NCBI RefSeq assembly: GCF_003430825.1
Contig: NZ_CP024047.1
Coordinates: forward strand, 2,232,001-2,296,000
DNA length: 64,000 nt
Source of the DNA: Natrarchaeobaculum sulfurireducens
Lineage (GTDB): Archaea > Halobacteriota > Halobacteria > Halobacteriales > Natrialbaceae
Direction: 5' to 3'
In this document: piece by piece, positions 1-64,000 of the stretch
Layout of the letters: the number at the start of each line of letters is the position of its first letter
How positions within the stretch are numbered: the first letter of the stretch is position 1
Position numbers and translations under genes: made by a program
Notes under the pieces: model-generated
The model's input: the letters and a program-made list of their open reading frames with translations, nothing else
Told to the model about the DNA's origin: nothing
The model's database searches: none

Positions 1-3000
1 GACCCCGAACGCGACGCGATCGAAGCGGGACGCTACGGCGGCCAACTCGACGTCGTTTTCGCGGGCGCGGTTGGCAACTCGTCGATCGCCGCCGCGCTCG
101 AGCCGATCGACGAGATCGCCGACTTCGAGATCGTCGATGTCACGGATCGGTTCGACGACCTAGCCGAAGTCGACGCCGAGGGCTCGACCGGCTCCGCCGC
201 CGAAACGGCCATCAGCACCGACGACGCCCGAGAACTCGAGGTCGACGAACTTCTCGAGGCGTTCGACGAGTACGACGACTTAGACGAGAAGGTCAGAGAG
301 GTCGAAGGCGACGACGACCTCGAGGTGTTCGACGAGATGGGCGATGCGGGCTCGTTCGACGACCTCTTCGACGATGCGGACATCGAGCCCGAGATCGGCC
401 CCGACGAGTTGGACTCGCCGACCGACGATTCCCAAGCGAGCCAGGAGCCCGCCACCGAAACCGAGTCAGCGGAGACCGACGACGTCGACGATGCCGAAGC
501 CGTCTTCGCCGAACTCAAAGAGGAAGTCGATCCCGTTGGCTTCGACGAACTGCAGGACGAACTCGCCGAACTCGAGTTCGACGAGTTTGGCGAAGAGGAG
601 GTTAGCATGGACGAACTCCTCGGCGACGAACTGGATGACTCACTCGAGCACGAGGCGAGCGAGACGGACGTGCCCCTCGAGAGTGATCCAGCGAGTACAG
701 ACGGAGCGCTCGAGGACGAGCTGACTGACTTCGACGAACTGTTCGAAAGTGACGAAGCCGACCAGGCTCACCTGTTCGGAGGAGACGAAGCCGACGACGG
801 CGATGTCGCTGTCGATGACGAGTCGACTCGAGACGTCGACGTTGTGGCTGACGAGCCCGTTGATGACGAGCCAGCCGAATCCGTGACGGCTGATCACGAG
901 GAATCAGAGGACGCGACGCCCGAACCGGCGTTCACGTTCGACAATATCGCGATCGACAACGGTGAAGCGGACGGAGCGACCGACTCGAGTGCCGACGGCT
1001 CGAGCAGTCCGGGTGACGACCATGTAGACGAGCCGAGCGACGACTGGATCGAGGCCGGCGACGTCGATCCCGATCTCGAGGATGCCGAGTCGCTCGCGCC
1101 GTCCATCGACGAACCCGCGAGTGGCGACGACCACGGGTTCGGCGTCCCCGACGACGAGCCGACAGCTCCGTCGGTCGGCGGGTCGACGCTCGAGGACGCA
1201 TGGGACGAATCCTCCCACGAAGACATCGAACCGTCACCGTCTCTGTCCGACGACCGCTTCGATTCAGAACCGTTCGAGGCCGACGAAACGGCGGTCGACG
1301 CCGATTCGTTCGACGCCTGGTCCACTCCTGAAACGGACGTTGAGACGTCGTTCGACGACACGTCCGACTTCGACGATACGTCCGATCTGGACGTTTCGTT
1401 CGATCCCACACCGGAGACGGAGGTCTCGCTCGACGACGAATCGAACCGTGTCTCGCTCGAATCGTCCGACCAACCGATTGACGAACGAACCCCAGACCGT
1501 GAGTCAGACGAGGATCCTCGAGCATCTCTCGAAGGCGACGACACATTCGAGAACGGACACCCAGACGAACTCGAGGAGCCCGACGCAGTCACACCGCAAG
1601 CGGACCCATCGGACGAACTCGAGTCAGCCGGGTCGAACGTCGAAAGCGACCGCGAGTCGACCGACCCGGATTCCAGCGTCGAGTCTCCGTCACTCGACGA
1701 CGAGTTCGGGGACGTTCCAACGGAGGTGTTCGAACTCGAGGACGACTCGAGCGACTCGTTCGAGGAGACGTTCGGTGCTGATGCCCTTTCAGGCGTAGAC
1801 TCCACCGGCGAGTGGAACACGGCTGCTGACTCGACGAGTACCTCATCCGAAGACGCCCGCAATGCCGAGACGGCCGATGCCGAGGCTCCCCGAGTAATCG
1901 AAGAGCCGAGCCTCGAGATTCCGGACATTACCGTCCCGGAGTCGGTCGGTCGAACCGACGACGAGCCGACCGCCGACGAGATCCAGTCGGTCCGGGTAGA
2001 CGTCGAACAGATCGACGACCTGCTGAACCTGGTCGAAGGTCTCGTCACGACTCGCGTCCGGCTCCGGCATGCGGTCGAAACCGACCTCGACCGTAGGGTG
2101 CTCGAGACCGAAATCGACGGCCTCGAGAAACTGGTGACCGACCTCCAGGGGACGGTGATGGACGTCAGGCTCGTCCCGCTCGAGACGATCGCGAACCGAC
2201 TTCCACGAGTCGTTCGGGATGTCGCCCGCGAACAGGAGAAAACGGTCGCCTTCGAGATGGACGGCACCGACGTCGAACTCGACCGGGGGATCCTCGATCG
2301 TCTCCGTGATCCACTGATCCACCTGGTCCGCAACGCCGTCGATCACGGGATCGAACCACCGACGGCCCGAGAGGCGGCTGGCAAACCCCGCGAAGGGAGC
2401 ATCGAGGTGTCTGCCAGTCGCGACCGCGATCAGGTGACGATCACGGTTTCCGACGACGGTCGTGGTCTCGATGTCGACGATCTGCGCTCGGAAGCCGTCC
2501 AAACCGGCGTCCTCGAGGCCGAGGAGGCGGCCGCAATGTCCGACGACGAGGCGTACGACCTGGCGTTCCACCCGGGGCTCTCGACGGCCGAGGAGGTAAC
2601 CGACGTCAGCGGTCGTGGCGTCGGGATGGACGTCGTCGAACGGATGATCGATACGCTCGATGGAACGATTTCGATCGATAGCGAACTCGGCGAGGGGACG
2701 ATGGTGACGATGACGCTTCCCGTCTCGATCGCGATCGACGACGTTCTGTTCGTCGAGAGCGGCGGCGAGACGTTCGGCGTTCCTACCACGGCGGTTCACG
2801 ACGTCGAGTCCGTCGCCGACATCGAGGTGGTCGACGGCGAACGCGTCCTCCCCGTCGAGGACGAGGCCTATCCGGTGGTCGAACTCGACGACGCCCTCGA
2901 GACGCCGATGGGCGGTTCGGACGGCGGAATGCTGATTCGGGTCCGCGAGGACGTCAGACCCGTGGCGTTGCAGTGTGATCGAGTCGGCGACCAGCAGGAA

Positions 3001-3111
3001 GTCGTCGTCAAACCCTTCGAAGGCTTCATGGCCGACATCCCGGGTCTCAGCGGTGCGACGGTTCGAGGCCGGGGCGAAGTCGTCCCAATCCTAGACGTAA
3101 CGACACTATGA
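1..3111 (+). CDS. cheA: Chemotaxis histidine kinase CheA, 5' end outside window
   Basis: The reading frame is open from the first base, so the protein is cut at its N-terminus; 1036 residues are visible. The first ~55 residues look like a P2 (CheY-binding) domain. About 580 residues of very acidic, Ser/Thr-rich sequence without recognisable domain follow. The dimerisation helices start near residue 662. The ATPase domain has an N-box (HLVRNAVDHGIE, residues 774-785), a G1 box (DDGRGLD from 818) and a G2 box (GRGVGMDVV from 871). A CheW-like receptor-coupling domain runs from about 905 to the end. The phospho-acceptor histidine (P1) domain must lie left of the window. CheA passes receptor signals to CheY and CheB by phosphotransfer. 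It heads a compact cluster with cheC, cheD and cheR. The linker makes it far longer than the CheA I know from Halobacterium (under 700 residues). Confidence 0.95.
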   Translation, partial: DPERDAIEAGRYGGQLDVVFAGAVGNSSIAAALEPIDEIADFEIVDVTDRFDDLAEVDAEGSTGSAAETAISTDDARELEVDELLEAFDEYDDLDEKVREVEGDDDLEVFDEMGDAGSFDDLFDDADIEPEIGPDELDSPTDDSQASQEPATETESAETDDVDDAEAVFAELKEEVDPVGFDELQDELAELEFDEFGEEEVSMDELLGDELDDSLEHEASETDVPLESDPASTDGALEDELTDFDELFESDEADQAHLFGGDEADDGDVAVDDESTRDVDVVADEPVDDEPAESVTADHEESEDATPEPAFTFDNIAIDNGEADGATDSSADGSSSPGDDHVDEPSDDWIEAGDVDPDLEDAESLAPSIDEPASGDDHGFGVPDDEPTAPSVGGSTLEDAWDESSHEDIEPSPSLSDDRFDSEPFEADETAVDADSFDAWSTPETDVETSFDDTSDFDDTSDLDVSFDPTPETEVSLDDESNRVSLESSDQPIDERTPDRESDEDPRASLEGDDTFENGHPDELEEPDAVTPQADPSDELESAGSNVESDRESTDPDSSVESPSLDDEFGDVPTEVFELEDDSSDSFEETFGADALSGVDSTGEWNTAADSTSTSSEDARNAETADAEAPRVIEEPSLEIPDITVPESVGRTDDEPTADEIQSVRVDVEQIDDLLNLVEGLVTTRVRLRHAVETDLDRRVLETEIDGLEKLVTDLQGTVMDVRLVPLETIANRLPRVVRDVAREQEKTVAFEMDGTDVELDRGILDRLRDPLIHLVRNAVDHGIEPPTAREAAGKPREGSIEVSASRDRDQVTITVSDDGRGLDVDDLRSEAVQTGVLEAEEAAAMSDDEAYDLAFHPGLSTAEEVTDVSGRGVGMDVVERMIDTLDGTISIDSELGEGTMVTMTLPVSIAIDDVLFVESGGETFGVPTTAVHDVESVADIEVVDGERVLPVEDEAYPVVELDDALETPMGGSDGGMLIRVREDVRPVALQCDRVGDQQEVVVKPFEGFMADIPGLSGATVRGRGEVVPILDVTTL

Positions 3112-3139
3112 ACGAACACAACATCCAACGGAGCACACA

Positions 3140-3745
3140 ATGACGTTGATGGTCGACATACGAAAGCTGAGTTTCATAAACGAGATGGCAAAGGTCGGGA
3201 CGAACGGCGTCGCCGACAACATGACCAAACTGACCGGCGAAGACGCCCGGATGGAGGTGACGAAAACCAACTTCATCGACGTCGACGATCTGGACTCACA
3301 ACTCGAGCCCGGCAAGCGCGTGGGCGTCCGAGTCAGGTTACTCGACCCGCCGTACGGGCACATCCTCGTCCTTTTCCCGGAGGCGAGCGCAAAGAAGATC
3401 ACGGCGATCATGCTGAACGACGTCGTCGACGACATGTCGAACGTCTCGGGCAAGATGGCCAGAAGCGCCGTCGAAGAGATGGGGAACATGATGGCGAGTG
3501 GCTTCATCGACGGCTGGGCTGACGTGCTCGGCCGGGTGATCGACGTTCCTGCCCCGCAACTCGTCTACGCACCCGCAGGCGAGATCGTGACGCGGACTGC
3601 CGGGCTCGGTGACGACGACCTCGCGTTGTTTTTCGATTCGGACCTGACGGTCCCGAGCTACCAGATCGAAGCCGAAATCTACGCGTTCCCCGACTTGGAG
3701 GAGTTCGTCGAGATGATCAACGAACTCGACGTCCAGACCGCATGA
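3140..3745 (+). CDS. cheC: CheC-type chemotaxis phosphatase/adaptation protein
   Basis: A 201-residue single-domain CheC family protein. The phosphatase signature S-x3-E-x2-N-x22-P is intact (S109, E113, N116, P139). The corresponding N-terminal helix (INEMAKVG) has Lys where Asn is needed, so only one of the two CheC active sites looks functional. In the family CheC dephosphorylates CheY-P and binds CheD, linking CheY-P level to receptor adaptation. The gene starts 28 bases after cheA and its end overlaps the next cheC by 4 bases (ATGA), which suggests translational coupling. A start three codons later (MVDIRK) is possible. Confidence 0.93.
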   Translation: MTLMVDIRKLSFINEMAKVGTNGVADNMTKLTGEDARMEVTKTNFIDVDDLDSQLEPGKRVGVRVRLLDPPYGHILVLFPEASAKKITAIMLNDVVDDMSNVSGKMARSAVEEMGNMMASGFIDGWADVLGRVIDVPAPQLVYAPAGEIVTRTAGLGDDDLALFFDSDLTVPSYQIEAEIYAFPDLEEFVEMINELDVQTA

Positions 3746-5007
3746 AACTCGACGTCAGCGTCCTCGGAACGTTCTACCGGATGGCTCGAGAGGGAGCGGG
3801 ACTCGCTGCGGGTCGGTTGACGCACATGACCGGCGTCGAAACCAGAGTCGGCGTGACGAAACTCAACTTCATGCGAGGCCGGGAGATTCGCCGGGAGCTC
3901 GCTGACGGTTCGGCGCTGGTCGGCGTTAGAGTCGAGTTGGCAGGTGCGATCGACGGCCACTCGATGGTCGTCTTCGACCGCGATGACGCCGGTCGAATCG
4001 TCGAGGGACTGCTCAGCGAGGCAATGACCGATGGGGCGACCGACACCGACGCCGACACCGACGCCTTCGATCGGATGAGTCAGAGCGCTGTTACCGAGGT
4101 CGGTCAGGTGATGAACAGCGGGTTCGTCGACGGCTGGGCGGATGTCCTCGAGTCGGTCATCGACGTTTCGACGCCAGCGTTCGTCGAAGGGGACTCCGCC
4201 GAACCGTTTCTCGACGACCTCGAGAACGCTCCTGCGGCCGACGATCTCGCGTTGCTCTTTCAGAGTCGAATCGAGACCGTCGACGCCGAAATCGAGTTCG
4301 ATCACTATCTCTTCCCGGACCGGGAGTCGATGGCCGCGCTCCTCGATCGACTCCGCACCAGCGAGGGGATCGACTACGACAAACTGGACGGCTTCGATCG
4401 AATGGCCGAACGCGGGGCCGAAGAGATGGCCGACACAGCGACGAAACTGACGGGTATCGAGACGAGCATCGAGATCCGCCGGCTGAACTTCGTCTCGCTC
4501 GAGGCGATCCCCCAGCAGGTACCCGACGAGACGCTCGTCGGCATCGCCTTCGAGTTCGACGGCGTGCCAAGCGGATATCTGCTCTTTCTGTTCGACGAAG
4601 CCTCGGCCCACGAGATCGTCGACGCGATGGTCCCGATGGACGTCGACGACGATGGTTTCGACGAGATGGGCCGCAGCGCGATCATGGAACTCGGAAACAT
4701 CATGGCGAGTGGATTCTTAGACGGCTGGGCGAACGTCCTCGATACGACGATCGACCACTCGACGCCGGAGTTCGTCCACGACATCGGCACCGCGGCGGTC
4801 GATCCCGTCGTCGTCGGTCTCGGTGCAAATCAGGAGTACGCGTTCGTCTTCGACACGCACGTCGTCGCCGACGAACACGCATTCGACTGCGAGGTCTACG
4901 CCATCCCCGACGAATCCGACCTCGAGCGTGCCCTGAACGACCTCGAGGTCGATCGGATCGAGGAGACGCCGACGACCGCACAGTTCCAGGAACTCGATCA
5001 GTCATGA
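3742..5007 (+). CDS. Tandem two-domain CheC protein
   Basis: 421 residues made of two CheC domains in a row (roughly 1-200 and 208-405). The second domain has the full signature S312-x3-E316-x2-N319 followed 23 residues later by Pro. The first domain keeps S115 and E119 but has Gln122 in place of the catalytic Asn, with spacing to Pro intact, so it may bind CheY-P or CheD without normal catalysis. It overlaps the preceding cheC and the following cheD by 4 bases each. Haloarchaea are known to carry several CheC paralogues; which numbered one this is cannot be told from the sequence alone. It likely fine-tunes CheY-P turnover together with its single-domain neighbour. Confidence 0.9.
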   Translation: MKLDVSVLGTFYRMAREGAGLAAGRLTHMTGVETRVGVTKLNFMRGREIRRELADGSALVGVRVELAGAIDGHSMVVFDRDDAGRIVEGLLSEAMTDGATDTDADTDAFDRMSQSAVTEVGQVMNSGFVDGWADVLESVIDVSTPAFVEGDSAEPFLDDLENAPAADDLALLFQSRIETVDAEIEFDHYLFPDRESMAALLDRLRTSEGIDYDKLDGFDRMAERGAEEMADTATKLTGIETSIEIRRLNFVSLEAIPQQVPDETLVGIAFEFDGVPSGYLLFLFDEASAHEIVDAMVPMDVDDDGFDEMGRSAIMELGNIMASGFLDGWANVLDTTIDHSTPEFVHDIGTAAVDPVVVGLGANQEYAFVFDTHVVADEHAFDCEVYAIPDESDLERALNDLEVDRIEETPTTAQFQELDQS

Positions 5008-5522
5008 AGACCTACGGCACCGAACCCGGCGCACCGACCCCGGTCCAGATCGGTATTTCCGAACTGGCGGTCAGCGACGGCGACGATACCCTCAAATCCT
5101 ACGGCCTCGGTTCGTGTATCGCGATTGCACTGTACGACCCCGACAGTGAAATCGGCGGTCTCGCACACGCGATGTTGCCCGATGGCGATGCGGTCGCGAA
5201 CAGCGACCGAAAACCCGGTAAGTACGCCGACACCGCGATCCGGGCCCTCCTCCGTCGTATGGTCGAACGTGGCGCAAGTTATACCTCCGTCGAGGCAAAA
5301 CTCGCCGGCGGCAGCGACATGTTCGAGTTCGATAGCTTCGGCGACGGCGTCGGCGAGCGAAACGCCGCCGCAGCCAGAGCCGAACTCGAGAAACTCGGCG
5401 TGCCGGTTGTGGCCGAAGACATCGGCGGCCAGCACGGTCGAACCGTGAAGTTCACCCCCGGGACGGGAGAACTCGTCGTCAAGACGGCCGACGAAGACGA
5501 ACACGGGGTGACCGTCCTGTGA
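5004..5522 (+). CDS. cheD: Chemoreceptor glutamine deamidase CheD
   Basis: 172 residues with the CheD catalytic pattern: Cys38 in GLGSC, His55 in GLAHAMLP, and the conserved KLAGGSDMF segment around residue 100. CheD deamidates glutamines in chemoreceptors and is bound by CheC, whose CheY-P-dependent binding regulates it. The gene overlaps the tandem cheC upstream and cheR downstream by 4 bases each. It lies between two cheC genes and cheR, as expected for an archaeal adaptation module. Confidence 0.95.
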   Translation: MKTYGTEPGAPTPVQIGISELAVSDGDDTLKSYGLGSCIAIALYDPDSEIGGLAHAMLPDGDAVANSDRKPGKYADTAIRALLRRMVERGASYTSVEAKLAGGSDMFEFDSFGDGVGERNAAAARAELEKLGVPVVAEDIGGQHGRTVKFTPGTGELVVKTADEDEHGVTVL

Positions 5523-6316
5523 GCGACTCCCTCGACACCGTTCTCGCGTTCGTCGAGAACGAACTCTCGTTCGCAACGAGCCACTACAACGACAGTTATC
5601 TCGATCGTCGAGTCTCTTCACGGATTCGTCGAACCGGCAGCGACGACTACGACGACTACTTCGAGTTGCTCCGGGACGATCCGGACGAACAGACGGCGCT
5701 GGTCGAGTCGATGAGCATCAACGTCACCGGCTTCTTTCGCAACCCCGAGGTCTGGACTGGTATCCGCGAGGTGTTTCGCGACCTCGCCGCCGACTGCGAC
5801 GACCTTCGGATCTGGAGTGCGGCCTGTGCGGATGGCCGAGAACCGTACTCGCTGTCGATGCTCGCTCACGACGACCCCGACATCGATGCCGCATGCATCG
5901 ACATCCTCGCAACCGACATCAGCGAACCCGCCCTCGAGACGGCCTGCAAGGGTGTCTACGAGGAGTCACGAACGGTCGACATCGGTGACCAACTCGAGTT
6001 TCTCGAGGACCCCACACGCTACGTCGAGGCCGACGATCGAGCGTACCGGATCGCCGATCGGGTCAAACGGTGCGTCTCGTTCGAACGCCATGACCTGATC
6101 AACGGCGACCCGAAATCGGGGTTCGACCTCGTCGTCTGTCGGAACCTGTTCATCTACATCGATAACGAGTACAAAGCGCCCATGCTCGACGTGATTGCGA
6201 CGTCGCTACGACCGGGTGGGTACCTCGTCATCGGCAAAGCCGAAACGATCCCGCCGAGCCTGAAATCCGCGTTCACCGTTCGAGATCCCCGACTGCGGAT
6301 CTACCAGCGTGAATAA
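5519..6316 (+). CDS. cheR: Chemoreceptor glutamate methyltransferase CheR
   Basis: 265 residues, the usual CheR length. The GTG start overlaps the cheD stop (GTGA). The N-terminal helical domain (about 1-80) is followed by an AdoMet-dependent methyltransferase domain with SAACADGREPYSL near residue 100, equivalent to the CASGEEPYSL motif of CheR, and a VVCRNLFIYI segment near 205. CheR methylates receptor glutamates and works against CheB and CheD during adaptation. It is the last gene of the chemotaxis operon visible here; the next gene starts 85 bases later. Confidence 0.95.
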   Translation: MSDSLDTVLAFVENELSFATSHYNDSYLDRRVSSRIRRTGSDDYDDYFELLRDDPDEQTALVESMSINVTGFFRNPEVWTGIREVFRDLAADCDDLRIWSAACADGREPYSLSMLAHDDPDIDAACIDILATDISEPALETACKGVYEESRTVDIGDQLEFLEDPTRYVEADDRAYRIADRVKRCVSFERHDLINGDPKSGFDLVVCRNLFIYIDNEYKAPMLDVIATSLRPGGYLVIGKAETIPPSLKSAFTVRDPRLRIYQRE

Positions 6317-6401
6317 CCTCACCCTCGGCCTCGACGGTTGACTTTCGGTCGCTGATGAACGACCGACCGTTACATGAGCGTCGACCGAATAGTTCCGGTG
6401 A

Positions 6402-7679
6402 ATGACCGGTCCCGATCTGCAATCGTACGTCAACCGATCACGCGCCCTCCTCGAGTCGAGTTCGCCATCGACAGTTCGGGAAACGCGCACCTGGCTCGTC
6501 GACCCGTTTCTCGCGACGCTCGGCTGGGACGTCCATGCAGAGACCTGTCGAACGAACGAACGCGTCGACGAGACGCTCCTCGAGTACGTCTTCTCAGTCG
6601 GTTCCGTCCCGGCCCTGTTCGTCGCGGTCGAGCCGTACAACGCTGGGCTCGATGAATCCCGGGCTGTCGAGCTACTCGAAGTGATGGCCTGGTCGGGTAT
6701 CGACCGAGCGATCTACACGGACGGCAGTGCGTTTCTCTTTCTCGCCGGGACGACCGACGCCGACCGCCTGGGCTGTCGCCTGCTATCACTTCCCGAGTAC
6801 GAGTCCTCTATCGCTCATTACGGTCGGACGAGCCTCGAGCGACACGTCGCCGACGACACTCGGGCGTTCGTCGCCCGTCGACTCGCCCTCGAGCGTTCGC
6901 GGATTGTCGAGTCAATTGTCGATGAGTTGACGACACATGCGGGCGACGGCGGCACCTACTCGAGCGAGTTCGAGGCCGCAAGCGAACGATTCCTCGACCA
7001 GCTCGTCGTCTCGTTCGCCGCTTCGGAGCCGACGTTTGCGCCCACATCCGAAGATGTCGCACTCGAGTTCACGGACGCGACGGCCGCAGACTCCCATATT
7101 GGCGGAGCCAAAATTGATCCAACCGATTCGAGATCGTCCGCCAGCGGTGACGATGCGACGCCACCCGCCCCTGACGGCCAGCGACACCCGCTCGGAGACG
7201 GGTCCTCATCACCAGCGACCGACGAGACCGACGATATCGATGACACCGATGACACGGACGGCCCAGACGAGTCGACAGCTCCGTCAGCCGATGCTTCCGA
7301 TTCCACCCCCTCCGAAGCGATGGCTGACGACGAGCGTTCGACCGCCGACGGGGAGTTCGTCGTCCGCTTTTTCAACGACCGCGGCTCGATCGGTGCGATC
7401 GGTGGCTCGAGTTCGACCGCCGCACTCGTCCACGCCACGGAATATCTGCTGGCACGCGGGCTTTCGGGCGTCGACCTCCCCTGGGAACCCGGGGACGAAC
7501 CGACAGTGCTGAACGACCAGCCCGTTCGAGCCGACGGCTCTTCTATGCGCGAGCCACGAGAACTGGCGAACGGCTGGTATCTCGAGGCTGACGGCGACGT
7601 CGACGATCACGCCAATCGAGTCGAGGCGGTGACCGAGAGAGCGGGGTTGCGGGCGATGCTCACCGGCGACTGGAAGTAG
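6402..7679 (+). CDS. Protein with degenerate HsdR N-terminal-like nuclease fold
   Basis: 425 residues. Residues 1-150 follow the outline of the type I restriction HsdR N-terminal (PD-(D/E)xK) domain: a helix ending in FLATLGWDV, a strand LLEYVFSV, a strand LFVAVEP and then DRAIYTDGSAFLFLAG, which matches the gv-ltnG-w-ly end of that fold. The usual catalytic Asp and Glu-x-Lys positions read as Glu and Val-x-Glu, so it is probably not a nuclease. Residues about 230-325 are an acidic linker rich in Asp-Thr repeats. The last ~95 residues form a second small domain starting FVVRFFNDRG. No restriction or methylase gene is nearby. It ends exactly against the convergent pilus operon. Function unknown; a link to che or pili is only positional. 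Confidence 0.75.
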   Translation: MTGPDLQSYVNRSRALLESSSPSTVRETRTWLVDPFLATLGWDVHAETCRTNERVDETLLEYVFSVGSVPALFVAVEPYNAGLDESRAVELLEVMAWSGIDRAIYTDGSAFLFLAGTTDADRLGCRLLSLPEYESSIAHYGRTSLERHVADDTRAFVARRLALERSRIVESIVDELTTHAGDGGTYSSEFEAASERFLDQLVVSFAASEPTFAPTSEDVALEFTDATAADSHIGGAKIDPTDSRSSASGDDATPPAPDGQRHPLGDGSSSPATDETDDIDDTDDTDGPDESTAPSADASDSTPSEAMADDERSTADGEFVVRFFNDRGSIGAIGGSSSTAALVHATEYLLARGLSGVDLPWEPGDEPTVLNDQPVRADGSSMREPRELANGWYLEADGDVDDHANRVEAVTERAGLRAMLTGDWK

Positions 7680-8459
7680 TTACCGGTCGATCTCGACCTC
7701 GGCGATCGTGATGATGACGCGTTCGGCGTCTACGTCCTCCCAGTCCTCGAGTTCGTCCTCCCACGCGTCTTTGTACCGCGACTCCCCTTCCAGTTCGACC
7801 GTGAGATTATGGCCATCGTCGATGTCGGCAACAGCAGACGATCGTTCGTCGACGTTCATCGTGAACCCGAGGTTCTCGTCGCTCTGGATCGATCGATCGT
7901 CTGCATCGATCGAGACGAGCGAAATGACTGCCGTTTTCGTTTCGTTGTTGTATTTGAGGTGAGGCCCCTCGAGCATGGCGCTATTCGTACCGTCGCTGCC
8001 CTCACTCGCCCGAACGACGGCCCCGCCGTCGTAAGCGATCTCGTCTGAGCCGTGCTCGTATCGGAACTCGCCGAGCGTGACGACCCCGTCGTTTGCGACG
8101 CCGTCGAACTCGTTTCCGAAATAACTGCTGCTATCGAGGGGTTCACCGTCGACCGTGATATTGAGTTGCGTCCCATCGCTCCCGGTACCGACACCGCCAC
8201 CTTGCAGTGCGAGTTCGCCGTACCGTTCTTCGATTCCGTCATAGCGCATCACGTCGTTGAAGTTGTCCGCAAGCGCTCCCATGGCCCGCTCGGCGTTCTG
8301 GAGCTGTTCGTTCTCCTGGTAGCTCTCCATCGCCTGCAGTCCCGTCACCGAAATGAGTGCAACCGACCCGAAGATGATCCCAAAAACCAACACGAACGCA
8401 ATCACTTCGGAGACTCCACGATCGGCGTCGGCCCCGCTCAACTGCCGTGTTCGTCGCAT
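7680..8459 (-). CDS. Prepilin-like protein, last gene of pilus operon
   Basis: 259 residues from an ATG whose A is also the last base of the upstream stop (TGATG), which decides the start. The N-terminus is short and basic, then DRG followed by VSEVIAFVLVFGIIF, a hydrophobic helix that resembles the RAVSPVIG start of haloarchaeal type IV pilins. Cleavage by an archaeal prepilin peptidase at the Arg-Gly boundary is plausible. The rest is an acidic, probably extracellular domain. I believe the family is one of the haloarchaeal DUFs (DUF7289) that accompany PilB/PilC pairs, recalled from memory. Likely a minor pilin or pseudopilin. Confidence 0.85.
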   Translation of the reverse strand: MRRTRQLSGADADRGVSEVIAFVLVFGIIFGSVALISVTGLQAMESYQENEQLQNAERAMGALADNFNDVMRYDGIEERYGELALQGGGVGTGSDGTQLNITVDGEPLDSSSYFGNEFDGVANDGVVTLGEFRYEHGSDEIAYDGGAVVRASEGSDGTNSAMLEGPHLKYNNETKTAVISLVSIDADDRSIQSDENLGFTMNVDERSSAVADIDDGHNLTVELEGESRYKDAWEDELEDWEDVDAERVIITIAEVEIDR

Positions 8460-8950
8460 CAGTTTGCCCCCCGGATCGTAACGTTCCCGTCTTCGGTAGT
8501 AACGTCGATCGTCCCACCTGGAGCCGACGCGCCCGTCTCGAGCGGCGTGTCGGTTTTCACCGGAACGTAGGTCGTCACGTCTGCTCCCTGTGAAGTAAGC
8601 TCGAGGCACTCGGTCGAGCCATCCAAAAGCGACGAATTAGCACAGTCGCTCGACTCGAGTATCTCGACGGTGTAGCCCGAGTTCGCCACCGTCCGCGGAT
8701 GGTTCGCGGTGACGGTCACCGTCCTGTCTCCGTCCTCGACGGCGAGTTGGTCGACGCTGTGGATCTCGCCCGCCAGCCGCTCGCCGACCGTCTCGAGTGA
8801 AGTTTCCGCCGATCGATCGGTTTCGGTCTCGAGCAATCCACCCGCACCCGTCAGGAGCACGGCGATGAGGAGGGTCGTGATCCCAATGGTAAGGACGTGC
8901 GTGATCGCAATCGAGGTCCCACGGTGGTCGGTCCGTAACTGACGGATCAT
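8459..8950 (-). CDS. Prepilin-like protein of pilus operon
   Basis: 163 residues. It begins with a short charged segment ending in HRG, then a hydrophobic helix (TSIAITHVLTIGITT and on), then a mostly beta-looking acidic domain with two cysteines near residue 100 (SDC and TEC), which may form a disulfide outside the cell. It overlaps the upstream gene by 4 bases and touches the downstream one by one base, so the five genes are probably translated as a coupled set. Family probably DUF7266 (from memory). Role inferred: minor pilin of the adjacent PilB/PilC machine. Confidence 0.82.
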   Translation of the reverse strand: MIRQLRTDHRGTSIAITHVLTIGITTLLIAVLLTGAGGLLETETDRSAETSLETVGERLAGEIHSVDQLAVEDGDRTVTVTANHPRTVANSGYTVEILESSDCANSSLLDGSTECLELTSQGADVTTYVPVKTDTPLETGASAPGGTIDVTTEDGNVTIRGAN

Positions 8951-9765
8951 GACTCGCCTCCATAGATCCTGATCTCGGTTTCTTCATCGTGGACCGAGAC
9001 GTCGTTCGATTCGTATGTGAACTCGAGTTCGGCCGATATGACGTCGTCGCCGTCGTCTAGTTTAGCGTAGTCGTACGTCCCGTCGGCTCCATCGACCTCG
9101 AGTTCGATATCCGAATACGACTCTCCGTCCTCGATGAGCGCAAGGGTGCTACAGTCTCCCTCAGTCGTCGCGTTGACGCTGCCGGTGAGGAGGTCAACTC
9201 GGACGTGTTCGCCGGTAATCTCACACGATTCGTCCACCACCTCGTAGCCGTCGGCCCCATTCCCTTCGATCTCCACCGTATCCGGGTCGTCATGGGTTCG
9301 GTTTGCCTCGACCGTGACGTTACCGTCCGCATCCAGTAACTCGACTTCGAAGTGGCCGAGTTCCTCGTCGCTTTCGTTGAAGTTGAGCTTCTCAGATTTC
9401 TGGTCGAGAAATACCGTTCCAGTGGTTGTATCCACCAATTCGACGTGAACGAACGCCGAGCGGCTGTTCGACGTCGTATTTCGGTACTCCGTATGAAGAC
9501 CGTCAGGGCCTTCTAGTGCACCCTCGAACGCGTCACTGCCAAAGCTTTCGTTATTGTTCACCTCCTTCCCCAGGGTAACGACCGCCGTCTCGAGTTCGTG
9601 CTCCGCCAGTTCGGCATCTGTCGTTGCCTGGCTCGTTCCACTCGAGGAAATCGTCTCCGTGTAGAGGACACCGTTAAAGACCACGACGATGCCGAGGATG
9701 ATGAACGCGAGCGCAATCGCGCCGATGAGTATGACCTGTCCGCGGCTGTGATCTGCAGTCACCAT
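8947..9765 (-). CDS. Prepilin-like protein of pilus operon
   Basis: 272 residues, the longest of the five small proteins. The N-terminus MVTADHSRG is followed by QVILIGAIALAFIILGIVV, a hydrophobic helix directly after Arg-Gly as in the neighbours. The remaining ~235 residues are acidic with many short Asn-x-Thr/Ser sequons (haloarchaeal pilins are often N-glycosylated) and two cysteines. It overlaps the upstream gene by 7 bases and the downstream one by 4. Probably the DUF7261 family (from memory). Inferred role: extracellular pilin-like subunit. Confidence 0.83.
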   Translation of the reverse strand: MVTADHSRGQVILIGAIALAFIILGIVVVFNGVLYTETISSSGTSQATTDAELAEHELETAVVTLGKEVNNNESFGSDAFEGALEGPDGLHTEYRNTTSNSRSAFVHVELVDTTTGTVFLDQKSEKLNFNESDEELGHFEVELLDADGNVTVEANRTHDDPDTVEIEGNGADGYEVVDESCEITGEHVRVDLLTGSVNATTEGDCSTLALIEDGESYSDIELEVDGADGTYDYAKLDDGDDVISAELEFTYESNDVSVHDEETEIRIYGGES

Positions 9766-10379
9766 AGTGTCACGCGCACCTCCACGACGTTGTAGAGCAT
9801 ATCCGAGTCGCTAGACCGGGGAATCGACCAGTCGTTGTCCTCATCGTAGTTTCTGAGCTGCTTCGATCCTGCCTCTTGGGTTTCATATAAGGTCACCGTG
9901 TAACTCGCAGTGACCGCATCGGACGACGGACTACCCTGGTAGACGAGCGTTCGCGTCTCGTGAGAACCTGTCTCGTTCGTGTAGTGGAGTTCGACGTTGT
10001 AACTCCATCCCCGTTCGGCGAAGCTCTGATTCAGAATATCACCGAGTGTGGAAACGTTACCAAAGTTCTCCGCCGAGTAGGTTTGATTTCCTTCGGGGCC
10101 GGTTTGGCCATCAGTTTCGTTAAAGCCACCTTCTCCGTCCCAGTTTCGGACTGTCTCCGAGAGATTCCCGTCCTGATCCGACACCACGAGCGCGTCCTGG
10201 GCCTCCTGTTGGACCTGCGACTGGATCGATCGATCCGCCAGCCCACCCGATGTCGGCGTGAGGACCACCGCCTGGAGCGCGAAGAGGACGGCCATCAACA
10301 CGACCATCGCGCCGATGAACCCTTCGAGCGTGAACGCCTGTCCGCGCTCTGACCCCGTCATATCCGGTTTTCGTTTCAT
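9759..10379 (-). CDS. Prepilin-like protein of pilus operon
   Basis: 206 residues. The N-terminal region is basic (MKRKPDMTGSERG) and leads into QAFTLEGFIGAMVVLMAVL. The FTLEGF segment with Glu five residues after the Gly resembles the Glu-5 arrangement of bacterial type IV pilins and pseudopilins, an unusually clear pilin-like mark in this set. The rest is an acidic domain with several NxT/S sequons. One base separates it from the upstream gene and it overlaps the next by 7 bases. Probably the DUF7288 family (from memory). Confidence 0.83.
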   Translation of the reverse strand: MKRKPDMTGSERGQAFTLEGFIGAMVVLMAVLFALQAVVLTPTSGGLADRSIQSQVQQEAQDALVVSDQDGNLSETVRNWDGEGGFNETDGQTGPEGNQTYSAENFGNVSTLGDILNQSFAERGWSYNVELHYTNETGSHETRTLVYQGSPSSDAVTASYTVTLYETQEAGSKQLRNYDEDNDWSIPRSSDSDMLYNVVEVRVTLW

Positions 10380-10380
10380 A

Positions 10381-10911
10381 TTACCATACCCTCACGACGA
10401 GTCTGCAAGCCGGATCGCACTCGGTTTCGTACTCATCGACCGTCACGGTTCGGGCCGCACTCGCTGCGGCTTGTGAATCGTACTCCGGGCCCAGAGCGAG
10501 ATCGTCGTCGACCGACCGTGTCTCGTTTTCCTCGAGTTCCTGAACAGTGACGTTGACACGGTCGAACTCGTGACCGGCATCGTCGGCTCGGATGCCAAGT
10601 TCGTCACTCGGGTTGTCGTCCAACGCCTTGAACGCCGTTTTATCGAGGTCGTTTGCGGTTCCACTCGAGGCGTCAGCGACGATCCGGTCGGCGATTCGAT
10701 CGGCCTGGGCTGTCTCCGCCCCGCCGACGGAGGAGTCGTACGGCGTCAGCATCGATGGGAGGAAGGCAAAAACGAACGCCACCGCCAGAATGAAGATGCC
10801 GATGCCGATGGCGAAATCTTGGGTCGTCTGTGCCCGCTCGTCGAGTCCGACGGCGATGGTTCTCCGCCTCCGTAGGCCGTCGTCGTGTCCAGACGTCGAT
10901 TGTCGTGTCAT
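10381..10911 (-). CDS. Prepilin-like protein of pilus operon
   Basis: 176 residues from an ATG one base after the pilC-type stop codon; an ATG 11 codons further upstream would overlap pilC and is less likely. A basic leader of ~30 residues ends in DERA, followed by QTTQDFAIGIGIFILAVAF, one hydrophobic helix, then an acidic domain ending with two cysteines (ECDPACR) close to the C-terminus. It is the first of five small coupled genes after the PilC-like platform gene. Probably the DUF7287 family (from memory). Confidence 0.83.
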   Translation of the reverse strand: MTRQSTSGHDDGLRRRRTIAVGLDERAQTTQDFAIGIGIFILAVAFVFAFLPSMLTPYDSSVGGAETAQADRIADRIVADASSGTANDLDKTAFKALDDNPSDELGIRADDAGHEFDRVNVTVQELEENETRSVDDDLALGPEYDSQAAASAARTVTVDEYETECDPACRLVVRVW

Positions 10912-10912
10912 A

Positions 10913-12976
10913 TCAGGCCACCACTGCCCAGCCGACGAGCGCAATCGTCGCCAGCGCGATCACGTACTTCAGCCCACTCAACACGTCGGCGTCGCGAATG
11001 TATCCACAGATGAAGCCAGCGAGGATCCCCTGAAGGGTGATCGCGTGGAAGAACAACGTCGAGAGCAAGTCGACCTGGATATTATCGGCCATGTCCGCGT
11101 CCGCGAGTCCGCCAGCATCCCCTCCGGCATCGGTGTCCGTCTCCGCTGGCTCGAGTCCGGACATCGTATCGATGAACTGCGTCTGGAGGATCGCGATCAC
11201 CGCCAGAACGGTCAGGAACGTCATAATGATGATGACGACCTGCATGCGCGTCCGTGACTTGCGCTCACGTTCGATGTCGTCATGATTTTCGCTGGCGCGG
11301 GCGGCCGTCCGGAGGACGGCAGAAATCTGGTTCGACGCTTCCTGGGCCTCCGTGATCAGCCGCGTGGTCCGGGCGAGCCGTGGGATGTGGTACTTGTTGT
11401 TGAACTCGATGAGCGCCTCTTTCAGGCTCGTCCCGTAGTTGACCTTCGTGTGCATCATCTCGAACTCACGAGCGAGCTTGCCACTCGTCGTCTCTGCGAC
11501 GGCTTGCAGCGACTCGAGCAGAGTCAGTCCGGTGTCGTTCGAACTCGAGAGTTTTCGGAGGTCTTCTGAGAGCTGGCCGACGACGGCAGTTCTGTGGCGC
11601 ACGTTCCACTCTCTAAATATCGACAGCGGAACCGCGATGACGTACAGTGGGACGTAGACGTAAATGAACGTCCCCCAGACGGGATTTGCGATCATCCCGC
11701 TCCACGAGGTCGGGACGGAGGTGAGCATAATGGCCGTCGCGACGAGGACGAGTGAGACCGGCACCGTTACTACGAGGGTGTACAGCGGGTTATCCCGGAA
11801 GAAGATGTGTGGTCTCCGCAGTACCTCCATCGTCTCGTAGGTCCCTTCGCGGTTTTTGATCCGGTCGAAGACGCTGTGCTCGCCGGTGAACTGCCGGACG
11901 AGTCCGAGGTCGAGGACACCGCCATCCCGTTCGGCGTCGACTCGGCGATCGGTCCCGCCCATCGAGAGGTAGCCATCCCCTGGCTCGTCGTGTTTGACGG
12001 TCGAAACCAGGACGAGAAACCCGATTCCGGTCAACGGGATGAGCGCGTACACCGTCAGATAGAGCATCTCGTTGGTGACGTCCGCCTGGGGCATCATCTG
12101 CATGACGACCATGATGATGATCAACAACAGCGGGAACAGCGAGAGCGTCATGTACATTTCGCCGAACAACTCGAGCGTATCGAGCGTGAGTTCCTGTTCC
12201 TGTTTTGCGGTTCGCATGTGGAGTTCTTTCTTGTCCTCGAGGAAACTCTGCATATCACCGCCGCTGTTGACGATCGAAAGCATGTCCGTCAAAAACTGCG
12301 AAAGTTCGTCACTCGGCGTCTCGAGAGCCTGCTTACGGATCGCCGTCCGGTAATCGACGTCGAAGTACTCGGTCTCTTTGACGATGCTCTGGAACTCCTT
12401 TGCGACCTCGCCGTACGTGTCGTCGGCCTGGGCCATCGCCTCGATGATCTCGAGTTGGTTCAGTCCACCTACCGACAGGGCGTACATAAACGAAACGGAG
12501 TCCGTGAGCAACATGTTGATCTCGCGCTTTCGAGCGGACGCACGCGAGTAGGGGATCGCCACGAGCGAGCCAAAACCCAGCCCGAACCCAATAGTACCGA
12601 ACACGAGGCCGATTCCGAGTATCAACGCGGGAATCCGAACCGCCTCGATGATCTCGAGCACCGTTTCGCTTCCGACCGGGACCCCGATCAGGTGGTCGAT
12701 CTGGATGAATCCGGTCCCGAATAGCCCGTAGCCGAGCAACAGTCCGAGTAGCCACAGTACGAGTCCGCTGATGACCCCGACGCCGAGTGCCCGTGAGAGG
12801 TACAGTTCGACCGTATCCGTCATCCGGGCCTGGGCGAGTTTTGTCTCGACGTCAGAGACGAACTCACTGTCTTCGTCGAACGCCCGGTCGTACAGCGGGT
12901 AAAACAGCTCGCCGAGTGCGTCGGAACTCGCGGACATCCCACCCGCAGCTGATCGGTCGTCTGTTTGTAAGCTCAT
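10913..12976 (-). CDS. Type IV pilus platform protein (PilC/TadC/ArlJ-like)
   Basis: 687 residues with two type II secretion F domains (about 160-340 and 480-640), each flanked by hydrophobic transmembrane segments; the C-terminus is membrane-embedded. This is the inner-membrane platform protein that pairs with the PilB ATPase to assemble pilin subunits in archaeal type IV pili. Its ATG overlaps the stop of the ATPase gene by 4 bases, so the two are translated together. The double F-domain layout and ~690-residue length are typical for haloarchaeal PilC and distinguish it from the motor protein ArlJ (FlaJ). Substrate pilins are probably the five small proteins downstream. Confidence 0.92.
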   Translation of the reverse strand: MSLQTDDRSAAGGMSASSDALGELFYPLYDRAFDEDSEFVSDVETKLAQARMTDTVELYLSRALGVGVISGLVLWLLGLLLGYGLFGTGFIQIDHLIGVPVGSETVLEIIEAVRIPALILGIGLVFGTIGFGLGFGSLVAIPYSRASARKREINMLLTDSVSFMYALSVGGLNQLEIIEAMAQADDTYGEVAKEFQSIVKETEYFDVDYRTAIRKQALETPSDELSQFLTDMLSIVNSGGDMQSFLEDKKELHMRTAKQEQELTLDTLELFGEMYMTLSLFPLLLIIIMVVMQMMPQADVTNEMLYLTVYALIPLTGIGFLVLVSTVKHDEPGDGYLSMGGTDRRVDAERDGGVLDLGLVRQFTGEHSVFDRIKNREGTYETMEVLRRPHIFFRDNPLYTLVVTVPVSLVLVATAIMLTSVPTSWSGMIANPVWGTFIYVYVPLYVIAVPLSIFREWNVRHRTAVVGQLSEDLRKLSSSNDTGLTLLESLQAVAETTSGKLAREFEMMHTKVNYGTSLKEALIEFNNKYHIPRLARTTRLITEAQEASNQISAVLRTAARASENHDDIERERKSRTRMQVVIIIMTFLTVLAVIAILQTQFIDTMSGLEPAETDTDAGGDAGGLADADMADNIQVDLLSTLFFHAITLQGILAGFICGYIRDADVLSGLKYVIALATIALVGWAVVA

Positions 12977-15900
12977 GCGTCTCGGTCCTCGTCGTCCACG
13001 GCTTCCTCGCCGGCCTCGTTGTCTCTGTCACTGGCAAAAATCGAATCCGCCGTCGCCTCGCTCGCGTCGGAGAACAGCGATCCGCCGTCCTCGTCGTCAC
13101 TCGCGCCGGTCTGGCTTTCACTGAACGGCGACTCTGACTGGGAGCCGAATACGGAGTCGGTATCGGGGTCCCGGCCCGACACGGTGGCTGGATCGGTACC
13201 CTCGGGTTTGGGGCTGGAGCGGTTCTGGTCTGGCTCCGAGTCTGTTTCGTGATCGGGCTCCGAGTCGATATCGTGGGCTTCGTCGAACTCGTGGACGACG
13301 TTGTCTTTCGGTTCGTCCTCATCAAGACGACTCGACACGTTCTCGAGGGCGTTATCCCCCGCTTTTTGCTCGGCTCCCGAGGGGGTATCGGCCGTCTCGT
13401 CTTGCCCCTCTTGTGAGAGTGGCTCTGCCACTTCGGCTGACGTCTCTGTCGATCGATCGTTCGAGTCTGTCGCCCCATCGCTCAAGAGGCTGTCTGCCCC
13501 GTCAGGATCTAACTCGTCGCGTTTAGCTCCGTCTCGAGAAGGTCCGAGTTCGCCGTCATCGGTTTCGTCCGTCCCGCGTTCGCGCGAGCCCACCTCTTCG
13601 AGATCGGGTTCCATCTCGGCCTGTTGGCCGGGATCGGTCGGTCCCGCTTCCTCGGCCGCCGATCCATCGCGCTCAGAGCGTGGGTCGAACACCGCCTCGA
13701 GTTTCCCGTCTGGGAACATCGATCCGGCATCGCTCGTGGCCGACGACTCATCGGTGTCGTCGAGGTCGGAGATCGTTTCCAGCGTGTCTCCCATGTCGTC
13801 GAACAGTGTGTCGAGTTCCGCCGTCTCCGCCTCGATCGTATCGGCAGTGTCGTCGGCTGCGACCGCTGGCAGTGGATCAGGATCGTCTGCGTCGGATTCG
13901 CCGTCAGCGGCGGGATCGAGCGCATTTGCGTCCGATTCTGCTTCGGCAACCGGTTCGCCTGCATCGGCGTCGGCAGCGTCGAAGTCGCCGTCGTCGGTCA
14001 ACCAAGCTGGCTGCTCGTCGTCCGCCTGCTCCGTCGAGAACGTGGTGGCATCGTCGAACTCCCAGCCGTCGTCACCGAACTCGCTGTCGAAGTCGAATCC
14101 GTCGGCTTCGTCGTCTTGCTCGACGTCGATCGGCTCTTCTTCCTCGACGTCGCCGAGTGCACTCGAGAGGCCACTCGGGGTCTTTCCACGGAACTCCTCG
14201 AACAGCGACTCTTCGGCGCGCTCGAGGAGGTCCGTCGAGAGGTTGTAGGTCTCCGTCGTGGCGTCGGGACGCGGGACGAGCGCTTCTTTCTCCGGGTCGA
14301 CGTCGATCAGGACGCTCTCCATCTCACGGAGGTCCTCGAGACTCTCCTCTAAGTCTCCGTTGGCGATGAGCGTCAGAATCGTCTCGGGGTCGTTGATAAA
14401 CGCCTGGACGGTCGCGGCCACTTCTGCGTACGTGTTCAGGCCGTTTTTGATCAGGTACGCGAGAATGACCTCTCGTTTGAACAGTTCGTGCTCGAGTTTC
14501 TCGCGGTTCCAGCCGCGATCGAACCGGATCTCCTCTAGGGTGTTCGAGTCGCCCATTTTGAGGAACTCGTCGGTCTCGGCTTGCCACTGGTAGACGTCCT
14601 GGACGTTGATTTCGTCGTGTTCGGCCTCGTAGTGGTTGATCTCGGTGAGCGACTTGTTCCGGCGGACTTTCCGGCCTTGCACCCGCGTCTGGGTCTGGAT
14701 CGAGACGAGATCCAGCGCAGTGAACATCGTCTTCGAGACGTTGATCGGGTCCGTCGTGAATCGTTTCAGGACCTCGTCGACGGAGTCGGCGTGGAAGGTG
14801 GTGTAAGTCGTGTGGCCGGTCGACATGACCTGGAACAGCGTTCGACCTTCCTCACCACGGATCTCACCCATGACGATGTAGTCGGGTCGCTGGCGGAGTG
14901 CGGCCTCGAGCAGGTCGAACTCGTCGACGTCGCCCTGCTCGTCGTCGGAGAACGACGGCCGGGTAACGCTCGCGATCCAGTTACGCTGTGGAAGTTCGAC
15001 CTCGCGGGTGTCTTCGATGGAGACGATCTTCGCGCTCGAGGGAATAAACAGCGAGACCGCGTTCAGCGAGGTCGTCTTCCCGGATGCGGTACCTCCGGCG
15101 AAGATCAGGCTCTTGTGGTTCTCGATGGCGAGCCAGAGGAACGCCATCTCGTCCAGGGAGAAGGTGTTCCAGTTGATGAGGTCGATCGGGGTGAACGGAA
15201 CGTCCTTGAACTGACGGATGGTGTAGTTGGTACCGTGATCGGAGACTTCCTTGCCGAGGGTCAACTGGGCACGCGAGCCGTCGGGCAACGTCGCGTCGAC
15301 CTGGGGCAGTCGCTTGCTGATCCCCTTGCCAGAGCGCTGGGCGAGTTTGACGACGAAGTCGTCGAGTTCGTCCTCGCCGTGGTAGATGTTGCTGATGATC
15401 TGTTCGTACTCGGAGTGATAGACGAAGACTGGCGAGTTGTACCCGTCACAGGAGATGTCCTCGACGTTGATGTCGTGTTTGATGCCGTCGATCCGCTCGT
15501 AGCCGATGAAGTCGCGTTTGAGCAGGTACAGCAGTTTTTCGACCTGATACTCGTTCAGTGTGTCCGGATCTTCCGCGAGAAGTATCGGTTCCGGCCGAAC
15601 CTCGATGCCCTCGAGTTCGGTTCCTGTAACGGTTTCGTCGTCGGCGTCGTCCGTTTCGTCGTCGGCAAACATCGACTTCACCGACTCGAGCAATCCGTCG
15701 CCTATCGGACTGGCCGTCTTCTCGAAGAGGTCGTATCGCTTCAGCAGACGCCGCGTTTCGTCTTCGATGACCGACCGACGGCCGTCCTCACTGGCTTTTT
15801 CCTTGATTCCCTCGTCGGAATACTTGATCGCCGTCCGGAGCTTCCCGGAGAGAAACTCGGTAAGTTCAGTTTCGATCTCGTTTACGTACGGCTCGATGAC

Positions 15901-16725
15901 GTAGTACTTCTTCTCGTTTTCCTTCTCTGAGTGGAAGATGACGACGTAGGCGTACGGTTTGTTTACCCAGTAGCGTTCGACCTCGCGGTAGTGGGTCTTC
16001 TTCTCGAGCGGAACGGCCTTCTCGAGGTCGTACCGGTTAGACACGGTCGTGGTCCCGTCGGCATTGGAGAAGAACTCGTCTTCATCCAGTTCGTCCTGGA
16101 CGTTGACCGTTCGCTCGTCGACGACATCGGCCAACGCCGACGCTGCGCTGCCGGCTTGGGCGAGACGACGTTCGGTTTCGTCGGGATCGAATCCGAGCGC
16201 AGATTTGTCGTCGTGTGGGACGATCTCGCCGTTTTTGTCTCGGGGTCGGCTCCCGTCGTCGTCGTAGTAGTACTCCCATTTGTAGTGTTCCCAGGTCCAG
16301 ACGTCTTTGACGACCGGTGTCGTCTCGGGGTCGACGTACTCGAGAAAGCGATCTTCGAGGACGTCCCGGTTGTCACCGGCGATAGGTAACACCCACTCCT
16401 CGAGCTCGTCCGGGTGAAAACCCAGATACGGTTCGGGGTCGAACGAGACGTCGTCCCAGTCGTCGCCGCTCGGAACCGTCGGTTCGGTTCCCTCGTCGGT
16501 GTCGAGTCCCAGTTGCTCCTCCGGCTCTGGACCCGATGGATACAGCTCGGACACCTCGTCTCCGTGTCCGTGATCCTCCATAAACTCAGCCCACGTGTAC
16601 GTACCGACACGGACGCGACGACGTAAGTCGGCAGCACTGTCTTTCGCCTCCTCCGACGCTGAGTCAGACGCCTCGCCCTCCGAAAAGTCCCCGGCGTCTG
16701 ACTGGTCGGCCTCATCAATAGCCAT
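12973..16725 (-). CDS. Type II/IV secretion ATPase (PilB-like) with long acidic tail
   Basis: 1250 residues from ATG (MAIDEADQ); a GTG seven codons upstream is the alternative. The N-terminal ~490 residues are acidic and regulatory. The ATPase core has a Walker A (GGTASGKTT, Lys550), an Asp box (IVSIEDTREVELPQR) and a Walker B (DYIVMGEIRGEE, near 617). It powers pilin polymerisation with the adjacent PilC-type protein. From about residue 850 to the end there are some 400 residues of low-complexity Asp/Glu/Ser/Thr sequence with no recognisable domain, much longer than a normal PilB end. A T-rich stretch (16748-16760) about 29 bases upstream may be its TATA box. First gene of a seven-gene operon. 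Confidence 0.92.
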   Translation of the reverse strand: MAIDEADQSDAGDFSEGEASDSASEEAKDSAADLRRRVRVGTYTWAEFMEDHGHGDEVSELYPSGPEPEEQLGLDTDEGTEPTVPSGDDWDDVSFDPEPYLGFHPDELEEWVLPIAGDNRDVLEDRFLEYVDPETTPVVKDVWTWEHYKWEYYYDDDGSRPRDKNGEIVPHDDKSALGFDPDETERRLAQAGSAASALADVVDERTVNVQDELDEDEFFSNADGTTTVSNRYDLEKAVPLEKKTHYREVERYWVNKPYAYVVIFHSEKENEKKYYVIEPYVNEIETELTEFLSGKLRTAIKYSDEGIKEKASEDGRRSVIEDETRRLLKRYDLFEKTASPIGDGLLESVKSMFADDETDDADDETVTGTELEGIEVRPEPILLAEDPDTLNEYQVEKLLYLLKRDFIGYERIDGIKHDINVEDISCDGYNSPVFVYHSEYEQIISNIYHGEDELDDFVVKLAQRSGKGISKRLPQVDATLPDGSRAQLTLGKEVSDHGTNYTIRQFKDVPFTPIDLINWNTFSLDEMAFLWLAIENHKSLIFAGGTASGKTTSLNAVSLFIPSSAKIVSIEDTREVELPQRNWIASVTRPSFSDDEQGDVDEFDLLEAALRQRPDYIVMGEIRGEEGRTLFQVMSTGHTTYTTFHADSVDEVLKRFTTDPINVSKTMFTALDLVSIQTQTRVQGRKVRRNKSLTEINHYEAEHDEINVQDVYQWQAETDEFLKMGDSNTLEEIRFDRGWNREKLEHELFKREVILAYLIKNGLNTYAEVAATVQAFINDPETILTLIANGDLEESLEDLREMESVLIDVDPEKEALVPRPDATTETYNLSTDLLERAEESLFEEFRGKTPSGLSSALGDVEEEEPIDVEQDDEADGFDFDSEFGDDGWEFDDATTFSTEQADDEQPAWLTDDGDFDAADADAGEPVAEAESDANALDPAADGESDADDPDPLPAVAADDTADTIEAETAELDTLFDDMGDTLETISDLDDTDESSATSDAGSMFPDGKLEAVFDPRSERDGSAAEEAGPTDPGQQAEMEPDLEEVGSRERGTDETDDGELGPSRDGAKRDELDPDGADSLLSDGATDSNDRSTETSAEVAEPLSQEGQDETADTPSGAEQKAGDNALENVSSRLDEDEPKDNVVHEFDEAHDIDSEPDHETDSEPDQNRSSPKPEGTDPATVSGRDPDTDSVFGSQSESPFSESQTGASDDEDGGSLFSDASEATADSIFASDRDNEAGEEAVDDEDRDA

Positions 16726-17132
16726 TGGATTTAACCAGACACCCACCCTTCAAAAAATTCATGTGCTGGCTACCAGTTCTGATAATCACTTCACGCAACA
16801 GATCACCCGTTTGCTAACCGAGCGAAATTCTATAGTACCGTCACTATCCCGGACGTGTCGCTGTTGGCTACAGGGATTGGTTAACTCATTATACGCTAAT
16901 TTTAATTGTGAAATTTACTCCCTAATTCGACCAAACTATTGACAGACTTACATTTCGTCGAGGACGAACCACGTTGGGTCAACATCTGCGGCCCGACGCT
17001 GAAACTGCGGGGCGATCACGGCCACTCTATCGGTACTCCGTTTCGTCGATCACCGAGATCACAGCCTTCAGTCTGTGAACGGGTTCGTTCGACGGTATAG
17101 TTTGATGTATGCTGACTCACCACTCATGGGTA
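16726..17132. other. Divergent intergenic region, AT-rich
   Basis: About 400 bases between the divergently transcribed pilus ATPase and the short-chain dehydrogenase. The middle (roughly 16890-16960) is far more AT-rich than its surroundings and contains several TTAATT-like stretches that could serve as promoters. A short inverted repeat TTCGTC-gag-GACGAA lies near 16970. I see no convincing gene; the open stretch near 16939-17100 lacks an ATG or GTG start and has no recognisable motif. Confidence 0.5.
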
Positions 17133-17900
17133 ATGAGCGAGCTATTCGATCTCGAGGGACAGACTGCGATCGTCACCGGTGGTGGACGTGGCATCGGACG
17201 GGCGATTTCGGTCGAACTGGCGAACAATGGTGCTACCGTCGTCCCGACCGCTCGGTCGACCACAGAAATCGAAGCCGTCGCCGAACGAATCGCCGACGAC
17301 GGCGGTGAGGCCCTCGCGATCAGTGCCGACGTAACCGATCCAGCCGCCGTTGCGAACGTGGTCGGTGAGACCGTCGAGACGTTCGGTGGCGTCGATGTCG
17401 TCGTCAACAACGCCGGATTCAATCCGGCCGACGCACTTGGTCGCCCCGAGACTGTCTCGAAAGAGAGCCTCGAGCGCGTTCTCGACGTCAACCTCACGGG
17501 CGCGTACGAGGTAACGACGGCTGCCGCAGAGCCCCTCCTCGAGAGCGACAATGGAGTGGTGATCAACGTTGCGAGCGTGGGCGGGGTCGTCGGTCTCCCA
17601 CGCCAACACCCGTACGTTGCCTCGAAACACGGCCTGGTTGGGCTCACCAGAAGCATGGCGCTCGACTGGGCACCGGACGTTCGAGTCAACGCCGTCGCAC
17701 CCGGCTACGTCTCGACGGAGCTCACTGAAGAACTCGAGGCGGACGACGGGCTCAGGCGATCGATCCTCGAGCGAACCCCACTGAATCGGTTCGCAGACCC
17801 TGAGGAAGTCGCTGGCCCGGTCGTCTTCCTCGCGAGCGACGCGGCGCGTTTCGTCACCGGGACCTGTCTCTCGGTGGACGGTGGTTGGACGGCGAGATGA
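17133..17900 (+). CDS. Short-chain dehydrogenase/reductase (FabG-like)
   Basis: 255 residues. Classical SDR: cofactor motif TGGGRGIG near residue 15, NNAG near 92, catalytic Ser in NVASVGG near 145 and the Tyr-x3-Lys pair in PYVASKHG near 158-162, followed by the VNAVAPGYV segment. These enzymes oxidise or reduce hydroxy/oxo groups with NAD(P); substrate is not evident. An ATG eight codons upstream (17109) is an alternative start. The neighbouring acyl-CoA dehydrogenase on the same strand suggests lipid or CoA-ester metabolism, so a 3-oxoacyl reductase or hydroxyacyl-CoA dehydrogenase role is possible. Confidence 0.9.
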   Translation: MSELFDLEGQTAIVTGGGRGIGRAISVELANNGATVVPTARSTTEIEAVAERIADDGGEALAISADVTDPAAVANVVGETVETFGGVDVVVNNAGFNPADALGRPETVSKESLERVLDVNLTGAYEVTTAAAEPLLESDNGVVINVASVGGVVGLPRQHPYVASKHGLVGLTRSMALDWAPDVRVNAVAPGYVSTELTEELEADDGLRRSILERTPLNRFADPEEVAGPVVFLASDAARFVTGTCLSVDGGWTAR

Positions 17901-18082
17901 CGTCCGGCTCGTCGGGCCCGTATTAGTAGTCGGGCGTGTCCACACCTGTTCGAGCCTTTCCGAAAGCTAATTTTGTAAGCTATTGGCGCATTTAACCCAA
18001 ACAACGTTAAAAATATTACTCTCGTTCTTCCAGGCTGGGAGTAGCCACCGATCCTTTGATCCGGCCGTGAGTTCGCGTTTGT

Positions 18083-19309
18083 ATGAGATACGATGACTCC
18101 GAACGAGCACAGGCGGTAGCGTCGCGGGCCCGCGAACTGATGGACGAGGTCGTTCTTCCGATCGAACGGGCGCGTGCTGGCGGGGTAACGATCTCGAGTG
18201 GAACCGTTGCAGAACTCCGCGAGGCAGCCCGTGAGTACGAGGTTTACGCACCGCAGATACCCAAAGCCCACGGTGGGATGGGGCTCAGCTTTCGCGATGC
18301 GCTTCCGACCTTCGAGGAGGCAGGACGGAGTCTCCTCGGATCGGTCGCGATGCGCGTCGACGCCCCCGACGAGGGCAACATGCACCTCCTCGAGCTGGCC
18401 GGTGACGACCTCCAGAAGGAGACGTATCTCGAGCCCCTCGTTGCAGGCGAGTTGACGTCCGGATTCTCGATGACGGAACCGATGCAGGGTGCTGGCTCGG
18501 ACCCAAAGATGATCCAGACCACGGCAACGCGGGACGGTGACGAATGGGTCATCGATGGCCACAAGTGGTGGACGACACAGGGCGTCGAGGCGGACATCCT
18601 GATCGTCCTTGCCCGAACGAATCCGGACGCCCACCCGTACGAGGGGTGTTCGCTCTTTCTGGTGCCGGCCGACGCCGACGGCGTCGAGGTACTTCGCGAC
18701 GTCCCGCACATGGGCGGGGGGAACCGCGGCGCCTCACACGCAGAGATCCGCTACGACGGCGTCAGCGTCCCCGACGAACACCTGCTTGGCGACCTCGATC
18801 GTGGATTCGTCCACGCCCAAGAACGGCTCGGCCCCGCCCGCCTGACTCACTGCATGCGCTACTCCGGGATGGCCCAGCGCGCACTCGAGATCGCCAAAGC
18901 CTACCTGAGCGAGCGGGAAGGATTCGACTCGACGCTTTCGGACAAACAGTCGCTTCGTCACCGGATCGCCGACGCCGAGACGAACCTCCACGTCGCCCGG
19001 ACGGCGATCCGCGATGCGGCCGATCGTATCGCCGCCGGCGACCAGGCCCGCGTCCAGGTCTCGATGTGTAAGGTGTTCACCGCGAACGTCACCCAGGACG
19101 CGATTGACCTTGCAGTCCAGTGCTGTGGCGCAAACGGCATCGGGAAAGACCTCCCGCTTTCTGATTTCTACGAGTCCATCCGCCAGTTCCGCATCGTCGA
19201 CGGCGCAGACGAGGTCCACCGCCGCGTCATCGCTCGCGCCGCATTCGACGACGTCTCCGACGAAGAACTCGAGCCACTGACCAGATTTGGGACGCCAACC
19301 AGCACCTGA
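18083..19309 (+). CDS. Acyl-CoA dehydrogenase family protein
   Basis: 408 residues with the acyl-CoA dehydrogenase layout: alpha-helical N-domain, middle beta domain (FSMTEPMQGAGSDP near 132, then HKWWTTQGVEAD), and a C-terminal helical domain ending in QCCGANGIGKDLPLSDFYE and QFRIVDGADEVHRRVIAR. It transfers electrons from an acyl-CoA (or related substrate) through FAD to an electron-transfer flavoprotein. It is more divergent than the two other acyl-CoA dehydrogenases of this window (41.2 and 45.9 kb) and resembles the ACAD10/11-like branch. An AT-rich stretch, GTTAAAAATATT around 18006-18017, is a plausible TATA element. Confidence 0.92.
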   Translation: MRYDDSERAQAVASRARELMDEVVLPIERARAGGVTISSGTVAELREAAREYEVYAPQIPKAHGGMGLSFRDALPTFEEAGRSLLGSVAMRVDAPDEGNMHLLELAGDDLQKETYLEPLVAGELTSGFSMTEPMQGAGSDPKMIQTTATRDGDEWVIDGHKWWTTQGVEADILIVLARTNPDAHPYEGCSLFLVPADADGVEVLRDVPHMGGGNRGASHAEIRYDGVSVPDEHLLGDLDRGFVHAQERLGPARLTHCMRYSGMAQRALEIAKAYLSEREGFDSTLSDKQSLRHRIADAETNLHVARTAIRDAADRIAAGDQARVQVSMCKVFTANVTQDAIDLAVQCCGANGIGKDLPLSDFYESIRQFRIVDGADEVHRRVIARAAFDDVSDEELEPLTRFGTPTST

Positions 19310-19629
19310 ACGTGGTAGCTGGGGTATCGGCGGCCGAAATCCCGCAACTCCTACTCGAGTCGTTTCGAATTCGTCGGTCGAACCGACTGGTGTATGCAAC
19401 CCATGACCGGCCGTCATCACAGATTAGATACTGCTCCCAGCGGCTCGAAAGCTAATTAACGATTGTTTTCGTCCGATCGGACAGGTCGCGTCGGATGTAA
19501 GTGGCGATAGTTACTCGAACGGCCGGGGAGCAAAACCGTTAGACGTGGTTACTTGACGTAACGGTAGTTACGCCTCATAGCAATGAACCGCCTACGGCCA
19601 GGACAGGGTGAGTACCACCCTGGATCCGG
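19310..19629. other. Intergenic leader region with two hairpins and a short upstream reading frame
   Basis: 320 bases before the Tat repeat protein. It holds an inverted repeat CGTAAC-ggta-GTTACG (19557-19572) and a hairpin CAGGGTG-agtac-CACCCTG (19604-19622) ending 7 bases before the next start codon. A 16-codon reading frame (19583-19633) begins with ATG and ends with a TGA that overlaps the next gene's ATG. The 12-base string CGAAAGCTAATT near 19445 also occurs near 17959 upstream of the acyl-CoA dehydrogenase. No full-length gene seen. Confidence 0.45.
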
Positions 19630-20124
19630 ATGAACTCGAATGACACAACAGCAAATCGACGACGCCTTCTTCGGGCCGCAGGAGCAGTTGCCCTCGGCGG
19701 AATCGGCCTCTCTAGTACCGCAGCGGCGAGTGGCCACGAAAAACGAAAGAAGAAAGAACGCGTCGAGCCAGCAGCCGAACCCAAGAAGAAAGAGCGTGTC
19801 GAACCGGCAACTGAACCCAAGAAGAAAGAACGCGTCGAACCGGCAGCCGAACCCAAGGAGAAAGAACGCGTCGAGCCGGCAGCCGAACCCGAGAAGAAAG
19901 AGCGTGTCGAACCGGCAACTGAACCCAAGAAGAAAGAGCGCGTCGAACCGGCAACCGAACCCAAAAAGAAAACTAAAGACGACAAGCCACAACCGGACCG
20001 CGTTCTCGAGGCAGGGAACGCCAGAATTGAATCGTATGAAGACGGTCACCGAATGCAGACCAGCAGCGTCGAACTCGATACGCGGCCCGTCGAAGAAAAC
20101 GACTCCAACGACTACAGCGGCTGA
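19630..20124 (+). CDS. Tat-exported protein with Lys/Glu/Pro-rich 12-residue repeats
   Basis: 164 residues. The N-terminus has a twin-arginine signal (RRRLLRAAGAVALGG, residues 10-24) with a likely cleavage after the Ala run near residue 33. Residues 40-111 are six copies of a 12-residue unit of pattern KKKERVEPAxEP (A or T at x), then a Lys-rich stretch and ~50 residues without known domain. There is no lipobox cysteine and no membrane anchor, so it should be released or wall-associated. The repeat is rich in Lys, unlike the acidic proteins around it, and alternates charged and Pro/Ala-rich halves. Function unknown; not matched to any family I recognise. The opposite strand is also open here only because of the repeat. 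Confidence 0.7.
   Translation: MNSNDTTANRRRLLRAAGAVALGGIGLSSTAAASGHEKRKKKERVEPAAEPKKKERVEPATEPKKKERVEPAAEPKEKERVEPAAEPEKKERVEPATEPKKKERVEPATEPKKKTKDDKPQPDRVLEAGNARIESYEDGHRMQTSSVELDTRPVEENDSNDYSG
19747..19962 (+). repeat. Six tandem 36-bp coding repeats
   Basis: Six in-frame copies of a 36-base unit encoding residues 40-111 of the Tat-exported protein. Units differ by single codons (Ala/Thr at position 10, Lys/Glu at positions 1 and 2), so they are recent but not identical duplications. Copy number may vary between strains through slipped recombination. Confidence 0.9.
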
Positions 20125-20648
20125 AGTCGACACAAGAAGCCGTGGCCTCTTCGCCACCCTACTCGCTCACGGCTGCGGCCGTTCCTTATTTGAAGGTGGT
20201 GTGATCGGATAGGTCTCACAGCCTATACGAACGGACACGTCACGCCCGTGAGTAGCGGGATACCTGTCTTCGCGACGGGTAAGTCTCGTACTCGAGGACC
20301 GTTTCGACTGTGCACCGGTCACCAGCACAGGTGCGGACGTCGATCGAGACATCGGGACCGAAACGGAGTTTTCGACCGCTCGAGCGCCCCATTCGCATGC
20401 TGAGGCTGCTGTGGGCGGCGTGAGGAGAGCAAACTCGACGGACTCGCTACTGCTCTCCCACGTCGTCCGTTATGCGTGGCCGCAGGGTTCATGCATCCGG
20501 TATGTTCGTACAACGAGGTGACGTGTACAGCGAGTCGTCGAGTGAGCCGACGTAACGGGATTCGAAGCCGATGGCGAGACCTCGTTTCGCTCGGCCTTGC
20601 GTGGTTCGGATCTCCGGACCCATGCTCCTCACGGCCGTTTGTCGCGGA
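20125..20648. other. Gene-poor region next to tRNA-Arg
   Basis: About 520 bases with no convincing gene. It includes a partial copy of the tRNA 3' part (20551-20570) and a 52-codon open stretch on the minus strand (20240-20398) with two cysteines (RTCAGDRC) but no known motif. Its lower end (CCCGCTACTCACGGGCGTGACG read on minus near 20238-20260) loosely resembles the hairpin ends of haloarchaeal IS200/IS605 elements. It could be the scar of a decayed element. Confidence 0.35.
20551..20570 (-). other. Partial duplicate of tRNA-Arg T-arm (possible att scar)
   Basis: These 20 bases match the T-arm/acceptor part of the tRNA gene at 20653-20672 in 18 positions, including the 12-base core ACGGGATTCGAA. 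It lies about 100 bases beyond the 3' end of the tRNA in the same orientation, the place where integrases leave a duplicated 3' end. No integrase gene remains. Confidence 0.45.
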
Positions 20649-20721
20649 CGGGCGTGACGGGATTCGAACCCGCGATCAGAAGGTTAGGAACCTTCTGCCC
20701 TCTCCGCTAGGCCACACGCCC
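20649..20721 (-). tRNA. tRNA-Arg (anticodon CCT)
   Basis: Reading the minus strand: acceptor stem GGGCGTG pairs with CACGCCC, D-arm with GCCTAGCGGAGAGGGC, anticodon stem GAAGG/CCTTC with loop TTCCTAA (anticodon CCT, decoding AGG), T-arm GCGGG-TTCGAAT-CCCGT. The discriminator base is G and no CCA is encoded. Fully consistent with an intron-less archaeal tRNA-Arg. It sits 9 bases downstream of tatA on the same strand. Confidence 0.93.
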
Positions 20722-20730
20722 CCGAGAAAA

Positions 20731-21036
20731 TCAGTTGGTTTCGGTCTCGGTTTCGGTTTCGGTCTCCTCGTTATCTTCGGCCGTGACAGGCTCCGTGTCG
20801 ACGAAGTCGGTGTCCTCGTCTTCGTCATCGAAGTCACCCGTCTCGCGCATTTCTTCGAGTTCCGTTTCGACCTTTTCACGCCCCTTTTGGAATTCGCCCA
20901 TGGCCTCTCCCGTCGATCGAGCCAGCTTCGGGATCTTGTTGGCCCCGAACAGCAAGATGGCGATGAAAAGGATGATCAGTAGTTCCGGACCCCCGGGTGC
21001 GCCGGGGATGAACAGCGGTGCGATTTCGGCTACCAT
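20731..21036 (-). CDS. tatA: Sec-independent (Tat) translocase subunit TatA
   Basis: 101 residues from ATG (MVAEIAPLFIPG); a TTG nine codons upstream is less likely because a TATA box ends just 28 bases before the ATG. One N-terminal transmembrane helix (ELLIILFIAILLFGA), the FGANKIPKLARSTGEAMGEF hinge and amphipathic helix typical of TatA, then an acidic C-terminal tail ending in Glu-Thr repeats. TatA oligomers form the path for folded proteins with twin-arginine signals, such as the repeat protein and TctC in this window. Haloarchaea send most secreted proteins through Tat. Confidence 0.93.
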   Translation of the reverse strand: MVAEIAPLFIPGAPGGPELLIILFIAILLFGANKIPKLARSTGEAMGEFQKGREKVETELEEMRETGDFDDEDEDTDFVDTEPVTAEDNEETETETETETN

Positions 21037-21063
21037 CTCTATGCGTGGCTTACCCGCTGGCAA

Positions 21064-21069
21064 TTATAA
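21064..21069 (-). promoter_or_regulatory. TATA box of tatA
   Basis: TTATAA centred 30 bases upstream of the tatA ATG in otherwise GC-rich DNA, the spacing of a leaderless haloarchaeal promoter. Confidence 0.6.
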
Positions 21070-21433
21070 CCTTTTTGGACCACACAGTAAAGCAAGCGTC
21101 AACGAACGTCCCGTTATCGGAGGAATCCGGCCAAACCGGCGGCGTTGCGCCAGTATAAATCGGTCGCCTCCCGGACGGCCTCGGCACTGTTCGGGGTGTG
21201 CTGGGTCCGTCGGTTGTGCCGCCGTGAACCGATCAGCTTTCGACGACCGTCAGGAAGCGGTCCTCACGCGACCGAGTGCGGTCTGATCGCCCTGTTGGAG
21301 CGACGTGTCGCCTGCGGTCGGTCGATGGTTCGATGAGTAAATCCATGGTGGACGAACTAACGGCGATGCGCTCACACTGAGTGACCTTCCGGGAACGAAA
21401 CTGTCTTTCCGATATGAACGAAATGGACTCCTG
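21070..21433. other. Intergenic region upstream of peroxiredoxin
   Basis: About 360 bases between tatA and the divergent peroxiredoxin. I see no gene with a recognisable motif. A TTCCGGGAA palindrome lies near 21387 and the string GAACGAAA occurs twice just before the peroxiredoxin start; either might be regulatory, but support is weak. Confidence 0.35.
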
Positions 21434-21913
21434 ATGCCTGAAACTGGAGACGCAGCCCCCGATTTCACTGCACCGCTTGCAACCGGCGATGTCGAGTCGT
21501 TCTCGCTGTCCGAGCGCGTCGCGGACGAGGCACCGATCGTCCTCGCGTTCTTCCCCGGCGCGTTCACGAGCGTCTGTACCAACGAGATGTGTACGTTCCA
21601 GGATCGCCTGGCGGCGTTCGACGACGTAGACGCAAGCGTCTACGGCGTCAGCCGTGACTCGCCGTTTACGCTCAACGAGTTCCGTGCGCAAAACGACCTC
21701 GAGTTCGGCCTGATCAGCGATTTCAACGCCGAAATCGTCGACGAGTACGGGATCTCGATGGACTTCGACGACCTCGGTGTCTACGGCGTCGCCAAGCGCT
21801 CGGTCTTCGTCGTCGACGGGGACGGCGAGGTTACCTACGCCTGGGTCAGCGACGACCCTGGTGTCGAACCCGACTACGACGAGGTCGAAGCCGCCGTTAC
21901 GGACGCGGCGTAA
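21434..21913 (+). CDS. Peroxiredoxin (AhpC/TSA family)
   Basis: 159 residues, thioredoxin fold. The peroxidatic cysteine lies in PGAFTSVCTNEMCTF near residue 48-49, with a second cysteine five residues later; the PGAF-T-x2-C motif is that of the AhpE/BCP-like peroxiredoxins. It reduces peroxides in the cytoplasm using a thioredoxin-like donor. No signal peptide. It is followed 55 bases later by the HD hydrolase gene on the same strand. Confidence 0.93.
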   Translation: MPETGDAAPDFTAPLATGDVESFSLSERVADEAPIVLAFFPGAFTSVCTNEMCTFQDRLAAFDDVDASVYGVSRDSPFTLNEFRAQNDLEFGLISDFNAEIVDEYGISMDFDDLGVYGVAKRSVFVVDGDGEVTYAWVSDDPGVEPDYDEVEAAVTDAA

Positions 21914-21968
21914 ACCGCCATCTTCCCCGCGGCGCAGGGCTTTTCTCGTCGGCCGAAGACGTACTTGT

Positions 21969-22784
21969 ATGAGCGATTCAGCCGTCTCTGAGGAACCCCG
22001 CCGTGTCTACGATCCCGATAGTGAGCACAACTTTCCCGACGAGAAACTCAACGCCGTCCTCGAGTTTATCGACGCTGACGAGGAGATCCAGACCTACCTC
22101 GAGGCCCAGAACGTCAACGCGGTCGATCGCATGCAGTACAACGACCACGGCGCAAAACACATCGAAATCGTTCGTAACCGCGCTCTCTGTCTGTACGATC
22201 TGCTAAAAGCAAGTGACGTCGATTTCAATGGAGCCCGCCAGCAAGGGCTCTCGGAAGAAGACGAATCTGTCATCATCGCCTTTGCGGCCACGCTACACGA
22301 CATCGGTCACCTTGTTCACCGAGACGAACACGCCTACTATTCGATTCCGCTGGCTTCGGACGTACTCGACAGGGTTCTGCCGGAGTTCTACGACGTCGCC
22401 GAATGTGTTCGGATGAAAGGTGAGATTCTGCACGCGATCCTCTGTCACCACCGGTCCGAGACGCCCCTGACCACGGAGGCGGGCGTGATCCGCGTCGCAG
22501 ACGCCCTCGATATGGAAAGTGGTCGCTCGCGCATCCCGTACGAACACGGCGGCCGCGGGATCAACACGCTCTCGAGCCAGGCGATCAAGCGTGTCTCACT
22601 GTACGAAGGCGAGACGCGGCCGGTGATGGTCGAAATCGCGATGACCAACGCAGCCGGTGTCTACCAGGTCGACAACCTCCTGAAGGCGAAACTCCGCGGT
22701 TCGGGACTTGCTGACCAGATCCGTATCGTGGCCGTCAACACGAACGAAACGCACGAACAGCTGGTCGAACGCATCGAACTGTAA
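21969..22784 (+). CDS. HD-domain metal-dependent phosphohydrolase
   Basis: 271 residues from ATG (MSDSAVSEEP). HD-superfamily metal ligands are visible: His in KHIEIVRNRAL, the His-Asp pair in LHDIGHLVHRDEH near residue 110, a further His in ILHAILCHHRSE and Asp in VIRVADALDMESGRSR. The family hydrolyses phosphoesters, often of nucleotides; the actual substrate is unknown. The C-terminal ~60 residues form a small beta domain. Conserved in haloarchaea as a stand-alone protein. Confidence 0.88.
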   Translation: MSDSAVSEEPRRVYDPDSEHNFPDEKLNAVLEFIDADEEIQTYLEAQNVNAVDRMQYNDHGAKHIEIVRNRALCLYDLLKASDVDFNGARQQGLSEEDESVIIAFAATLHDIGHLVHRDEHAYYSIPLASDVLDRVLPEFYDVAECVRMKGEILHAILCHHRSETPLTTEAGVIRVADALDMESGRSRIPYEHGGRGINTLSSQAIKRVSLYEGETRPVMVEIAMTNAAGVYQVDNLLKAKLRGSGLADQIRIVAVNTNETHEQLVERIEL

Positions 22785-22977
22785 CGGACTGTCCCCGACA
22801 CGGTCGGTAGCTCGCTGCTGCCGCTTGGACGGTTGCTCGAGAGTACCCCATACTATCAGACAAAAGTCACTGAAGAGATGTCGCCGGATGGGAATGACAA
22901 ACTCTCACAATAGATCTGTCCGACAGTATCAGAACCCAAGTGTACACGTCAGACGAGTCAGACCGGTACGTGCTCGA

Positions 22978-23205
22978 TCAGGAGAGTGGAACGATTCGGT
23001 CGTCCTGTCGCTCGAGATAGCCGCGTTCCTGTAGCGTTCTGAGTATTGTGAGCGTCGTCCCCGTTCGCATTCCGAGATCGTCTCGAAGCTGTTCAGCCGT
23101 CGTCTCGCCACGAGTCGTTACGTACAGATACACGAGTTTCGCTCGTGGCGATTCGATTGCGTCCGGAATCGGGGTGGCGGTGCGGTGTCGTGATTTTGAC
23201 TCCAT
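22978..23205 (-). CDS. Small winged-helix transcription regulator
   Basis: 75 residues, almost only a winged-helix domain: ESPRAKLVYLYVTTRGETTAEQLRDD (written here in two helices, residues 18-43), a recognition helix with MRTGTTLTILRTLQERGYL, and a short wing DDRIVPLS. The pattern matches TrmB/MarR-type helix-turn-helix domains of haloarchaea. It has no sensor domain. Its promoter carries a perfect inverted repeat around the TATA box, suggesting autoregulation. The divergent neighbour is XapX. Confidence 0.85.
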   Translation of the reverse strand: MESKSRHRTATPIPDAIESPRAKLVYLYVTTRGETTAEQLRDDLGMRTGTTLTILRTLQERGYLERQDDRIVPLS

Positions 23206-23218
23206 ACTCGGGCATTTG

Positions 23219-23258
23219 TTTCGACGATACTAAAATACTAGTTCAACGATCGTCGAAA
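23219..23258. promoter_or_regulatory. Inverted repeat around TATA box of winged-helix gene
   Basis: Perfect 10-base arms TTTCGACGAT (23219-23228) and ATCGTCGAAA (23249-23258) separated by 20 bases that contain the likely TATA box (TAAAATACTA, 23231-23240), centred 30 bases upstream of the regulator's ATG. Arm centres are 30 bases apart. A dimer bound here would block TBP/TFB. Likely autoregulatory operator, perhaps also acting on the divergent XapX gene. Confidence 0.6.
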
Positions 23259-23342
23259 GTCGGTGGGTGCCCGGCTCCTGTCGGGGCCGATTGGGACCGC
23301 TGAGCGTGTCGCTTTTGTACGTTCACCGAAGACACTGACGGT

Positions 23343-23537
23343 ATGTCGGTTCAGCTTACCGTGGTCGCACTGTTGACAGGTCTGCTTACAGGAGCCTTGT
23401 TTCAATTTCTCAACGTCCCGATTCCGGCCCCGCCGGAGTTTCCCGGCGTCATGGGTATCGTCGGAATTTATCTGGGATACAAGCTTATCGAATACGTCGA
23501 CATCGGCGTCGATATCCTCGAGACCCTCGGTATGTAA
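23343..23537 (+). CDS. XapX-domain small membrane protein
   Basis: 64 residues with two hydrophobic helices. The sequence VVALLTGLLTGALFQFLNVPIPAPP (split by the PxPAPPxFPGxMGIVGIYLGY core) matches the XapX domain, a small family of membrane proteins named after an Escherichia coli xanthosine-operon protein. Molecular role of the family is not established. A T-rich element (GCTTTTGTAC near 23310) 28 bases upstream could be its TATA box. It is divergent from the small winged-helix regulator. Confidence 0.88.
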   Translation: MSVQLTVVALLTGLLTGALFQFLNVPIPAPPEFPGVMGIVGIYLGYKLIEYVDIGVDILETLGM

Positions 23538-23649
23538 CTGCGTCTCGAGAGACACACCAGGTCCTGTCTTCACCGTCGCCGACCGGCGTGGCCCTTGGGG
23601 CCAAACTCGAACTCTCAGAGGGCATTCGAGTCCACACTGGACCCGGTTC

Positions 23650-23838
23650 TCACCGCGAGTCCAGAGCTAGCGTCAGCCGCGACATACCCCAGGCGAACGA
23701 GAGAACGAGGACGACCGTGAGATAGGCGACGCCGAACGGTACGATGACGACTGGAAGCGACTCGTAGAACAGGTAGCCAGCGGCGGCGAGGAGGGGAACG
23801 AGCACCAAATTCACACGAACGAATCGCTCGAGGCTCAT
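23650..23838 (-). CDS. Small two-helix membrane protein
   Basis: 62 residues with two hydrophobic segments (VNLVLVPLLAAAGYLFY and LPVVIVPFGVAYLTVVLVLSF, the latter shown in full length 21 minus its first residue here) and a short basic start. No motif recognised. It sits downstream of sdhA on the same strand orientation and is a plausible real gene by codon use and start context, but function is unknown. Confidence 0.55.
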   Translation of the reverse strand: MSLERFVRVNLVLVPLLAAAGYLFYESLPVVIVPFGVAYLTVVLVLSFAWGMSRLTLALDSR

Positions 23839-23935
23839 CTAGTGAATCGCAACGGGGCAAACAGGATATGCCTACCGGTCTCCGTCCGTACGCGGCTGTG
23901 AGAACGGCTTCACATCCAAAAAACAGGCTGTGACG

Positions 23936-25774
23936 TCAGTAGCTACGGACCTTGGGTTCGTAGGTCTTCTCTTCGCCCTCGAGGATGACTGGACGGTAGA
24001 AGATGTCGGGCTTACCGCCGTTCCACGAGATTAGCGTGTGTTTGAGCCAGTTCTCGTCGTCACGTTCCTGGCGCTCCTGGCGCCAGTGGGCACCGCGGAA
24101 CTCGTTGCGGACGAGCGCACCCAGTGCGATCGTCTCGGCGACGTCGATCAGGTTCCGCGTCTCGTAGGTCTGCTGGAGATCGGTGTTGAACGTTCGCGAC
24201 GGGTCGTCGACGTAGACGTCCTGGTACTCCTCGCGGCACTCGCGGATGACCTTCAGCGCCTTCTTGATGCCCTCCTCGGTCCGGAAGACGTTGACGTAGT
24301 CGGTCATCGCCGTCTGGAGCTTCTGGCGGATTTCGGCGTGCTGGATGCCATCGTCTTTGTCCATCAGTCGGTCGACGCGTTCGCGCTCGCGTTCGACGGT
24401 GCGCTCGAGCAGTCCCTCAACGTCTGCTGTGACACCACCGTCGGCAGCGACTCCATCGTCGGTATCGATGCCGGCCTCGCCGGGCGTGACGGGAAGATCG
24501 GCGTCGGTTTCGTCTTCGACGTCCTCACCGTAACCGGTCCGGATCTGGGCGTCGCCGAGGTCTTCACCGGCGGCGTGGCGGCCGGCGCGCTTACCGAAGA
24601 CGATCAGTTCGGGCAGGGCGTTACCACCCAGTCGGTTTCCGCCGTGGACGGAGACACAGGCACATTCGCCGGCCGCATAGAGGCCGTCGATACAGGTCTG
24701 ACCGTTCTCGTCGGTTTCGATCCCGCCCATCGCGTAGTGCTGGCCGGGCTTGACCGGCATCGGCTCGACGAGGCCGTCGACGCCCTCGAAGTCCTCTGCG
24801 AGATGGAGGATGTTCTCGAGGCGATCGAGGATGCGTTCTTCGCCGAGGTGGCGCATGTCGAGGTAGACGTACTCGTCGTTGACGCCACGGCCCTCGTTGA
24901 CCTCGGTGAGTTCGGCTCGCGAGACGACGTCGCGGCTGGCGAGTTCGCCGGAGTTGTTCGCGTAGCCGTATTCGAACATGAACCGCTCACCTTCCTCGTT
25001 GTAGAGGATTCCGCCCTCTCCACGGACACCCTCACTGATGAGGACGCCGGTCGAAGGAAGCGACGTTGGGTGGAACTGGATGAACTCCATGTCCTCGAGC
25101 GGGACGCCAGCGCGGTAGGCGATGGCGTGGCCGTCGCCGGTACAGGAGACGGCGTTGGTGGTGTGGTCGAACGCCTGGCCGGGGCCACCGGTCGCGAGGA
25201 TAACACCGTCGTTCGCTTTGAAGCCCTCGATATTGCCGGACTGGACGTCGTAGGCGACGACGCCGTGGCAGGTGCGGTCGTTCGGGTCGGGCTCGTCGCT
25301 GGTCGCGAGGTTCATCACGTACCACTCGTCGTACACCTGGATGCCGCGTTTGACGACCTGCTCGTACATCACGTGCAGCAGGTGGTGGCCGGTTTCGGCA
25401 CCGGCATACGTCGTTCGTGGGTAGGAGAGACCACCGAACGGTCGCTGGGAGACTCGCCCGTCTTCTTCACGTGAGAAGGGCATTCCCCAGTGCTCTAAGC
25501 GCATCGTGTCCTCGGGGGAGTCCTGTGCGAGGGTCTCGACTGCCGGGGCGTCGCCCAGGTAGTCGGAGCCTTTCATCGTGTCGTAGGCGTGGAGTTCCCA
25601 GTCGTCGCCCTCTTGAAGGGCGGCGTTGATTCCACCCTCGGCCGCGCCGGTGTGACTGCGGACCGGGTGGAGTTTCGTGACGAGTGCCGTGTCGGCACCC
25701 GCCTCGTGCGCTGCGATTGCGGCCCGAAGGCCGGCGCCACCGGCGCCGACCACGATGACATCGTGTTCGTACAT
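23936..25774 (-). CDS. sdhA: Succinate dehydrogenase flavoprotein subunit
   Basis: 612 residues. N-terminal FAD-binding GAGGAGLRAAIAA, covalent-FAD histidine in RSHTGAAEGGINAAL near residue 41, substrate-site segments QFHPTSLPSTG and the HYAMGGIETDENGQT and GNRLGGNALPE motifs, and the C-terminal helical domain. It oxidises succinate to fumarate and passes electrons to SdhB. It is the last gene of sdhC-sdhD-sdhB-sdhA. Length and motifs are normal for SdhA. Confidence 0.97.
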   Translation of the reverse strand: MYEHDVIVVGAGGAGLRAAIAAHEAGADTALVTKLHPVRSHTGAAEGGINAALQEGDDWELHAYDTMKGSDYLGDAPAVETLAQDSPEDTMRLEHWGMPFSREEDGRVSQRPFGGLSYPRTTYAGAETGHHLLHVMYEQVVKRGIQVYDEWYVMNLATSDEPDPNDRTCHGVVAYDVQSGNIEGFKANDGVILATGGPGQAFDHTTNAVSCTGDGHAIAYRAGVPLEDMEFIQFHPTSLPSTGVLISEGVRGEGGILYNEEGERFMFEYGYANNSGELASRDVVSRAELTEVNEGRGVNDEYVYLDMRHLGEERILDRLENILHLAEDFEGVDGLVEPMPVKPGQHYAMGGIETDENGQTCIDGLYAAGECACVSVHGGNRLGGNALPELIVFGKRAGRHAAGEDLGDAQIRTGYGEDVEDETDADLPVTPGEAGIDTDDGVAADGGVTADVEGLLERTVERERERVDRLMDKDDGIQHAEIRQKLQTAMTDYVNVFRTEEGIKKALKVIRECREEYQDVYVDDPSRTFNTDLQQTYETRNLIDVAETIALGALVRNEFRGAHWRQERQERDDENWLKHTLISWNGGKPDIFYRPVILEGEEKTYEPKVRSY

Positions 25775-25777
25775 GGG

Positions 25778-26650
25778 TTACCAGAATTTCAGGTTCTTTT
25801 TGACGGCTTCCCGTTTGAGCGCCTGAATGTGCTCAGTGAGCGGGATGTCTTTCGGACACACCTCGGTACAGGAGAACTGAGTCTGACAGCGCCAGACACC
25901 GTGTTCCTGTTCGATGATGCGGAGTCGGTGCTCTTTGATCTCTTCGGGTTCGCGTTCGTCCATCGCGAACCGGTAGGCCTTGTTGATCGCTGCCGGCCCG
26001 AGATACTGGTTGTCGCCAGCCGCGATGTTACACGAGGAGACACACGATGCACACCAGATACAGCGAGTGGACATCTTGATCTTCTCGCGGTTTTCACGAC
26101 TTTGACGCTGTTCTTCGAGCGCGCTCGCGTCGGGCGTATCCTCGTTCTGGAAGTACGGCTCGACGGCGTGCATCTGGTCGTAGAAGTGCTCCATGTCGAC
26201 GACCAGGTCCTTGACGACTTCCTGGTGTGGCAGCGGTTCGATCCGAACCGGCTGTTCGAGATCAGCGATCTGGGTCTTACAGCCGAGTTGTTGTTTCCCG
26301 TTGACGAAAAAAGCGTCGGAGCCACAGACGGCCTGCCGACAGGAGTGACGGAACGTCAGCGACGAGTCGTACTCGTCACGGGCGTACATGACCGCGTCGA
26401 GGACGGTCATCCCCTTCGTGAAGGGAACGTGGAAGTCGTCGAAGCGGGGTTCCTGTTTCGCTTCGACTTCGGGGTCGTAGCGGAACACCTTGATGTGAAC
26501 CGTCTCGCCCTCGAGATTGGCGTCGTCGACCGACGTCTGGTCGGCCATCCCGCTCTCGCGTTCCCGCTGGTCGACCGGCGACTCCGCGCCTTTCATCTCC
26601 GGGTCTTGCGGTGCTTCCTGGGTTTCTGGTTCTGGTTGTTGGGTGCTCAT
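25778..26650 (-). CDS. sdhB: Succinate dehydrogenase iron-sulfur subunit
   Basis: 290 residues. [2Fe-2S] ligands in SCRQAVCGSDAFFVNGKQQ with a following Cys, [4Fe-4S] ligands in CIWCASCVSSC, and [3Fe-4S] ligands in CQTQFSCTEVCPKDIP. An N-terminal ~50-residue acidic extension is longer than in bacterial SdhB. It carries electrons from the flavoprotein to the membrane quinone site. Three bases separate it from sdhA; it starts one base after sdhD ends. Confidence 0.97.
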   Translation of the reverse strand: MSTQQPEPETQEAPQDPEMKGAESPVDQRERESGMADQTSVDDANLEGETVHIKVFRYDPEVEAKQEPRFDDFHVPFTKGMTVLDAVMYARDEYDSSLTFRHSCRQAVCGSDAFFVNGKQQLGCKTQIADLEQPVRIEPLPHQEVVKDLVVDMEHFYDQMHAVEPYFQNEDTPDASALEEQRQSRENREKIKMSTRCIWCASCVSSCNIAAGDNQYLGPAAINKAYRFAMDEREPEEIKEHRLRIIEQEHGVWRCQTQFSCTEVCPKDIPLTEHIQALKREAVKKNLKFW

Positions 26651-26651
26651 G

Positions 26652-27017
26652 TTAGATCATTCCGGCCATGACGAGTGCAACGTACGTTCCCTGGGCGACG
26701 AGCGCTACACCTGCGATAATCAGGACCCCAAGCACTACTTTCTTTGGGGTACCGTCGAGTCCCTGGTTGACCAACGCGTTGTAGACACCGTTGATGCCGT
26801 GGAACGCGCCCGCGTACAGGAACAGCACCATCGTCAGGAAGTAGCCGATGTTCTCCATACGGGCCTCAGTTCCCGCGAGGGTGATTTCGGCCGCGTGGTT
26901 GACGAAGTGCAGCTGGAAGAAGTGAAACGCGAGCACGACGACGAGGAACGCCGCCGTGATGCGCTGGAGCAACCAGCCGGTCCCCCCTGGCGTGAACGAC
27001 GAGTAGCGTTCGGCCAT
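26652..27017 (-). CDS. sdhD: Succinate dehydrogenase membrane anchor subunit
   Basis: 121 residues with three transmembrane helices. It follows sdhC with a one-base overlap and precedes sdhB by one base. A His (VVVLAFHFFQLHFV) in the first helix and another in the second (YAGAFHGINGVYN) are candidate heme or quinone-site residues, as in haloarchaeal SdhD. It anchors the catalytic subunits and helps form the menaquinone site. Confidence 0.92.
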   Translation of the reverse strand: MAERYSSFTPGGTGWLLQRITAAFLVVVLAFHFFQLHFVNHAAEITLAGTEARMENIGYFLTMVLFLYAGAFHGINGVYNALVNQGLDGTPKKVVLGVLIIAGVALVAQGTYVALVMAGMI

Positions 27018-27472
27018 TAGAACCCAACCCCCGTCATGAACGTTGGCACGCTTGCGACCGTGATGATGCCGGTCAGGATCAGCGAGGCGTAGAAGCTCTT
27101 ATCCTGTGCTTCCAGCCCGATGCCGAGGTCGACCATCAGCAGACGCAACCCGTTCAGGATGTGGAAGACTGCAACCGCCAGCAGTCCAACCTCGAGTACA
27201 CGGATGATGAACAAGCCCTCGAGCCCGCCGAGCGTCGCGTCGTAAAGGGGCACTTCCGTGACGCCCGTTCCCTCGATGTTCGGCAAGTCCGCTGCGTTCA
27301 CTTCGACCGTCTCTCCCGACGTGGCAGTACTCAGTACGGCGATGTGGGTGAACAGGTAGCCGATCAACATCCACCCGGTGAACTTGTGGAAAATCCACGC
27401 CCACATTCCGGCCGAGAACTCCTTCCACCGACCGAAGTCCTCGATGAGACCGCGATTGTAAGACTGACTCAT
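27017..27472 (-). CDS. sdhC: Succinate dehydrogenase cytochrome b subunit
   Basis: 151 residues with three transmembrane helices. The first helix has [19 protein letters not shown] with the conserved His-x2-Thr/Ser-Gly and His residues, and the third has [14 protein letters not shown], the SdhC heme-b ligand region. First gene of the complex II operon. A possible TATA element (TTCTATA near 27503) is ~32 bases upstream, and an inverted repeat lies between it and the start. Confidence 0.94.
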
Positions 27473-27497
27473 ACGCTCACGTGAACCGTTTGAGCGT
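27473..27497. promoter_or_regulatory. Inverted repeat at sdhC transcription start
   Basis: Perfect 7-base arms ACGCTCA (27473-27479) and TGAGCGT (27491-27497) with an 11-base spacer, directly between the likely TATA box and the sdhC start codon. The position suits a repressor site; the arms are short enough that chance cannot be ruled out. Confidence 0.4.
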
Positions 27498-27707
27498 GAA
27501 GGTATAGAACTTACCTTTGTCGCTTCGATCAGAGACTACGTTCACGATCGTTCTTCCTGATCCATGGCGGGTAAAGGCTGCTTGTGAAAGCGGACGACAT
27601 CCACTCGAACCAGACCGGTCACGGCCATCGGCTTACCCCTCGAAACCGCCTTGAAATCACTGGTTCGACCTGGCGAGTCAGCCGTAGCTACCGGCCACGG
27701 TCGACGC

Positions 27708-28787
27708 TCAGAGTTCCGACTGCGAGCTTTCGGGTCGCCGCTCACGCTGGAGCGCCGTTCGAGTGTCCGGGGAGAGCCCGACCAGGTGACAGAGGGGATT
27801 ACCCGGGTAGACGACGGGGTTCTCGAGGACGCCGACGATCAGGCCGGTGAAGGGGGCTTCGACGGTGACGACTTCGTCCTCTTCTTTGAATGGGTTCGTG
27901 ATCGTACAGATCACCTCGCCATCCTCGACGAGCGCGCCGCGGCCGCGTTTCATGTCGACGATGCCGCCGGCGTCGGCACGGAGCCAGGTTTTCTCGTCGT
28001 CGTCGTCGATGATCGTCCGCCAGCCGGGCCAGTGAACCGACGAATCGGGATGACAGCCGAACTCGGCGAGAGCGCTCGCGACGCCAGTTAGCGCGCGGTC
28101 GATGAGCGTCCGCTGGAAGCGATGTGCCTCGCCCATTTCGACCGTAATGGTCGGAACGCCAGCGTCGGTAGCCTCACGCCGCAGGGTTCCGGCCGGCCCC
28201 CGACCGGCGATGACGACGTTCGAACTGAACGACTTGGCGAGGCGGTCGACGGTCGGATCGCTCATGTTCGCCCGAACGTGGAGCATGTTTGTCCGCCCCC
28301 GTGTCGAAGTGTGAAAATCGATACCCAGATCACAGGGTTCGATGAAATTTGTGAAGATACGGTGGGCCATCCGTCTCGCGCTCGTCGAGCCCTCCCGCCC
28401 AGGGAACGACCGATTCAGGTCCCGGTCGTAGATCGGCAGATATCGCTCCTGGGCGAGAAAGCCGGGGACGTTCATCACGGGCAGACAGACCAGCGTCCCG
28501 TGAAGCTGAGAGTGATCCCAGTCGTGGGCGACCTCACGAACGACTTCGATGCCGTTGAGTTCGTCCCCGTGAGCCGCCGCGGAGAGGAACACCGTCGGAC
28601 CCGGATACGCCCCGTTGACGACGGTGACGGGAATTCTGACGGGGTCTCCCAGGTACGTTTCGCTAATGCCGTAGCGGATGTTGGCGGACTCTCCGGGATC
28701 GACGCGACCGCCGTTGTAGGTAAAGACGTCGTCCGGCTCAGACGAGCCACCGTCGGGCGGTTCGTCGCCCGAATCGTAATCGCTCAT
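27708..28787 (-). CDS. Succinylglutamate desuccinylase/aspartoacylase family hydrolase
   Basis: 359 residues from ATG (MSDYDSGDEP); an ATG 19 codons upstream is less likely. Zinc-carboxypeptidase-like fold: His-Gly-Asp-Glu in AAAHGDELNGIEV near residue 83 (first zinc His and Glu), a His in GIDFHTSTRGRTNM (second zinc His), and the catalytic Glu in ITVEMGEAHRFQ. The last ~100 residues form a beta-barrel-like domain. The family cleaves N-acyl amino acids; substrate unknown. It stands alone, divergent from the GNAT gene. Confidence 0.9.
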   Translation of the reverse strand: MSDYDSGDEPPDGGSSEPDDVFTYNGGRVDPGESANIRYGISETYLGDPVRIPVTVVNGAYPGPTVFLSAAAHGDELNGIEVVREVAHDWDHSQLHGTLVCLPVMNVPGFLAQERYLPIYDRDLNRSFPGREGSTSARRMAHRIFTNFIEPCDLGIDFHTSTRGRTNMLHVRANMSDPTVDRLAKSFSSNVVIAGRGPAGTLRREATDAGVPTITVEMGEAHRFQRTLIDRALTGVASALAEFGCHPDSSVHWPGWRTIIDDDDEKTWLRADAGGIVDMKRGRGALVEDGEVICTITNPFKEEDEVVTVEAPFTGLIVGVLENPVVYPGNPLCHLVGLSPDTRTALQRERRPESSQSEL

Positions 28788-28936
28788 ACGGATCACTCCC
28801 GCGTCAGTAACGTGAATCTTCCCTTCCGGAGCGAACCCGTCCAATTTCGTATCGGATCCCGTGGACGAACTGGACGGTCGTAGCGAATCTCATTCCGTGG
28901 GCATACGTTTTGTAGGATGGGATGGTACGATGGGGC

Positions 28937-29686
28937 ATGCAGCTGCATGAAGCAACTCCGGACGACGTCAGCGATGTCCAGCAGATCGCCAGGAACTCGC
29001 TCAACTCGACGTACACGGACTTTCTCGAGGAGTCGACCATCGATGACGCACTCGAGGAGTGGTACGGCGAGTCGTTCACCGACGAACTCGAGGACGACCA
29101 CTCGTTCGTCCTCCTCGTCGAGCGCGATGGCGACCCGGTCGCGTTCTCTCAGAGCGACCTGATCGGCGACCGCCACAAGACCGGCCGCATCCTCTGGCTC
29201 CACGTCGACCCCGACCACCGTGGCGGCGGAACGGGCGTTCGACTGCTCGTTCGCACCCGGGAGAAACTCCTCGAGGAAGGTGCCGAACAGGTTCAGGGGT
29301 TCGTCCTCGAGGACAACGAGGGTGGCAACCAGTTCTACCGAGATCACGGCTTCGAGCAAGCGGGTCAGCGCGAGGTAGAGATCGGCGACGAACGGTTCAC
29401 CGAAAACGTCTACGTCGAGGGCGACGTCGACGAGGAGGGCTGGGCCGCGATCGACGAACTCGAGGTCGATGATGGGGTGGTTTACGTGAGTTTCGGTGAG
29501 GCCGCACGGGGCGTGCAAGCACCGTTCTACAGGACGTATCAAACCGAGGAACGATCGGAGCTGTACGGCTGGTTCTGTGGGAACTGCGACTCACTCGATA
29601 ACGCCATGGATTCGATGGGACGCATCGAGTGCAACAGCTGTGGCAATCGCCGCAAAGCGACGCGCTGGGACGCCTCGTACCTGTAG
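28937..29686 (+). CDS. GNAT acetyltransferase fused to zinc ribbon
   Basis: 249 residues from ATG (MQLHEATPDD); an ATG five codons upstream is possible. Residues 1-150 are a GNAT domain with the acetyl-CoA loop HVDPDHRGGGTGVRLL near residue 90. The C-terminal ~75 residues contain a four-cysteine zinc ribbon (WFCGNCDS, then ECNSCGNRRK), the part I recall being called DUF5816 in haloarchaea. It probably acetylates an amine; substrate unknown. A T-rich element (CGTTTTGTA, ~30 bases upstream) suggests a leaderless transcript. Confidence 0.88.
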   Translation: MQLHEATPDDVSDVQQIARNSLNSTYTDFLEESTIDDALEEWYGESFTDELEDDHSFVLLVERDGDPVAFSQSDLIGDRHKTGRILWLHVDPDHRGGGTGVRLLVRTREKLLEEGAEQVQGFVLEDNEGGNQFYRDHGFEQAGQREVEIGDERFTENVYVEGDVDEEGWAAIDELEVDDGVVYVSFGEAARGVQAPFYRTYQTEERSELYGWFCGNCDSLDNAMDSMGRIECNSCGNRRKATRWDASYL

Positions 29687-29888
29687 GTTCGACTGGCGAT
29701 CGACCCGATCGACGGACGGCTCCCGTCTCGAGCCGGTCTGGCCGGTAACAGTCCCATACCCGTCCCTTGCAGCGTCGGTACGTCGATCCTACAGCTGTTG
29801 TCACCGCATTACAATTGGTCGATTTCGCAACCGGGAGAGTGAGACCGGGCGTCCGGGATTGACGGTCACGACCACCAGAGACTTCGCT

Positions 29889-31355
29889 ATGAGTACACGA
29901 GATCACATCGTTCGCGGCTTCAAGGCCACGCTCGTCTCGCGAGCGATCTACATGGTCTCGAGCGCGCTGTTGATGTTTATTCTGGCGCGTGTTCTCAACC
30001 CGGACGGCTACGGGGCGCTGTACTGGGCGATCGGGATTCTTGCGGTGGTCCAGCTCTTTGCCGATCTGGGTCTCGGGAAGTCGACGGCGCGATACATCTC
30101 CGAGTACGGCGAGGCGGGTGAGGGACAGATCCCGCACCTGCTCAAATCGGCCATCGCGTACAAACTCATCATCCTCTCCGTCGTCTCTTACGTGCTGTTG
30201 CTCTTTCACGAACAGATCGCCGTCCTCCTCGGCGATCCTGGGGCGGCCCCGTTTCTTGCAGCGGGCGTCCTCTTCATCATTGCCAACTCGTTCAACGTCT
30301 TTGCACAGATCGTCTTCCAGGGATTCAATCGCCTCGAGTATAGCGCGGCCGTCCAGGCGATCAGTGGGGCGACCCGGCTCGTCTTTGCGGTCGGCTTCGT
30401 GTTACTCGGGTTCGGTGCGATCGGTGCGCTGTTCGGGTACATCGTCGGTTACGCGCTCGCGGGGGTGGTCGGTCTCGCCCTCCTCTATCGCCGGTTTTAC
30501 GGCGAGTACGAACCCGCCGAGAACTACGAAGAAGGGCTTTCGCGGCGATTGCTCGAGTACAGCGTGCCGTTGACGGCGACGCGCAGCGCGAACGTCATCG
30601 ACAAGCGGATCGACGTCGTTCTCGTAGGCGTCTTTCTTACGCCCGCTGCAGTCGGCTTCTACCAGCTCGGCAAACAGATCGTCGACTTCGTGCTCGCGCC
30701 CGCCGAGTCGCTCGGCTTTACGATTTCGCCGAACTTCGGCGAGCAGAAAGCCGCTGGCCAGCTCGAGCAGGCTCGCCAGATCTATGAGACCTCGCTGACC
30801 CACACGATGTTGCTCTACGTCCCGGCCGCGGCGGGACTCGTCCTGGTGGCCGAACCGTTCGTTACGATGGTCTTCGGTGCCGATTACGCGGGTGCAGTGC
30901 CAGTCCTCCAGATCCTCGCGGGCTTCGTCGTGCTCCAGGCGATCACCAATCTTACGAGCGATAGTCTGGACTACCTCGGTCGTGCTCGAGAGCGTGCGAT
31001 CGCGAAGGGAGCGACGTCGATCGCCAATTTCGGGCTCAACATCGTTCTCATCCCGACGATGGGTGTCATCGGCGCTGCAATTGCGACGGTCATGACCCAC
31101 ACGGTGTACGTCGCGGTGAACGTCTACGTCGTTCACACCGAACTCTCGCTTCGGCTGGCTCGCCTCGGGCGGGCAATGGGGCTCGTCTGTGCGATCACGG
31201 CCGTAATGGCAGGTGCCGTCTGGATCGTCACCCCGATGATCTCGAGTCTGGCGATGCTGTTCGGGGCGATCGCTCTCGGGACGGCAACCTGGGCCGTCCT
31301 GGCGGTTGCAAGTGGTATGCTCGATCTCCGAGAAGTTCGAGCCGTTATTCGATGA
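29889..31355 (+). CDS. Polysaccharide/lipid-linked oligosaccharide flippase (MOP family)
   Basis: 488 residues, 12-14 hydrophobic helices, starting MSTRDHIVRGFKATLVSRAI. The N-terminal RG-x3-T-L-x-R pattern and the central LLEYSVPLTATRSANVIDKRIDVVLVG region (interior of it) are typical of Wzx/RfbX-type flippases, the group that includes haloarchaeal AglR. It probably moves a dolichol-linked or lipid-linked sugar across the membrane for surface glycosylation. No glycosyltransferase is adjacent, so the exact pathway is open. Confidence 0.9.
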   Translation: MSTRDHIVRGFKATLVSRAIYMVSSALLMFILARVLNPDGYGALYWAIGILAVVQLFADLGLGKSTARYISEYGEAGEGQIPHLLKSAIAYKLIILSVVSYVLLLFHEQIAVLLGDPGAAPFLAAGVLFIIANSFNVFAQIVFQGFNRLEYSAAVQAISGATRLVFAVGFVLLGFGAIGALFGYIVGYALAGVVGLALLYRRFYGEYEPAENYEEGLSRRLLEYSVPLTATRSANVIDKRIDVVLVGVFLTPAAVGFYQLGKQIVDFVLAPAESLGFTISPNFGEQKAAGQLEQARQIYETSLTHTMLLYVPAAAGLVLVAEPFVTMVFGADYAGAVPVLQILAGFVVLQAITNLTSDSLDYLGRARERAIAKGATSIANFGLNIVLIPTMGVIGAAIATVMTHTVYVAVNVYVVHTELSLRLARLGRAMGLVCAITAVMAGAVWIVTPMISSLAMLFGAIALGTATWAVLAVASGMLDLREVRAVIR

Positions 31356-31430
31356 GGGGAGCGCCCACTGGTGTTTCGGTAGGGTCCGCTCGGCGGATTT
31401 ATTTGTACTCTGTCAGGATATTGTTCAGCT

Positions 31431-31460
31431 AGTGAATACCCCGCAAACCGCCAATTCACT
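31431..31460. promoter_or_regulatory. Inverted repeat upstream of rimK-like gene
   Basis: Perfect 7-base arms AGTGAAT (31431-31437) and ATTCACT (31454-31460) separated by 16 bases, immediately upstream of the likely TATA box (AATACTTA near 31463-31470) of the RimK-protease gene. Position fits an activator or repressor site next to the BRE. Confidence 0.35.
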
Positions 31461-31496
31461 GGGAATACTTATCCGGGAGGTGGACTACTATCCGGT

Positions 31497-32840
31497 ATGG
31501 CCGACGTCGATCCCGTAACTGTCGGGGTACTGAGTCTCCACACGAGTAAAGAAACGAAAGCAATTCTCAACGCCGTCGAAGACCTCGGACACGAGACCGA
31601 GTGGCTTCGGACCGAAAACACCTCCGTCAGCGTCACCGGTGGGAGTGTCGTTCTCGAGCCAGACGTCGACGTAATCGCCAACCGGATGTTGCTATCGAAC
31701 ACCGAGCATCCCGCCGAGGAACTGGGGCTTGCGAACACCTTCGCCCAGCTCGTCCCCACACTCAACGAGCCGACAGCGGTGCTGACGGCGATCCACAAAC
31801 TCTCGACGGCGACGACGTTGGCCGCAAACGACGTCCGGACCCCCGACGTCACGCTTGCGCTCAGTAGCGACACCCTCAACGCGACTCGAGACCGCTACGG
31901 CGAGGAGGCGGTCTACAAGACGGCGATCGGTACCCATGGCGGCGGGACGTGGAAAGTCGGCCCCGACGACCCGGTCAACGCGATGGTCGGCAACCGGTAC
32001 GCGTTCCTCCAGGAGTTAGTCGAGCAGGAAGATACCAGACACCGCGACGTTCGCGTCTACGTCGTCGGCGGCGAGGTCGTCGCGGCGATGTACCGGTACG
32101 CACCCGACAACGACTGGCGGACCAACGTCGCCCTCGGCGGTTCCGTCGAGGACGCAACCGACGACCTCCCAGAGGATGCAAAGGAGATGGCACGGCGAGC
32201 GTCGTCGGCCGTCGGCCTCGACTACGCGGGTGTCGACCTCGTCGAAGGCGACGAGGGCTGGTTCGTCCTCGAGGTCAATCCGACGGCGGGATTCAAGGGG
32301 CTCTACCAGGCGACAGACGTCAGTCCGGCGCCGTACATCGCCAAACTCGCGATTGAACGGGCCGGTGGCAGCGTCGACGACGACCGCGTCCAGGAGCTTT
32401 CGACGATACTCGACGACACTCGACCGACGGCCCAGCCGTCAAAGCCGGCCCAGGACGAGACTGATCCAGTCATCATCGGCTATATCGAAGAAGTCGTCCT
32501 CTCGGGCACCAGCGGATCGGCGTCGGTGCTGGCGAAGTCCGACACCGGGGCGACCCGAACGAGCATCGACACCTCGCTGGCCGCCGAGATCGGCGCTGGG
32601 CCGATCAAATCCATCACGCGTGTGAAATCGGGGAGTAGCAAGACGGCACGAAGTCGCCCCGTCGTCGACGTCGTGGTCGGGATCGGCGGCAACCGCCATA
32701 CCGTCACTGCAAGCGTCGAAGACCGCAGTCACATGGATTACCAGGTGCTTCTGGGTCGGGACATTCTGTCTCACTACCAGGTCGACGTCAGTCGCCGCAC
32801 CGACGGCGACGACGGCGATACACCGGAAGAAGAGGAGTAG
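31497..32840 (+). CDS. RimK-type ATP-grasp ligase fused to retropepsin-like protease domain
   Basis: 447 residues in two parts. Residues 1-300 are an ATP-grasp ligase of the RimK group: KTAIGTHGGGTWKV nucleotide loop, FLQELVEQ and a C-terminal FVLEVNPTAGFKGL metal-binding motif, as in enzymes that add glutamate or similar residues to proteins or cofactors. Residues 325-435 match the ATP-dependent zinc protease family (PF05618) with an aspartic-protease-like motif at D349-T-G-A, then LLGRDILSHYQVD. The two domains are usually separate genes elsewhere; here they are one chain. It likely ligates an amino acid to a target and may process it; the target is unknown. Confidence 0.9.
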   Translation: MADVDPVTVGVLSLHTSKETKAILNAVEDLGHETEWLRTENTSVSVTGGSVVLEPDVDVIANRMLLSNTEHPAEELGLANTFAQLVPTLNEPTAVLTAIHKLSTATTLAANDVRTPDVTLALSSDTLNATRDRYGEEAVYKTAIGTHGGGTWKVGPDDPVNAMVGNRYAFLQELVEQEDTRHRDVRVYVVGGEVVAAMYRYAPDNDWRTNVALGGSVEDATDDLPEDAKEMARRASSAVGLDYAGVDLVEGDEGWFVLEVNPTAGFKGLYQATDVSPAPYIAKLAIERAGGSVDDDRVQELSTILDDTRPTAQPSKPAQDETDPVIIGYIEEVVLSGTSGSASVLAKSDTGATRTSIDTSLAAEIGAGPIKSITRVKSGSSKTARSRPVVDVVVGIGGNRHTVTASVEDRSHMDYQVLLGRDILSHYQVDVSRRTDGDDGDTPEEEE

Positions 32841-32864
32841 CGGACACGGTCTCACGGACGAAGA

Positions 32865-32876
32865 TATTTTTATTAA
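32865..32876 (+). promoter_or_regulatory. TATA box of PRC-barrel gene
   Basis: TATTTTTATTAA, one of the most AT-rich promoter boxes in the window, centred 30 bases upstream of the ATG at 32901. Indicates a strong leaderless promoter. Confidence 0.65.
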
Positions 32877-32900
32877 CTGGTCGGTCGAAAGCGAAACGAG

Positions 32901-33155
32901 ATGTCGACAGTCCTCGCCTCGACGCTCTCCGAAGCGCCCGTGATGTGTACCGACGGAACAGAACTCGGGACGGTTCGAAACCTCACGATGACCGTCGAAA
33001 CCGGCGAACTCGAGTGGGTTCTCGTCACCCCACTCCATGACGACGTGAGTACCGAATTCGACCGAGCAGACGACGGAACGATCCGTATCCCCGCGACTCG
33101 AGTCGTCGGCCTCGACGACTACCTCATGATCGACGGAAGGAATTCGACCGCCTAG
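32901..33155 (+). CDS. PRC-barrel domain protein
   Basis: 84 residues forming a single PRC-barrel fold: GTELGTVRNLTMTVETGELEW then IRIPATRVVGLDDYLMI. Small stand-alone PRC-barrel proteins are common in haloarchaea and are thought to take part in RNA processing or, in some species, cell division (CdpB). Which group this one belongs to cannot be told without alignment. A strong TATA box precedes it. Confidence 0.88.
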   Translation: MSTVLASTLSEAPVMCTDGTELGTVRNLTMTVETGELEWVLVTPLHDDVSTEFDRADDGTIRIPATRVVGLDDYLMIDGRNSTA

Positions 33156-33303
33156 CCTAGAACTCGAGTCGCTACGACCCTGTTCGTCGATCTATCCGGC
33201 CTCGAGTGCTCTCCGGAGAGTCCACCAGTCGACTCGCCAGCCAACCTGCCGTCGGTACGACGCCGATCGGCCGAGCTGTCGAGAGCGACGGTGCTGGTCC
33301 GCA

Positions 33304-33894
33304 CTACTCCGACTCGTACTCGGCCCAGATGTATCTGGTCGCAACGCTTCGGTACGGACGCCACGCTTCGGCGATCTCGCGCATCTGCGCTCGAGTCAAC
33401 TCCTCGCCGTTGGCGTACAACTGTTCGATTCCGCGTCGGACCGCAAGATCACCAAGCGGAAGGACATCCGGCCGCTCGAGGACGAACAGGAGGTACATCC
33501 GGGCCGTCCACTCGCCGATTCCCCTGATCTCGGTGAGCAGGTCGATCACCTCGTCGTTGGAGTGGTTTGCCAGTCCCGAACGCGAGAAATCGCCGTTTTG
33601 GAAGGCTCGAGCGGCGTTTCGAAGGTACTCGACCTTACTGCGAGAGAGCCCCGCATCCCGAAGCGCCCCGTCGTCGGCGGCGAGGACGGTTTCGGGCGTC
33701 ACTTCGCCCTCGAGACGGTCGAAGACGCGCTCGCGAACGGCCGTCGCGCTCGCGGTCGAGAGTTGCTGGTTGATGATCGAGATACAGAGCCGTTCGTATT
33801 CGTCCCAGTCGGGTTCCTCGTACGGGTCGTGACGGTCAAGAAGCGTCGCCATCACGGGGTCGTCTCGGAGAACGGAGTGAGCCTCTTCTAACAT
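33304..33894 (-). CDS. DNA-3-methyladenine glycosylase (AlkA-type, HhH-GPD)
   Basis: 196 residues from ATG (MLEEAHSVL); an ATG 14 codons upstream (33936) is possible but adds rare codons. Helix-hairpin-helix motif EIRGIGEWTARMYLLF followed by the catalytic Asp in VLPLGDLAVRRGIEQLY, the HhH-GPD signature. It excises alkylated purines in base-excision repair. N-terminal segment CISIINQQLSTASA matches the family. It ends convergent to the PRC-barrel gene. Confidence 0.92.
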   Translation of the reverse strand: MLEEAHSVLRDDPVMATLLDRHDPYEEPDWDEYERLCISIINQQLSTASATAVRERVFDRLEGEVTPETVLAADDGALRDAGLSRSKVEYLRNAARAFQNGDFSRSGLANHSNDEVIDLLTEIRGIGEWTARMYLLFVLERPDVLPLGDLAVRRGIEQLYANGEELTRAQMREIAEAWRPYRSVATRYIWAEYESE

Positions 33895-34018
33895 CAGCGT
33901 CTCGGGTCGAACACAGTGCCGGTCGTCTATAGGCATCTCGGTCGCCAGCGTAGGTGGTCGAAGTCCGCGTCAGACTGCGGCTCTGTGATCCGATGAGACT
34001 GGTCGGCGGTTCAGCGGC

Positions 34019-35923
34019 TTACTCGAGGTGGTGATAGTCCAGTTCGTAGCCCTTCTCGAGAGCCTCTCGGACCGGTTCGCTCGGATCACCGACGCCACGC
34101 CGACGGATCGAGAGACCGCTTTGGTCGGCCGACACGAGCAGATTGACACCCCAGTCGGGGTCCGTCTCCGGGTAGTCCGTGCGGTGGTGGGCACCGCGGG
34201 ACTCGGCGCGTTCGACCGCCGCCCGGAGCATCGGCTCGGCGACGGTGAGGCCAAAGGACAGGTCGACGGCGTACTCGAAGGACTTCGAGGTGCGGTCCCC
34301 TTCGACCCGGAGGTCGGCCGTCCGGTCGCGGAGCACGGCGAGTTTCTCGAGGCCCGTTCGCAGGTCGTCCTCGTCGCGCAGGATGCCAGCGTGGTTCCAG
34401 AGGAGCTGACGAAGTTCGTCGAGCAACTCCGTCGGGGGAACGTCGCCGTCGGAGTCGGCGAGCGCCGACAGTGCCTGGAACTCGCGTTCGGCGAGTGCTC
34501 GCTGTTGGCTCGTCACCTCGAGGTCGGCTGTCCCGGCATCGGCCCCCACCACGTCGGTCTCGCTCGAGTCGAGTTCGTCCACGACGTGTTCTCCGACGAG
34601 TTTCCCGATGGCGACGGTTTCCGCCAGCGAGTTCCCGCCGAGCCGGTTTGCGCCGTGGACGCCCGCGACGGTTTCGCCGACGGCGTACAACCCTTCGACG
34701 CCGGTCTCGCCGGTGTGGAAGTCGACGTCGACGCCGCCCATCGTGTAATGGGCCGTCGGCGCGACCTCGATCGGCTCCGCGGTGATGTCGACGCCGAGGG
34801 ACTCGAAGCGTTCGACCATCGAGGGGAGCCGATCTTGGATGTAGTTCGGATCACGGTGTGAGATGTCGAGGTAGACGCCGCCGTTTTCGGTGCCACGACC
34901 CTCACTGATCTCGCGGGCGATCGCTCGCGCGACGACGTCACGGGCGTCGAGTTCCATCTGGTCGGGGGAGTACCGTTCCATGAACCGCTCGCCCTCCGCG
35001 TTGAACAGACGGCCGCCCTCACCGCGGACCGCTTCGGTCACCAGACGGCCGTCCCACTCCTCGCCGTACCGCTCGCCGACCATCCCCGTCGGGTGGAACT
35101 GGACGAACTCGAGGTCGAGCAGCCGTGCACCTGCCTCGAGTGCGAGCGCCTGTGCGTCACCGTTGTTTTCGTCGTCCCGCGAGGAGTGACGTCGATAGAG
35201 CGCGCTGAATCCACCGGCCGCCAGGACGACGTGGTCGCTTCGGAACAGCAGCCCTCGGCCCGACTCCATGTCGAACCCGACTGCGCCAGCGACCCGTGTG
35301 CCGTCCGACAGCAACCGGGTGATCATCACGTTGTCGCGCTTTGGAATCCCGAGATCGCGGGCCCGGTCGACGAGCGTCTCGAGCATGGCCTCGCCGGTTC
35401 GGTCGCCGACGAAGCAGGTCCGACGGTACGACTGTGCACCGAAGTACCGCTGGTTGATTCTCCCGTCGTCGGTGCGATCGAACGGCATCCCCCACGACTC
35501 GAGTTCGCGAACACGGGCTGGCATCTCGTGGGCGGTGAGTTCGACGGCGTCGGGGTCGTTGATGTGGTGGCCTTCGTTCAGCGTGTCGGCGGCGTGAATC
35601 GTCCAGTCGTCTTCGTCGTCGAGCGAGCCGAGGGCGGCGTTGACGCCGCCGGCGGCCCACGTCGTGTGTGCGTCGCCGTGGTCACGCTTGCCGATCACCA
35701 GCGGCTCGACTCCGCCCTCGGCGAGTTCGATCGCGACGCGAGCACCGGCTGCGCCCGCGCCGACGACGAGGACAGGAGTGGTGACGACGTCGTACTCGAG
35801 CGCCCCGTCCGAAGCCGACTCGAGGCTGCCGTGTGTGAGACGGTTCTCGACGCCCGACTCACCAGCGTCGCCCGTCCGCTCTCCGTCGGGGGATCCGTCG
35901 GCATCGGATTCGGATGGTGTCAT
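34019..35923 (-). CDS. Orphan SdhA/NadB-type flavoprotein
   Basis: 634 residues from ATG (MTPSESDADG). Same superfamily as SdhA, fumarate reductase and L-aspartate oxidase: dinucleotide motif VLVVGAGAAGARVA, GGVNAALG, QFHPTGMVG, HYTMGGVDVDFHTGE and ANRLGGNSLAE. At the covalent-FAD position it reads DAHTTWAAGG: the His is present as in SdhA but the TxWAxGG part looks like aspartate oxidase. No iron-sulfur or membrane subunit lies beside it. An acidic ~40-residue N-terminal extension precedes the FAD domain. It may act as a fumarate reductase, aspartate oxidase or a related soluble dehydrogenase; the evidence does not decide. Confidence 0.85.
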   Translation of the reverse strand: MTPSESDADGSPDGERTGDAGESGVENRLTHGSLESASDGALEYDVVTTPVLVVGAGAAGARVAIELAEGGVEPLVIGKRDHGDAHTTWAAGGVNAALGSLDDEDDWTIHAADTLNEGHHINDPDAVELTAHEMPARVRELESWGMPFDRTDDGRINQRYFGAQSYRRTCFVGDRTGEAMLETLVDRARDLGIPKRDNVMITRLLSDGTRVAGAVGFDMESGRGLLFRSDHVVLAAGGFSALYRRHSSRDDENNGDAQALALEAGARLLDLEFVQFHPTGMVGERYGEEWDGRLVTEAVRGEGGRLFNAEGERFMERYSPDQMELDARDVVARAIAREISEGRGTENGGVYLDISHRDPNYIQDRLPSMVERFESLGVDITAEPIEVAPTAHYTMGGVDVDFHTGETGVEGLYAVGETVAGVHGANRLGGNSLAETVAIGKLVGEHVVDELDSSETDVVGADAGTADLEVTSQQRALAEREFQALSALADSDGDVPPTELLDELRQLLWNHAGILRDEDDLRTGLEKLAVLRDRTADLRVEGDRTSKSFEYAVDLSFGLTVAEPMLRAAVERAESRGAHHRTDYPETDPDWGVNLLVSADQSGLSIRRRGVGDPSEPVREALEKGYELDYHHLE

Positions 35924-36072
35924 CAATATAACGGAGGGGACGAACGCTTTTAGGTAGCGTCCCAAACAGCGTCGAGCGCCTGAATCTGGGCGTTTTGGGG
36001 TCGCTACTGCAGAGATGTGATGTCGACGATTCCGGCCGGACGCTTACGGCGCTTGCGTCCCTCGAGACGACC

Positions 36073-36600
36073 ATGCAGCCGATCGTCCACCCGGTCGTCG
36101 GCTACGTCTGCTACGCCGTGTACGCTCGCTGGGCGGACGGCACGCCGCCAGCCTCGAGCCCGGCTGCGGTGGCGGTCGTCGCCGCAACGCTCCCCGACCT
36201 GCTGGACCAGCCGCTGTACCACGCGGGAATCACACCCGTCGGTCGGACGATCGGCCACTCGCTGCTGTTCGCCGTCCCCCTCGTCGCGCTGGTCTGGCTC
36301 GTCGCTCGCCGTCGCGGACAGAGTCGACTCGCCGTCGCCTTCGCGATCGGCTACGGCTCGCACATCGCGGCCGACGTTCCCTGGCACGTCCTTGCCGGTG
36401 ACTATCACGAACTCGGCTTTCTCCTCTGGCCGGTGACGCCGATGCCGGCGTACAGCGGCGTAAAGACACTGGGCACCGTCGGCGGCCTCGAGGTGACGAC
36501 GCTGTGGCTCGAGGCGGTTATCTTCGTCGGCGGGGTCGCCCTCTGGTGGGCCGATGGACGGCCGGGGCTCGACCTCCTCGGCCGCCGATTCGACCTGTAG
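36073..36600 (+). CDS. YdjM-like membrane metal-dependent hydrolase
   Basis: 175 residues, about four transmembrane helices. The start is set at ATG (MQPIVHPVVGYVCYA). It has the conserved His and Asp clusters of the YdjM (LexA-regulated membrane hydrolase) family: PIVHPVVGY, ATLPDLLDQPLYH, GRTIGHSLLF and YGSHIAADVPWH. Biochemical role is not established; homologues are often annotated metal-dependent hydrolases. Convergent with the P-type ATPase gene, with which it is almost in contact. Confidence 0.82.
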   Translation: MQPIVHPVVGYVCYAVYARWADGTPPASSPAAVAVVAATLPDLLDQPLYHAGITPVGRTIGHSLLFAVPLVALVWLVARRRGQSRLAVAFAIGYGSHIAADVPWHVLAGDYHELGFLLWPVTPMPAYSGVKTLGTVGGLEVTTLWLEAVIFVGGVALWWADGRPGLDLLGRRFDL

Positions 36601-39276
36601 CTACCGTGGCCCGGCCCCGTCCGAACCGGTCGGAAAGACGCCGTCTATGGTATCGGTCCCTGAGGCCATCTCCATGCCATCCGTCGGGGTCTCCGGCTCG
36701 ACGTTCGCCAGCCGCATCGCGTTGCCCGTCACACCGAGGCTCATGCCCATGTCGCCGATGACGACCGCGTGGATCACCGTCACGATTCCGAATGGGGCAC
36801 CCGCGGCGAGAACGGCCTTGACGGCCAGGCTCGACCAGATGTTCTGGCGGATGACGCCGTTTGCCTTCCCCGAGAGTTCGTAGAGATACGGCAGGCGAGA
36901 GAGGTCGTCGCTCATCAACGCGACGTCTGCCGTCTCGAGCGCCGTGTCGGTCCCAGCCGCGCCCATCGCGATGCCGACGGTTGCGGTCGCGAGCGCAGGC
37001 GCGTCGTTGATGCCGTCGCCGACCATGGCGACGTGGGTCGACCGGTCGCCGCCGTCATCGGTGTCGCCGTACTCGTCTCTTCGCGCTCTGTCTCGCTCCT
37101 CGGGCGATCCCTCGGAGCCGTGTGGCCCCGCGCGTTCGAGTCGTCGGATCCACTCGAGTTTTTCCTCGGGCAGCAGTTCGGCGTGGTACTCGTCGATGCC
37201 GACTGCCTCGGCGATAGCGCGGGCCGTCCCTTCGTTGTCGCCGGTGAGCATCACGACGCGAACGCCCTGGTCTTGCAGCCGCGAGACAGCCCACGCCGCC
37301 TCCGGGCGGACCCGGTCTGCGACGCCGATGACGCCGATCGGGCGGTCTTCGGTACCGACGATCACGACGGTCTTCCCCGCCGCTTCGAGGTCGGGGACGA
37401 CGTCGGCGAGCACGTCGAGACAACCCTCGCGGTCACACCGCGGCGTTGGCTCGTAGCCCAGTTCAGTCAGTGCAACGCCGCCGTCGGTCGTCGCGTGGAC
37501 GTGCTCGAGATCGGTGAGTCCGTCGAACAGGTCCGGCTTGCCGACGTAGTAGGTCTCGTCGTCGACGTCGGCACGGACTCCTTTGCCCGAAAGCGCCTCG
37601 AAACCCGAGACGTCGGGGCTATCGTGTCCATCGAACTCGAGGCCGTGCGCTTCGGCGTAGCTGACGATCGCCCGACCGATCGGGTGTTCGCTCCGTCGTT
37701 CGGCCGCGCTCGCTACCTCGAGAACCTCGGCCTCGGTCGCCCCCTCGAGCCCGATCACGTCGGTCACCGAGAGGTCGCCTTCGGTCAGCGTGCCCGTTTT
37801 GTCCACGGCGAGGACGTCGCTGTCGCCGACGGCCTCGAGGTATCGGCCGCCTTTGATCAGGACGCCGTTTCGCGCGGCGCTGGTGATTCCAGAGACGACG
37901 CTGACCGGCGTCGAGATGACGAACGCACAGGGACAGGCGATCACCAGCAGGGTCAGCCCGACGACGAACCAGTAGCCCCACGACGCTCCCAGCGCCAGCG
38001 GCGGGACGACGGCGGCCGCGACGGCGACGACGACGACGATCGGCGTGTAGACGCTCGCGAATCGGTCGACGAACTGTTCGCGCTCGGTCTTCTCGCGCTC
38101 GGCGTCCTCGACGAGTCTGACGATCCGCGCGATGGTCGACTCACCTGCTTCGGCTTCGACGCCGACCTCGAGGTAGCCGGACTCGGCGATCGTCCCGGCG
38201 TAGACTTCGTCACCGATAGATTTGTCGTCCGGAACGCTCTCGCCGGTAATCGGTGACTGGTCGACCGCACTCTCGCCGACGAGTACCGTCCCGTCGGCTG
38301 GCACACGCTCTCCCGGGCGAACGACCACGACATCTCCCACCTCGAGGTCGGCGACGGGCACCGTCTCCTCGCGTCCGTCGTCGCGTTTGACCGTCGCCGT
38401 CTCCGGTGAGAGGTCCATCAACTCCCGGAGCGAGTCACGCGCGCGGTCCATCGAGAACCGCTCGAGCAACTCCGCCACCGAGAACAGGACGGCGAGCAGC
38501 GCACCCTCTTTGGGATAGTGGGCGGCGACGGAGGCGATAATCCCCGCAGTCATCAGGAAGTCGATGTCCAGGTTCCGGTGTCGGGCCGAATAATACCCGT
38601 TACGAACGATCGGCGCACCCGCAACGACCGCGGCAACGACGAACAGCACGTGTGAAAGGTTATACGTTCGTCCCGCAGCAGTCCACAGCGACGGGTCGAG
38701 CGCCGGGAGGACGAACTCGAGTGCCAGGCCGACAGTGACGAGAACGGCCCCGACGCCCGTTCCGACGGCGCGGCGACTCTTCCAGACGGCCCGGGAGTCA
38801 CCGATCGCCGGCCGCTCGTCGTCGATCGGCGTCGCGTCGTAACCGGCCCCCTCGATCGCCTCGAGAATCCGCCCGTCGTGGACGTCGTCGGCTCCCGTCA
38901 CGGTGACCCGTCCCGAGGCCGGTCGCGTCTCGATGGCCTCGAGTTCGTCGACGGCCTCGAGTGCGGTCTCGATCTTGCTCGCACACGAGGCACAGTCCAT
39001 TCCCGGGACGGCGAACGACCGCTCTGTCGCCCCGTCGTCGACGGTATATCCGGCCGCCGCGACGCGCTCTCTGACGGCAGCCTCGTCCGCCCGTGTCGGG
39101 TCGTAGGTGACGACCAGCCGACCGCTGGTCACTTGCGCGTCGAGGTCGTCGATTCCCTCGAGCCGTTCGACACTCGTACACACCTTGCCAGCACAGGACG
39201 GACAATCCATTTCGGGGACCCGGAGCGTGAGCGTTCGGCGTCGCCCGCAAGACTCGTCATCGACAGACTCACTCAT
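36601..39276 (-). CDS. Heavy-metal P-type ATPase, Zn/Cd/Pb type
   Basis: 891 residues from ATG (MSESVDDES); a TTG one codon upstream is less likely. Two N-terminal metal-binding domains (MDCPSCAGK and MDCASCASK), A-domain TGES, TM6 motif CPCAFVISTPVS, phosphorylation motif DKTGTLTEGD, HP motif and hinge GDGINDAPAL. After CPC the residues read FVISTP, and the last helices have N-x6-K and D-M-G with VTGNAMRL, the signature of P1B-2 exporters (Zn, Cd, Pb) rather than copper pumps. The His/Asp-rich stretch (DRARRDEYGDTDDGGDRSTH) before GDGINDAP is a haloarchaeal insertion. The upstream HTH_10 regulator and a palindrome at the promoter suggest metal-responsive control. Confidence 0.93.
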   Translation of the reverse strand: MSESVDDESCGRRRTLTLRVPEMDCPSCAGKVCTSVERLEGIDDLDAQVTSGRLVVTYDPTRADEAAVRERVAAAGYTVDDGATERSFAVPGMDCASCASKIETALEAVDELEAIETRPASGRVTVTGADDVHDGRILEAIEGAGYDATPIDDERPAIGDSRAVWKSRRAVGTGVGAVLVTVGLALEFVLPALDPSLWTAAGRTYNLSHVLFVVAAVVAGAPIVRNGYYSARHRNLDIDFLMTAGIIASVAAHYPKEGALLAVLFSVAELLERFSMDRARDSLRELMDLSPETATVKRDDGREETVPVADLEVGDVVVVRPGERVPADGTVLVGESAVDQSPITGESVPDDKSIGDEVYAGTIAESGYLEVGVEAEAGESTIARIVRLVEDAEREKTEREQFVDRFASVYTPIVVVVAVAAAVVPPLALGASWGYWFVVGLTLLVIACPCAFVISTPVSVVSGITSAARNGVLIKGGRYLEAVGDSDVLAVDKTGTLTEGDLSVTDVIGLEGATEAEVLEVASAAERRSEHPIGRAIVSYAEAHGLEFDGHDSPDVSGFEALSGKGVRADVDDETYYVGKPDLFDGLTDLEHVHATTDGGVALTELGYEPTPRCDREGCLDVLADVVPDLEAAGKTVVIVGTEDRPIGVIGVADRVRPEAAWAVSRLQDQGVRVVMLTGDNEGTARAIAEAVGIDEYHAELLPEEKLEWIRRLERAGPHGSEGSPEERDRARRDEYGDTDDGGDRSTHVAMVGDGINDAPALATATVGIAMGAAGTDTALETADVALMSDDLSRLPYLYELSGKANGVIRQNIWSSLAVKAVLAAGAPFGIVTVIHAVVIGDMGMSLGVTGNAMRLANVEPETPTDGMEMASGTDTIDGVFPTGSDGAGPR

Positions 39277-39284
39277 CAACTGTC

Positions 39285-39329
39285 AGTTAGCGCCGATATG
39301 AGATATGGGTTATTTGGCGTGCGCTAACT
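39285..39329. promoter_or_regulatory. Inverted repeat bracketing the P-type ATPase promoter
   Basis: Perfect 9-base arms AGTTAGCGC (39285-39293) and GCGCTAACT (39321-39329) with 27 bases between them; arm centres are 36 bases apart. The spacer holds the AT-rich box (ATATGAGATAT) whose centre is ~25 bases upstream of the ATPase ATG, so the arms flank the TATA box. This all lies in the 60-base gap between the HTH_10 regulator gene and the ATPase gene. Likely operator for the adjacent regulator. Confidence 0.6.
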
Positions 39330-39336
39330 CGGCCGC

Positions 39337-40095
39337 TCAGCGGACACCGTTCGTGGCGAGCGACTCGAGTGAGTCCTCAGCCGAGACGAACGCCGTCGCG
39401 AGGGCCGCTTCGGCGCGTCGTAGCCGATACGAGAGCGTCGACCGTGGCACCCCCAGCCGATCGGAGAGGTCGCCGAGTTCGATCCGGCGAGGCGTCTCGT
39501 AATAGCCGTATTCGACGGCAGCATAGAGGGCATCGCGCTGCTCACTCGGTAGCGAGGCGTCCGAGTCGCCGTCGAGACTGCTCCCATCCGGGCCGAGTTC
39601 GGTCAGCCGGAGCATCTCCATACCGGTACACTCGTCGACCTCCTCGGCGAGGGCGTCGAAGAAGTCGTGAACCGGTCTCCCATCGCCCAGGACGATCCGC
39701 CACCGGTAGCGCCGCCCCTCGCGGTAGGTCTCGAACAACAGTCCATCGCCTAGCCGCTCGAGTGCAACGTGGGGGACAGACGTACAGACGTCCGTCCGAT
39801 CCCAGTAGGTATAGACGACGCGCTCGTCACTCGAGCGGTCGAGCACCTGCACGTCACAGTCGGCCCCACAGTCGTCTTTGACGAGACAGTCCGCGAAGAA
39901 CTCACCCGTTTTGTAGGCCTTCTCGAGGGCCTCGAGCGCGGCTTCCGGTCCCTCCGCGCGGTCGACCCGCCAGAGGCTATCCGAAGTGACGTGACACGAC
40001 AGCGATCGAATCGATGTCCCCTGGTACTCCGCGAGGACGTCTGCGACGGGATTCGTACCCGGCTCGTACTCGAGGGCGAAGACGAACTCTCTCAT
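39337..40095 (-). CDS. Cysteine-rich HTH_10 (Bat-type) regulator
   Basis: 252 residues from ATG (MREFVFALEY). The C-terminal ~55 residues are an HTH_10 domain (ALYAAVEYGYYETPRR, DLSDRLGVPRSTLSYRLRRAE), the DNA-binding module of bacterioopsin-activator-like regulators. The N-terminal part carries Cys34-His35 and a Cys70, Cys76, Cys80 cluster plus Cys104, spacing that could bind a metal ion. The gene lies directly upstream of and codirectional with the Zn/Cd-type ATPase, with a palindrome in the gap between them, so a metal-sensing role is inferred. Confidence 0.85.
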   Translation of the reverse strand: MREFVFALEYEPGTNPVADVLAEYQGTSIRSLSCHVTSDSLWRVDRAEGPEAALEALEKAYKTGEFFADCLVKDDCGADCDVQVLDRSSDERVVYTYWDRTDVCTSVPHVALERLGDGLLFETYREGRRYRWRIVLGDGRPVHDFFDALAEEVDECTGMEMLRLTELGPDGSSLDGDSDASLPSEQRDALYAAVEYGYYETPRRIELGDLSDRLGVPRSTLSYRLRRAEAALATAFVSAEDSLESLATNGVR

Positions 40096-40183
40096 AGCTG
40101 AAGGGAGGGGCCGACGAGCCAAATGGTTTCTCCGTCGCGCCCATCCGTTCGACGATGTCAGTCGTCTCGCTCTCTCGTCGGTT

Positions 40184-40561
40184 GTGGTAGTTTCGACCGT
40201 CAGCGGGCGGCTTCGTCCCTTCTGGTCGTTTCACCGCCAGTATACGACGACTGCCATCCACACTGGCGCGACGGCAGCGCTCGCGATCTTCGGGCTGCTC
40301 GTCTTCGTCGACTCACGGTTTGCAGCCGTCGCCATCGGCTGTTACGTCCTTCCACCGCTCGTCCTGTATCTGCTCGGGCGCGACCCGGGGACACCCACCG
40401 GATCCGGGCTCGAAGAGTCTTCGGTGGGAACTGGACGACCGCTCGAGTCATCGTCCGACCGAACGAGGCCCGAACGACCGACTGGCGACACCGACCAAAA
40501 CGCTCGCGACACCGACTCCGACAACGACGACGGCGACACCGATTCAGATGCCGACAACTGA
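40184..40561 (+). CDS. Hypothetical membrane protein with acidic tail
   Basis: 125 residues from a GTG start. Two hydrophobic segments (HTGATAALAIFGLLVFV and FAAVAIGCYVLPPLVLYLLG) are followed by a 60-residue low-complexity Asp/Thr/Ser tail. No recognisable family. Divergent from the HTH_10 regulator with 88 bases between. Codon use fits the genome, but the function is unknown. Confidence 0.6.
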   Translation: MVVSTVSGRLRPFWSFHRQYTTTAIHTGATAALAIFGLLVFVDSRFAAVAIGCYVLPPLVLYLLGRDPGTPTGSGLEESSVGTGRPLESSSDRTRPERPTGDTDQNARDTDSDNDDGDTDSDADN

Positions 40562-40669
40562 TCCCCCGCTCAGCAGTACCAGACTTACAGGGCCGCTTCC
40601 ACTCGATTTCCGGCGGCAGTAACACGCAGGCTATAGGACTTTCACTGAATCTCACGCCAACAATTCACG

Positions 40670-40993
40670 ATGGAACGGATCGACGACGACACCGATGAGA
40701 CGCGTTCCGTGGAGGTCGGGACCGTCAACACGCTGTTCGAGGACGTCACGTTTCCCGTGACGACCGAGGAGGTCCTGACTGAGTTTGGCGACGCCGAGGT
40801 TCGCTATCCGCACGGTTCGGATACGCTCGAGGTAATCCTCGAGACGTCGGGCTACGAAACCTACGAGTCTCGTGGTGAACTCCAGCTCGCGATCATGAAC
40901 GGCGTTCGGCGGGACGCCGTGGGTCGACCACAGTACAGCGACCGGAGCGACGAGGTCGTTCAAGAACTCGATCGAACCCACCTGTCGTTCTGA
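40670..40993 (+). CDS. Small haloarchaeal protein, DUF5789-like
   Basis: 107 residues, acidic, soluble. The core FEDVTFPVTTEEVLTEFGD, YPHGSDTLEVILE and AIMNGVRRDAVGRPQYSDR matches what I remember of the haloarchaeal DUF5789 family. No catalytic motif; role unknown. No operon partner on the same strand within 200 bases. Confidence 0.7.
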   Translation: MERIDDDTDETRSVEVGTVNTLFEDVTFPVTTEEVLTEFGDAEVRYPHGSDTLEVILETSGYETYESRGELQLAIMNGVRRDAVGRPQYSDRSDEVVQELDRTHLSF

Positions 40994-41243
40994 GACAACA
41001 CCGAGCGATGGCATAGTGGCCGGCCGAACCCCGGTAAGCAACGCTGCATACGCAGCGCTCGAGGTCGTCGTTCGTATTGCCGATTCGATTCGTGGGCGTT
41101 CATCGAGACGCGACGCCTACCGGAGCAGTCGCCACTCACCAATCGTTCTCTCGGTAAAGTGGACTCGTCGCGAAGCCGTGATCGCGTGGTTCAGACGGCT
41201 GCGACCACGGTGGTAGCAGGCGATTCGAGTGCGCTCGATCGGC

Positions 41244-42395
41244 TTAAAACCCTTTGCCGAGCAGCTCGCGGGCGATGATGTTCTTCTGGATCTCCGTCGT
41301 GCCCTCGTAGATCTGGGTGATCTTGGCGTCGCGGTAGAACCGTTCGACGGGGAAGTCGTTGACGTAGCCGGAGCCGCCGTGAATCTGGACGGCTTCGTTG
41401 GCGACGTCGACGGCGACGCGGGAGGCGTACTCCTTGGCCATCGAGGCGAGTTTGGTGATGTCGTTGCCCTGGTCGACGTTCCAGGCGGCCTTGTACGTCA
41501 GGTTGCGGGCGGCCTCGGTCTTCGTGGCCATGTCGGCGAGTTTGTGCTGGATCGCCTGGAACTCGCTGATCGACTGGCCGAACTGCTCGCGATCCTGGGC
41601 GTACTCGAGCGCTTCACGAGTCGCACCCTTGGCGATGCCGACGCCCTGGGCGGCGACGGCGGTTCGGGTCTCGTCGAAAAACTGCATCTGCTGCATGAAC
41701 GCGGCGTCCTGCGTGCCGACGAGGTTCTCCTCGGGGACGCGAACGTTATCCAGGACGACCTCTGCGGTGTCGGAGGCGCGAATGCCGAGTTTGCCGGTGA
41801 TCTTTTCGGTTTTGACGCCGTCGCGGTCGGTTTCGACGATGATCTGACTGAAGCCGTTGTACCGGCCTTCGGCGTCGGGGTTGGTCTTACAGAGGACGAC
41901 GAAGTAGTCGGCGACGGTGCCGTTCGTAATCCACATCTTGGTGCCGTTGAGTACCCACTCGTCGCCGTCTTTCTCGGCGCGCGTCGAGACCGACGAGACG
42001 TCCGATCCGGTGTCGGGCTCGGAGATCGCAGCACCCGAAATCGACTCGCCCATCGCGACGGGCTCTAAGAAGCGTTCTTTCTGCTCTTCGGTCCCGAAGT
42101 TCATGATCGACTCAGTCCCGAACGACGTCGAGACGATCGAGAGCGCGATACCAGGATCGTAGGCGAACAGCTCTTCGGTGATGATCGCCGTATCGAGGAT
42201 CGAATAGCCAGCACCGCCGTACTCGATCGGGATGTACGAGCCAGTCAGACCCATCTCGGCGGCCTTCTCGACGACTTCGTGGGGATACTTCTCTCCTGTG
42301 TCATACTCTTCGGCGACCGGGACGATCTCGTTTTCGGCGAACCGCCTGACTTCGTCGCGAATTTGTTGTTGCTCGTCGGTGAGTCCAAACTCCAT
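41244..42395 (-). CDS. Acyl-CoA dehydrogenase
   Basis: 383 residues from ATG ([11 protein letters not shown]). Typical acyl-CoA dehydrogenase: [14 protein letters not shown] in the middle domain, the catalytic-base region [20 protein letters not shown] at the C-terminus (Glu in YEGTTE). It catalyses the first, FAD-dependent step of beta-oxidation or of branched-chain acyl-CoA breakdown. It is divergent from the 3-hydroxyacyl-CoA dehydrogenase/enoyl-CoA hydratase fusion, so both probably share one control region. A TTTATCG element ~25 bases upstream is a candidate TATA box. Confidence 0.95.
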
Positions 42396-42448
42396 GGGTA
42401 TTTGTTCCAATCCCATCGATAAAGACCTTTGTAACCCGATGTAAACTC

Positions 42449-42458
42449 AACTGCAGTT
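42449..42458. promoter_or_regulatory. Palindrome between divergent beta-oxidation genes
   Basis: Perfect 10-base palindrome AACTGCAGTT midway in the 115-base gap between the acyl-CoA dehydrogenase and the 3-hydroxyacyl-CoA dehydrogenase fusion. A shared operator is possible; a 10-base palindrome is weak evidence alone. Confidence 0.3.
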
Positions 42459-42510
42459 TTCTTCTCGAAATAGGGAAACGTTGAAACCGGTCCCCACCGC
42501 ATGTTCTCCC

Positions 42511-44478
42511 ATGCAGCTTGAAGATATCAACACCGTCGCAGTTCTGGGCGCGGGTAACATGGGCCACGGGATCGCGGAGGTCGCCGCGATGGCTGGCTAC
42601 GATGTGAACATGCGGGACATCAACGACGAGTTCGTCCAGAACGGCTACGACCAGATCGAGTGGTCGCTGAACAAACTCGCCGAGAACGACCAGCTTTCAG
42701 AGGAGGCCGACACCGTCCTCGAGCGTATCACGCCACTGGTCGACATGGGCGAAGCCTGTGCCGACGCGGACGTCGTCATCGAAGCCGTCCCCGAACAGAT
42801 GGAGATCAAAAAAGACGTCTACGGCGAACTCGAGGAGGTCGCCGCCGACGACGCCATCTTCGCGACCAACACCTCCAGTCTCTCGATCACGGACCTCGCC
42901 GAGGTCACCGAGCGACCCGAGCGGTTCTGCGGGATGCACTTTTTCAACCCACCGGTTCGGATGCCGCTGGTCGAGGTCATCTCCGGCGCCGAAAGCGACG
43001 AAGAGACACTCGACGTGATCGAGGATCTCGCCGAGGACTTCGGCAAGTCGCCCGTACGCGTTCACAAGGACTCGCCCGGCTTCATCGTCAACCGCATCCT
43101 CGTCCCCCTGATGAACGAGGCCGCCTGGCTCGTCTCCGATGAGGAGGCGACGATCGCTGAGGTCGACTCGACGACCAAGTACGGCATGGGCCTGCCGATG
43201 GGCAGTTTCGAACTCGGCGACCAGGTCGGTAACGACGTCAGCTACCACGTCCTCGAGTACATGCACGAGGTACTCGGCGACGCCTACGAGCCCGCGCCGC
43301 TGCTCGAGGAGAAAGTCGAAAACGAGGAACTGGGCAAGAAGACAGGCAAAGGCTTCTATGACTACGAAGACGGTCCCGGAGCCGAGATCCCGACCGACGA
43401 ACAGTCCGACCTCGTCGAAGCTCGACTGCTCGCGACGATGGCAAACGAGGCCGCGAAACTGATCGGCAACGACGTCGCGCCGCCGGCGTCGATCGACGAG
43501 GCCACCCAGCTCGGGGCGGGCTTCCCCGATGGCCCCGTCAAGATGGTCGACGACTACGGACTCGACGACCTCCTCGAGACGCTCGAGGAAGCCGCCGAAC
43601 AGACGGGCTACGAGCGATACGAGCCCGCAGACTACCTCGAAGCGCGCGCCGCGGAAGGCGGCTTCTACGACCAGGACGACGACGAGGGCGTCGACTTCGA
43701 GACGATCCGCGTCGAGTATCCGGCCGAGTACGTCGGCCACATCGTCATCGACCGCCCACACCGGATGAACACGATCAGCGATGACTTGCTCGCAGAGCTT
43801 TCGACCGCAATCGACCAGCTCTCCGACGACGACGAGGTTCGCGCGATCTTGCTCACCGGCGAAGGAGACAAGGCGTTCTCTGCTGGCGCTGACGTCCAGA
43901 GCATGGCCGGAAGCGGTGCCGACCCCATCGAGGGTCAGGAACTCTCGCGTGCCGGCCAACAGGCATTTGGCAAACTCGAGGCCTGTGATCTGCCGGTCGT
44001 CGCCGGGATCGACGGCTACTGTCTCGGTGGTGGAATGGAGCTTGCGACCTGTGCAGACCTCCGCGTCGCCAGTGAGCGCTCCGAGTTCGGCCAGCCCGAA
44101 CTGAACCTCGGGCTGATCCCCGGCTGGGGCGGTACCCAGCGACTCGCCAACGTGATCGGTGAAGGCCGTGCGAAAGAAATTATCCTCACCGCCGAGCGCT
44201 ACGACGCCGAGACGATGGCCGACTACGGCTTCGTCAACGACGTCGTCGACAACGACGACCTCGAGGACACAGCCCTCGAGCTGGCGGCCGACCTCGCCGG
44301 TGGTCCGCCGATCGCCCTGAAGTTCACCAAGCGCGCGATGCTCGCCGGCCGCGACGACACCGATGCCGGCCTCGAGTACGAGGCTTCCGCGTTCGGTCAC
44401 CTGATGGCGACCGACGATCTCATGGAAGGCATCACGGCGTTCATGGGTGACGGAGAGCCGGAGTTCGAAGGAAATTGA
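42511..44478 (+). CDS. 3-hydroxyacyl-CoA dehydrogenase/enoyl-CoA hydratase fusion
   Basis: 655 residues from ATG (MQLEDINTVAVLGAG). Residues 1-380 are a 3-hydroxyacyl-CoA dehydrogenase (NAD motif VLGAGNMGHGIAEVAAM, catalytic His in GMHFFNPPVRMPLVEVI, and a C-terminal helical domain duplicated). Residues 400-655 are an enoyl-CoA hydratase/isomerase (oxyanion-hole residues in KAFSAGADVQSMA and GYCLGGGMELATCADLR; the second catalytic Glu region LNLGLIPGWGGTQRL). Order is dehydrogenase first, the reverse of bacterial FadB. It performs the second and third steps of beta-oxidation. An IS200-like relic begins at its stop codon. Confidence 0.95.
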   Translation: MQLEDINTVAVLGAGNMGHGIAEVAAMAGYDVNMRDINDEFVQNGYDQIEWSLNKLAENDQLSEEADTVLERITPLVDMGEACADADVVIEAVPEQMEIKKDVYGELEEVAADDAIFATNTSSLSITDLAEVTERPERFCGMHFFNPPVRMPLVEVISGAESDEETLDVIEDLAEDFGKSPVRVHKDSPGFIVNRILVPLMNEAAWLVSDEEATIAEVDSTTKYGMGLPMGSFELGDQVGNDVSYHVLEYMHEVLGDAYEPAPLLEEKVENEELGKKTGKGFYDYEDGPGAEIPTDEQSDLVEARLLATMANEAAKLIGNDVAPPASIDEATQLGAGFPDGPVKMVDDYGLDDLLETLEEAAEQTGYERYEPADYLEARAAEGGFYDQDDDEGVDFETIRVEYPAEYVGHIVIDRPHRMNTISDDLLAELSTAIDQLSDDDEVRAILLTGEGDKAFSAGADVQSMAGSGADPIEGQELSRAGQQAFGKLEACDLPVVAGIDGYCLGGGMELATCADLRVASERSEFGQPELNLGLIPGWGGTQRLANVIGEGRAKEIILTAERYDAETMADYGFVNDVVDNDDLEDTALELAADLAGGPPIALKFTKRAMLAGRDDTDAGLEYEASAFGHLMATDDLMEGITAFMGDGEPEFEGN

Positions 44479-44917
44479 CCTCCTCCCGCGCCTGAAGACG
44501 CGGGAATCCGCGAAGCGGAGTTCAAGGTTGCGCGTTTCCTCGGTGGCGAAGTACGCTTTCGCGTCCCACGTCGATGGTAGCCGTCCAGTTGTGACCAAGG
44601 ACGTGCGTTGCAGCGCGTCTAGCCCGGCCAAACGGGCCTTCCGTCCGACACTCGGTCGGCGTTTCGACGCGACGAATACCGCTCGTCGCTCCACGGCGGG
44701 GTATTCAGCCCGCACGGTACCACGATTCGCGTCGGCCAAGCCGGTACGTCGTGGACTGGTTCAGTCGGATTTGTTACCACGCGAGAAGTCACGGCGAAGC
44801 CGTGGTGTCGTCAAAGACGGCGTTTCTCAACGTGGGAACTCCGGTACTGCCGTCTACGGAATACAGCCTGATCAAGCTTACGCGCGTATCCACGGCCTGA
44901 AGGCCGTGGCATTGCGC
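44476..44917 (-). mobile_element. Degenerate IS200/IS605-like (IS1341-type) relic
   Basis: The stretch from the stop codon of the fusion gene to about 44917 has features of an IS1341-type element in minus orientation: a right-end hairpin CCCGCG-cctgaaga-CGCGGG (44485-44504) next to TGACCTCCTCCC, a CACGGC-gaa-GCCGTG hairpin (44790-44804) and a terminal-type hairpin CCACGGCC-tgaa-GGCCGTGG (44890-44909). No tnpA and no intact TnpB zinc-ribbon or RuvC motif is present; the minus-strand open stretch inside has only loose similarity to TnpB ends. Could be a miniature or decayed element. Confidence 0.45.
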
Positions 44918-45209
44918 TACTCCGCCTGTAACGCGGGAAACGGCGGCGTTCGTCCCAGACAGCCGAGTTTTCTTTCCGTTCGATACGGTTTTATCACAGT
45001 CACTCATACCGACACGCCAGTTCGCTGAGTGTACGGCGTCCGGGATCAGTCCCGTCGTCTGTAGCCGAGAGTGGTTCGTGGGGCCTCGCGGGGCTGGAAG
45101 CGATTATACGCGCTACTATCACCTAAGATGAACGACTGGACGTTACGAATGGCTGGTTTTGGTCGCGAGTTTTATGACCCATAGGTTCCATTGGTGACCC
45201 GTGGCTGGA
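44918..45209. other. Intergenic region upstream of HalX response regulator
   Basis: About 290 bases after the relic and before the response regulator; no gene is supported. The part nearest the regulator holds a candidate promoter (GTTTTATG, around 45169-45176) with a likely transcript start at about 45200. Confidence 0.4.
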
Positions 45210-45812
45210 ATGGACGAAGGGAACGACGGGGGTCAACACGTGAGCGAGGAGGTGGAGGTGCTCGTCGTCGACGACGAGGCTCGTCTCGCCGACCTGTTCG
45301 CTGCCTGGCTCGAGACCGAGTGGTCGGTCGGGACTGCCTACGACGGGGAAGAAGCGCTCGAGAAGATGGGAGACTCCGTTGAGGTCGTCCTGCTGGACCG
45401 ACGGATGCCGGGGCTCTCCGGCGACGAAGTCCTCGAGAACATCCGATCGGATGGATACGACTGTCGGGTCGTCATGGTTACGGCGGTCGATCCGGACTTC
45501 GACATCATCGAGATGGGCTTCGACGACTACCTCGTCAAGCCAGTCTCGAAAGACGAACTCCTGGGGATGGTCTCGGACGTCTCGACCCGAACGCAGTATG
45601 AGGCCGACGTACAGGAGTACTATGCGCTCGTCTCGAAGAAGGCGTTGTTAGAGTCCGAAAAATCAGACCGCGAACTCGAGACAAACGAGGAGTACCAAGA
45701 CCTCTGCGGTCGCGTCGAGACGCTCGAAGACCGCGTCGACCAGACGATCTCGGGGATGCGTTCTCACGACGACTTCGTCGGCGCGTTTCAGGACCTGCAG
45801 TCGGGAGACTGA
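45210..45812 (+). CDS. HalX-domain response regulator
   Basis: 200 residues from ATG (MDEGNDGG); a GTG three codons upstream lies right at the predicted transcript start and is an alternative. Residues ~13-125 are a receiver domain with the acidic pair VVDDEA, phospho-acceptor Asp in VVLLDRRMPGLSG, Thr in VMVTAVD and Lys in LVKPVSKDE. The C-terminal ~70 residues are a HalX domain (YYALVSKKALLESEKSDREL, helical), a haloarchaeal output domain of unknown function. No cognate kinase is adjacent. Confidence 0.9.
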   Translation: MDEGNDGGQHVSEEVEVLVVDDEARLADLFAAWLETEWSVGTAYDGEEALEKMGDSVEVVLLDRRMPGLSGDEVLENIRSDGYDCRVVMVTAVDPDFDIIEMGFDDYLVKPVSKDELLGMVSDVSTRTQYEADVQEYYALVSKKALLESEKSDRELETNEEYQDLCGRVETLEDRVDQTISGMRSHDDFVGAFQDLQSGD

Positions 45813-45884
45813 CAAATCACAGATCCCTACGGCTGATGGCATTGCTGGGGCTGGAACCCGCAGCTGGTAGTGTCACGTGACCGC

Positions 45885-47036
45885 TTAGGGTGCCTGCCCG
45901 TAGATCAGGTTCCGCTGGATCTCGTTTGCACCCTCGTAGATGACGGGGATACGGGCGTCACGATAGGTGCGAGCGATGCGGCGGTCGTTGAGGACCGATC
46001 GACCGCCATGGAACTGCATCCCCTGTTCGGTGACGTCGACGGCCGTCTCGGTTGCGTTCGTCTTCGCGAGTGCTGCCCAGTAGCCAGCGTTCTCGCCTGC
46101 TGCGACCTTCTTGCAGGCCCGCCAGGAGAGCGCTCGAGCGCTCTCGAAGTCGATGAGCATGTCGGCGAGGCCGTGCTGGACCGCCTGGAACTCCGAGATA
46201 GCCCGCCCAAACTCCTCGCGGTCGTGCGTAAACGCCCACGTTTCTTCGATGGCTGCGGCGGCGATTCCTAGACTGTGGCCAGCGACGATGACCCGCCCGT
46301 GGTTGAAAAACTCGGCGAGCATCCAGAAGCCCGCCCCCTCGGTCCCGATCAGGTTCTCTTCAGGGATTCGACACTCCTCGAGCGTGACGTGGGCCTGTTT
46401 GGAGGCTCGCATCGCCATCTTCTCGGGAATATGCTCGGCCTCGTACCCCTCGGTATCCGTGGGGACGATGAACATCGAGTGGTTTCCGTAGCGATTGGTC
46501 TCGTCGTCGCCGGTTCGGGCATAGATCGTCACCCAGTCGGCCTCGACGCCGTTGCCGATCCAGTATTTCTCGCCGTTGAGTACGTACTCGTCGCCGTCTT
46601 TCTCCGCCCGCGTTTCCATCCCCGCGAGGTCGCTTCCCGTGTCGGGTTCCGACACCGCAAGCCCGGAGAGTTGCTCACCCGCCGCAACGGGCCGGATGTA
46701 CTCTTCGCACTGTTCGTCGGTGCCGTACTCGTACGTGATCTCACAGCCGAAACTCGCGAGCTGGAGCGTGAGCGCGATTCCGGCGTCCGCCCGGTAGAAC
46801 TCCTCGGTGAGCGCGAGTAGCTGCGGGAGGTCGAATCCGCGACCACCCCACTCTTCGGGGATGTCCTGGGCAACGAGTCCCGCGTCCTGGCCGGCCTCGA
46901 GGACCTCGTGAGGGTACGAGCCCGACTCGAAGTGCTCCTGGGCGTTCGGCATGATATGTTCGGTTGCGAACTCACGGGCGTCTCGTTTCACGGCTCGAGC
47001 GTGCTCCGGGACAATGCTGTCGTCGAGTACGTCCAT
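45885..47036 (-). CDS. Acyl-CoA dehydrogenase
   Basis: 383 residues, same layout as the acyl-CoA dehydrogenase at 41.2 kb but a distinct paralogue: [14 protein letters not shown] in the middle domain and IPVIYEGANEIQRNLIYGQAP at the end, with the catalytic Glu in YEGANEIQ. Probably a short- or branched-chain acyl-CoA dehydrogenase; the substrate cannot be read from the sequence. It is the last of a minus-strand run that includes a cupin and a carboxylate transporter, but 65 bases and different functions separate it from the next gene. Confidence 0.94.
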   Translation of the reverse strand: MDVLDDSIVPEHARAVKRDAREFATEHIMPNAQEHFESGSYPHEVLEAGQDAGLVAQDIPEEWGGRGFDLPQLLALTEEFYRADAGIALTLQLASFGCEITYEYGTDEQCEEYIRPVAAGEQLSGLAVSEPDTGSDLAGMETRAEKDGDEYVLNGEKYWIGNGVEADWVTIYARTGDDETNRYGNHSMFIVPTDTEGYEAEHIPEKMAMRASKQAHVTLEECRIPEENLIGTEGAGFWMLAEFFNHGRVIVAGHSLGIAAAAIEETWAFTHDREEFGRAISEFQAVQHGLADMLIDFESARALSWRACKKVAAGENAGYWAALAKTNATETAVDVTEQGMQFHGGRSVLNDRRIARTYRDARIPVIYEGANEIQRNLIYGQAP

Positions 47037-47101
47037 ACTCGATTATACCACCGCCGAGCAGAAATAGACGGGGCCAAACGCCGACCTCGATTCTGGAGGG
47101 A

Positions 47102-47512
47102 TCAGCGAAACACTTGCATCAGGTCGTCCTCGGAAGCGGCGACGTCAGTGTGTTGATCCAGCCGCCAGATGTCCCAGAGGACGTCACAGACGATGTGTGC
47201 GTAGAGGACGGCAGCCGTTACGACCGCCAGGGGAAGACTGAGCAGAGCGATCGCCGGGACGGCTACGCCGATCACGAGGAGGTGGCTCAACAGCCTCGAG
47301 AGGACCCCGACGTCACCTCGCTCGAAGATCTGACCTTGGTCGGCCACGGCGATCACTGGGTCGCGAACGCAACGCCGGACGGCGTCCCACCGCCCCGTCT
47401 TGAGCCGAGCGATCAAGAAGTGATCCAGATCGATGAAGACCCCAACTGCGACGCCGTACACAACGACAGCGATCGCCGGAATCGCGACCCCGGAGAGGGT
47501 GACCGTCGGCAT
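47102..47512 (-). CDS. Small membrane protein, 5' end possibly damaged
   Basis: 136 residues, three hydrophobic segments. From the ATG the protein starts MPTVTLSGVAIPAIAVVV and contains VFIDLDHFLIARLKTG, a pattern seen in small haloarchaeal membrane hydrolases of the YdjM-like type. Upstream of the ATG the same frame continues with 22 codons of plausible coding sequence (including SKHHAAVSLVVASVVGYA) to an upstream stop, without any ATG, GTG or TTG. Either translation begins at a rare ATC, or a small frameshift has separated the true start (ATG at 47586) from the body. Function unknown. Confidence 0.6.
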   Translation of the reverse strand: MPTVTLSGVAIPAIAVVVYGVAVGVFIDLDHFLIARLKTGRWDAVRRCVRDPVIAVADQGQIFERGDVGVLSRLLSHLLVIGVAVPAIALLSLPLAVVTAAVLYAHIVCDVLWDIWRLDQHTDVAASEDDLMQVFR

Positions 47513-47665
47513 AGCGTAGCCGACGACGCTGGCGACGACGAGCGAGACGGCTGCGTGATGTTTCGAATAGATCGAGACTCACCCATCCACGACGATGCCG
47601 CCGAGGCACTAAACCGTCCCGTCGACTCTCGTGGCAAGATGGCGACTGACAGAACCGGCGGCTAC

Positions 47666-48043
47666 TCAGCCAGCAAACCCAGAGAGGAGCCACTCACCGT
47701 CGTCACCGTTTTCGTCGCCGATGCTTGGAGCGCTGACGAGCACGAACGCGCTCTCGTCGTCGCCGTTTCTGATCTGCCGGGACGACTCCGGCGGGATCCA
47801 GAGGGCGTCTCCAGTAGTCATCTCGACCGGCTCGTCGTCGATCACGACCGTCGCCGCCCCCTCGATCAGGACGTAAACCTCCTCGTGGTCATTGTCCGTG
47901 TGGTCGTGGGGCTTGCTGTTCCAGCCGGGGTCACACCGAGCAATCGTCACGCCGACCTGCTCGGTCTCGAGGGGATCGGAGAGAAAGTGCATCGCGCTCG
48001 AGACCTGATCGACTTCTTCGTAGTTCACCTTCCGGTAGGTCAT
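47666..48043 (-). CDS. Cupin-domain protein
   Basis: 125 residues forming one cupin barrel: metal-ligand motif 1 PHDHTDNDHEEVYVLIEG, motif 2 TGDALWIPPESSRQI (near residue 77-90). Motif 1 has His-x-His and a Glu; motif 2 lacks the usual His, so the metal site may be incomplete. Small stand-alone cupins act as enzymes or sugar-binding proteins. It follows the Tct transporter genes on the same strand. Confidence 0.82.
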   Translation of the reverse strand: MTYRKVNYEEVDQVSSAMHFLSDPLETEQVGVTIARCDPGWNSKPHDHTDNDHEEVYVLIEGAATVVIDDEPVEMTTGDALWIPPESSRQIRNGDDESAFVLVSAPSIGDENGDDGEWLLSGFAG

Positions 48044-48137
48044 ACGTGACGATTCGGTGGGATCCCAGTAAAACTAGCCCTTCACGGCATGATCTCCCGA
48101 CGGTCGGGTCGAACGGAAACGAAAATATAGTCTGCGG

Positions 48138-49658
48138 TTAACGTCGGTCGAGCAGCTCTGTTACGTAGGGCTTCAGGAGCGGTCCGAAGACCATCAACGC
48201 GATCAGGATGACCAGTGCGAGTGACAGGGGCTGCTCGAGGGGGTTCACGAAGATCAGCCACGATCCGTCGGAGAGTTGTAACGACCGATCGAGGTTTTGC
48301 TCGGCGATGCCACCGAGGACGACCCCGAGGACGAACGCGATAATCGAGTAATCGTACTTTTTCATGTAGTACCCGATCACACCGAGGGCGACGACCGTCC
48401 CGACGTCGAGCCAGATCTGGTCGCCGCCACGAAGCGAGTAGGCGCCGACGAGTGCGAGGACGATGATGATCGGAACGATGTAGTCCGTATCGACCTTCGT
48501 GATGATGCTCGCACGCGTGACGAACGCGAGTCCCATCACGAGGATGAGGACGTTACCGACCAGAAGGGCGATGAACAGGCTGTAGGTCGTCGCGAGTTCG
48601 TCGCTGAACAGCGTCGGACCCGGATTGAGTCCGTGCATCACCAGTCCGCCGAGTAACACTGCCGTTGCAGCACTCCCTGGAATACCGAACGAGAGCGTCG
48701 GGATGAGCGAGCCGCCGATAGTCCCGTTGTTGGACGACTCGGCTGCGATCAGTCCGGTCTCGTTACCCTTCTTGAACGAGTCCGGATCCTTCGACGTGCG
48801 GACGGCTTCGCCGTACGCAACGAACGTCGAAACCGTCGAACCCGCACCGGGAATCGCTCCGATGATCATCCCGATGTAGCCGGATTTGACCAGGGTGACT
48901 GGGTGATTGAGCGTCGCTTTGATCCCAGGAACGATGCCGCCAGAGATCTTCGTATCACTTCGGGAGATGCCGCCTTTCTCACCCGTGAGTTTGAACATCT
49001 CGGCGATCGCAAACAGCCCGATCAGCACCGCGACGAAATCGATCCCGTCGTAGAGCATAAATCCGAGATAATCCTCGAACGCGTACCGTGGCGAGACGGT
49101 CGTCGTCGACGTCCCGATGGTAGTGAGCATCAGTCCGAACATCCCGGCAGTGAGTCCTTTCACCATCGAGCCCCGGGCGATAACGGTAATCATCGCCAGT
49201 CCGAGAAGTGCGATCAGGAAGTACTCGGGCGACTGGAACGCGAGGACCATCTCGACGAGCACTGGTGACAGAATAATCAACGTGATGACGGTAAAGAAGC
49301 CGGCAATCGACGACGATGTCGCAGAGATCGCGAGTGCTTTCATCGCCTCACCGTTGCGTGACATCGGATACCCCTCGAAGGTCGTCGCTGCCGCTGCGGA
49401 GGTCCCCGGTGCGTTGATGAGAATCGCCGCGATAGCACCGCCGTACATCGCGCCGCTGTAGACGCTCACGAGCAAGATGATCGCGTCACCGCCGTCGAGC
49501 GGTACCGTCAGCGGCAACATAATCGCCATCCCAAGCGACGGCCCCAGCCCGGGAAGTGCACCGATGAAGATGCCCAGCAAGATACCACCGACGATCCAGC
49601 CAACTGTCGGCCAGCCAAACGCGAGAGAAACCGCTTCCGCAAGTGCCCCGAGCGTCAT
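48138..49658 (-). CDS. Tripartite tricarboxylate transporter, large permease TctA
   Basis: 506 residues with about 12 transmembrane helices. The N-terminal signature GALPGLGPSLGMAIMLPLT and the duplicate internal motif GAIPGAGSTVSTFVAYGEA identify the TctA large subunit. With TctB and TctC it imports tricarboxylates or other carboxylates by secondary transport with a periplasmic-type binding protein. Last gene of tctC-tctB-tctA. Confidence 0.94.
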   Translation of the reverse strand: MTLGALAEAVSLAFGWPTVGWIVGGILLGIFIGALPGLGPSLGMAIMLPLTVPLDGGDAIILLVSVYSGAMYGGAIAAILINAPGTSAAAATTFEGYPMSRNGEAMKALAISATSSSIAGFFTVITLIILSPVLVEMVLAFQSPEYFLIALLGLAMITVIARGSMVKGLTAGMFGLMLTTIGTSTTTVSPRYAFEDYLGFMLYDGIDFVAVLIGLFAIAEMFKLTGEKGGISRSDTKISGGIVPGIKATLNHPVTLVKSGYIGMIIGAIPGAGSTVSTFVAYGEAVRTSKDPDSFKKGNETGLIAAESSNNGTIGGSLIPTLSFGIPGSAATAVLLGGLVMHGLNPGPTLFSDELATTYSLFIALLVGNVLILVMGLAFVTRASIITKVDTDYIVPIIIVLALVGAYSLRGGDQIWLDVGTVVALGVIGYYMKKYDYSIIAFVLGVVLGGIAEQNLDRSLQLSDGSWLIFVNPLEQPLSLALVILIALMVFGPLLKPYVTELLDRR

Positions 49659-49671
49659 CGTGGATCACCCG

Positions 49672-50313
49672 TCATAGCATTCCCCCGAGATCGATGAGCG
49701 CACCGCTGTCGATGCCAATACCCAGCACGGCGACGAACCCGAAAGCGGCCACGAAGGCCAGAAGGGAGAGTCCGACGACGGCGTACCAGGGCCGACGCAG
49801 AGCGAGGAGGTACACTGCGACGAACACTGGTGCCGTCCAGAGCATCCCGATCAGGTACGAGACGACGACGAACAGGATCGTCAGGGCACCGATGAACAGC
49901 GTCCCGTGCATCCAGACCGCTCCCAGATCGACGTATCGAACCTCGCTGTCGGCGTCTGGTTCGTCGGTCCGGATCGGTGGTGCGTCCGTCACCTCACTCG
50001 CTGGGTCGTCTCCCGGCGTTTCGACGTCTGTCTCGTCTCCCGGCGTTTCGTCCTCTAATTCGTCGATAGAGCTTGTCTCGTCGAACGCACCTTCTGTATC
50101 CTGGACGAGTTTACTCAGCGGCCATGGTAGATACGCTCGCAACAACAACAACGTCGCGCCGATGATCGTTGCCCCGGCGGTAAATCGCGGGAAGGCAGCC
50201 GCTCGGTCGCCGAAGGAGAAGGATTCGACGAACATGTAGACTGCCGTCCCCAGAAATACCAGGAGCAGAACGTGCTCCATCGTGAAATGCTTTCGAATCG
50301 ACTGTATATTCAT
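49672..50313 (-). CDS. Tripartite tricarboxylate transporter, small permease TctB
   Basis: 213 residues, about four transmembrane helices, with an unusual ~50-residue acidic linker between the second and third helices. It lies between TctC and TctA with short gaps (13 and 52 bases). TctB is the small membrane subunit with no known motif of its own; identification rests on length, helix number and gene order. Confidence 0.85.
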   Translation of the reverse strand: MNIQSIRKHFTMEHVLLLVFLGTAVYMFVESFSFGDRAAAFPRFTAGATIIGATLLLLRAYLPWPLSKLVQDTEGAFDETSSIDELEDETPGDETDVETPGDDPASEVTDAPPIRTDEPDADSEVRYVDLGAVWMHGTLFIGALTILFVVVSYLIGMLWTAPVFVAVYLLALRRPWYAVVGLSLLAFVAAFGFVAVLGIGIDSGALIDLGGML

Positions 50314-50365
50314 GACTAGGTATCACCCCCCGTTACCGAGGTTATGAAACGGTGAGTTGGTCGGA

Positions 50366-51409
50366 TTACGACTCGGCTTCTTCGCGGACTGCGTCGAGAT
50401 CGACGACGTCCGGAACCGTCTCGAGGACGTCGGCGAGGGTCTGCGACGCCTCGTCCGGTCCGCTGTACTCGACGACGTTACCGGTGTCTTCGGCCCATTC
50501 CTGGACACCCTCGTCTTCGGTCGCTTGCTCGAGCGCCTCGGCGATCACGTCGATGTGCTCGCTCGGCGTTCCCGGCGGCGCCCAGTAGCTGGGCTGGAGC
50601 ATCGCCAGTGTGTCGATCGGGTCGCCTTCCTCGGCGTAGCCCTGTTCTGCGATCGACTCGAGGTCGGGGAAGACTGCGCTGCCACCGTCGGGGATGCAGG
50701 CAATCGGCTCGAGGCGCCCTTCTTCAGCGCCGGCCAGTGCACCCGAGTCGGTACCGATACCGACGCTGACCTCGTCGGACATGACCGCTTCGGTGACCTC
50801 ACCGCCACCGTCGTAGGCGATGTAGTCTTCCCACGGCAGGCCGACATCGTCGCGAAGCGTACGGGCGACGACGTCGACCATCGTCCCGACACCCTGGCCG
50901 GCGATCTGGCTGAACTCGCCGTCCTCGTAGCGGTCGATGAGGTCGCCGAAGTCTTCGATCTCGTAGTCGGTGTTCGCGTAGATGATGTACGGGAACCGAC
51001 CGACCGTCGCGACGCCCTCCAGGTCACCGATCTCGTAGGGAGGTTGCTGGACGAGCCACGAGGTCGGCGTCGACGGCGGGTTAAACGCGACGAGCGTGTA
51101 GCCGTCGGGTTCGGCCTGGACGACGTCCTGCGTTCCGTTCAGTCCACCGGCACCCGGTTCGTTTTCGAACTGGATCGACACGTCGAGGTGGTCGTCTGCT
51201 GCGCCGGCGACCGTTCGTGCGAAGTCGTCGGTTCCCCCACCCTCACCGAACGGGATGACGATCGTGATGTTGTCGGTCGGGAAATCGTCTTCTGCTTCAG
51301 CTTCTGCTCCGTCGTCTTCGTCGTCGCCGAGGCACCCAGCGGCGAGTGAGACACCCGCAGTCGCTACTGTTGCGTGCTTCAAAAATCGACGCCTGTTCAC
51401 TTCTTCCAT
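50366..51409 (-). CDS. Tripartite tricarboxylate transporter binding protein TctC
   Basis: 347 residues. The N-terminus NRRRFLKHATVATAGVSLAAGC is a Tat signal (RRRFLK) followed by a lipobox (LAAGC, Cys26), so it is probably exported folded and lipid-anchored. The body matches the TctC (Bug) binding-protein family (IVIPFGEGGGTDDFARTVA, residues ~50 on). It delivers the carboxylate to TctA/TctB. Leads the tctCBA operon; a TATA box lies 29 bases upstream. Confidence 0.93.
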   Translation of the reverse strand: MEEVNRRRFLKHATVATAGVSLAAGCLGDDEDDGAEAEAEDDFPTDNITIVIPFGEGGGTDDFARTVAGAADDHLDVSIQFENEPGAGGLNGTQDVVQAEPDGYTLVAFNPPSTPTSWLVQQPPYEIGDLEGVATVGRFPYIIYANTDYEIEDFGDLIDRYEDGEFSQIAGQGVGTMVDVVARTLRDDVGLPWEDYIAYDGGGEVTEAVMSDEVSVGIGTDSGALAGAEEGRLEPIACIPDGGSAVFPDLESIAEQGYAEEGDPIDTLAMLQPSYWAPPGTPSEHIDVIAEALEQATEDEGVQEWAEDTGNVVEYSGPDEASQTLADVLETVPDVVDLDAVREEAES

Positions 51410-51434
51410 ACCAACTCAGGTTATCGATCACAAC

Positions 51435-51441
51435 AATATAG
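51435..51441 (-). promoter_or_regulatory. TATA box of tctCBA
   Basis: AATATAG on the plus strand (CTATATT on minus), centred 29 bases upstream of the tctC ATG, the spacing of a leaderless promoter. The surrounding sequence is GC-rich. Confidence 0.55.
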
Positions 51442-51644
51442 TTCTTCCCAATGTCGTACGGTTTGGTGATGAACCACAAATCGCAAACATTCGTTGGCGA
51501 GGTTCCGCACGAGTATCGGTTTCTCAGCGAAAAATGTGGATAGAATTTCAATTTTTTGTTTGCTGCCAAGGCCCCAACGAGTGCACAGACGACAGCTAGG
51601 CGATCGGTACGCGCCGAATATCTGCCGGTTGTTCGTGTCGGCTA

Positions 51645-52070
51645 TCAGCTTTGGGAGATCGGATCGAAACTGTCGACTGGGTTTACCGAGTAGTCGACGG
51701 TCAGCACGTCTTGAGTCGCACGAATCTTCCCGACGAACGTCGAGATGTCCTCGAGTGCGCCCTCGAGGACGAACAGTTCCATACAGTAGTGGTCGCCGAC
51801 GTGACTGTGGAAGTTCGAGGCGACGAGTTCTTCGTGCTCGTGTCGCAGGTGCATCATCCGCTCTTCGACGGTGGTCGTCTCGTAGTCGAACAGGACCGTA
51901 ACGATCGCCATCAGCTCGCGGTCTTCGAGTCGGGTGTCCTCGAACTCTCCGAGGAGGTTGCGCGAGGCTTCCCTGACGACTTCGCTGCGACCGGTGTAGC
52001 CGTGTTCCTCCGCAAACTGGTCGAGTCGCTCGAGAAGGTCATCCGGCATCGAAACGCTGACAACTGCCAT
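51645..52070 (-). CDS. nikR: Nickel-responsive regulator NikR
   Basis: 141 residues from ATG ([11 protein letters not shown]). Residues 1-45 are a ribbon-helix-helix DNA-binding domain; the rest is the ACT-like nickel-binding domain. All four nickel ligands align with E. coli NikR: His77, His88, His90 and Cys96 (in HSHVGDHYC). NikR binds Ni(II) and represses nickel uptake genes. No nickel transporter lies here; the tct operon and a creatininase-family gene flank it. A TATA box (52091-52099) is 25 bases upstream. Confidence 0.92.
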
Positions 52071-52090
52071 ATAATAATTCGGCGGCCAGA

Positions 52091-52099
52091 ATATATTAA
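52091..52099 (-). promoter_or_regulatory. TATA box of nikR
   Basis: ATATATTAA (TTAATATAT on minus) centred 25 bases upstream of the nikR ATG. Very AT-rich in a GC-rich context; leaderless transcript likely. Confidence 0.6.
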
Positions 52100-52182
52100 G
52101 GCTTACTATACTATGGCAACGGTTCGTCTCGCTCACCGATTTGGGCCACACAACGTTTCGTGTTCCCGCTCGGAATGCCTGT

Positions 52183-52956
52183 ATGTACCTTCCACACCAC
52201 ACCTGGGAAGAACTCGAGGCGTACATTTCGAGCGAGTCGCTCGCAGTCGTCCCCGTCGGCTCGACCGAACAGCACGGCCCACACTTACCGGAGGGAACGG
52301 ATTACCTCATCGCGGAGGCGCTTGCACGCGAAGCGACCGATCGAACGGGCTATCTCTGTACGTCGCCAGTTCGGATCGGCGTCAGTCCTCACCACAGACA
52401 GTTTCCGGGGACCATGTGGGTCGACGCGCCGGTGTTTCGGGACTACGTCGAGAACTTCTCGCGGAACCTCACCGACCATGGGATCGACCGAATCGTCTAC
52501 GTCAACGCCCACGGCGGCAACGTCGACCACCTCAGAGAAGTCGGCCGCAGACTCCACGAAGACGGCACCGCCTTCGCGATCGAGTGGATGTGGGACGAGT
52601 CCATCCCCCAACTGATCGAGGAGGTCTTCGAGACGCCCGGCCCCCACGGCGGCCCCAAAGAGACGGCGATGATCATGCACATTGCGAGCGAACTCGTCCG
52701 CGAGGACCGCCTCGAGGACGCTCGCGACGGTGGCACCGTCTTCGACTACGAGGCCGAACTCGTCCACGGCGCACGGACCTACTACGACGCGATCGAGAAC
52801 AGTCCGAACGGTGTTTTCGGAGACCAGACTGACGCGACGCCGGAGATCGGTGAGCGGTTGTTCGAAGCCGCGACGGACCAGCTCGTCTCGCTGCTCGAGT
52901 GGCTCGACGCCCGATCCGTCGAAACGCTACGCCCTCGCCCACACGTCGATTCATAA
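52183..52956 (+). CDS. Creatininase-family amidohydrolase
   Basis: 257 residues from ATG ([11 protein letters not shown]). Metal site motifs of the family: [15 protein letters not shown] near residue 25 with Glu and His, and [12 protein letters not shown] near 108. The family includes creatinine amidohydrolase and, in archaea, ArfB, the formamide hydrolase that acts on a riboflavin/F420 precursor. Haloarchaea make both cofactors, so an ArfB-like role is plausible but not shown. Divergent from nikR. Confidence 0.9.
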
Positions 52957-53113
52957 TTTCCCTACTCCCAAGAGACCGGAACCCACGAGCGGATGCGAGT
53001 CTCCACTCCGTATGACGAGAGTGGGTCGACTGGAAGTGACGGTCTCGCCGGTGGATTCCTCTTTTTACGGGTGCTGCGCTGGCCTTATCCGTCCGTGTGT
53101 CGTGAAACGCGCA

Positions 53114-55903
53114 ATGAGTGAACGGACCGAATCGCCGAACGGGGGCTTCTGGGAGCCCGAAGGCGGCTGCCGCGCCGCGTGGAACGAGTCACTCGTCGAC
53201 GCGATCGACGGCGGCGTCTTTCAGCTCGACGCCGACGATCGGATGCTGGCAGTCGACGACGCCCTCCTCGAGCTGACGGGGTTCGACCGCGAGGACCTCG
53301 TCGGCGATCCGGTCTCGAGACTGCTGGGCGAGTCGGGCAGTAACCGCCTCGATCGAGCGATAGGATCGGCCAATCGAACGGGAGATGAGACGGTTGCGGA
53401 ACTCGAGGTCTCGGTCCATACCGCCGACGGACGGTCGGTGGCTCGTGAGCTTCGAACGAAGACGGTCCGCCACGATGGCGGGGTTCACGGGACGGTCGGA
53501 ATCGTCGGAGCAGTCGATCGACCGACGGCCACACCGGAGCCAGCGTCGGCCACTGCGTTTGAAGGCGCAGCGACGGTGCTCGAGGAGGCCGACGTCGGCG
53601 TCTTCGTTCTCGATGACGAGTTCGACGTGGCGTGGATCAACGAGACGACCGAACGCTACTTCGGCGTCGACCGGGATGCCGTCGTCGGACGGGATAAGCG
53701 GCGATTGATCGAGGAGACGATCGCCGGTCGACTGGCAGACGCCGACGCGTTCGTCGACACCGTCTTCGCGACCTACGGCGACAACACGTTCGCCGAGCGG
53801 TTCGAGTGTCACGTCACCCCTGGACCGGACCGCGAGGCACGCTGGCTCGAACACCGCAGCAGACCGATCGAGTCCGGGCCCTACGCCGGCGGACGCGTCG
53901 AACTGTACTACGACGTGACCGACCGACACGAACGCACCGCACAGCTCCAGCGGCTCCACGACGCCGTCCAGGAGTGGATCGGCGGTGACTCCCGGGAGGC
54001 AGTCGCCGCAGCGGCGAGCCGTCACATCCAAGAGATCCTCGATCTCGAGGTCAACGGCGTCTTCCTCTACGATCCAGCCACTGAGGAACTCCGGCCGGCG
54101 GGCTGGTCCAGCACGGCCGAAACGTTGTTCGGTGAACTCCCGACGTTCGAGGCGGGTGACGCCATCGCCTGGCGCGTCTTCGAAGCTGGCGAACCAGCGC
54201 TCATCGACGACGTCACCGCCGATCCGGACGTCTACAACTCGGAGACTCCGATACGAACCGAACTCTGTCTGCCGATCGGAGACCACGGCGTCGTCCTCGT
54301 CGGCTCTCCGGAGCGCGACGCCTTCGACGAAAGCGACCGTTCGCTCGCGAACGTCGTCGCCTCGAGCCTCGAAGCGACGTTCGACCGGATTCATCACGAG
54401 CGCCAGCTCGAACGCGAACGGACCCAGACCGAACGACTCCTGCAGATGGCACCGATCGGTATCTCCGTCGAGAACGCAGCGGGCGAAACTGTCCTCACCA
54501 ACCGACGGATACAGACCCGGTTCGGCCCGGAGACGGAAGCAGCCCTCGGCGAGACGGAACTGATCGAGCGGTGGGACGTCTTCGACGCGTCGGGTGAGCC
54601 ACTCGAGCCCGAGGACGGTCCGTCGGCCCGAGTCAGACGAACCGGTGAGCCGGTGTTCGACACCGAACTCGTCGTCGAGAGTACCGCGGGCGATCGCGGC
54701 TGGATCTCGGTCAACGCCGTCCCGGTGTTCGGCCCCGACGGCTCCCTCGAGCGAGTCATCTCGAGTGCGGAAGACGTAACGGCGTTCAAAGAACAGCAGC
54801 GCCGCCTCGAGCGACGCAAGAGCGAACTCGAGACCGAGTTGAGCGAGGTCTTCGGCCGTGTCTCAGACGCCTTCTACGCGGTCGACGAGGAGTTTCGGTT
54901 CACGCACGTCAACGAACGCGCCGAGGAGTTGCTCGGGTACTCGAGCGACGAACTGGTCGGGGAAGTCCTGTGGGAGGTGTTCCCCGGCGGGAAGCGCTCC
55001 GATCTGTACGAGCGATACCACCAGGCGATGGAGACACAGGAGTCGCTGTCCTGGGAGCGATACTCCCGAACGCTCGACATCTGGATGGAAATCCGGGCCT
55101 ACCCGTCACCGACCGGCCTTTCGGTGTACTTTCGGGACGTCACCGAGCGAAGGAAGTACGAACACAAACTCGAGGAGTCCAACGAGCGCTTAGAGCAGTT
55201 CGCCTACGCCGCCTCTCACGACCTTCAAGAACCCCTGCGCATGGTTACCAGCTATCTCCGGTTGATCGAGCGACGCTACGACGACGTACTCGACGAGGAC
55301 GGCCGGGAGTTCATCGAGTTCGCCGTCGACGGCGCAGACCGGATGCGGGAGATGATCGACGGCCTGTTGGCGTACTCACGGGTCGAGACGCGAGGTGACG
55401 AGTTCGAGCCGGTCGATTTAGCGCAGACGCTCGCGGCTGTCCGGCGGGACCTCGAACTGCAGATCGAAGAGTCAAACGCGGAGATCACGGTGGAGTCACT
55501 GCCACGCGTCCAGGGAGACCGCAGTCAACTCCGGCAGGTGTTCCAGAACCTGCTCACGAACGCCATCGAGTACAGCGGCAACGACCGGCCCCGGATCACC
55601 GTCACCGCCGAGCGAGTCGACGATCCAACCGCGATCGATCGTCGAACGGCCCTGGCCGCTCGAGGAGAGGACGCGTGGGTTGTCTCGGTCAGCGATGACG
55701 GTATCGGCATCGACCCCGACGATCACGAGCGAATCTTCGAGGTCTTCCAGCGACTGCACGGCCACGACGATCACGACGGTACCGGCATCGGACTCGCGCT
55801 CTGTCAGCGTATCGTCGAGCGCCACGGCGGCGAGATTCAGGTCGACTCGAAACCGGGGGAGGGAGCAACGTTCTCGGTGACGCTTCCGGCTGCGTCGACG
55901 TGA
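53114..55903 (+). CDS. Multi-PAS/GAF histidine kinase
   Basis: 929 residues. Order: PAS (~20-130), PAS (~150-275), GAF (~285-425), PAS (~435-555), PAS (~580-690), HisKA dimerisation/phosphoacceptor with phosphorylated His702 in YAASHDLQEPLRMV, and HATPase (~810-925; N-box FQNLLTNAIEYSG, G1 VSDDGIGID, G2 GTGIGLALCQRIVE). No transmembrane helices, so it is a soluble sensor. It phosphorylates a response regulator not identified here. A CCTTAT element lies about 30 bases upstream of the start. Confidence 0.94.
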   Translation: MSERTESPNGGFWEPEGGCRAAWNESLVDAIDGGVFQLDADDRMLAVDDALLELTGFDREDLVGDPVSRLLGESGSNRLDRAIGSANRTGDETVAELEVSVHTADGRSVARELRTKTVRHDGGVHGTVGIVGAVDRPTATPEPASATAFEGAATVLEEADVGVFVLDDEFDVAWINETTERYFGVDRDAVVGRDKRRLIEETIAGRLADADAFVDTVFATYGDNTFAERFECHVTPGPDREARWLEHRSRPIESGPYAGGRVELYYDVTDRHERTAQLQRLHDAVQEWIGGDSREAVAAAASRHIQEILDLEVNGVFLYDPATEELRPAGWSSTAETLFGELPTFEAGDAIAWRVFEAGEPALIDDVTADPDVYNSETPIRTELCLPIGDHGVVLVGSPERDAFDESDRSLANVVASSLEATFDRIHHERQLERERTQTERLLQMAPIGISVENAAGETVLTNRRIQTRFGPETEAALGETELIERWDVFDASGEPLEPEDGPSARVRRTGEPVFDTELVVESTAGDRGWISVNAVPVFGPDGSLERVISSAEDVTAFKEQQRRLERRKSELETELSEVFGRVSDAFYAVDEEFRFTHVNERAEELLGYSSDELVGEVLWEVFPGGKRSDLYERYHQAMETQESLSWERYSRTLDIWMEIRAYPSPTGLSVYFRDVTERRKYEHKLEESNERLEQFAYAASHDLQEPLRMVTSYLRLIERRYDDVLDEDGREFIEFAVDGADRMREMIDGLLAYSRVETRGDEFEPVDLAQTLAAVRRDLELQIEESNAEITVESLPRVQGDRSQLRQVFQNLLTNAIEYSGNDRPRITVTAERVDDPTAIDRRTALAARGEDAWVVSVSDDGIGIDPDDHERIFEVFQRLHGHDDHDGTGIGLALCQRIVERHGGEIQVDSKPGEGATFSVTLPAAST

Positions 55904-55960
55904 TCGGTCGGCGGGAGCCAACAGCTATATACCCAGTCGGCTATACGTCCCTCCAAAGCG

Positions 55961-56419
55961 GTGCACGACGTGATTCCGACAATACTCGGCTCGGATCGAC
56001 TTCTGCTCGCCGTATCGTTCGCCTGCTTTGCGGTCGCAGGCGCCACGAATACGATTCTCGACGCGACGTCTCTGACACTCGGAGCGACGGCACTCGCCAT
56101 CGCGGGCGTCTACGGCGTCGCCCTGTACGCAAAGCGGGTGAGCCGGCGGACCCTCGCACAGCTGTCGCTTTCGCTCTGGGTCGCCTTCCTCGCGATCTCG
56201 GGGCTCCACGCGATTGGACTCGAGACCGTCGCTGCGGCAGTCCCCGGCAACCCCGAGACGCTCGTCCTTTCGCTAACGGCGATTACGTGGGGAACGCTCC
56301 TGATCGCCTCCTCTACGACGGTCTTCCTGGGCTTTCGTGAGTACGGTGCTCCCGCCGGGACCGAAGCCACAGAAGAACAGGTGCTCGAGGGCGATACCTC
56401 CGATTACTCGACCCGATAA
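55961..56419 (+). CDS. Hypothetical four-helix membrane protein
   Basis: 152 residues from a GTG start preceded by a TATA-like CTATATA about 35 bases upstream. Three or four hydrophobic helices, an acidic C-terminal tail. No motif recognised. Its 3' end overlaps the convergent methyltransferase gene by 16 bases. Function unknown. Confidence 0.7.
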   Translation: MHDVIPTILGSDRLLLAVSFACFAVAGATNTILDATSLTLGATALAIAGVYGVALYAKRVSRRTLAQLSLSLWVAFLAISGLHAIGLETVAAAVPGNPETLVLSLTAITWGTLLIASSTTVFLGFREYGAPAGTEATEEQVLEGDTSDYSTR

Positions 56420-57072
56420 CTGACAGCGATTCCTTCACCGAGTGGGAGCACGACCGTCTCGAACGCCGGGTCCGCCCGCACGGACTCGAGGTAGTCGCCG
56501 ATGCCGGCCGTGTGGTCGTTCTGGTCCGCCGGTGATCCGCCGTCGACGCGCTCGAGCAGTTTCTCGAACTCGATCGGTCCCGCGGTGATCGCGTTGTCAG
56601 CGACGACGACGCCACCTGCAGGCACCTTCTCGCGGATCGCCTCGAAGGCGTCGACGTATCGGTGTTTCTGGTGGTCGATCAGCACCACGTCGAACGGCCC
56701 GTCGTAGCGCTCGATCGTCTCGAGGGCATCCCCCAGTTCGTACCGGGCCAGCTCGTCGTAGCCACCCCGACGCATGTACTCGCGGGCCTGTTCGAGTTCG
56801 TCCTCGTCGACCTCGGTGAGGACGAGTTCGCCGTCGTCGGGCAGCGCCGCTGCAAACCAGTACGCAGAGTAGCCAAAGCCCGAGCCGAACTCGAAGATCC
56901 GCTCGGCGTCGGTCAGTCGAGCGAGCAGGCGAAGCGTTCCGCCGACCTCGGGTCCGACGTGTGGGAACCCCTCGGCTTCGGCGACCTCGTCCATCTCGGT
57001 CAGGACCGTGTCGGGGTCCGGCCCGGCGGCCCGTACGAACTGTTCGATCTCGGTCGTGAGAACGTCGACCAT
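56404..57072 (-). CDS. O-methyltransferase (class I, SAM-dependent)
   Basis: 222 residues from ATG (MVDVLTTEIEQF). SAM motif IFEFGSGFGYSAYWFA near residue 60, acidic residue at the end of the next strand (VLTEVDEDEL), and FDVVLIDHQKHRYVDAFEAI with the metal-binding Asp typical of catechol-type O-methyltransferases (PF01596). Substrate unknown. It overlaps the convergent membrane gene by 16 bases. Confidence 0.9.
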   Translation of the reverse strand: MVDVLTTEIEQFVRAAGPDPDTVLTEMDEVAEAEGFPHVGPEVGGTLRLLARLTDAERIFEFGSGFGYSAYWFAAALPDDGELVLTEVDEDELEQAREYMRRGGYDELARYELGDALETIERYDGPFDVVLIDHQKHRYVDAFEAIREKVPAGGVVVADNAITAGPIEFEKLLERVDGGSPADQNDHTAGIGDYLESVRADPAFETVVLPLGEGIAVSYRVE

Positions 57073-57206
57073 GGTCCTCCCTACGGGCGGCGTGACAAAG
57101 GCTTCCACCATCTCTTGGCCGGTGGTCGATCGTCCCAGCCATCGTCCGCCGGAGCCCTCTGCTTGCGGTACGTTTTTTGTCGCCTCGAATCGTCTGTCCG
57201 GCCGAA

Positions 57207-57662
57207 ATGTCCACGGAGAACCCGCTCGTCGAGGTGGTCGATAACCTCGTCTACGAACCGGTACAGGTCCACGACCACGGGATCGACCTGACGGTGAGCG
57301 CGATCTACGAGGTCGCCGCCCCCGGTCGACTCGACTTCGGTGGCGACGAACTCGAGGATGCGGACCTCGAGCCGGTCCCGACCGACCTCCACAATCCGGA
57401 CGACGAGTACGGCTGGTGGGACCTCGAGGGTGGCCAGTACGTCCTCCAGCACAACGAGTTTCTCACCGACTGTGAGGAGCCGTTGTTCCTTCAGCCGCGA
57501 AACGAACTCCTCGCCCGCGGCGGTTCACACCCCTCGGTATTCGTTTCCTCGCACTTGCCGTTGATTCCGCTTTCGGTCGCCGGAAGCGGCTTGTGCCTCA
57601 AGGAGAACGCACGGGTGTCGACGCTCGTTCCAGCCGGCGATCGCTCGCGTCATACGCAGTGA
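57207..57662 (+). CDS. dCTP deaminase/dUTPase superfamily protein
   Basis: 151 residues from ATG (MSTENPLVE). It resembles trimeric dUTPase/dCTP deaminase folds: VHDHGIDLTVSAIYEV near residue 20 (substrate-binding Asp region), a QPRNELLARGG motif near 97 where classical members have Arg-Ser, and a C-terminal beta region. The Ser-to-Asn change is at a position that contacts phosphate, so activity cannot be assumed. Haloarchaea carry several paralogues. Divergent from the methyltransferase. Confidence 0.78.
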   Translation: MSTENPLVEVVDNLVYEPVQVHDHGIDLTVSAIYEVAAPGRLDFGGDELEDADLEPVPTDLHNPDDEYGWWDLEGGQYVLQHNEFLTDCEEPLFLQPRNELLARGGSHPSVFVSSHLPLIPLSVAGSGLCLKENARVSTLVPAGDRSRHTQ

Positions 57663-57910
57663 TATGGTAACAACTGCACCGAGTTGCACACTGATCGCCG
57701 ATCCGTCTGTCGATCGGGTGTACACTGACGGCCAGTGGCTACCAGAGGCGCTGTGCGCAAGCGTCATACGAGCCAGGAGAGTGGACACACGAGCGAACCG
57801 GCACCGACCAACAAGCGGAGTCCGATCGTAGCGCCGATCGACCGGCTCCTTTTAAACGTCCCAGATATCGTGGTACGGCTACCATGATGATGGGGAGTCT
57901 CATAGTAGGT

Positions 57911-58048
57911 ATGGAGCAGTACGAATTCAGGTGCCCTGCCTGTGCTACGCAGTTTCCCGTCGACAGCCCGGTCCTCGATGCGACCGTCGAGAACGGCTGT
58001 CCGCTGTGTGGACAGCCGGTGAGCACTGACCACTTCGTCCCGTGTTGA
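57911..58048 (+). CDS. 45-residue zinc-ribbon protein
   Basis: A very short but convincing gene: MEQYEFRCPACATQFPV, then ENGCPLCGQPVS, ending FVPC. Cys8, Cys11, Cys30 and Cys33 form two CxxC pairs for one zinc ion. It matches what I recall as the haloarchaeal DUF7560 small zinc-finger family. An alternative ATG lies nine codons upstream. Such mini-proteins (45-60 residues) are common and often untyped in haloarchaea. Role unknown; likely nucleic acid or protein binding. Confidence 0.75.
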   Translation: MEQYEFRCPACATQFPVDSPVLDATVENGCPLCGQPVSTDHFVPC

Positions 58049-58235
58049 CCAGCCAACTCGAGTCCACACCGATCGGGTAGCTCGTCGTGGCCGCATGACC
58101 GATCGATCGAACGGTGCTCGAGTAACCCACCACTTTTCTCCATCGGAAACTGATCCGAAGGCGACGCCGACGCGATTACGAACCCCAATGCGGGTGACTC
58201 GAGGGTATTTACGTGCTTGTTCCTAAGCTGGCCTC

Positions 58236-58865
58236 ATGTACCAGAACGTCCTGATTCCCACGGATGGGGGCGATGGGACCCGTCGGTCTATCGAACATGG
58301 ATTGACGCTCGCAGACCGGTTCGACGCGACAGTTCATGCCCTGTCTGTCGTTCCAGAGGGGCCGTTCGGGACGTTCGAAGGCGAGCGTGCGACGGTGGCA
58401 GCTGAGCGTGCAATCGAACAGGTCGCGATCGAAGCGGACACACACGGTATCGAGGCCGCAACGGCGGTCGAATACGGCATCCCTCACGAGGAGATCCTCG
58501 CCTACGTCGACGCGAACGACGTGGACGTGATCGTCATGGGAACTCAGGGTCGAACGGGCCTCGATCGTGTCCTCGTGGGCAGCGTCACCGAACGAATCGT
58601 CCGCATGGCGGACGTCCCGGTTGTGACCGTCAAACTCACCGACGATCTCCGGATTCAGGACAGCGACGAGGTCGAGCGAATCGCGACAGCCGAGGCCAAC
58701 CAGGCAGGCTACGACGACGTCACCGTCATCGACGACCCACACCGAACGTCTGCTTCCTGGGTGGTTTCCCTCGAGGCCGACGGAGACTCCGTTCAGGTCC
58801 ACGTCGACGCCGTCTCCGGTGAGTCACGGATCGCGAGATCACAGGATACCGAGCGGTCGAAGTAG
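58236..58865 (+). CDS. Universal stress protein with C-terminal extension
   Basis: 209 residues. Residues 1-145 are a UspA domain with nucleotide-binding GTQGRTGLDRVLVGSVTERIV (motif G-x2-G-x9-GS). Residues ~146-209 are an extra beta-rich segment, HRTSASWVVSLEADGDSVQV, not found in simple UspA proteins. Function: stress response; ATP binding likely. A TATA box (GTATTTACG, ~27 bases upstream) indicates a leaderless transcript. Confidence 0.9.
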   Translation: MYQNVLIPTDGGDGTRRSIEHGLTLADRFDATVHALSVVPEGPFGTFEGERATVAAERAIEQVAIEADTHGIEAATAVEYGIPHEEILAYVDANDVDVIVMGTQGRTGLDRVLVGSVTERIVRMADVPVVTVKLTDDLRIQDSDEVERIATAEANQAGYDDVTVIDDPHRTSASWVVSLEADGDSVQVHVDAVSGESRIARSQDTERSK

Positions 58866-59217
58866 CGATTCTCGAGACGTGTTCGTGTGTGTCATTTTCG
58901 TCCTCACAACGTCGATCGGGTTCGGAACGAAACACCTTTTCGACTCGCTAACTAACCAGTTAGTCAGTGTCTGCAGGTCACGCGTACGGGACAGTTACGG
59001 GTCGCCGGCTCCGATCCGATTCAACCGAGAGCCGATGCGAACCGACGAGCCAGGCGTCCAATTGCGAGTTACTCCACGTGCTGACTCGTAGCTCGAGGGC
59101 GACCGGAAGGCCGTTCGAACTGGGAGTGACTGCCCGGACGACGGGCGGCGAGTGTTCGATCGCTAGCTGTCGTCGTCCCGGCTTTCGTGCCCGGATCTAC
59201 CGAGCACACGAGGGCCG
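58866..59217. other. Intergenic leader region of MATE gene
   Basis: About 350 bases between the stress protein and the MATE gene. The only clear element is a TetR-style palindrome (58948-58967). The ~250 bases between it and the MATE start codon hold no convincing gene, so a long untranslated leader or a second promoter nearer the gene is likely. Confidence 0.4.
58948..58967. promoter_or_regulatory. TetR-style operator upstream of MATE gene
   Basis: CTAACTAAC-CA-GTTAGTCAG: 9-base arms matching at 8 positions with a 2-base centre, a form typical of TetR-family operators. A BRE/TATA-like CGAAACACCTTTT lies just upstream (58929-58940), so the palindrome would overlap a transcript start near 58965. 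No TetR gene is adjacent; the regulator may be elsewhere. Confidence 0.5.
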
Positions 59218-60693
59218 ATGAGTCAGTCTCGAGATCGCGCGGTGGACGTCACCGATGGGGAGCTGTTCAAGCCGTTGATGGTGCTTTCGGCTCCGATTGT
59301 CGCCTCACAGTTGCTCAACGTCGGGTACAATCTGGCGGATACGTACTGGGTCGGCCGACTCGGCGGTGACGCCATTGCAGCCCTGTCGTTCTCGTGGGCC
59401 GTTGTCTTCCTGATGATCAGCGTCGGCGGCGGGCTCACCGTCGCCGGGACGGTGCTCATCGCCCAGCACAAGGGAGCCGAGAACTTCCGGAAGGCGAGTC
59501 ACGTCGCGGGACAGACTCTCTCGTTCGTGACGATTGTTGCACTGGCGTTCGCCGCCGTCGGCTACGTCGCGACGCCGTGGCTCATGCAGTTGATCGGCGC
59601 GGAACCCGGAACGGACGCGTTCGTCTACGCCGTCGGCTACACCCGAATCATGTTCATCGGTATCGCGTTCATGTTCTGGTTTTTCATCTTCGATGCCCTC
59701 TCGAGAGGCTGGGGCGACACCCGAACACCGCTGTATCTGATGGCCGTCAGTGTCGCGCTCAACGTCATCATTGACCCGTTTCTGATCCTCGGCTTTCAGG
59801 AGAACCCGCTGTTCGCCTGGGTGGGCGCGACCGACCTCGAGGCGTCGCTGTACGCCGCGACCGGCTTCGACGGCTGGGGGGTCGAAGGCGCTGCCGTAGC
59901 GACGATCATCTCCCGTGGCGTGGCCGCGGCGGCCGGGCTCACGATGCTGTTTACCGGCCGCGTGGGGCTCGAGCCGTCGCGTTCCGACCTGTGGCTCGAC
60001 TGGGGGACGGTTCGACGTATCTTCGACATCGGGGCACCGATCGCGACCGAGCAAGGATTTCGCGCGTTCGGCATCACCGTCCTGACCGCGATCATCGCCC
60101 TCGTCGGAACGGAAGCCGTCGCCGCCTACGGTATCGTGACGCGGCTTTCCTCGTTGCTGTTCATGCCCGCGCTGGGACTGGCCCGCGGCACCGAGACCGT
60201 CGTCGGACAAAATCTCGGGGCCAGACAGGTCGATCGCGCCAGGCGAGCCGTCACGCTCAGCTCGATCGTCATCGTCGCCGCGTTCACGGTTGCCATCGCC
60301 ATCGCGTATCCGCTCGCCGAACCGATCGCCGCCGTCTTCATCGAGGATGGAACCGAAAACGCAGCGCAAGTCGTCGAGTACGCCGCTGCCTACGTCCTCA
60401 TCGCCGGTCCGTCGTACCTCTTTCTCGGCGTCTTCCAGATCCTGCTGGGCGGGCTCCGTGGCAGCGGGTCGACGCGCGCTGCGATGGTGCTCTCGATCCA
60501 GGAGCTGTGGGTCTGGCGTCTCCCGATCGCCGTCGTCTGCGTCACGATTCTGGGGATGGGTGTAATCGGCGTCTGGTACGCCATTGCGATTTCCTACGTC
60601 GTTTCGGCGATCGTTACGGCGGTCTGGTTCCTCCGTGGAACCTGGACTGACGCCGTCGTCGAGGAAGGCACACCGTCGACGACAGGGGACTGA
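59218..60693 (+). CDS. MATE-family multidrug/cation exporter
   Basis: 491 residues with 12 transmembrane helices in two halves. N-terminal FKPLMVLSAPIVASQLLNV and the cation-site segment WVGRLGGDAIAALSF are typical of NorM/DinF-type MATE proteins. It exports drugs or metabolites in exchange for Na+ or H+. A TetR-style palindrome upstream is consistent with drug-responsive control. Confidence 0.93.
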   Translation: MSQSRDRAVDVTDGELFKPLMVLSAPIVASQLLNVGYNLADTYWVGRLGGDAIAALSFSWAVVFLMISVGGGLTVAGTVLIAQHKGAENFRKASHVAGQTLSFVTIVALAFAAVGYVATPWLMQLIGAEPGTDAFVYAVGYTRIMFIGIAFMFWFFIFDALSRGWGDTRTPLYLMAVSVALNVIIDPFLILGFQENPLFAWVGATDLEASLYAATGFDGWGVEGAAVATIISRGVAAAAGLTMLFTGRVGLEPSRSDLWLDWGTVRRIFDIGAPIATEQGFRAFGITVLTAIIALVGTEAVAAYGIVTRLSSLLFMPALGLARGTETVVGQNLGARQVDRARRAVTLSSIVIVAAFTVAIAIAYPLAEPIAAVFIEDGTENAAQVVEYAAAYVLIAGPSYLFLGVFQILLGGLRGSGSTRAAMVLSIQELWVWRLPIAVVCVTILGMGVIGVWYAIAISYVVSAIVTAVWFLRGTWTDAVVEEGTPSTTGD

Positions 60694-60872
60694 CCCAGAC
60701 CGTCGTCGGCCGCCTCGAGGTCAGCGCCACCTACTCCATGCAGGATAATTTACTGGGGGTCGGACAGCTCTTCCCGACCAAGACGGTTCCCTGCTCGAGC
60801 GCCCGATCCGTCGCTGACGACGAATATCTCGATCCGTCGCTGACGACGAACATCCCGATCCGTGGAGGCCGT

Positions 60873-61331
60873 TCACCGTGTCTCGTTGGGGACGACCAAC
60901 ACTGGCCGGTCAGTGTCGAGGATCACTGCCTGTGCAACGCTACCGAACAGCACCTTCCCGACCGGAGTGTGTTTCGAGACGCCGAGGACGATCTCGTCGC
61001 TGTCGAGTTCCGCTGCGGCATCGATGATCGTCTCGGCGGGCGTTCCAACGGTCTCGTGGACCGCGTACGCCATCCCGGCGTCCTCGAGGACTTCAATAGC
61101 GGCCTCGACCGATGCTGGAAGCCGATCGACCTCCCGGATCACGTCGGCCATCTCCTCGGCGTACGTCTCGAAGAAGCCGCCGACCGCCCACTCGGCGTCG
61201 GGCAGCGAGACCTCCTGATGGACGTGGAGGATATCGACCACGTGGTCGTCGGCCGCACCCTTGACGATCGCCTCGGCCTGTGCGCGGACCCGCGACCGTC
61301 TCTCATCAGCGGTGAGCAACACCCGGTACAT
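60873..61331 (-). CDS. Universal stress protein (UspA family)
   Basis: 152 residues from ATG (MYRVLLTADE). The UspA fold is visible: RVLLTADERRSRVRAQAEAI, IIDAAAELDSDEIVLGVSKHTPVG and KVLFGSVAQAVILDTDRPVLVVP. The nucleotide-binding loop reads GVSKHTPVGKVLFGSVA, slightly different from the consensus G-x2-G-x9-GS. Divergent from the SLC13 gene. Distinct from the larger UspA at 58.2 kb. Confidence 0.88.
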   Translation of the reverse strand: MYRVLLTADERRSRVRAQAEAIVKGAADDHVVDILHVHQEVSLPDAEWAVGGFFETYAEEMADVIREVDRLPASVEAAIEVLEDAGMAYAVHETVGTPAETIIDAAAELDSDEIVLGVSKHTPVGKVLFGSVAQAVILDTDRPVLVVPNETR

Positions 61332-61471
61332 GACCCGCCGTACCACCTCCAGTAACAAAGCTCTCGTCACGAGAGCCACGTTGGGCGGTTCGGACTGGCT
61401 TACTTTTCAGCACCCTCGAGAAATCGCCATGGAAGCCTTATGTGCGCCCCTAGCAACTATCCTAATTGATT

Positions 61472-63274
61472 ATGATGTACGTGTTCGAGGCGTGTCGCCG
61501 CGGTACTCGGGAGGTCGGGTCAGCCCTCTGGCGTTCTAGCGCCCGAACGAAAGCGTATCTCAGCCTCGATGGCCCGACGATCGCCGCCGACATCGCGAGC
61601 GGGGAACTCCGCGCCGATGTGCCGGACGATCCGGCTGCAACCCGGCGGTTCGCGGGCGACGACAGCGGAGACGGCTCACGCGACCTCGCTGGCGATCCAC
61701 CCGATCCGGACGATCTCGAGGGCGACGACGATTCACCGTTCGACGTGGGTGGGGGCTACGGGCTGCGCCAACAGGTCAGCCTCCTGCTTGGCCCCCTTCT
61801 GTTCGCGCTGATCTATTTTTCGCCGACGCCAGCGGGACTCCCACCGGAGGGGGAAGCCGTCGCTGCCGTCACCGTCTGGGTGGCCGTCTGGTGGGTGGGC
61901 GAGGCGATCCCGATCCCGGCGACGTCGCTGCTACCGATCGTTCTCTTCCCGCTAACCGGCGCGTTGCCGGTCGCCGAGACGACCCCGTCGTACGCCAACC
62001 CGCTGATCTTCCTCTTTATGGGTGGGTTTTTCCTCGCGATGGCGATGCAGCGGTGGGGGCTCCACCGCCGGATCGCCCTCCGGACGATCGCATTCGTGGG
62101 CAGTTCACCCTCCCGGCTTATCCTCGGGTTCATGATCGCGACGGCGTTTCTCTCGATGTGGGTCTCGAACAGCGCGACCGTGATGATGATGGTCCCGATC
62201 GCACTGGCGGTGATCTACCAGACCGCAGACCTGATCGACGAGACCGACCTCGAGATCGCCACCGGCGAGGGCGAGTTCTCCTTCGGCATCGCGCTGATGC
62301 TGTGTATCGCCTACGGTGCCTCGGTCGGTGGTGTCGGCACGCTCATCGGCACGCCGCCGAACATCCTCTTTGCGGGCCAGGCTGGCGAGCTGTTCGGCGA
62401 GACGATCGGCTTTGCCGAGTGGATGCGCTACGGCGTGCCCATCTCGATCGTCGGGATCGTGAGCGTCTACCTCTACGTTACTCGTGTGGCGATGCGCCCG
62501 CAGTTTTCCGAGCTGCCGGTCGGCGCGGAGACGATCGAGCGCCAACTCAGCGACCTCGGTGCGATGTCGAGCCAGGAGCGGCTGGTGCTCGTCGTCTTCG
62601 TTGGAATGGCCGCGAGCTGGATCGGCGCGAGCCTGATCGATCAGGCTGGGCTGGTCGCGGTGCCCGACGACGTCGACTCGATCGTCGCGATCGCGGGCGC
62701 GCTCGTGCTCTTTACGTTACCGACGAGGACCGAAGACGGCGAGCACACGTTCGTCCTCGACTGGGCGAACGCGGTCGACATCCCCTGGGGCGTGATCCTC
62801 CTGTTCGGTGGCGGGCTCGCGATCGCCGCCGGCTTCGGCGAGACCGGCCTCGCGGTCTGGATCGGTGAGAGCCTTCGCGCGCTCGAGGGGATTTCGATGG
62901 TCCTCATTTTGCTTTCGGTCGTCGCGATGACGATCTTTCTCACCGAGATCACCTCGAACACGGCGACGACCGCGATGTTGATGCCGATACTGGCCGGTGT
63001 CGCGGTCGGCATCGGCATCCACCCCTACGGACTGATGATCGCCGCGGCGACGGCGGCCTCGTTCGCGTTCATGCTCCCGGTCGCGACGCCACCGAACGCG
63101 ATCGTCTTCGGCAGCGGCTACATCACCCTCCCGCAGATGGCCCGCGTCGGTATCGGCCTCAACGTCCTCGGCATCATCCTGATAACGATCGTGGCAGTGC
63201 TGTGGCTCCCGCTCGCATGGGGAATCGACATGACAACGTTGCCAACGGCGTTCCTCGAGGAGTGGGGATCGTGA
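61472..63274 (+). CDS. SLC13-family (DASS) anion:Na+ symporter
   Basis: 600 residues from ATG (MMYVFEACRRG). The first ~90 residues are a hydrophilic, acidic N-terminal extension, then about 11 transmembrane helices. The SLC13/DASS signature regions are clear: WVSNSATVMMMVPIALAV, GGVGTLIGTPPNILF, FLTEITSNTATTAMLMPI and LPVATPPNAIVFGSGY, which contains the SNT/SNS-like sodium and carboxylate sites. It imports di- or tricarboxylates (or sulfate) with Na+. It complements the TctABC importer in this window. Confidence 0.93.
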   Translation: MMYVFEACRRGTREVGSALWRSSARTKAYLSLDGPTIAADIASGELRADVPDDPAATRRFAGDDSGDGSRDLAGDPPDPDDLEGDDDSPFDVGGGYGLRQQVSLLLGPLLFALIYFSPTPAGLPPEGEAVAAVTVWVAVWWVGEAIPIPATSLLPIVLFPLTGALPVAETTPSYANPLIFLFMGGFFLAMAMQRWGLHRRIALRTIAFVGSSPSRLILGFMIATAFLSMWVSNSATVMMMVPIALAVIYQTADLIDETDLEIATGEGEFSFGIALMLCIAYGASVGGVGTLIGTPPNILFAGQAGELFGETIGFAEWMRYGVPISIVGIVSVYLYVTRVAMRPQFSELPVGAETIERQLSDLGAMSSQERLVLVVFVGMAASWIGASLIDQAGLVAVPDDVDSIVAIAGALVLFTLPTRTEDGEHTFVLDWANAVDIPWGVILLFGGGLAIAAGFGETGLAVWIGESLRALEGISMVLILLSVVAMTIFLTEITSNTATTAMLMPILAGVAVGIGIHPYGLMIAAATAASFAFMLPVATPPNAIVFGSGYITLPQMARVGIGLNVLGIILITIVAVLWLPLAWGIDMTTLPTAFLEEWGS

Positions 63275-63450
63275 AATACCTCGGGAGCAAGCCCCGAGAC
63301 ACTCTCGCTGTCTCTCTGTAGCCCCGTCATCGACGCCAGTCTCGTTCACCTCGGTTGCATCACCGAGCGACGGCGACCACTACCAGCCCAACCAAGGCCG
63401 CGACGGCACCGAAACGGGCGATCGACTCGACGAGTCGTCCGCGACGAAGC

Positions 63451-64000
63451 CTACTCGAGAACGACGAGTACGTCGCCCATATCGACGCTTTGGTTTTCCT
63501 CGACGGCGATCTCGGAGACGGTGCCGCCGCGTGAGGCGACGATGTCGTTTTCCATCTTCATGGCCTCGAGAACGACGAGCACGTCACCCGCAGCGACCTC
63601 GTCGCCTTCCTCGACTTCGACTGAGAGGATCGTCCCCTGCATCTCGGCGTCGACGGTTTCGCCGTCACCCGCGAACTCCTCGCTGTCCGTGCTGTCGCCG
63701 CCAGCCGGCTGTGGTGGACTCGCCTGAGCGCCGCCGACATCGACGTCGCCCGCGGGAATTGCCGGTGCACCGTGTTCCTCGAGTTCGACCTCGAAGCGTT
63801 TGCCGTTGACCTCGACCGTGAACTCGCGCTCGACGCTCTCTTCGTCCTCACTCGAGCCGTCGCCGGTGTCGCCACCCCACTGCTGTTGGGCTTCTTCGAT
63901 CCGGCTCGTGTCCATCTCCTCGTCGAGATACTTCGTCGTATGCGTACTCGCGACGAACTCCTCGTCGGTGAGCATCAGCCGGTGGAACGGGATGATCGTC
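63451..64000 (-). CDS. Acyl-CoA carboxylase biotin subunit, C-terminal part (5' end outside window)
   Basis: 183 residues visible; the frame continues past the window edge with [28 protein letters not shown]-like biotin carboxylase C-terminal sequence (written approximately). The last ~75 residues are a biotinyl domain with the biotin lysine in LEAMKMEND. An acidic linker joins the two. It is the alpha chain of an acetyl/propionyl-CoA or methylcrotonyl-CoA type carboxylase, where biotin carboxylase and carrier domains are fused, as in haloarchaea. The catalytic carboxyltransferase gene should lie further right. Confidence 0.92.
   Translation of the reverse strand, partial: [182 protein letters not shown]

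Follow-up and report, generated by a model that had tools for sequence, protein, structure and literature searches.

The Halobacterium regulator Bat possesses a helix-turn-helix of the HTH_10 type. Bat and the bop regulon resemble the regulator described here in the family type of the helix-turn-helix at the C-terminus, in the presence of a promoter-upstream site dedicated to the system (predicted here) and in the role of activator, which is expected for the present protein (PMC2253796, PMC1447603). Bat senses through GAF and PAS/PAC domains, its signals being oxygen and light, whereas the present regulator carries a PF24281 domain with conserved Cys and His residues and has a metal pump as its predicted target. 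Activation of the gas vesicle genes by GvpE requires that the UAS lies close to the BRE; GvpE is a dimeric activator whose two-part UAS is adjacent to the BRE in the same manner as the palindrome of the present locus (PMC4390858). GvpE is leucine-zipper-like, and differs from the present regulator in fold, site sequence and signal. Metal-dependent control of archaeal P1B ATPases, as proposed here, is known for the Lrp/TRASH regulator of the haloarchaeal Cu ATPase gene yvgX, an activator in Halobacterium, and for CopT of Sulfolobus (PMC3600143). These proteins combine Lrp/AsnC-type DNA-binding with a TRASH metal-binding domain and respond to copper, whereas the present system comprises an HTH_10 protein, in which a domain scan detected no match to TRASH, and an ATPase of the Zn/Cd class. 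The ArsR/SmtB/CadC and MerR/ZntR proteins perform the job proposed here, i.e. metal-responsive control of a ZntA/CadA-like exporter, for bacterial Zn/Cd ATPases, but belong to unrelated protein families.

Haloarchaeal metal regulation, in the literature searched, involves Lrp/TRASH, SirR and ArsR-type proteins; neither an HTH_10 protein acting as a metal sensor nor an operator for the PF24281 family was described there. A Halobacterium P-type ATPase annotated as copA increases by ~668-fold with zinc (PMC6305349), which demonstrates strong metal induction in this group, although nothing here ties copA to the present regulator.

A conserved regulator-ATPase gene pair

The window, i.e. the whole stretch of 64,000 nucleotides of Natrarchaeobaculum sulfurireducens DNA that was analysed, contains the following genes and domains:

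40095-39337, minus strand: regulator gene (252 aa) with N-terminal PF24281 (HVO_2928_N) and C-terminal HTH_10 domains
39595..40089, minus strand: HVO_2928_N domain, residues 3-167, putative sensor (profile match; predicted fold)
39397..39543, minus strand: HTH_10 DNA-binding domain, residues 185-233 (profile match)
39276-36601, minus strand: P1B-type ATPase (891 aa) with two HMA domains, CPC, DKTG, and the Zn-class TM7 Lys and TM8 Asp

Both genes share one strand, and the regulator stop codon is separated from the ATPase ATG by 60 bases. The first-pass annotation, which had placed a Zn/Cd-class exporter gene directly after an HTH_10 regulator across a 60-base gap, was confirmed in this respect. 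The ATPase carries an HMA CxxC, the TM6 CPC, DKTG, the TM7 Lys and a TM8 Asp-Met-Gly; among the homologues read, CPC was found in 64/66, the TM7 Lys in 47/48 and the TM8 Asp in 46/47. A score of 496 bits was obtained with the Cd-family model TIGR01512 (cut-off of 313.5) and the protein fell below the cut-off of the Cu-family model TIGR01511. On these sequence features the ATPase is assigned to the P1B-2 class (Zn/Cd/Pb) and is predicted to be an exporter.

The regulator matched PF24281 with 210.4 bits (cut-off of 27 bits) and HTH_10 with 60.3 bits (cut-off of 23.1). None of the ArsR families exceeded its cut-off (PF12840 HTH_20 scored 16.4 bits against 27), other winged-helix matches were likewise sub-threshold, and the MerR N-terminal HTH gave no match up to an E-value of 0.1. 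No GAF or PAS sensor domain was detected in the regulator, leaving PF24281 as the only putative sensor domain. An AlphaFold2 model of this protein was confident (mean pLDDT of 86), with two consecutive beta-alpha-beta-beta-alpha-beta units predicted for the N-terminal domain and a helical HTH part. The N-terminal domain was structurally closest to Ta1207 of Thermoplasma acidophilum (PDB 5m86; VIA Z of 11.2 over 141 residues at 3.1 A), which has 6% identity to the regulator and aligned over this domain alone, and the modelled HTH resembled sigma region 4; neither of these model-based likenesses informs on the function of the regulator. Searching solved structures by sequence produced weak HTH matches only, and HVO_2928 received an incidental mention only in the literature searched.

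A metal ATPase was encoded downstream, usually by the next gene, of every regulator of at least 48% identity for which the neighbourhood was readable. A maximum-likelihood tree was derived for 81 regulators, including 38 paralogues, of which those examined were not beside a Zn/Cd ATPase. The ATPase-linked regulators formed one clade with a branch support of 100/99.

Two unusual arrangements were observed among the linked loci. In Natrinema gelatinilyticum (L094, 5001-6653), a frameshifted regulator gene and a mostly deleted ATPase gene seem to be decaying together, with the operator still present. In L141 and L037, regulators of the linked clade adjoin P-type ATPases of only ~39-40% identity to that of the window and the operators are degenerate, a possible change of target or metal.

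A conserved palindrome beside the BRE/TATA of the ATPase gene

A comparison of ~100 loci, representing 82 distinct promoters, was used to derive a 14-bp palindrome located in the gap between the two genes. The relevant features of the window are:

39314..39327, minus strand: predicted operator TTAGCGCACGCCAA, departing by one base from the conserved palindrome TTGGCG-YR-CGCCAA
39308..39313, minus strand: putative BRE, ATAACC, directly abutting the operator (ATAAcC in aligned promoters; haloarchaeal consensus of PMC4983044)
39302..39307, minus strand: putative TATA, CATATC (consensus cGTAT)
39285-39293 and 39321-39329, no strand assigned: arms of a 9-bp inverted repeat, perfect in the window but not conserved

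In the aligned promoters the palindrome is followed by ATAAcCcGTAT and then by the ATG at 34 or 37 nt past the palindrome, a spacing that was found in 52/58 distinct close promoters. The eight outer bases were exact in 48/58 close promoters and contained one mismatch in a further 9/58. Distant orthologues exhibited CGAAGG as the BRE and CTTATC as the TATA. Haloarchaeal promoters have a consensus of CGAAA for the BRE, TTWT for the TATA and WW at -10, and transcripts are mostly leaderless (PMC4983044). The putative elements of the ATPase promoter resemble this consensus and a TA is conserved ~11 nt before the ATG. Placement of the TATA at ~28 nt before the ATG suggests that the ATPase transcript may be leaderless.

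A different operator had been put forward in the first-pass annotation, i.e. the 9-bp inverted repeat, whose arms bracket the likely TATA (39302-39307) across 27 nt. The window does contain this repeat without a mismatch. Dinucleotide-shuffled versions of the gap seldom yielded a 9-bp repeat (37/20000; 0.19%), and 31/3197 (~1%) of the 60-base stretches of the window held such a repeat. Given these shuffle and background frequencies, a single 9-bp repeat found by eye is weak evidence. The right arm was missing from 57/57 other close promoters, in which the best complement to each left arm matched at 4-7/9 positions, i.e. the level of shuffled sequence. The conserved 14-mer accounts for the left arm, which is one half of it. 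A role for the widely spaced repeat as operator is thus scarcely credible and this candidate was rejected. The 14-bp palindrome was overlooked in the first reading because one half-site of the window copy carries a G-to-A substitution.

The distribution of the palindrome was examined in a panel of 61 genomes. The exact pattern TTGGCGYRCGCCAA was present in 24 of these, as a single copy in each, and was located at an ATPase promoter in 22. The window copy was the sole match with zero mismatches to TTRGCGYRCGCCAA in its genome. No second exact site was found in the panel genomes carrying an ATPase site, and a wider regulon of exact sites was rejected for this panel. The remaining matches, one each in two genomes lacking a linked pair (G040 and G060), were at chance level because a reversed control pattern was found in seven genomes. 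The site stays with the ATPase gene where the regulator is 1.2-2.9 kb away (L034, L058, L059, L082 and L176) and also where the regulator is on another contig.

Further panel pairs, with regulators of ~50-55% identity to that of the window, were also assessed. A palindrome was detected just upstream of the ATPase gene in 15/15, mostly as TTGGAAYRTTCCAA and with a mismatch in the copy of L141; the variants carried by distant linked pairs were TTGGAAYRTTCCAA or TTGGTGTGYACCAA. For homologous ATPases without an adjacent regulator, the promoter site was found in 0/21, with one poor candidate ~260 nt upstream in L171. The difference between linked and unlinked ATPases was significant (Fisher p ~3e-10, run as 15/15 versus 0/20 and ignoring relatedness). 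One genome (G034) contains both kinds, i.e. a linked ATPase with the site and a second, unlinked ATPase (L155) without it. Inspection by eye of the neighbouring frames detected no ArsR-type or other regulator upstream of the unlinked ATPases.

Operator cores differed between clades, with CG, AA and TG types being observed. Within the recognition helix, CG-type cores were associated with S222 in 54/54 cases and AA-type cores with T or N222 in 19/19, while TG-type cores accompanied a change of R218 to G in three Haladaptatus/Halocatena sequences. This covariation of core and helix tracks the clades, may be phylogenetic only and is treated as supportive only.

Additional copies of the site were present in some promoters. 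In 13/58 promoters a second, weaker copy with at least 6/8 matches was located 22 bp upstream of the first. In one locus (L173; G024:C2:529600-533300, ~700-900), six exact tandem 35-bp units TTGGAATACTCCAACGAAGGCTTATCGAGAGACGG lie upstream of the ATPase gene, each holding operator, BRE and TATA, so that the core of this promoter has been multiplied naturally. Both the second copy and this array suggest further or cooperative binding.

The site was absent upstream of the regulator gene itself in 62 loci of the close group, and autoregulation in this group was rejected on this basis. As there is no such site, the regulator gene is probably constitutive.

Candidate ligands and the PF24281 family

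The first-pass annotation had proposed a metal-sensing cluster of Cys70, Cys76 and Cys80. Conservation was examined for residues in the following span:

39769..39993, minus strand: candidate ligands H35, C70, C76, C104 and H109, invariant in the linked clade (C80 in close orthologues only)

All three cysteines of the proposed cluster are present in the window regulator. C80 was found in 56/58 close sequences but in 0/9 distant ones, and C156 behaved alike. Among orthologues that keep the palindrome, C70, C76 and C104 were conserved and C80 was not; H35 and H109 were likewise invariant throughout the linked clade. The definition of the cluster was revised accordingly, with C104, H35 and H109 in place of C80. 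These Cys and His residues are inferred to form a metal-binding site.

In most paralogues the C70/C76/C104 pattern is retained in the form CNEC(L/I)...C...C(H/R)S(I/V)P, so the triad is an older feature of the family. Since paralogues located away from metal ATPases largely share the triad, it may represent a structural zinc site or serve in redox sensing, as opposed to metal sensing.

PF24281 was detected in 243/292 of the haloarchaeal genomes sampled. A palindrome of the form TTGG-N6-CCAA preceded the paralogue's own gene in 11/37 cases, as compared to 0 for five permuted palindromes, and was positioned at -46 to -52 or -22 to -27 of the start codon, with one site at -133. Five paralogues (L109, L115, L118, L135 and L136) had the site at -22 to -27 as opposed to the usual -51, suggesting self-repression.

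These positions bear on a repressor model, whereby the regulator would sit on or near the BRE and block TFB in the absence of metal, and metal would release the regulator (i.e. the logic of SmtB/CadC with another protein). This arrangement would suit the -22 to -27 sites of several paralogues as well as the direct junction of palindrome and BRE in the ATPase promoter. The site is, however, upstream of the BRE/TATA in all of the ATPase promoters, in the manner of known haloarchaeal activator sites (i.e. the GvpE UAS), and Bat, the best studied HTH_10 protein, is an activator (PMC2253796). Repression is consequently considered unlikely, and activation is favoured because of where the operator lies, in analogy to GvpE and Bat.

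Gene neighbourhoods of three paralogues were also recorded. The second PF24281 regulator of the window genome (L179; G000:C3:991500-995500, 902-1783 and 1914) precedes the cytochrome bd genes (cydAB), with a family-type palindrome TTGGCTATAGCCGA between the regulator and cydAB, upstream of the latter. Paralogues with the CNEC motif were found beside a gene for a DsbA-like thiol oxidoreductase (L107, 2067-2714) and beside ferredoxin and ferritin-like genes (L126, 262-1443), hinting at redox or iron roles.

Such neighbours, together with the largely family-wide Cys triad, would also fit a regulator whose cysteines detect thiol stress, oxidative stress or some other signal, with the ATPase as one response and metal not as a direct ligand. 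In the ATPase clade, however, the sole target with a site is a Zn/Cd-class metal exporter, C156 and C80 appear in the close group, and the first Cys of the CNEC motif of the paralogues is lost. We regard this explanation as improbable.

Discussion

The regulator is probably a metal-binding HTH_10 activator dedicated to the adjoining ATPase via the palindrome beside the BRE. In the mechanism proposed, it would function as a one-component metal sensor with a single target, i.e. the Zn/Cd-type efflux ATPase next to it. Zn(II)/Cd(II)-class ions would occupy an N-terminal Cys/His site, for which C70, C76, C104, H109 and H35 are the candidates. The regulator would bind, probably as a dimer, to TTGGCG-YR-CGCCAA just upstream of the BRE/TATA and, when loaded with metal, may help to recruit TFB/TBP and so activate production of a largely leaderless ATPase mRNA. 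The earlier suggestion of a compact circuit, in which a regulator belonging to neither the ArsR nor the MerR family controls a metal exporter, is well supported by the conserved linkage, the dedicated operator, the monophyly of the linked regulators and the conserved Cys/His residues, but with a different palindrome from the one first proposed.

A broader interpretation is put forward tentatively. The PF24281-HTH_10 proteins may be a general archaeal family of one-component Cys/His sensors with a shared TTGG-N6-CCAA site, acting as activators or repressors depending on the position of the palindrome relative to the BRE/TATA, within which the ATPase clade would be a dedicated Zn/Cd sensor and a new class of metalloregulator. 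If the proposals are correct, a widespread family of unknown function would gain a predicted operator, target and set of ligand residues, and the pair would provide a single-target model for archaeal transcription activation beside the BRE as well as candidate metal biosensor parts that function in high salt. The haloarchaea would then possess a metal sensor unlike the bacterial ArsR and MerR types.
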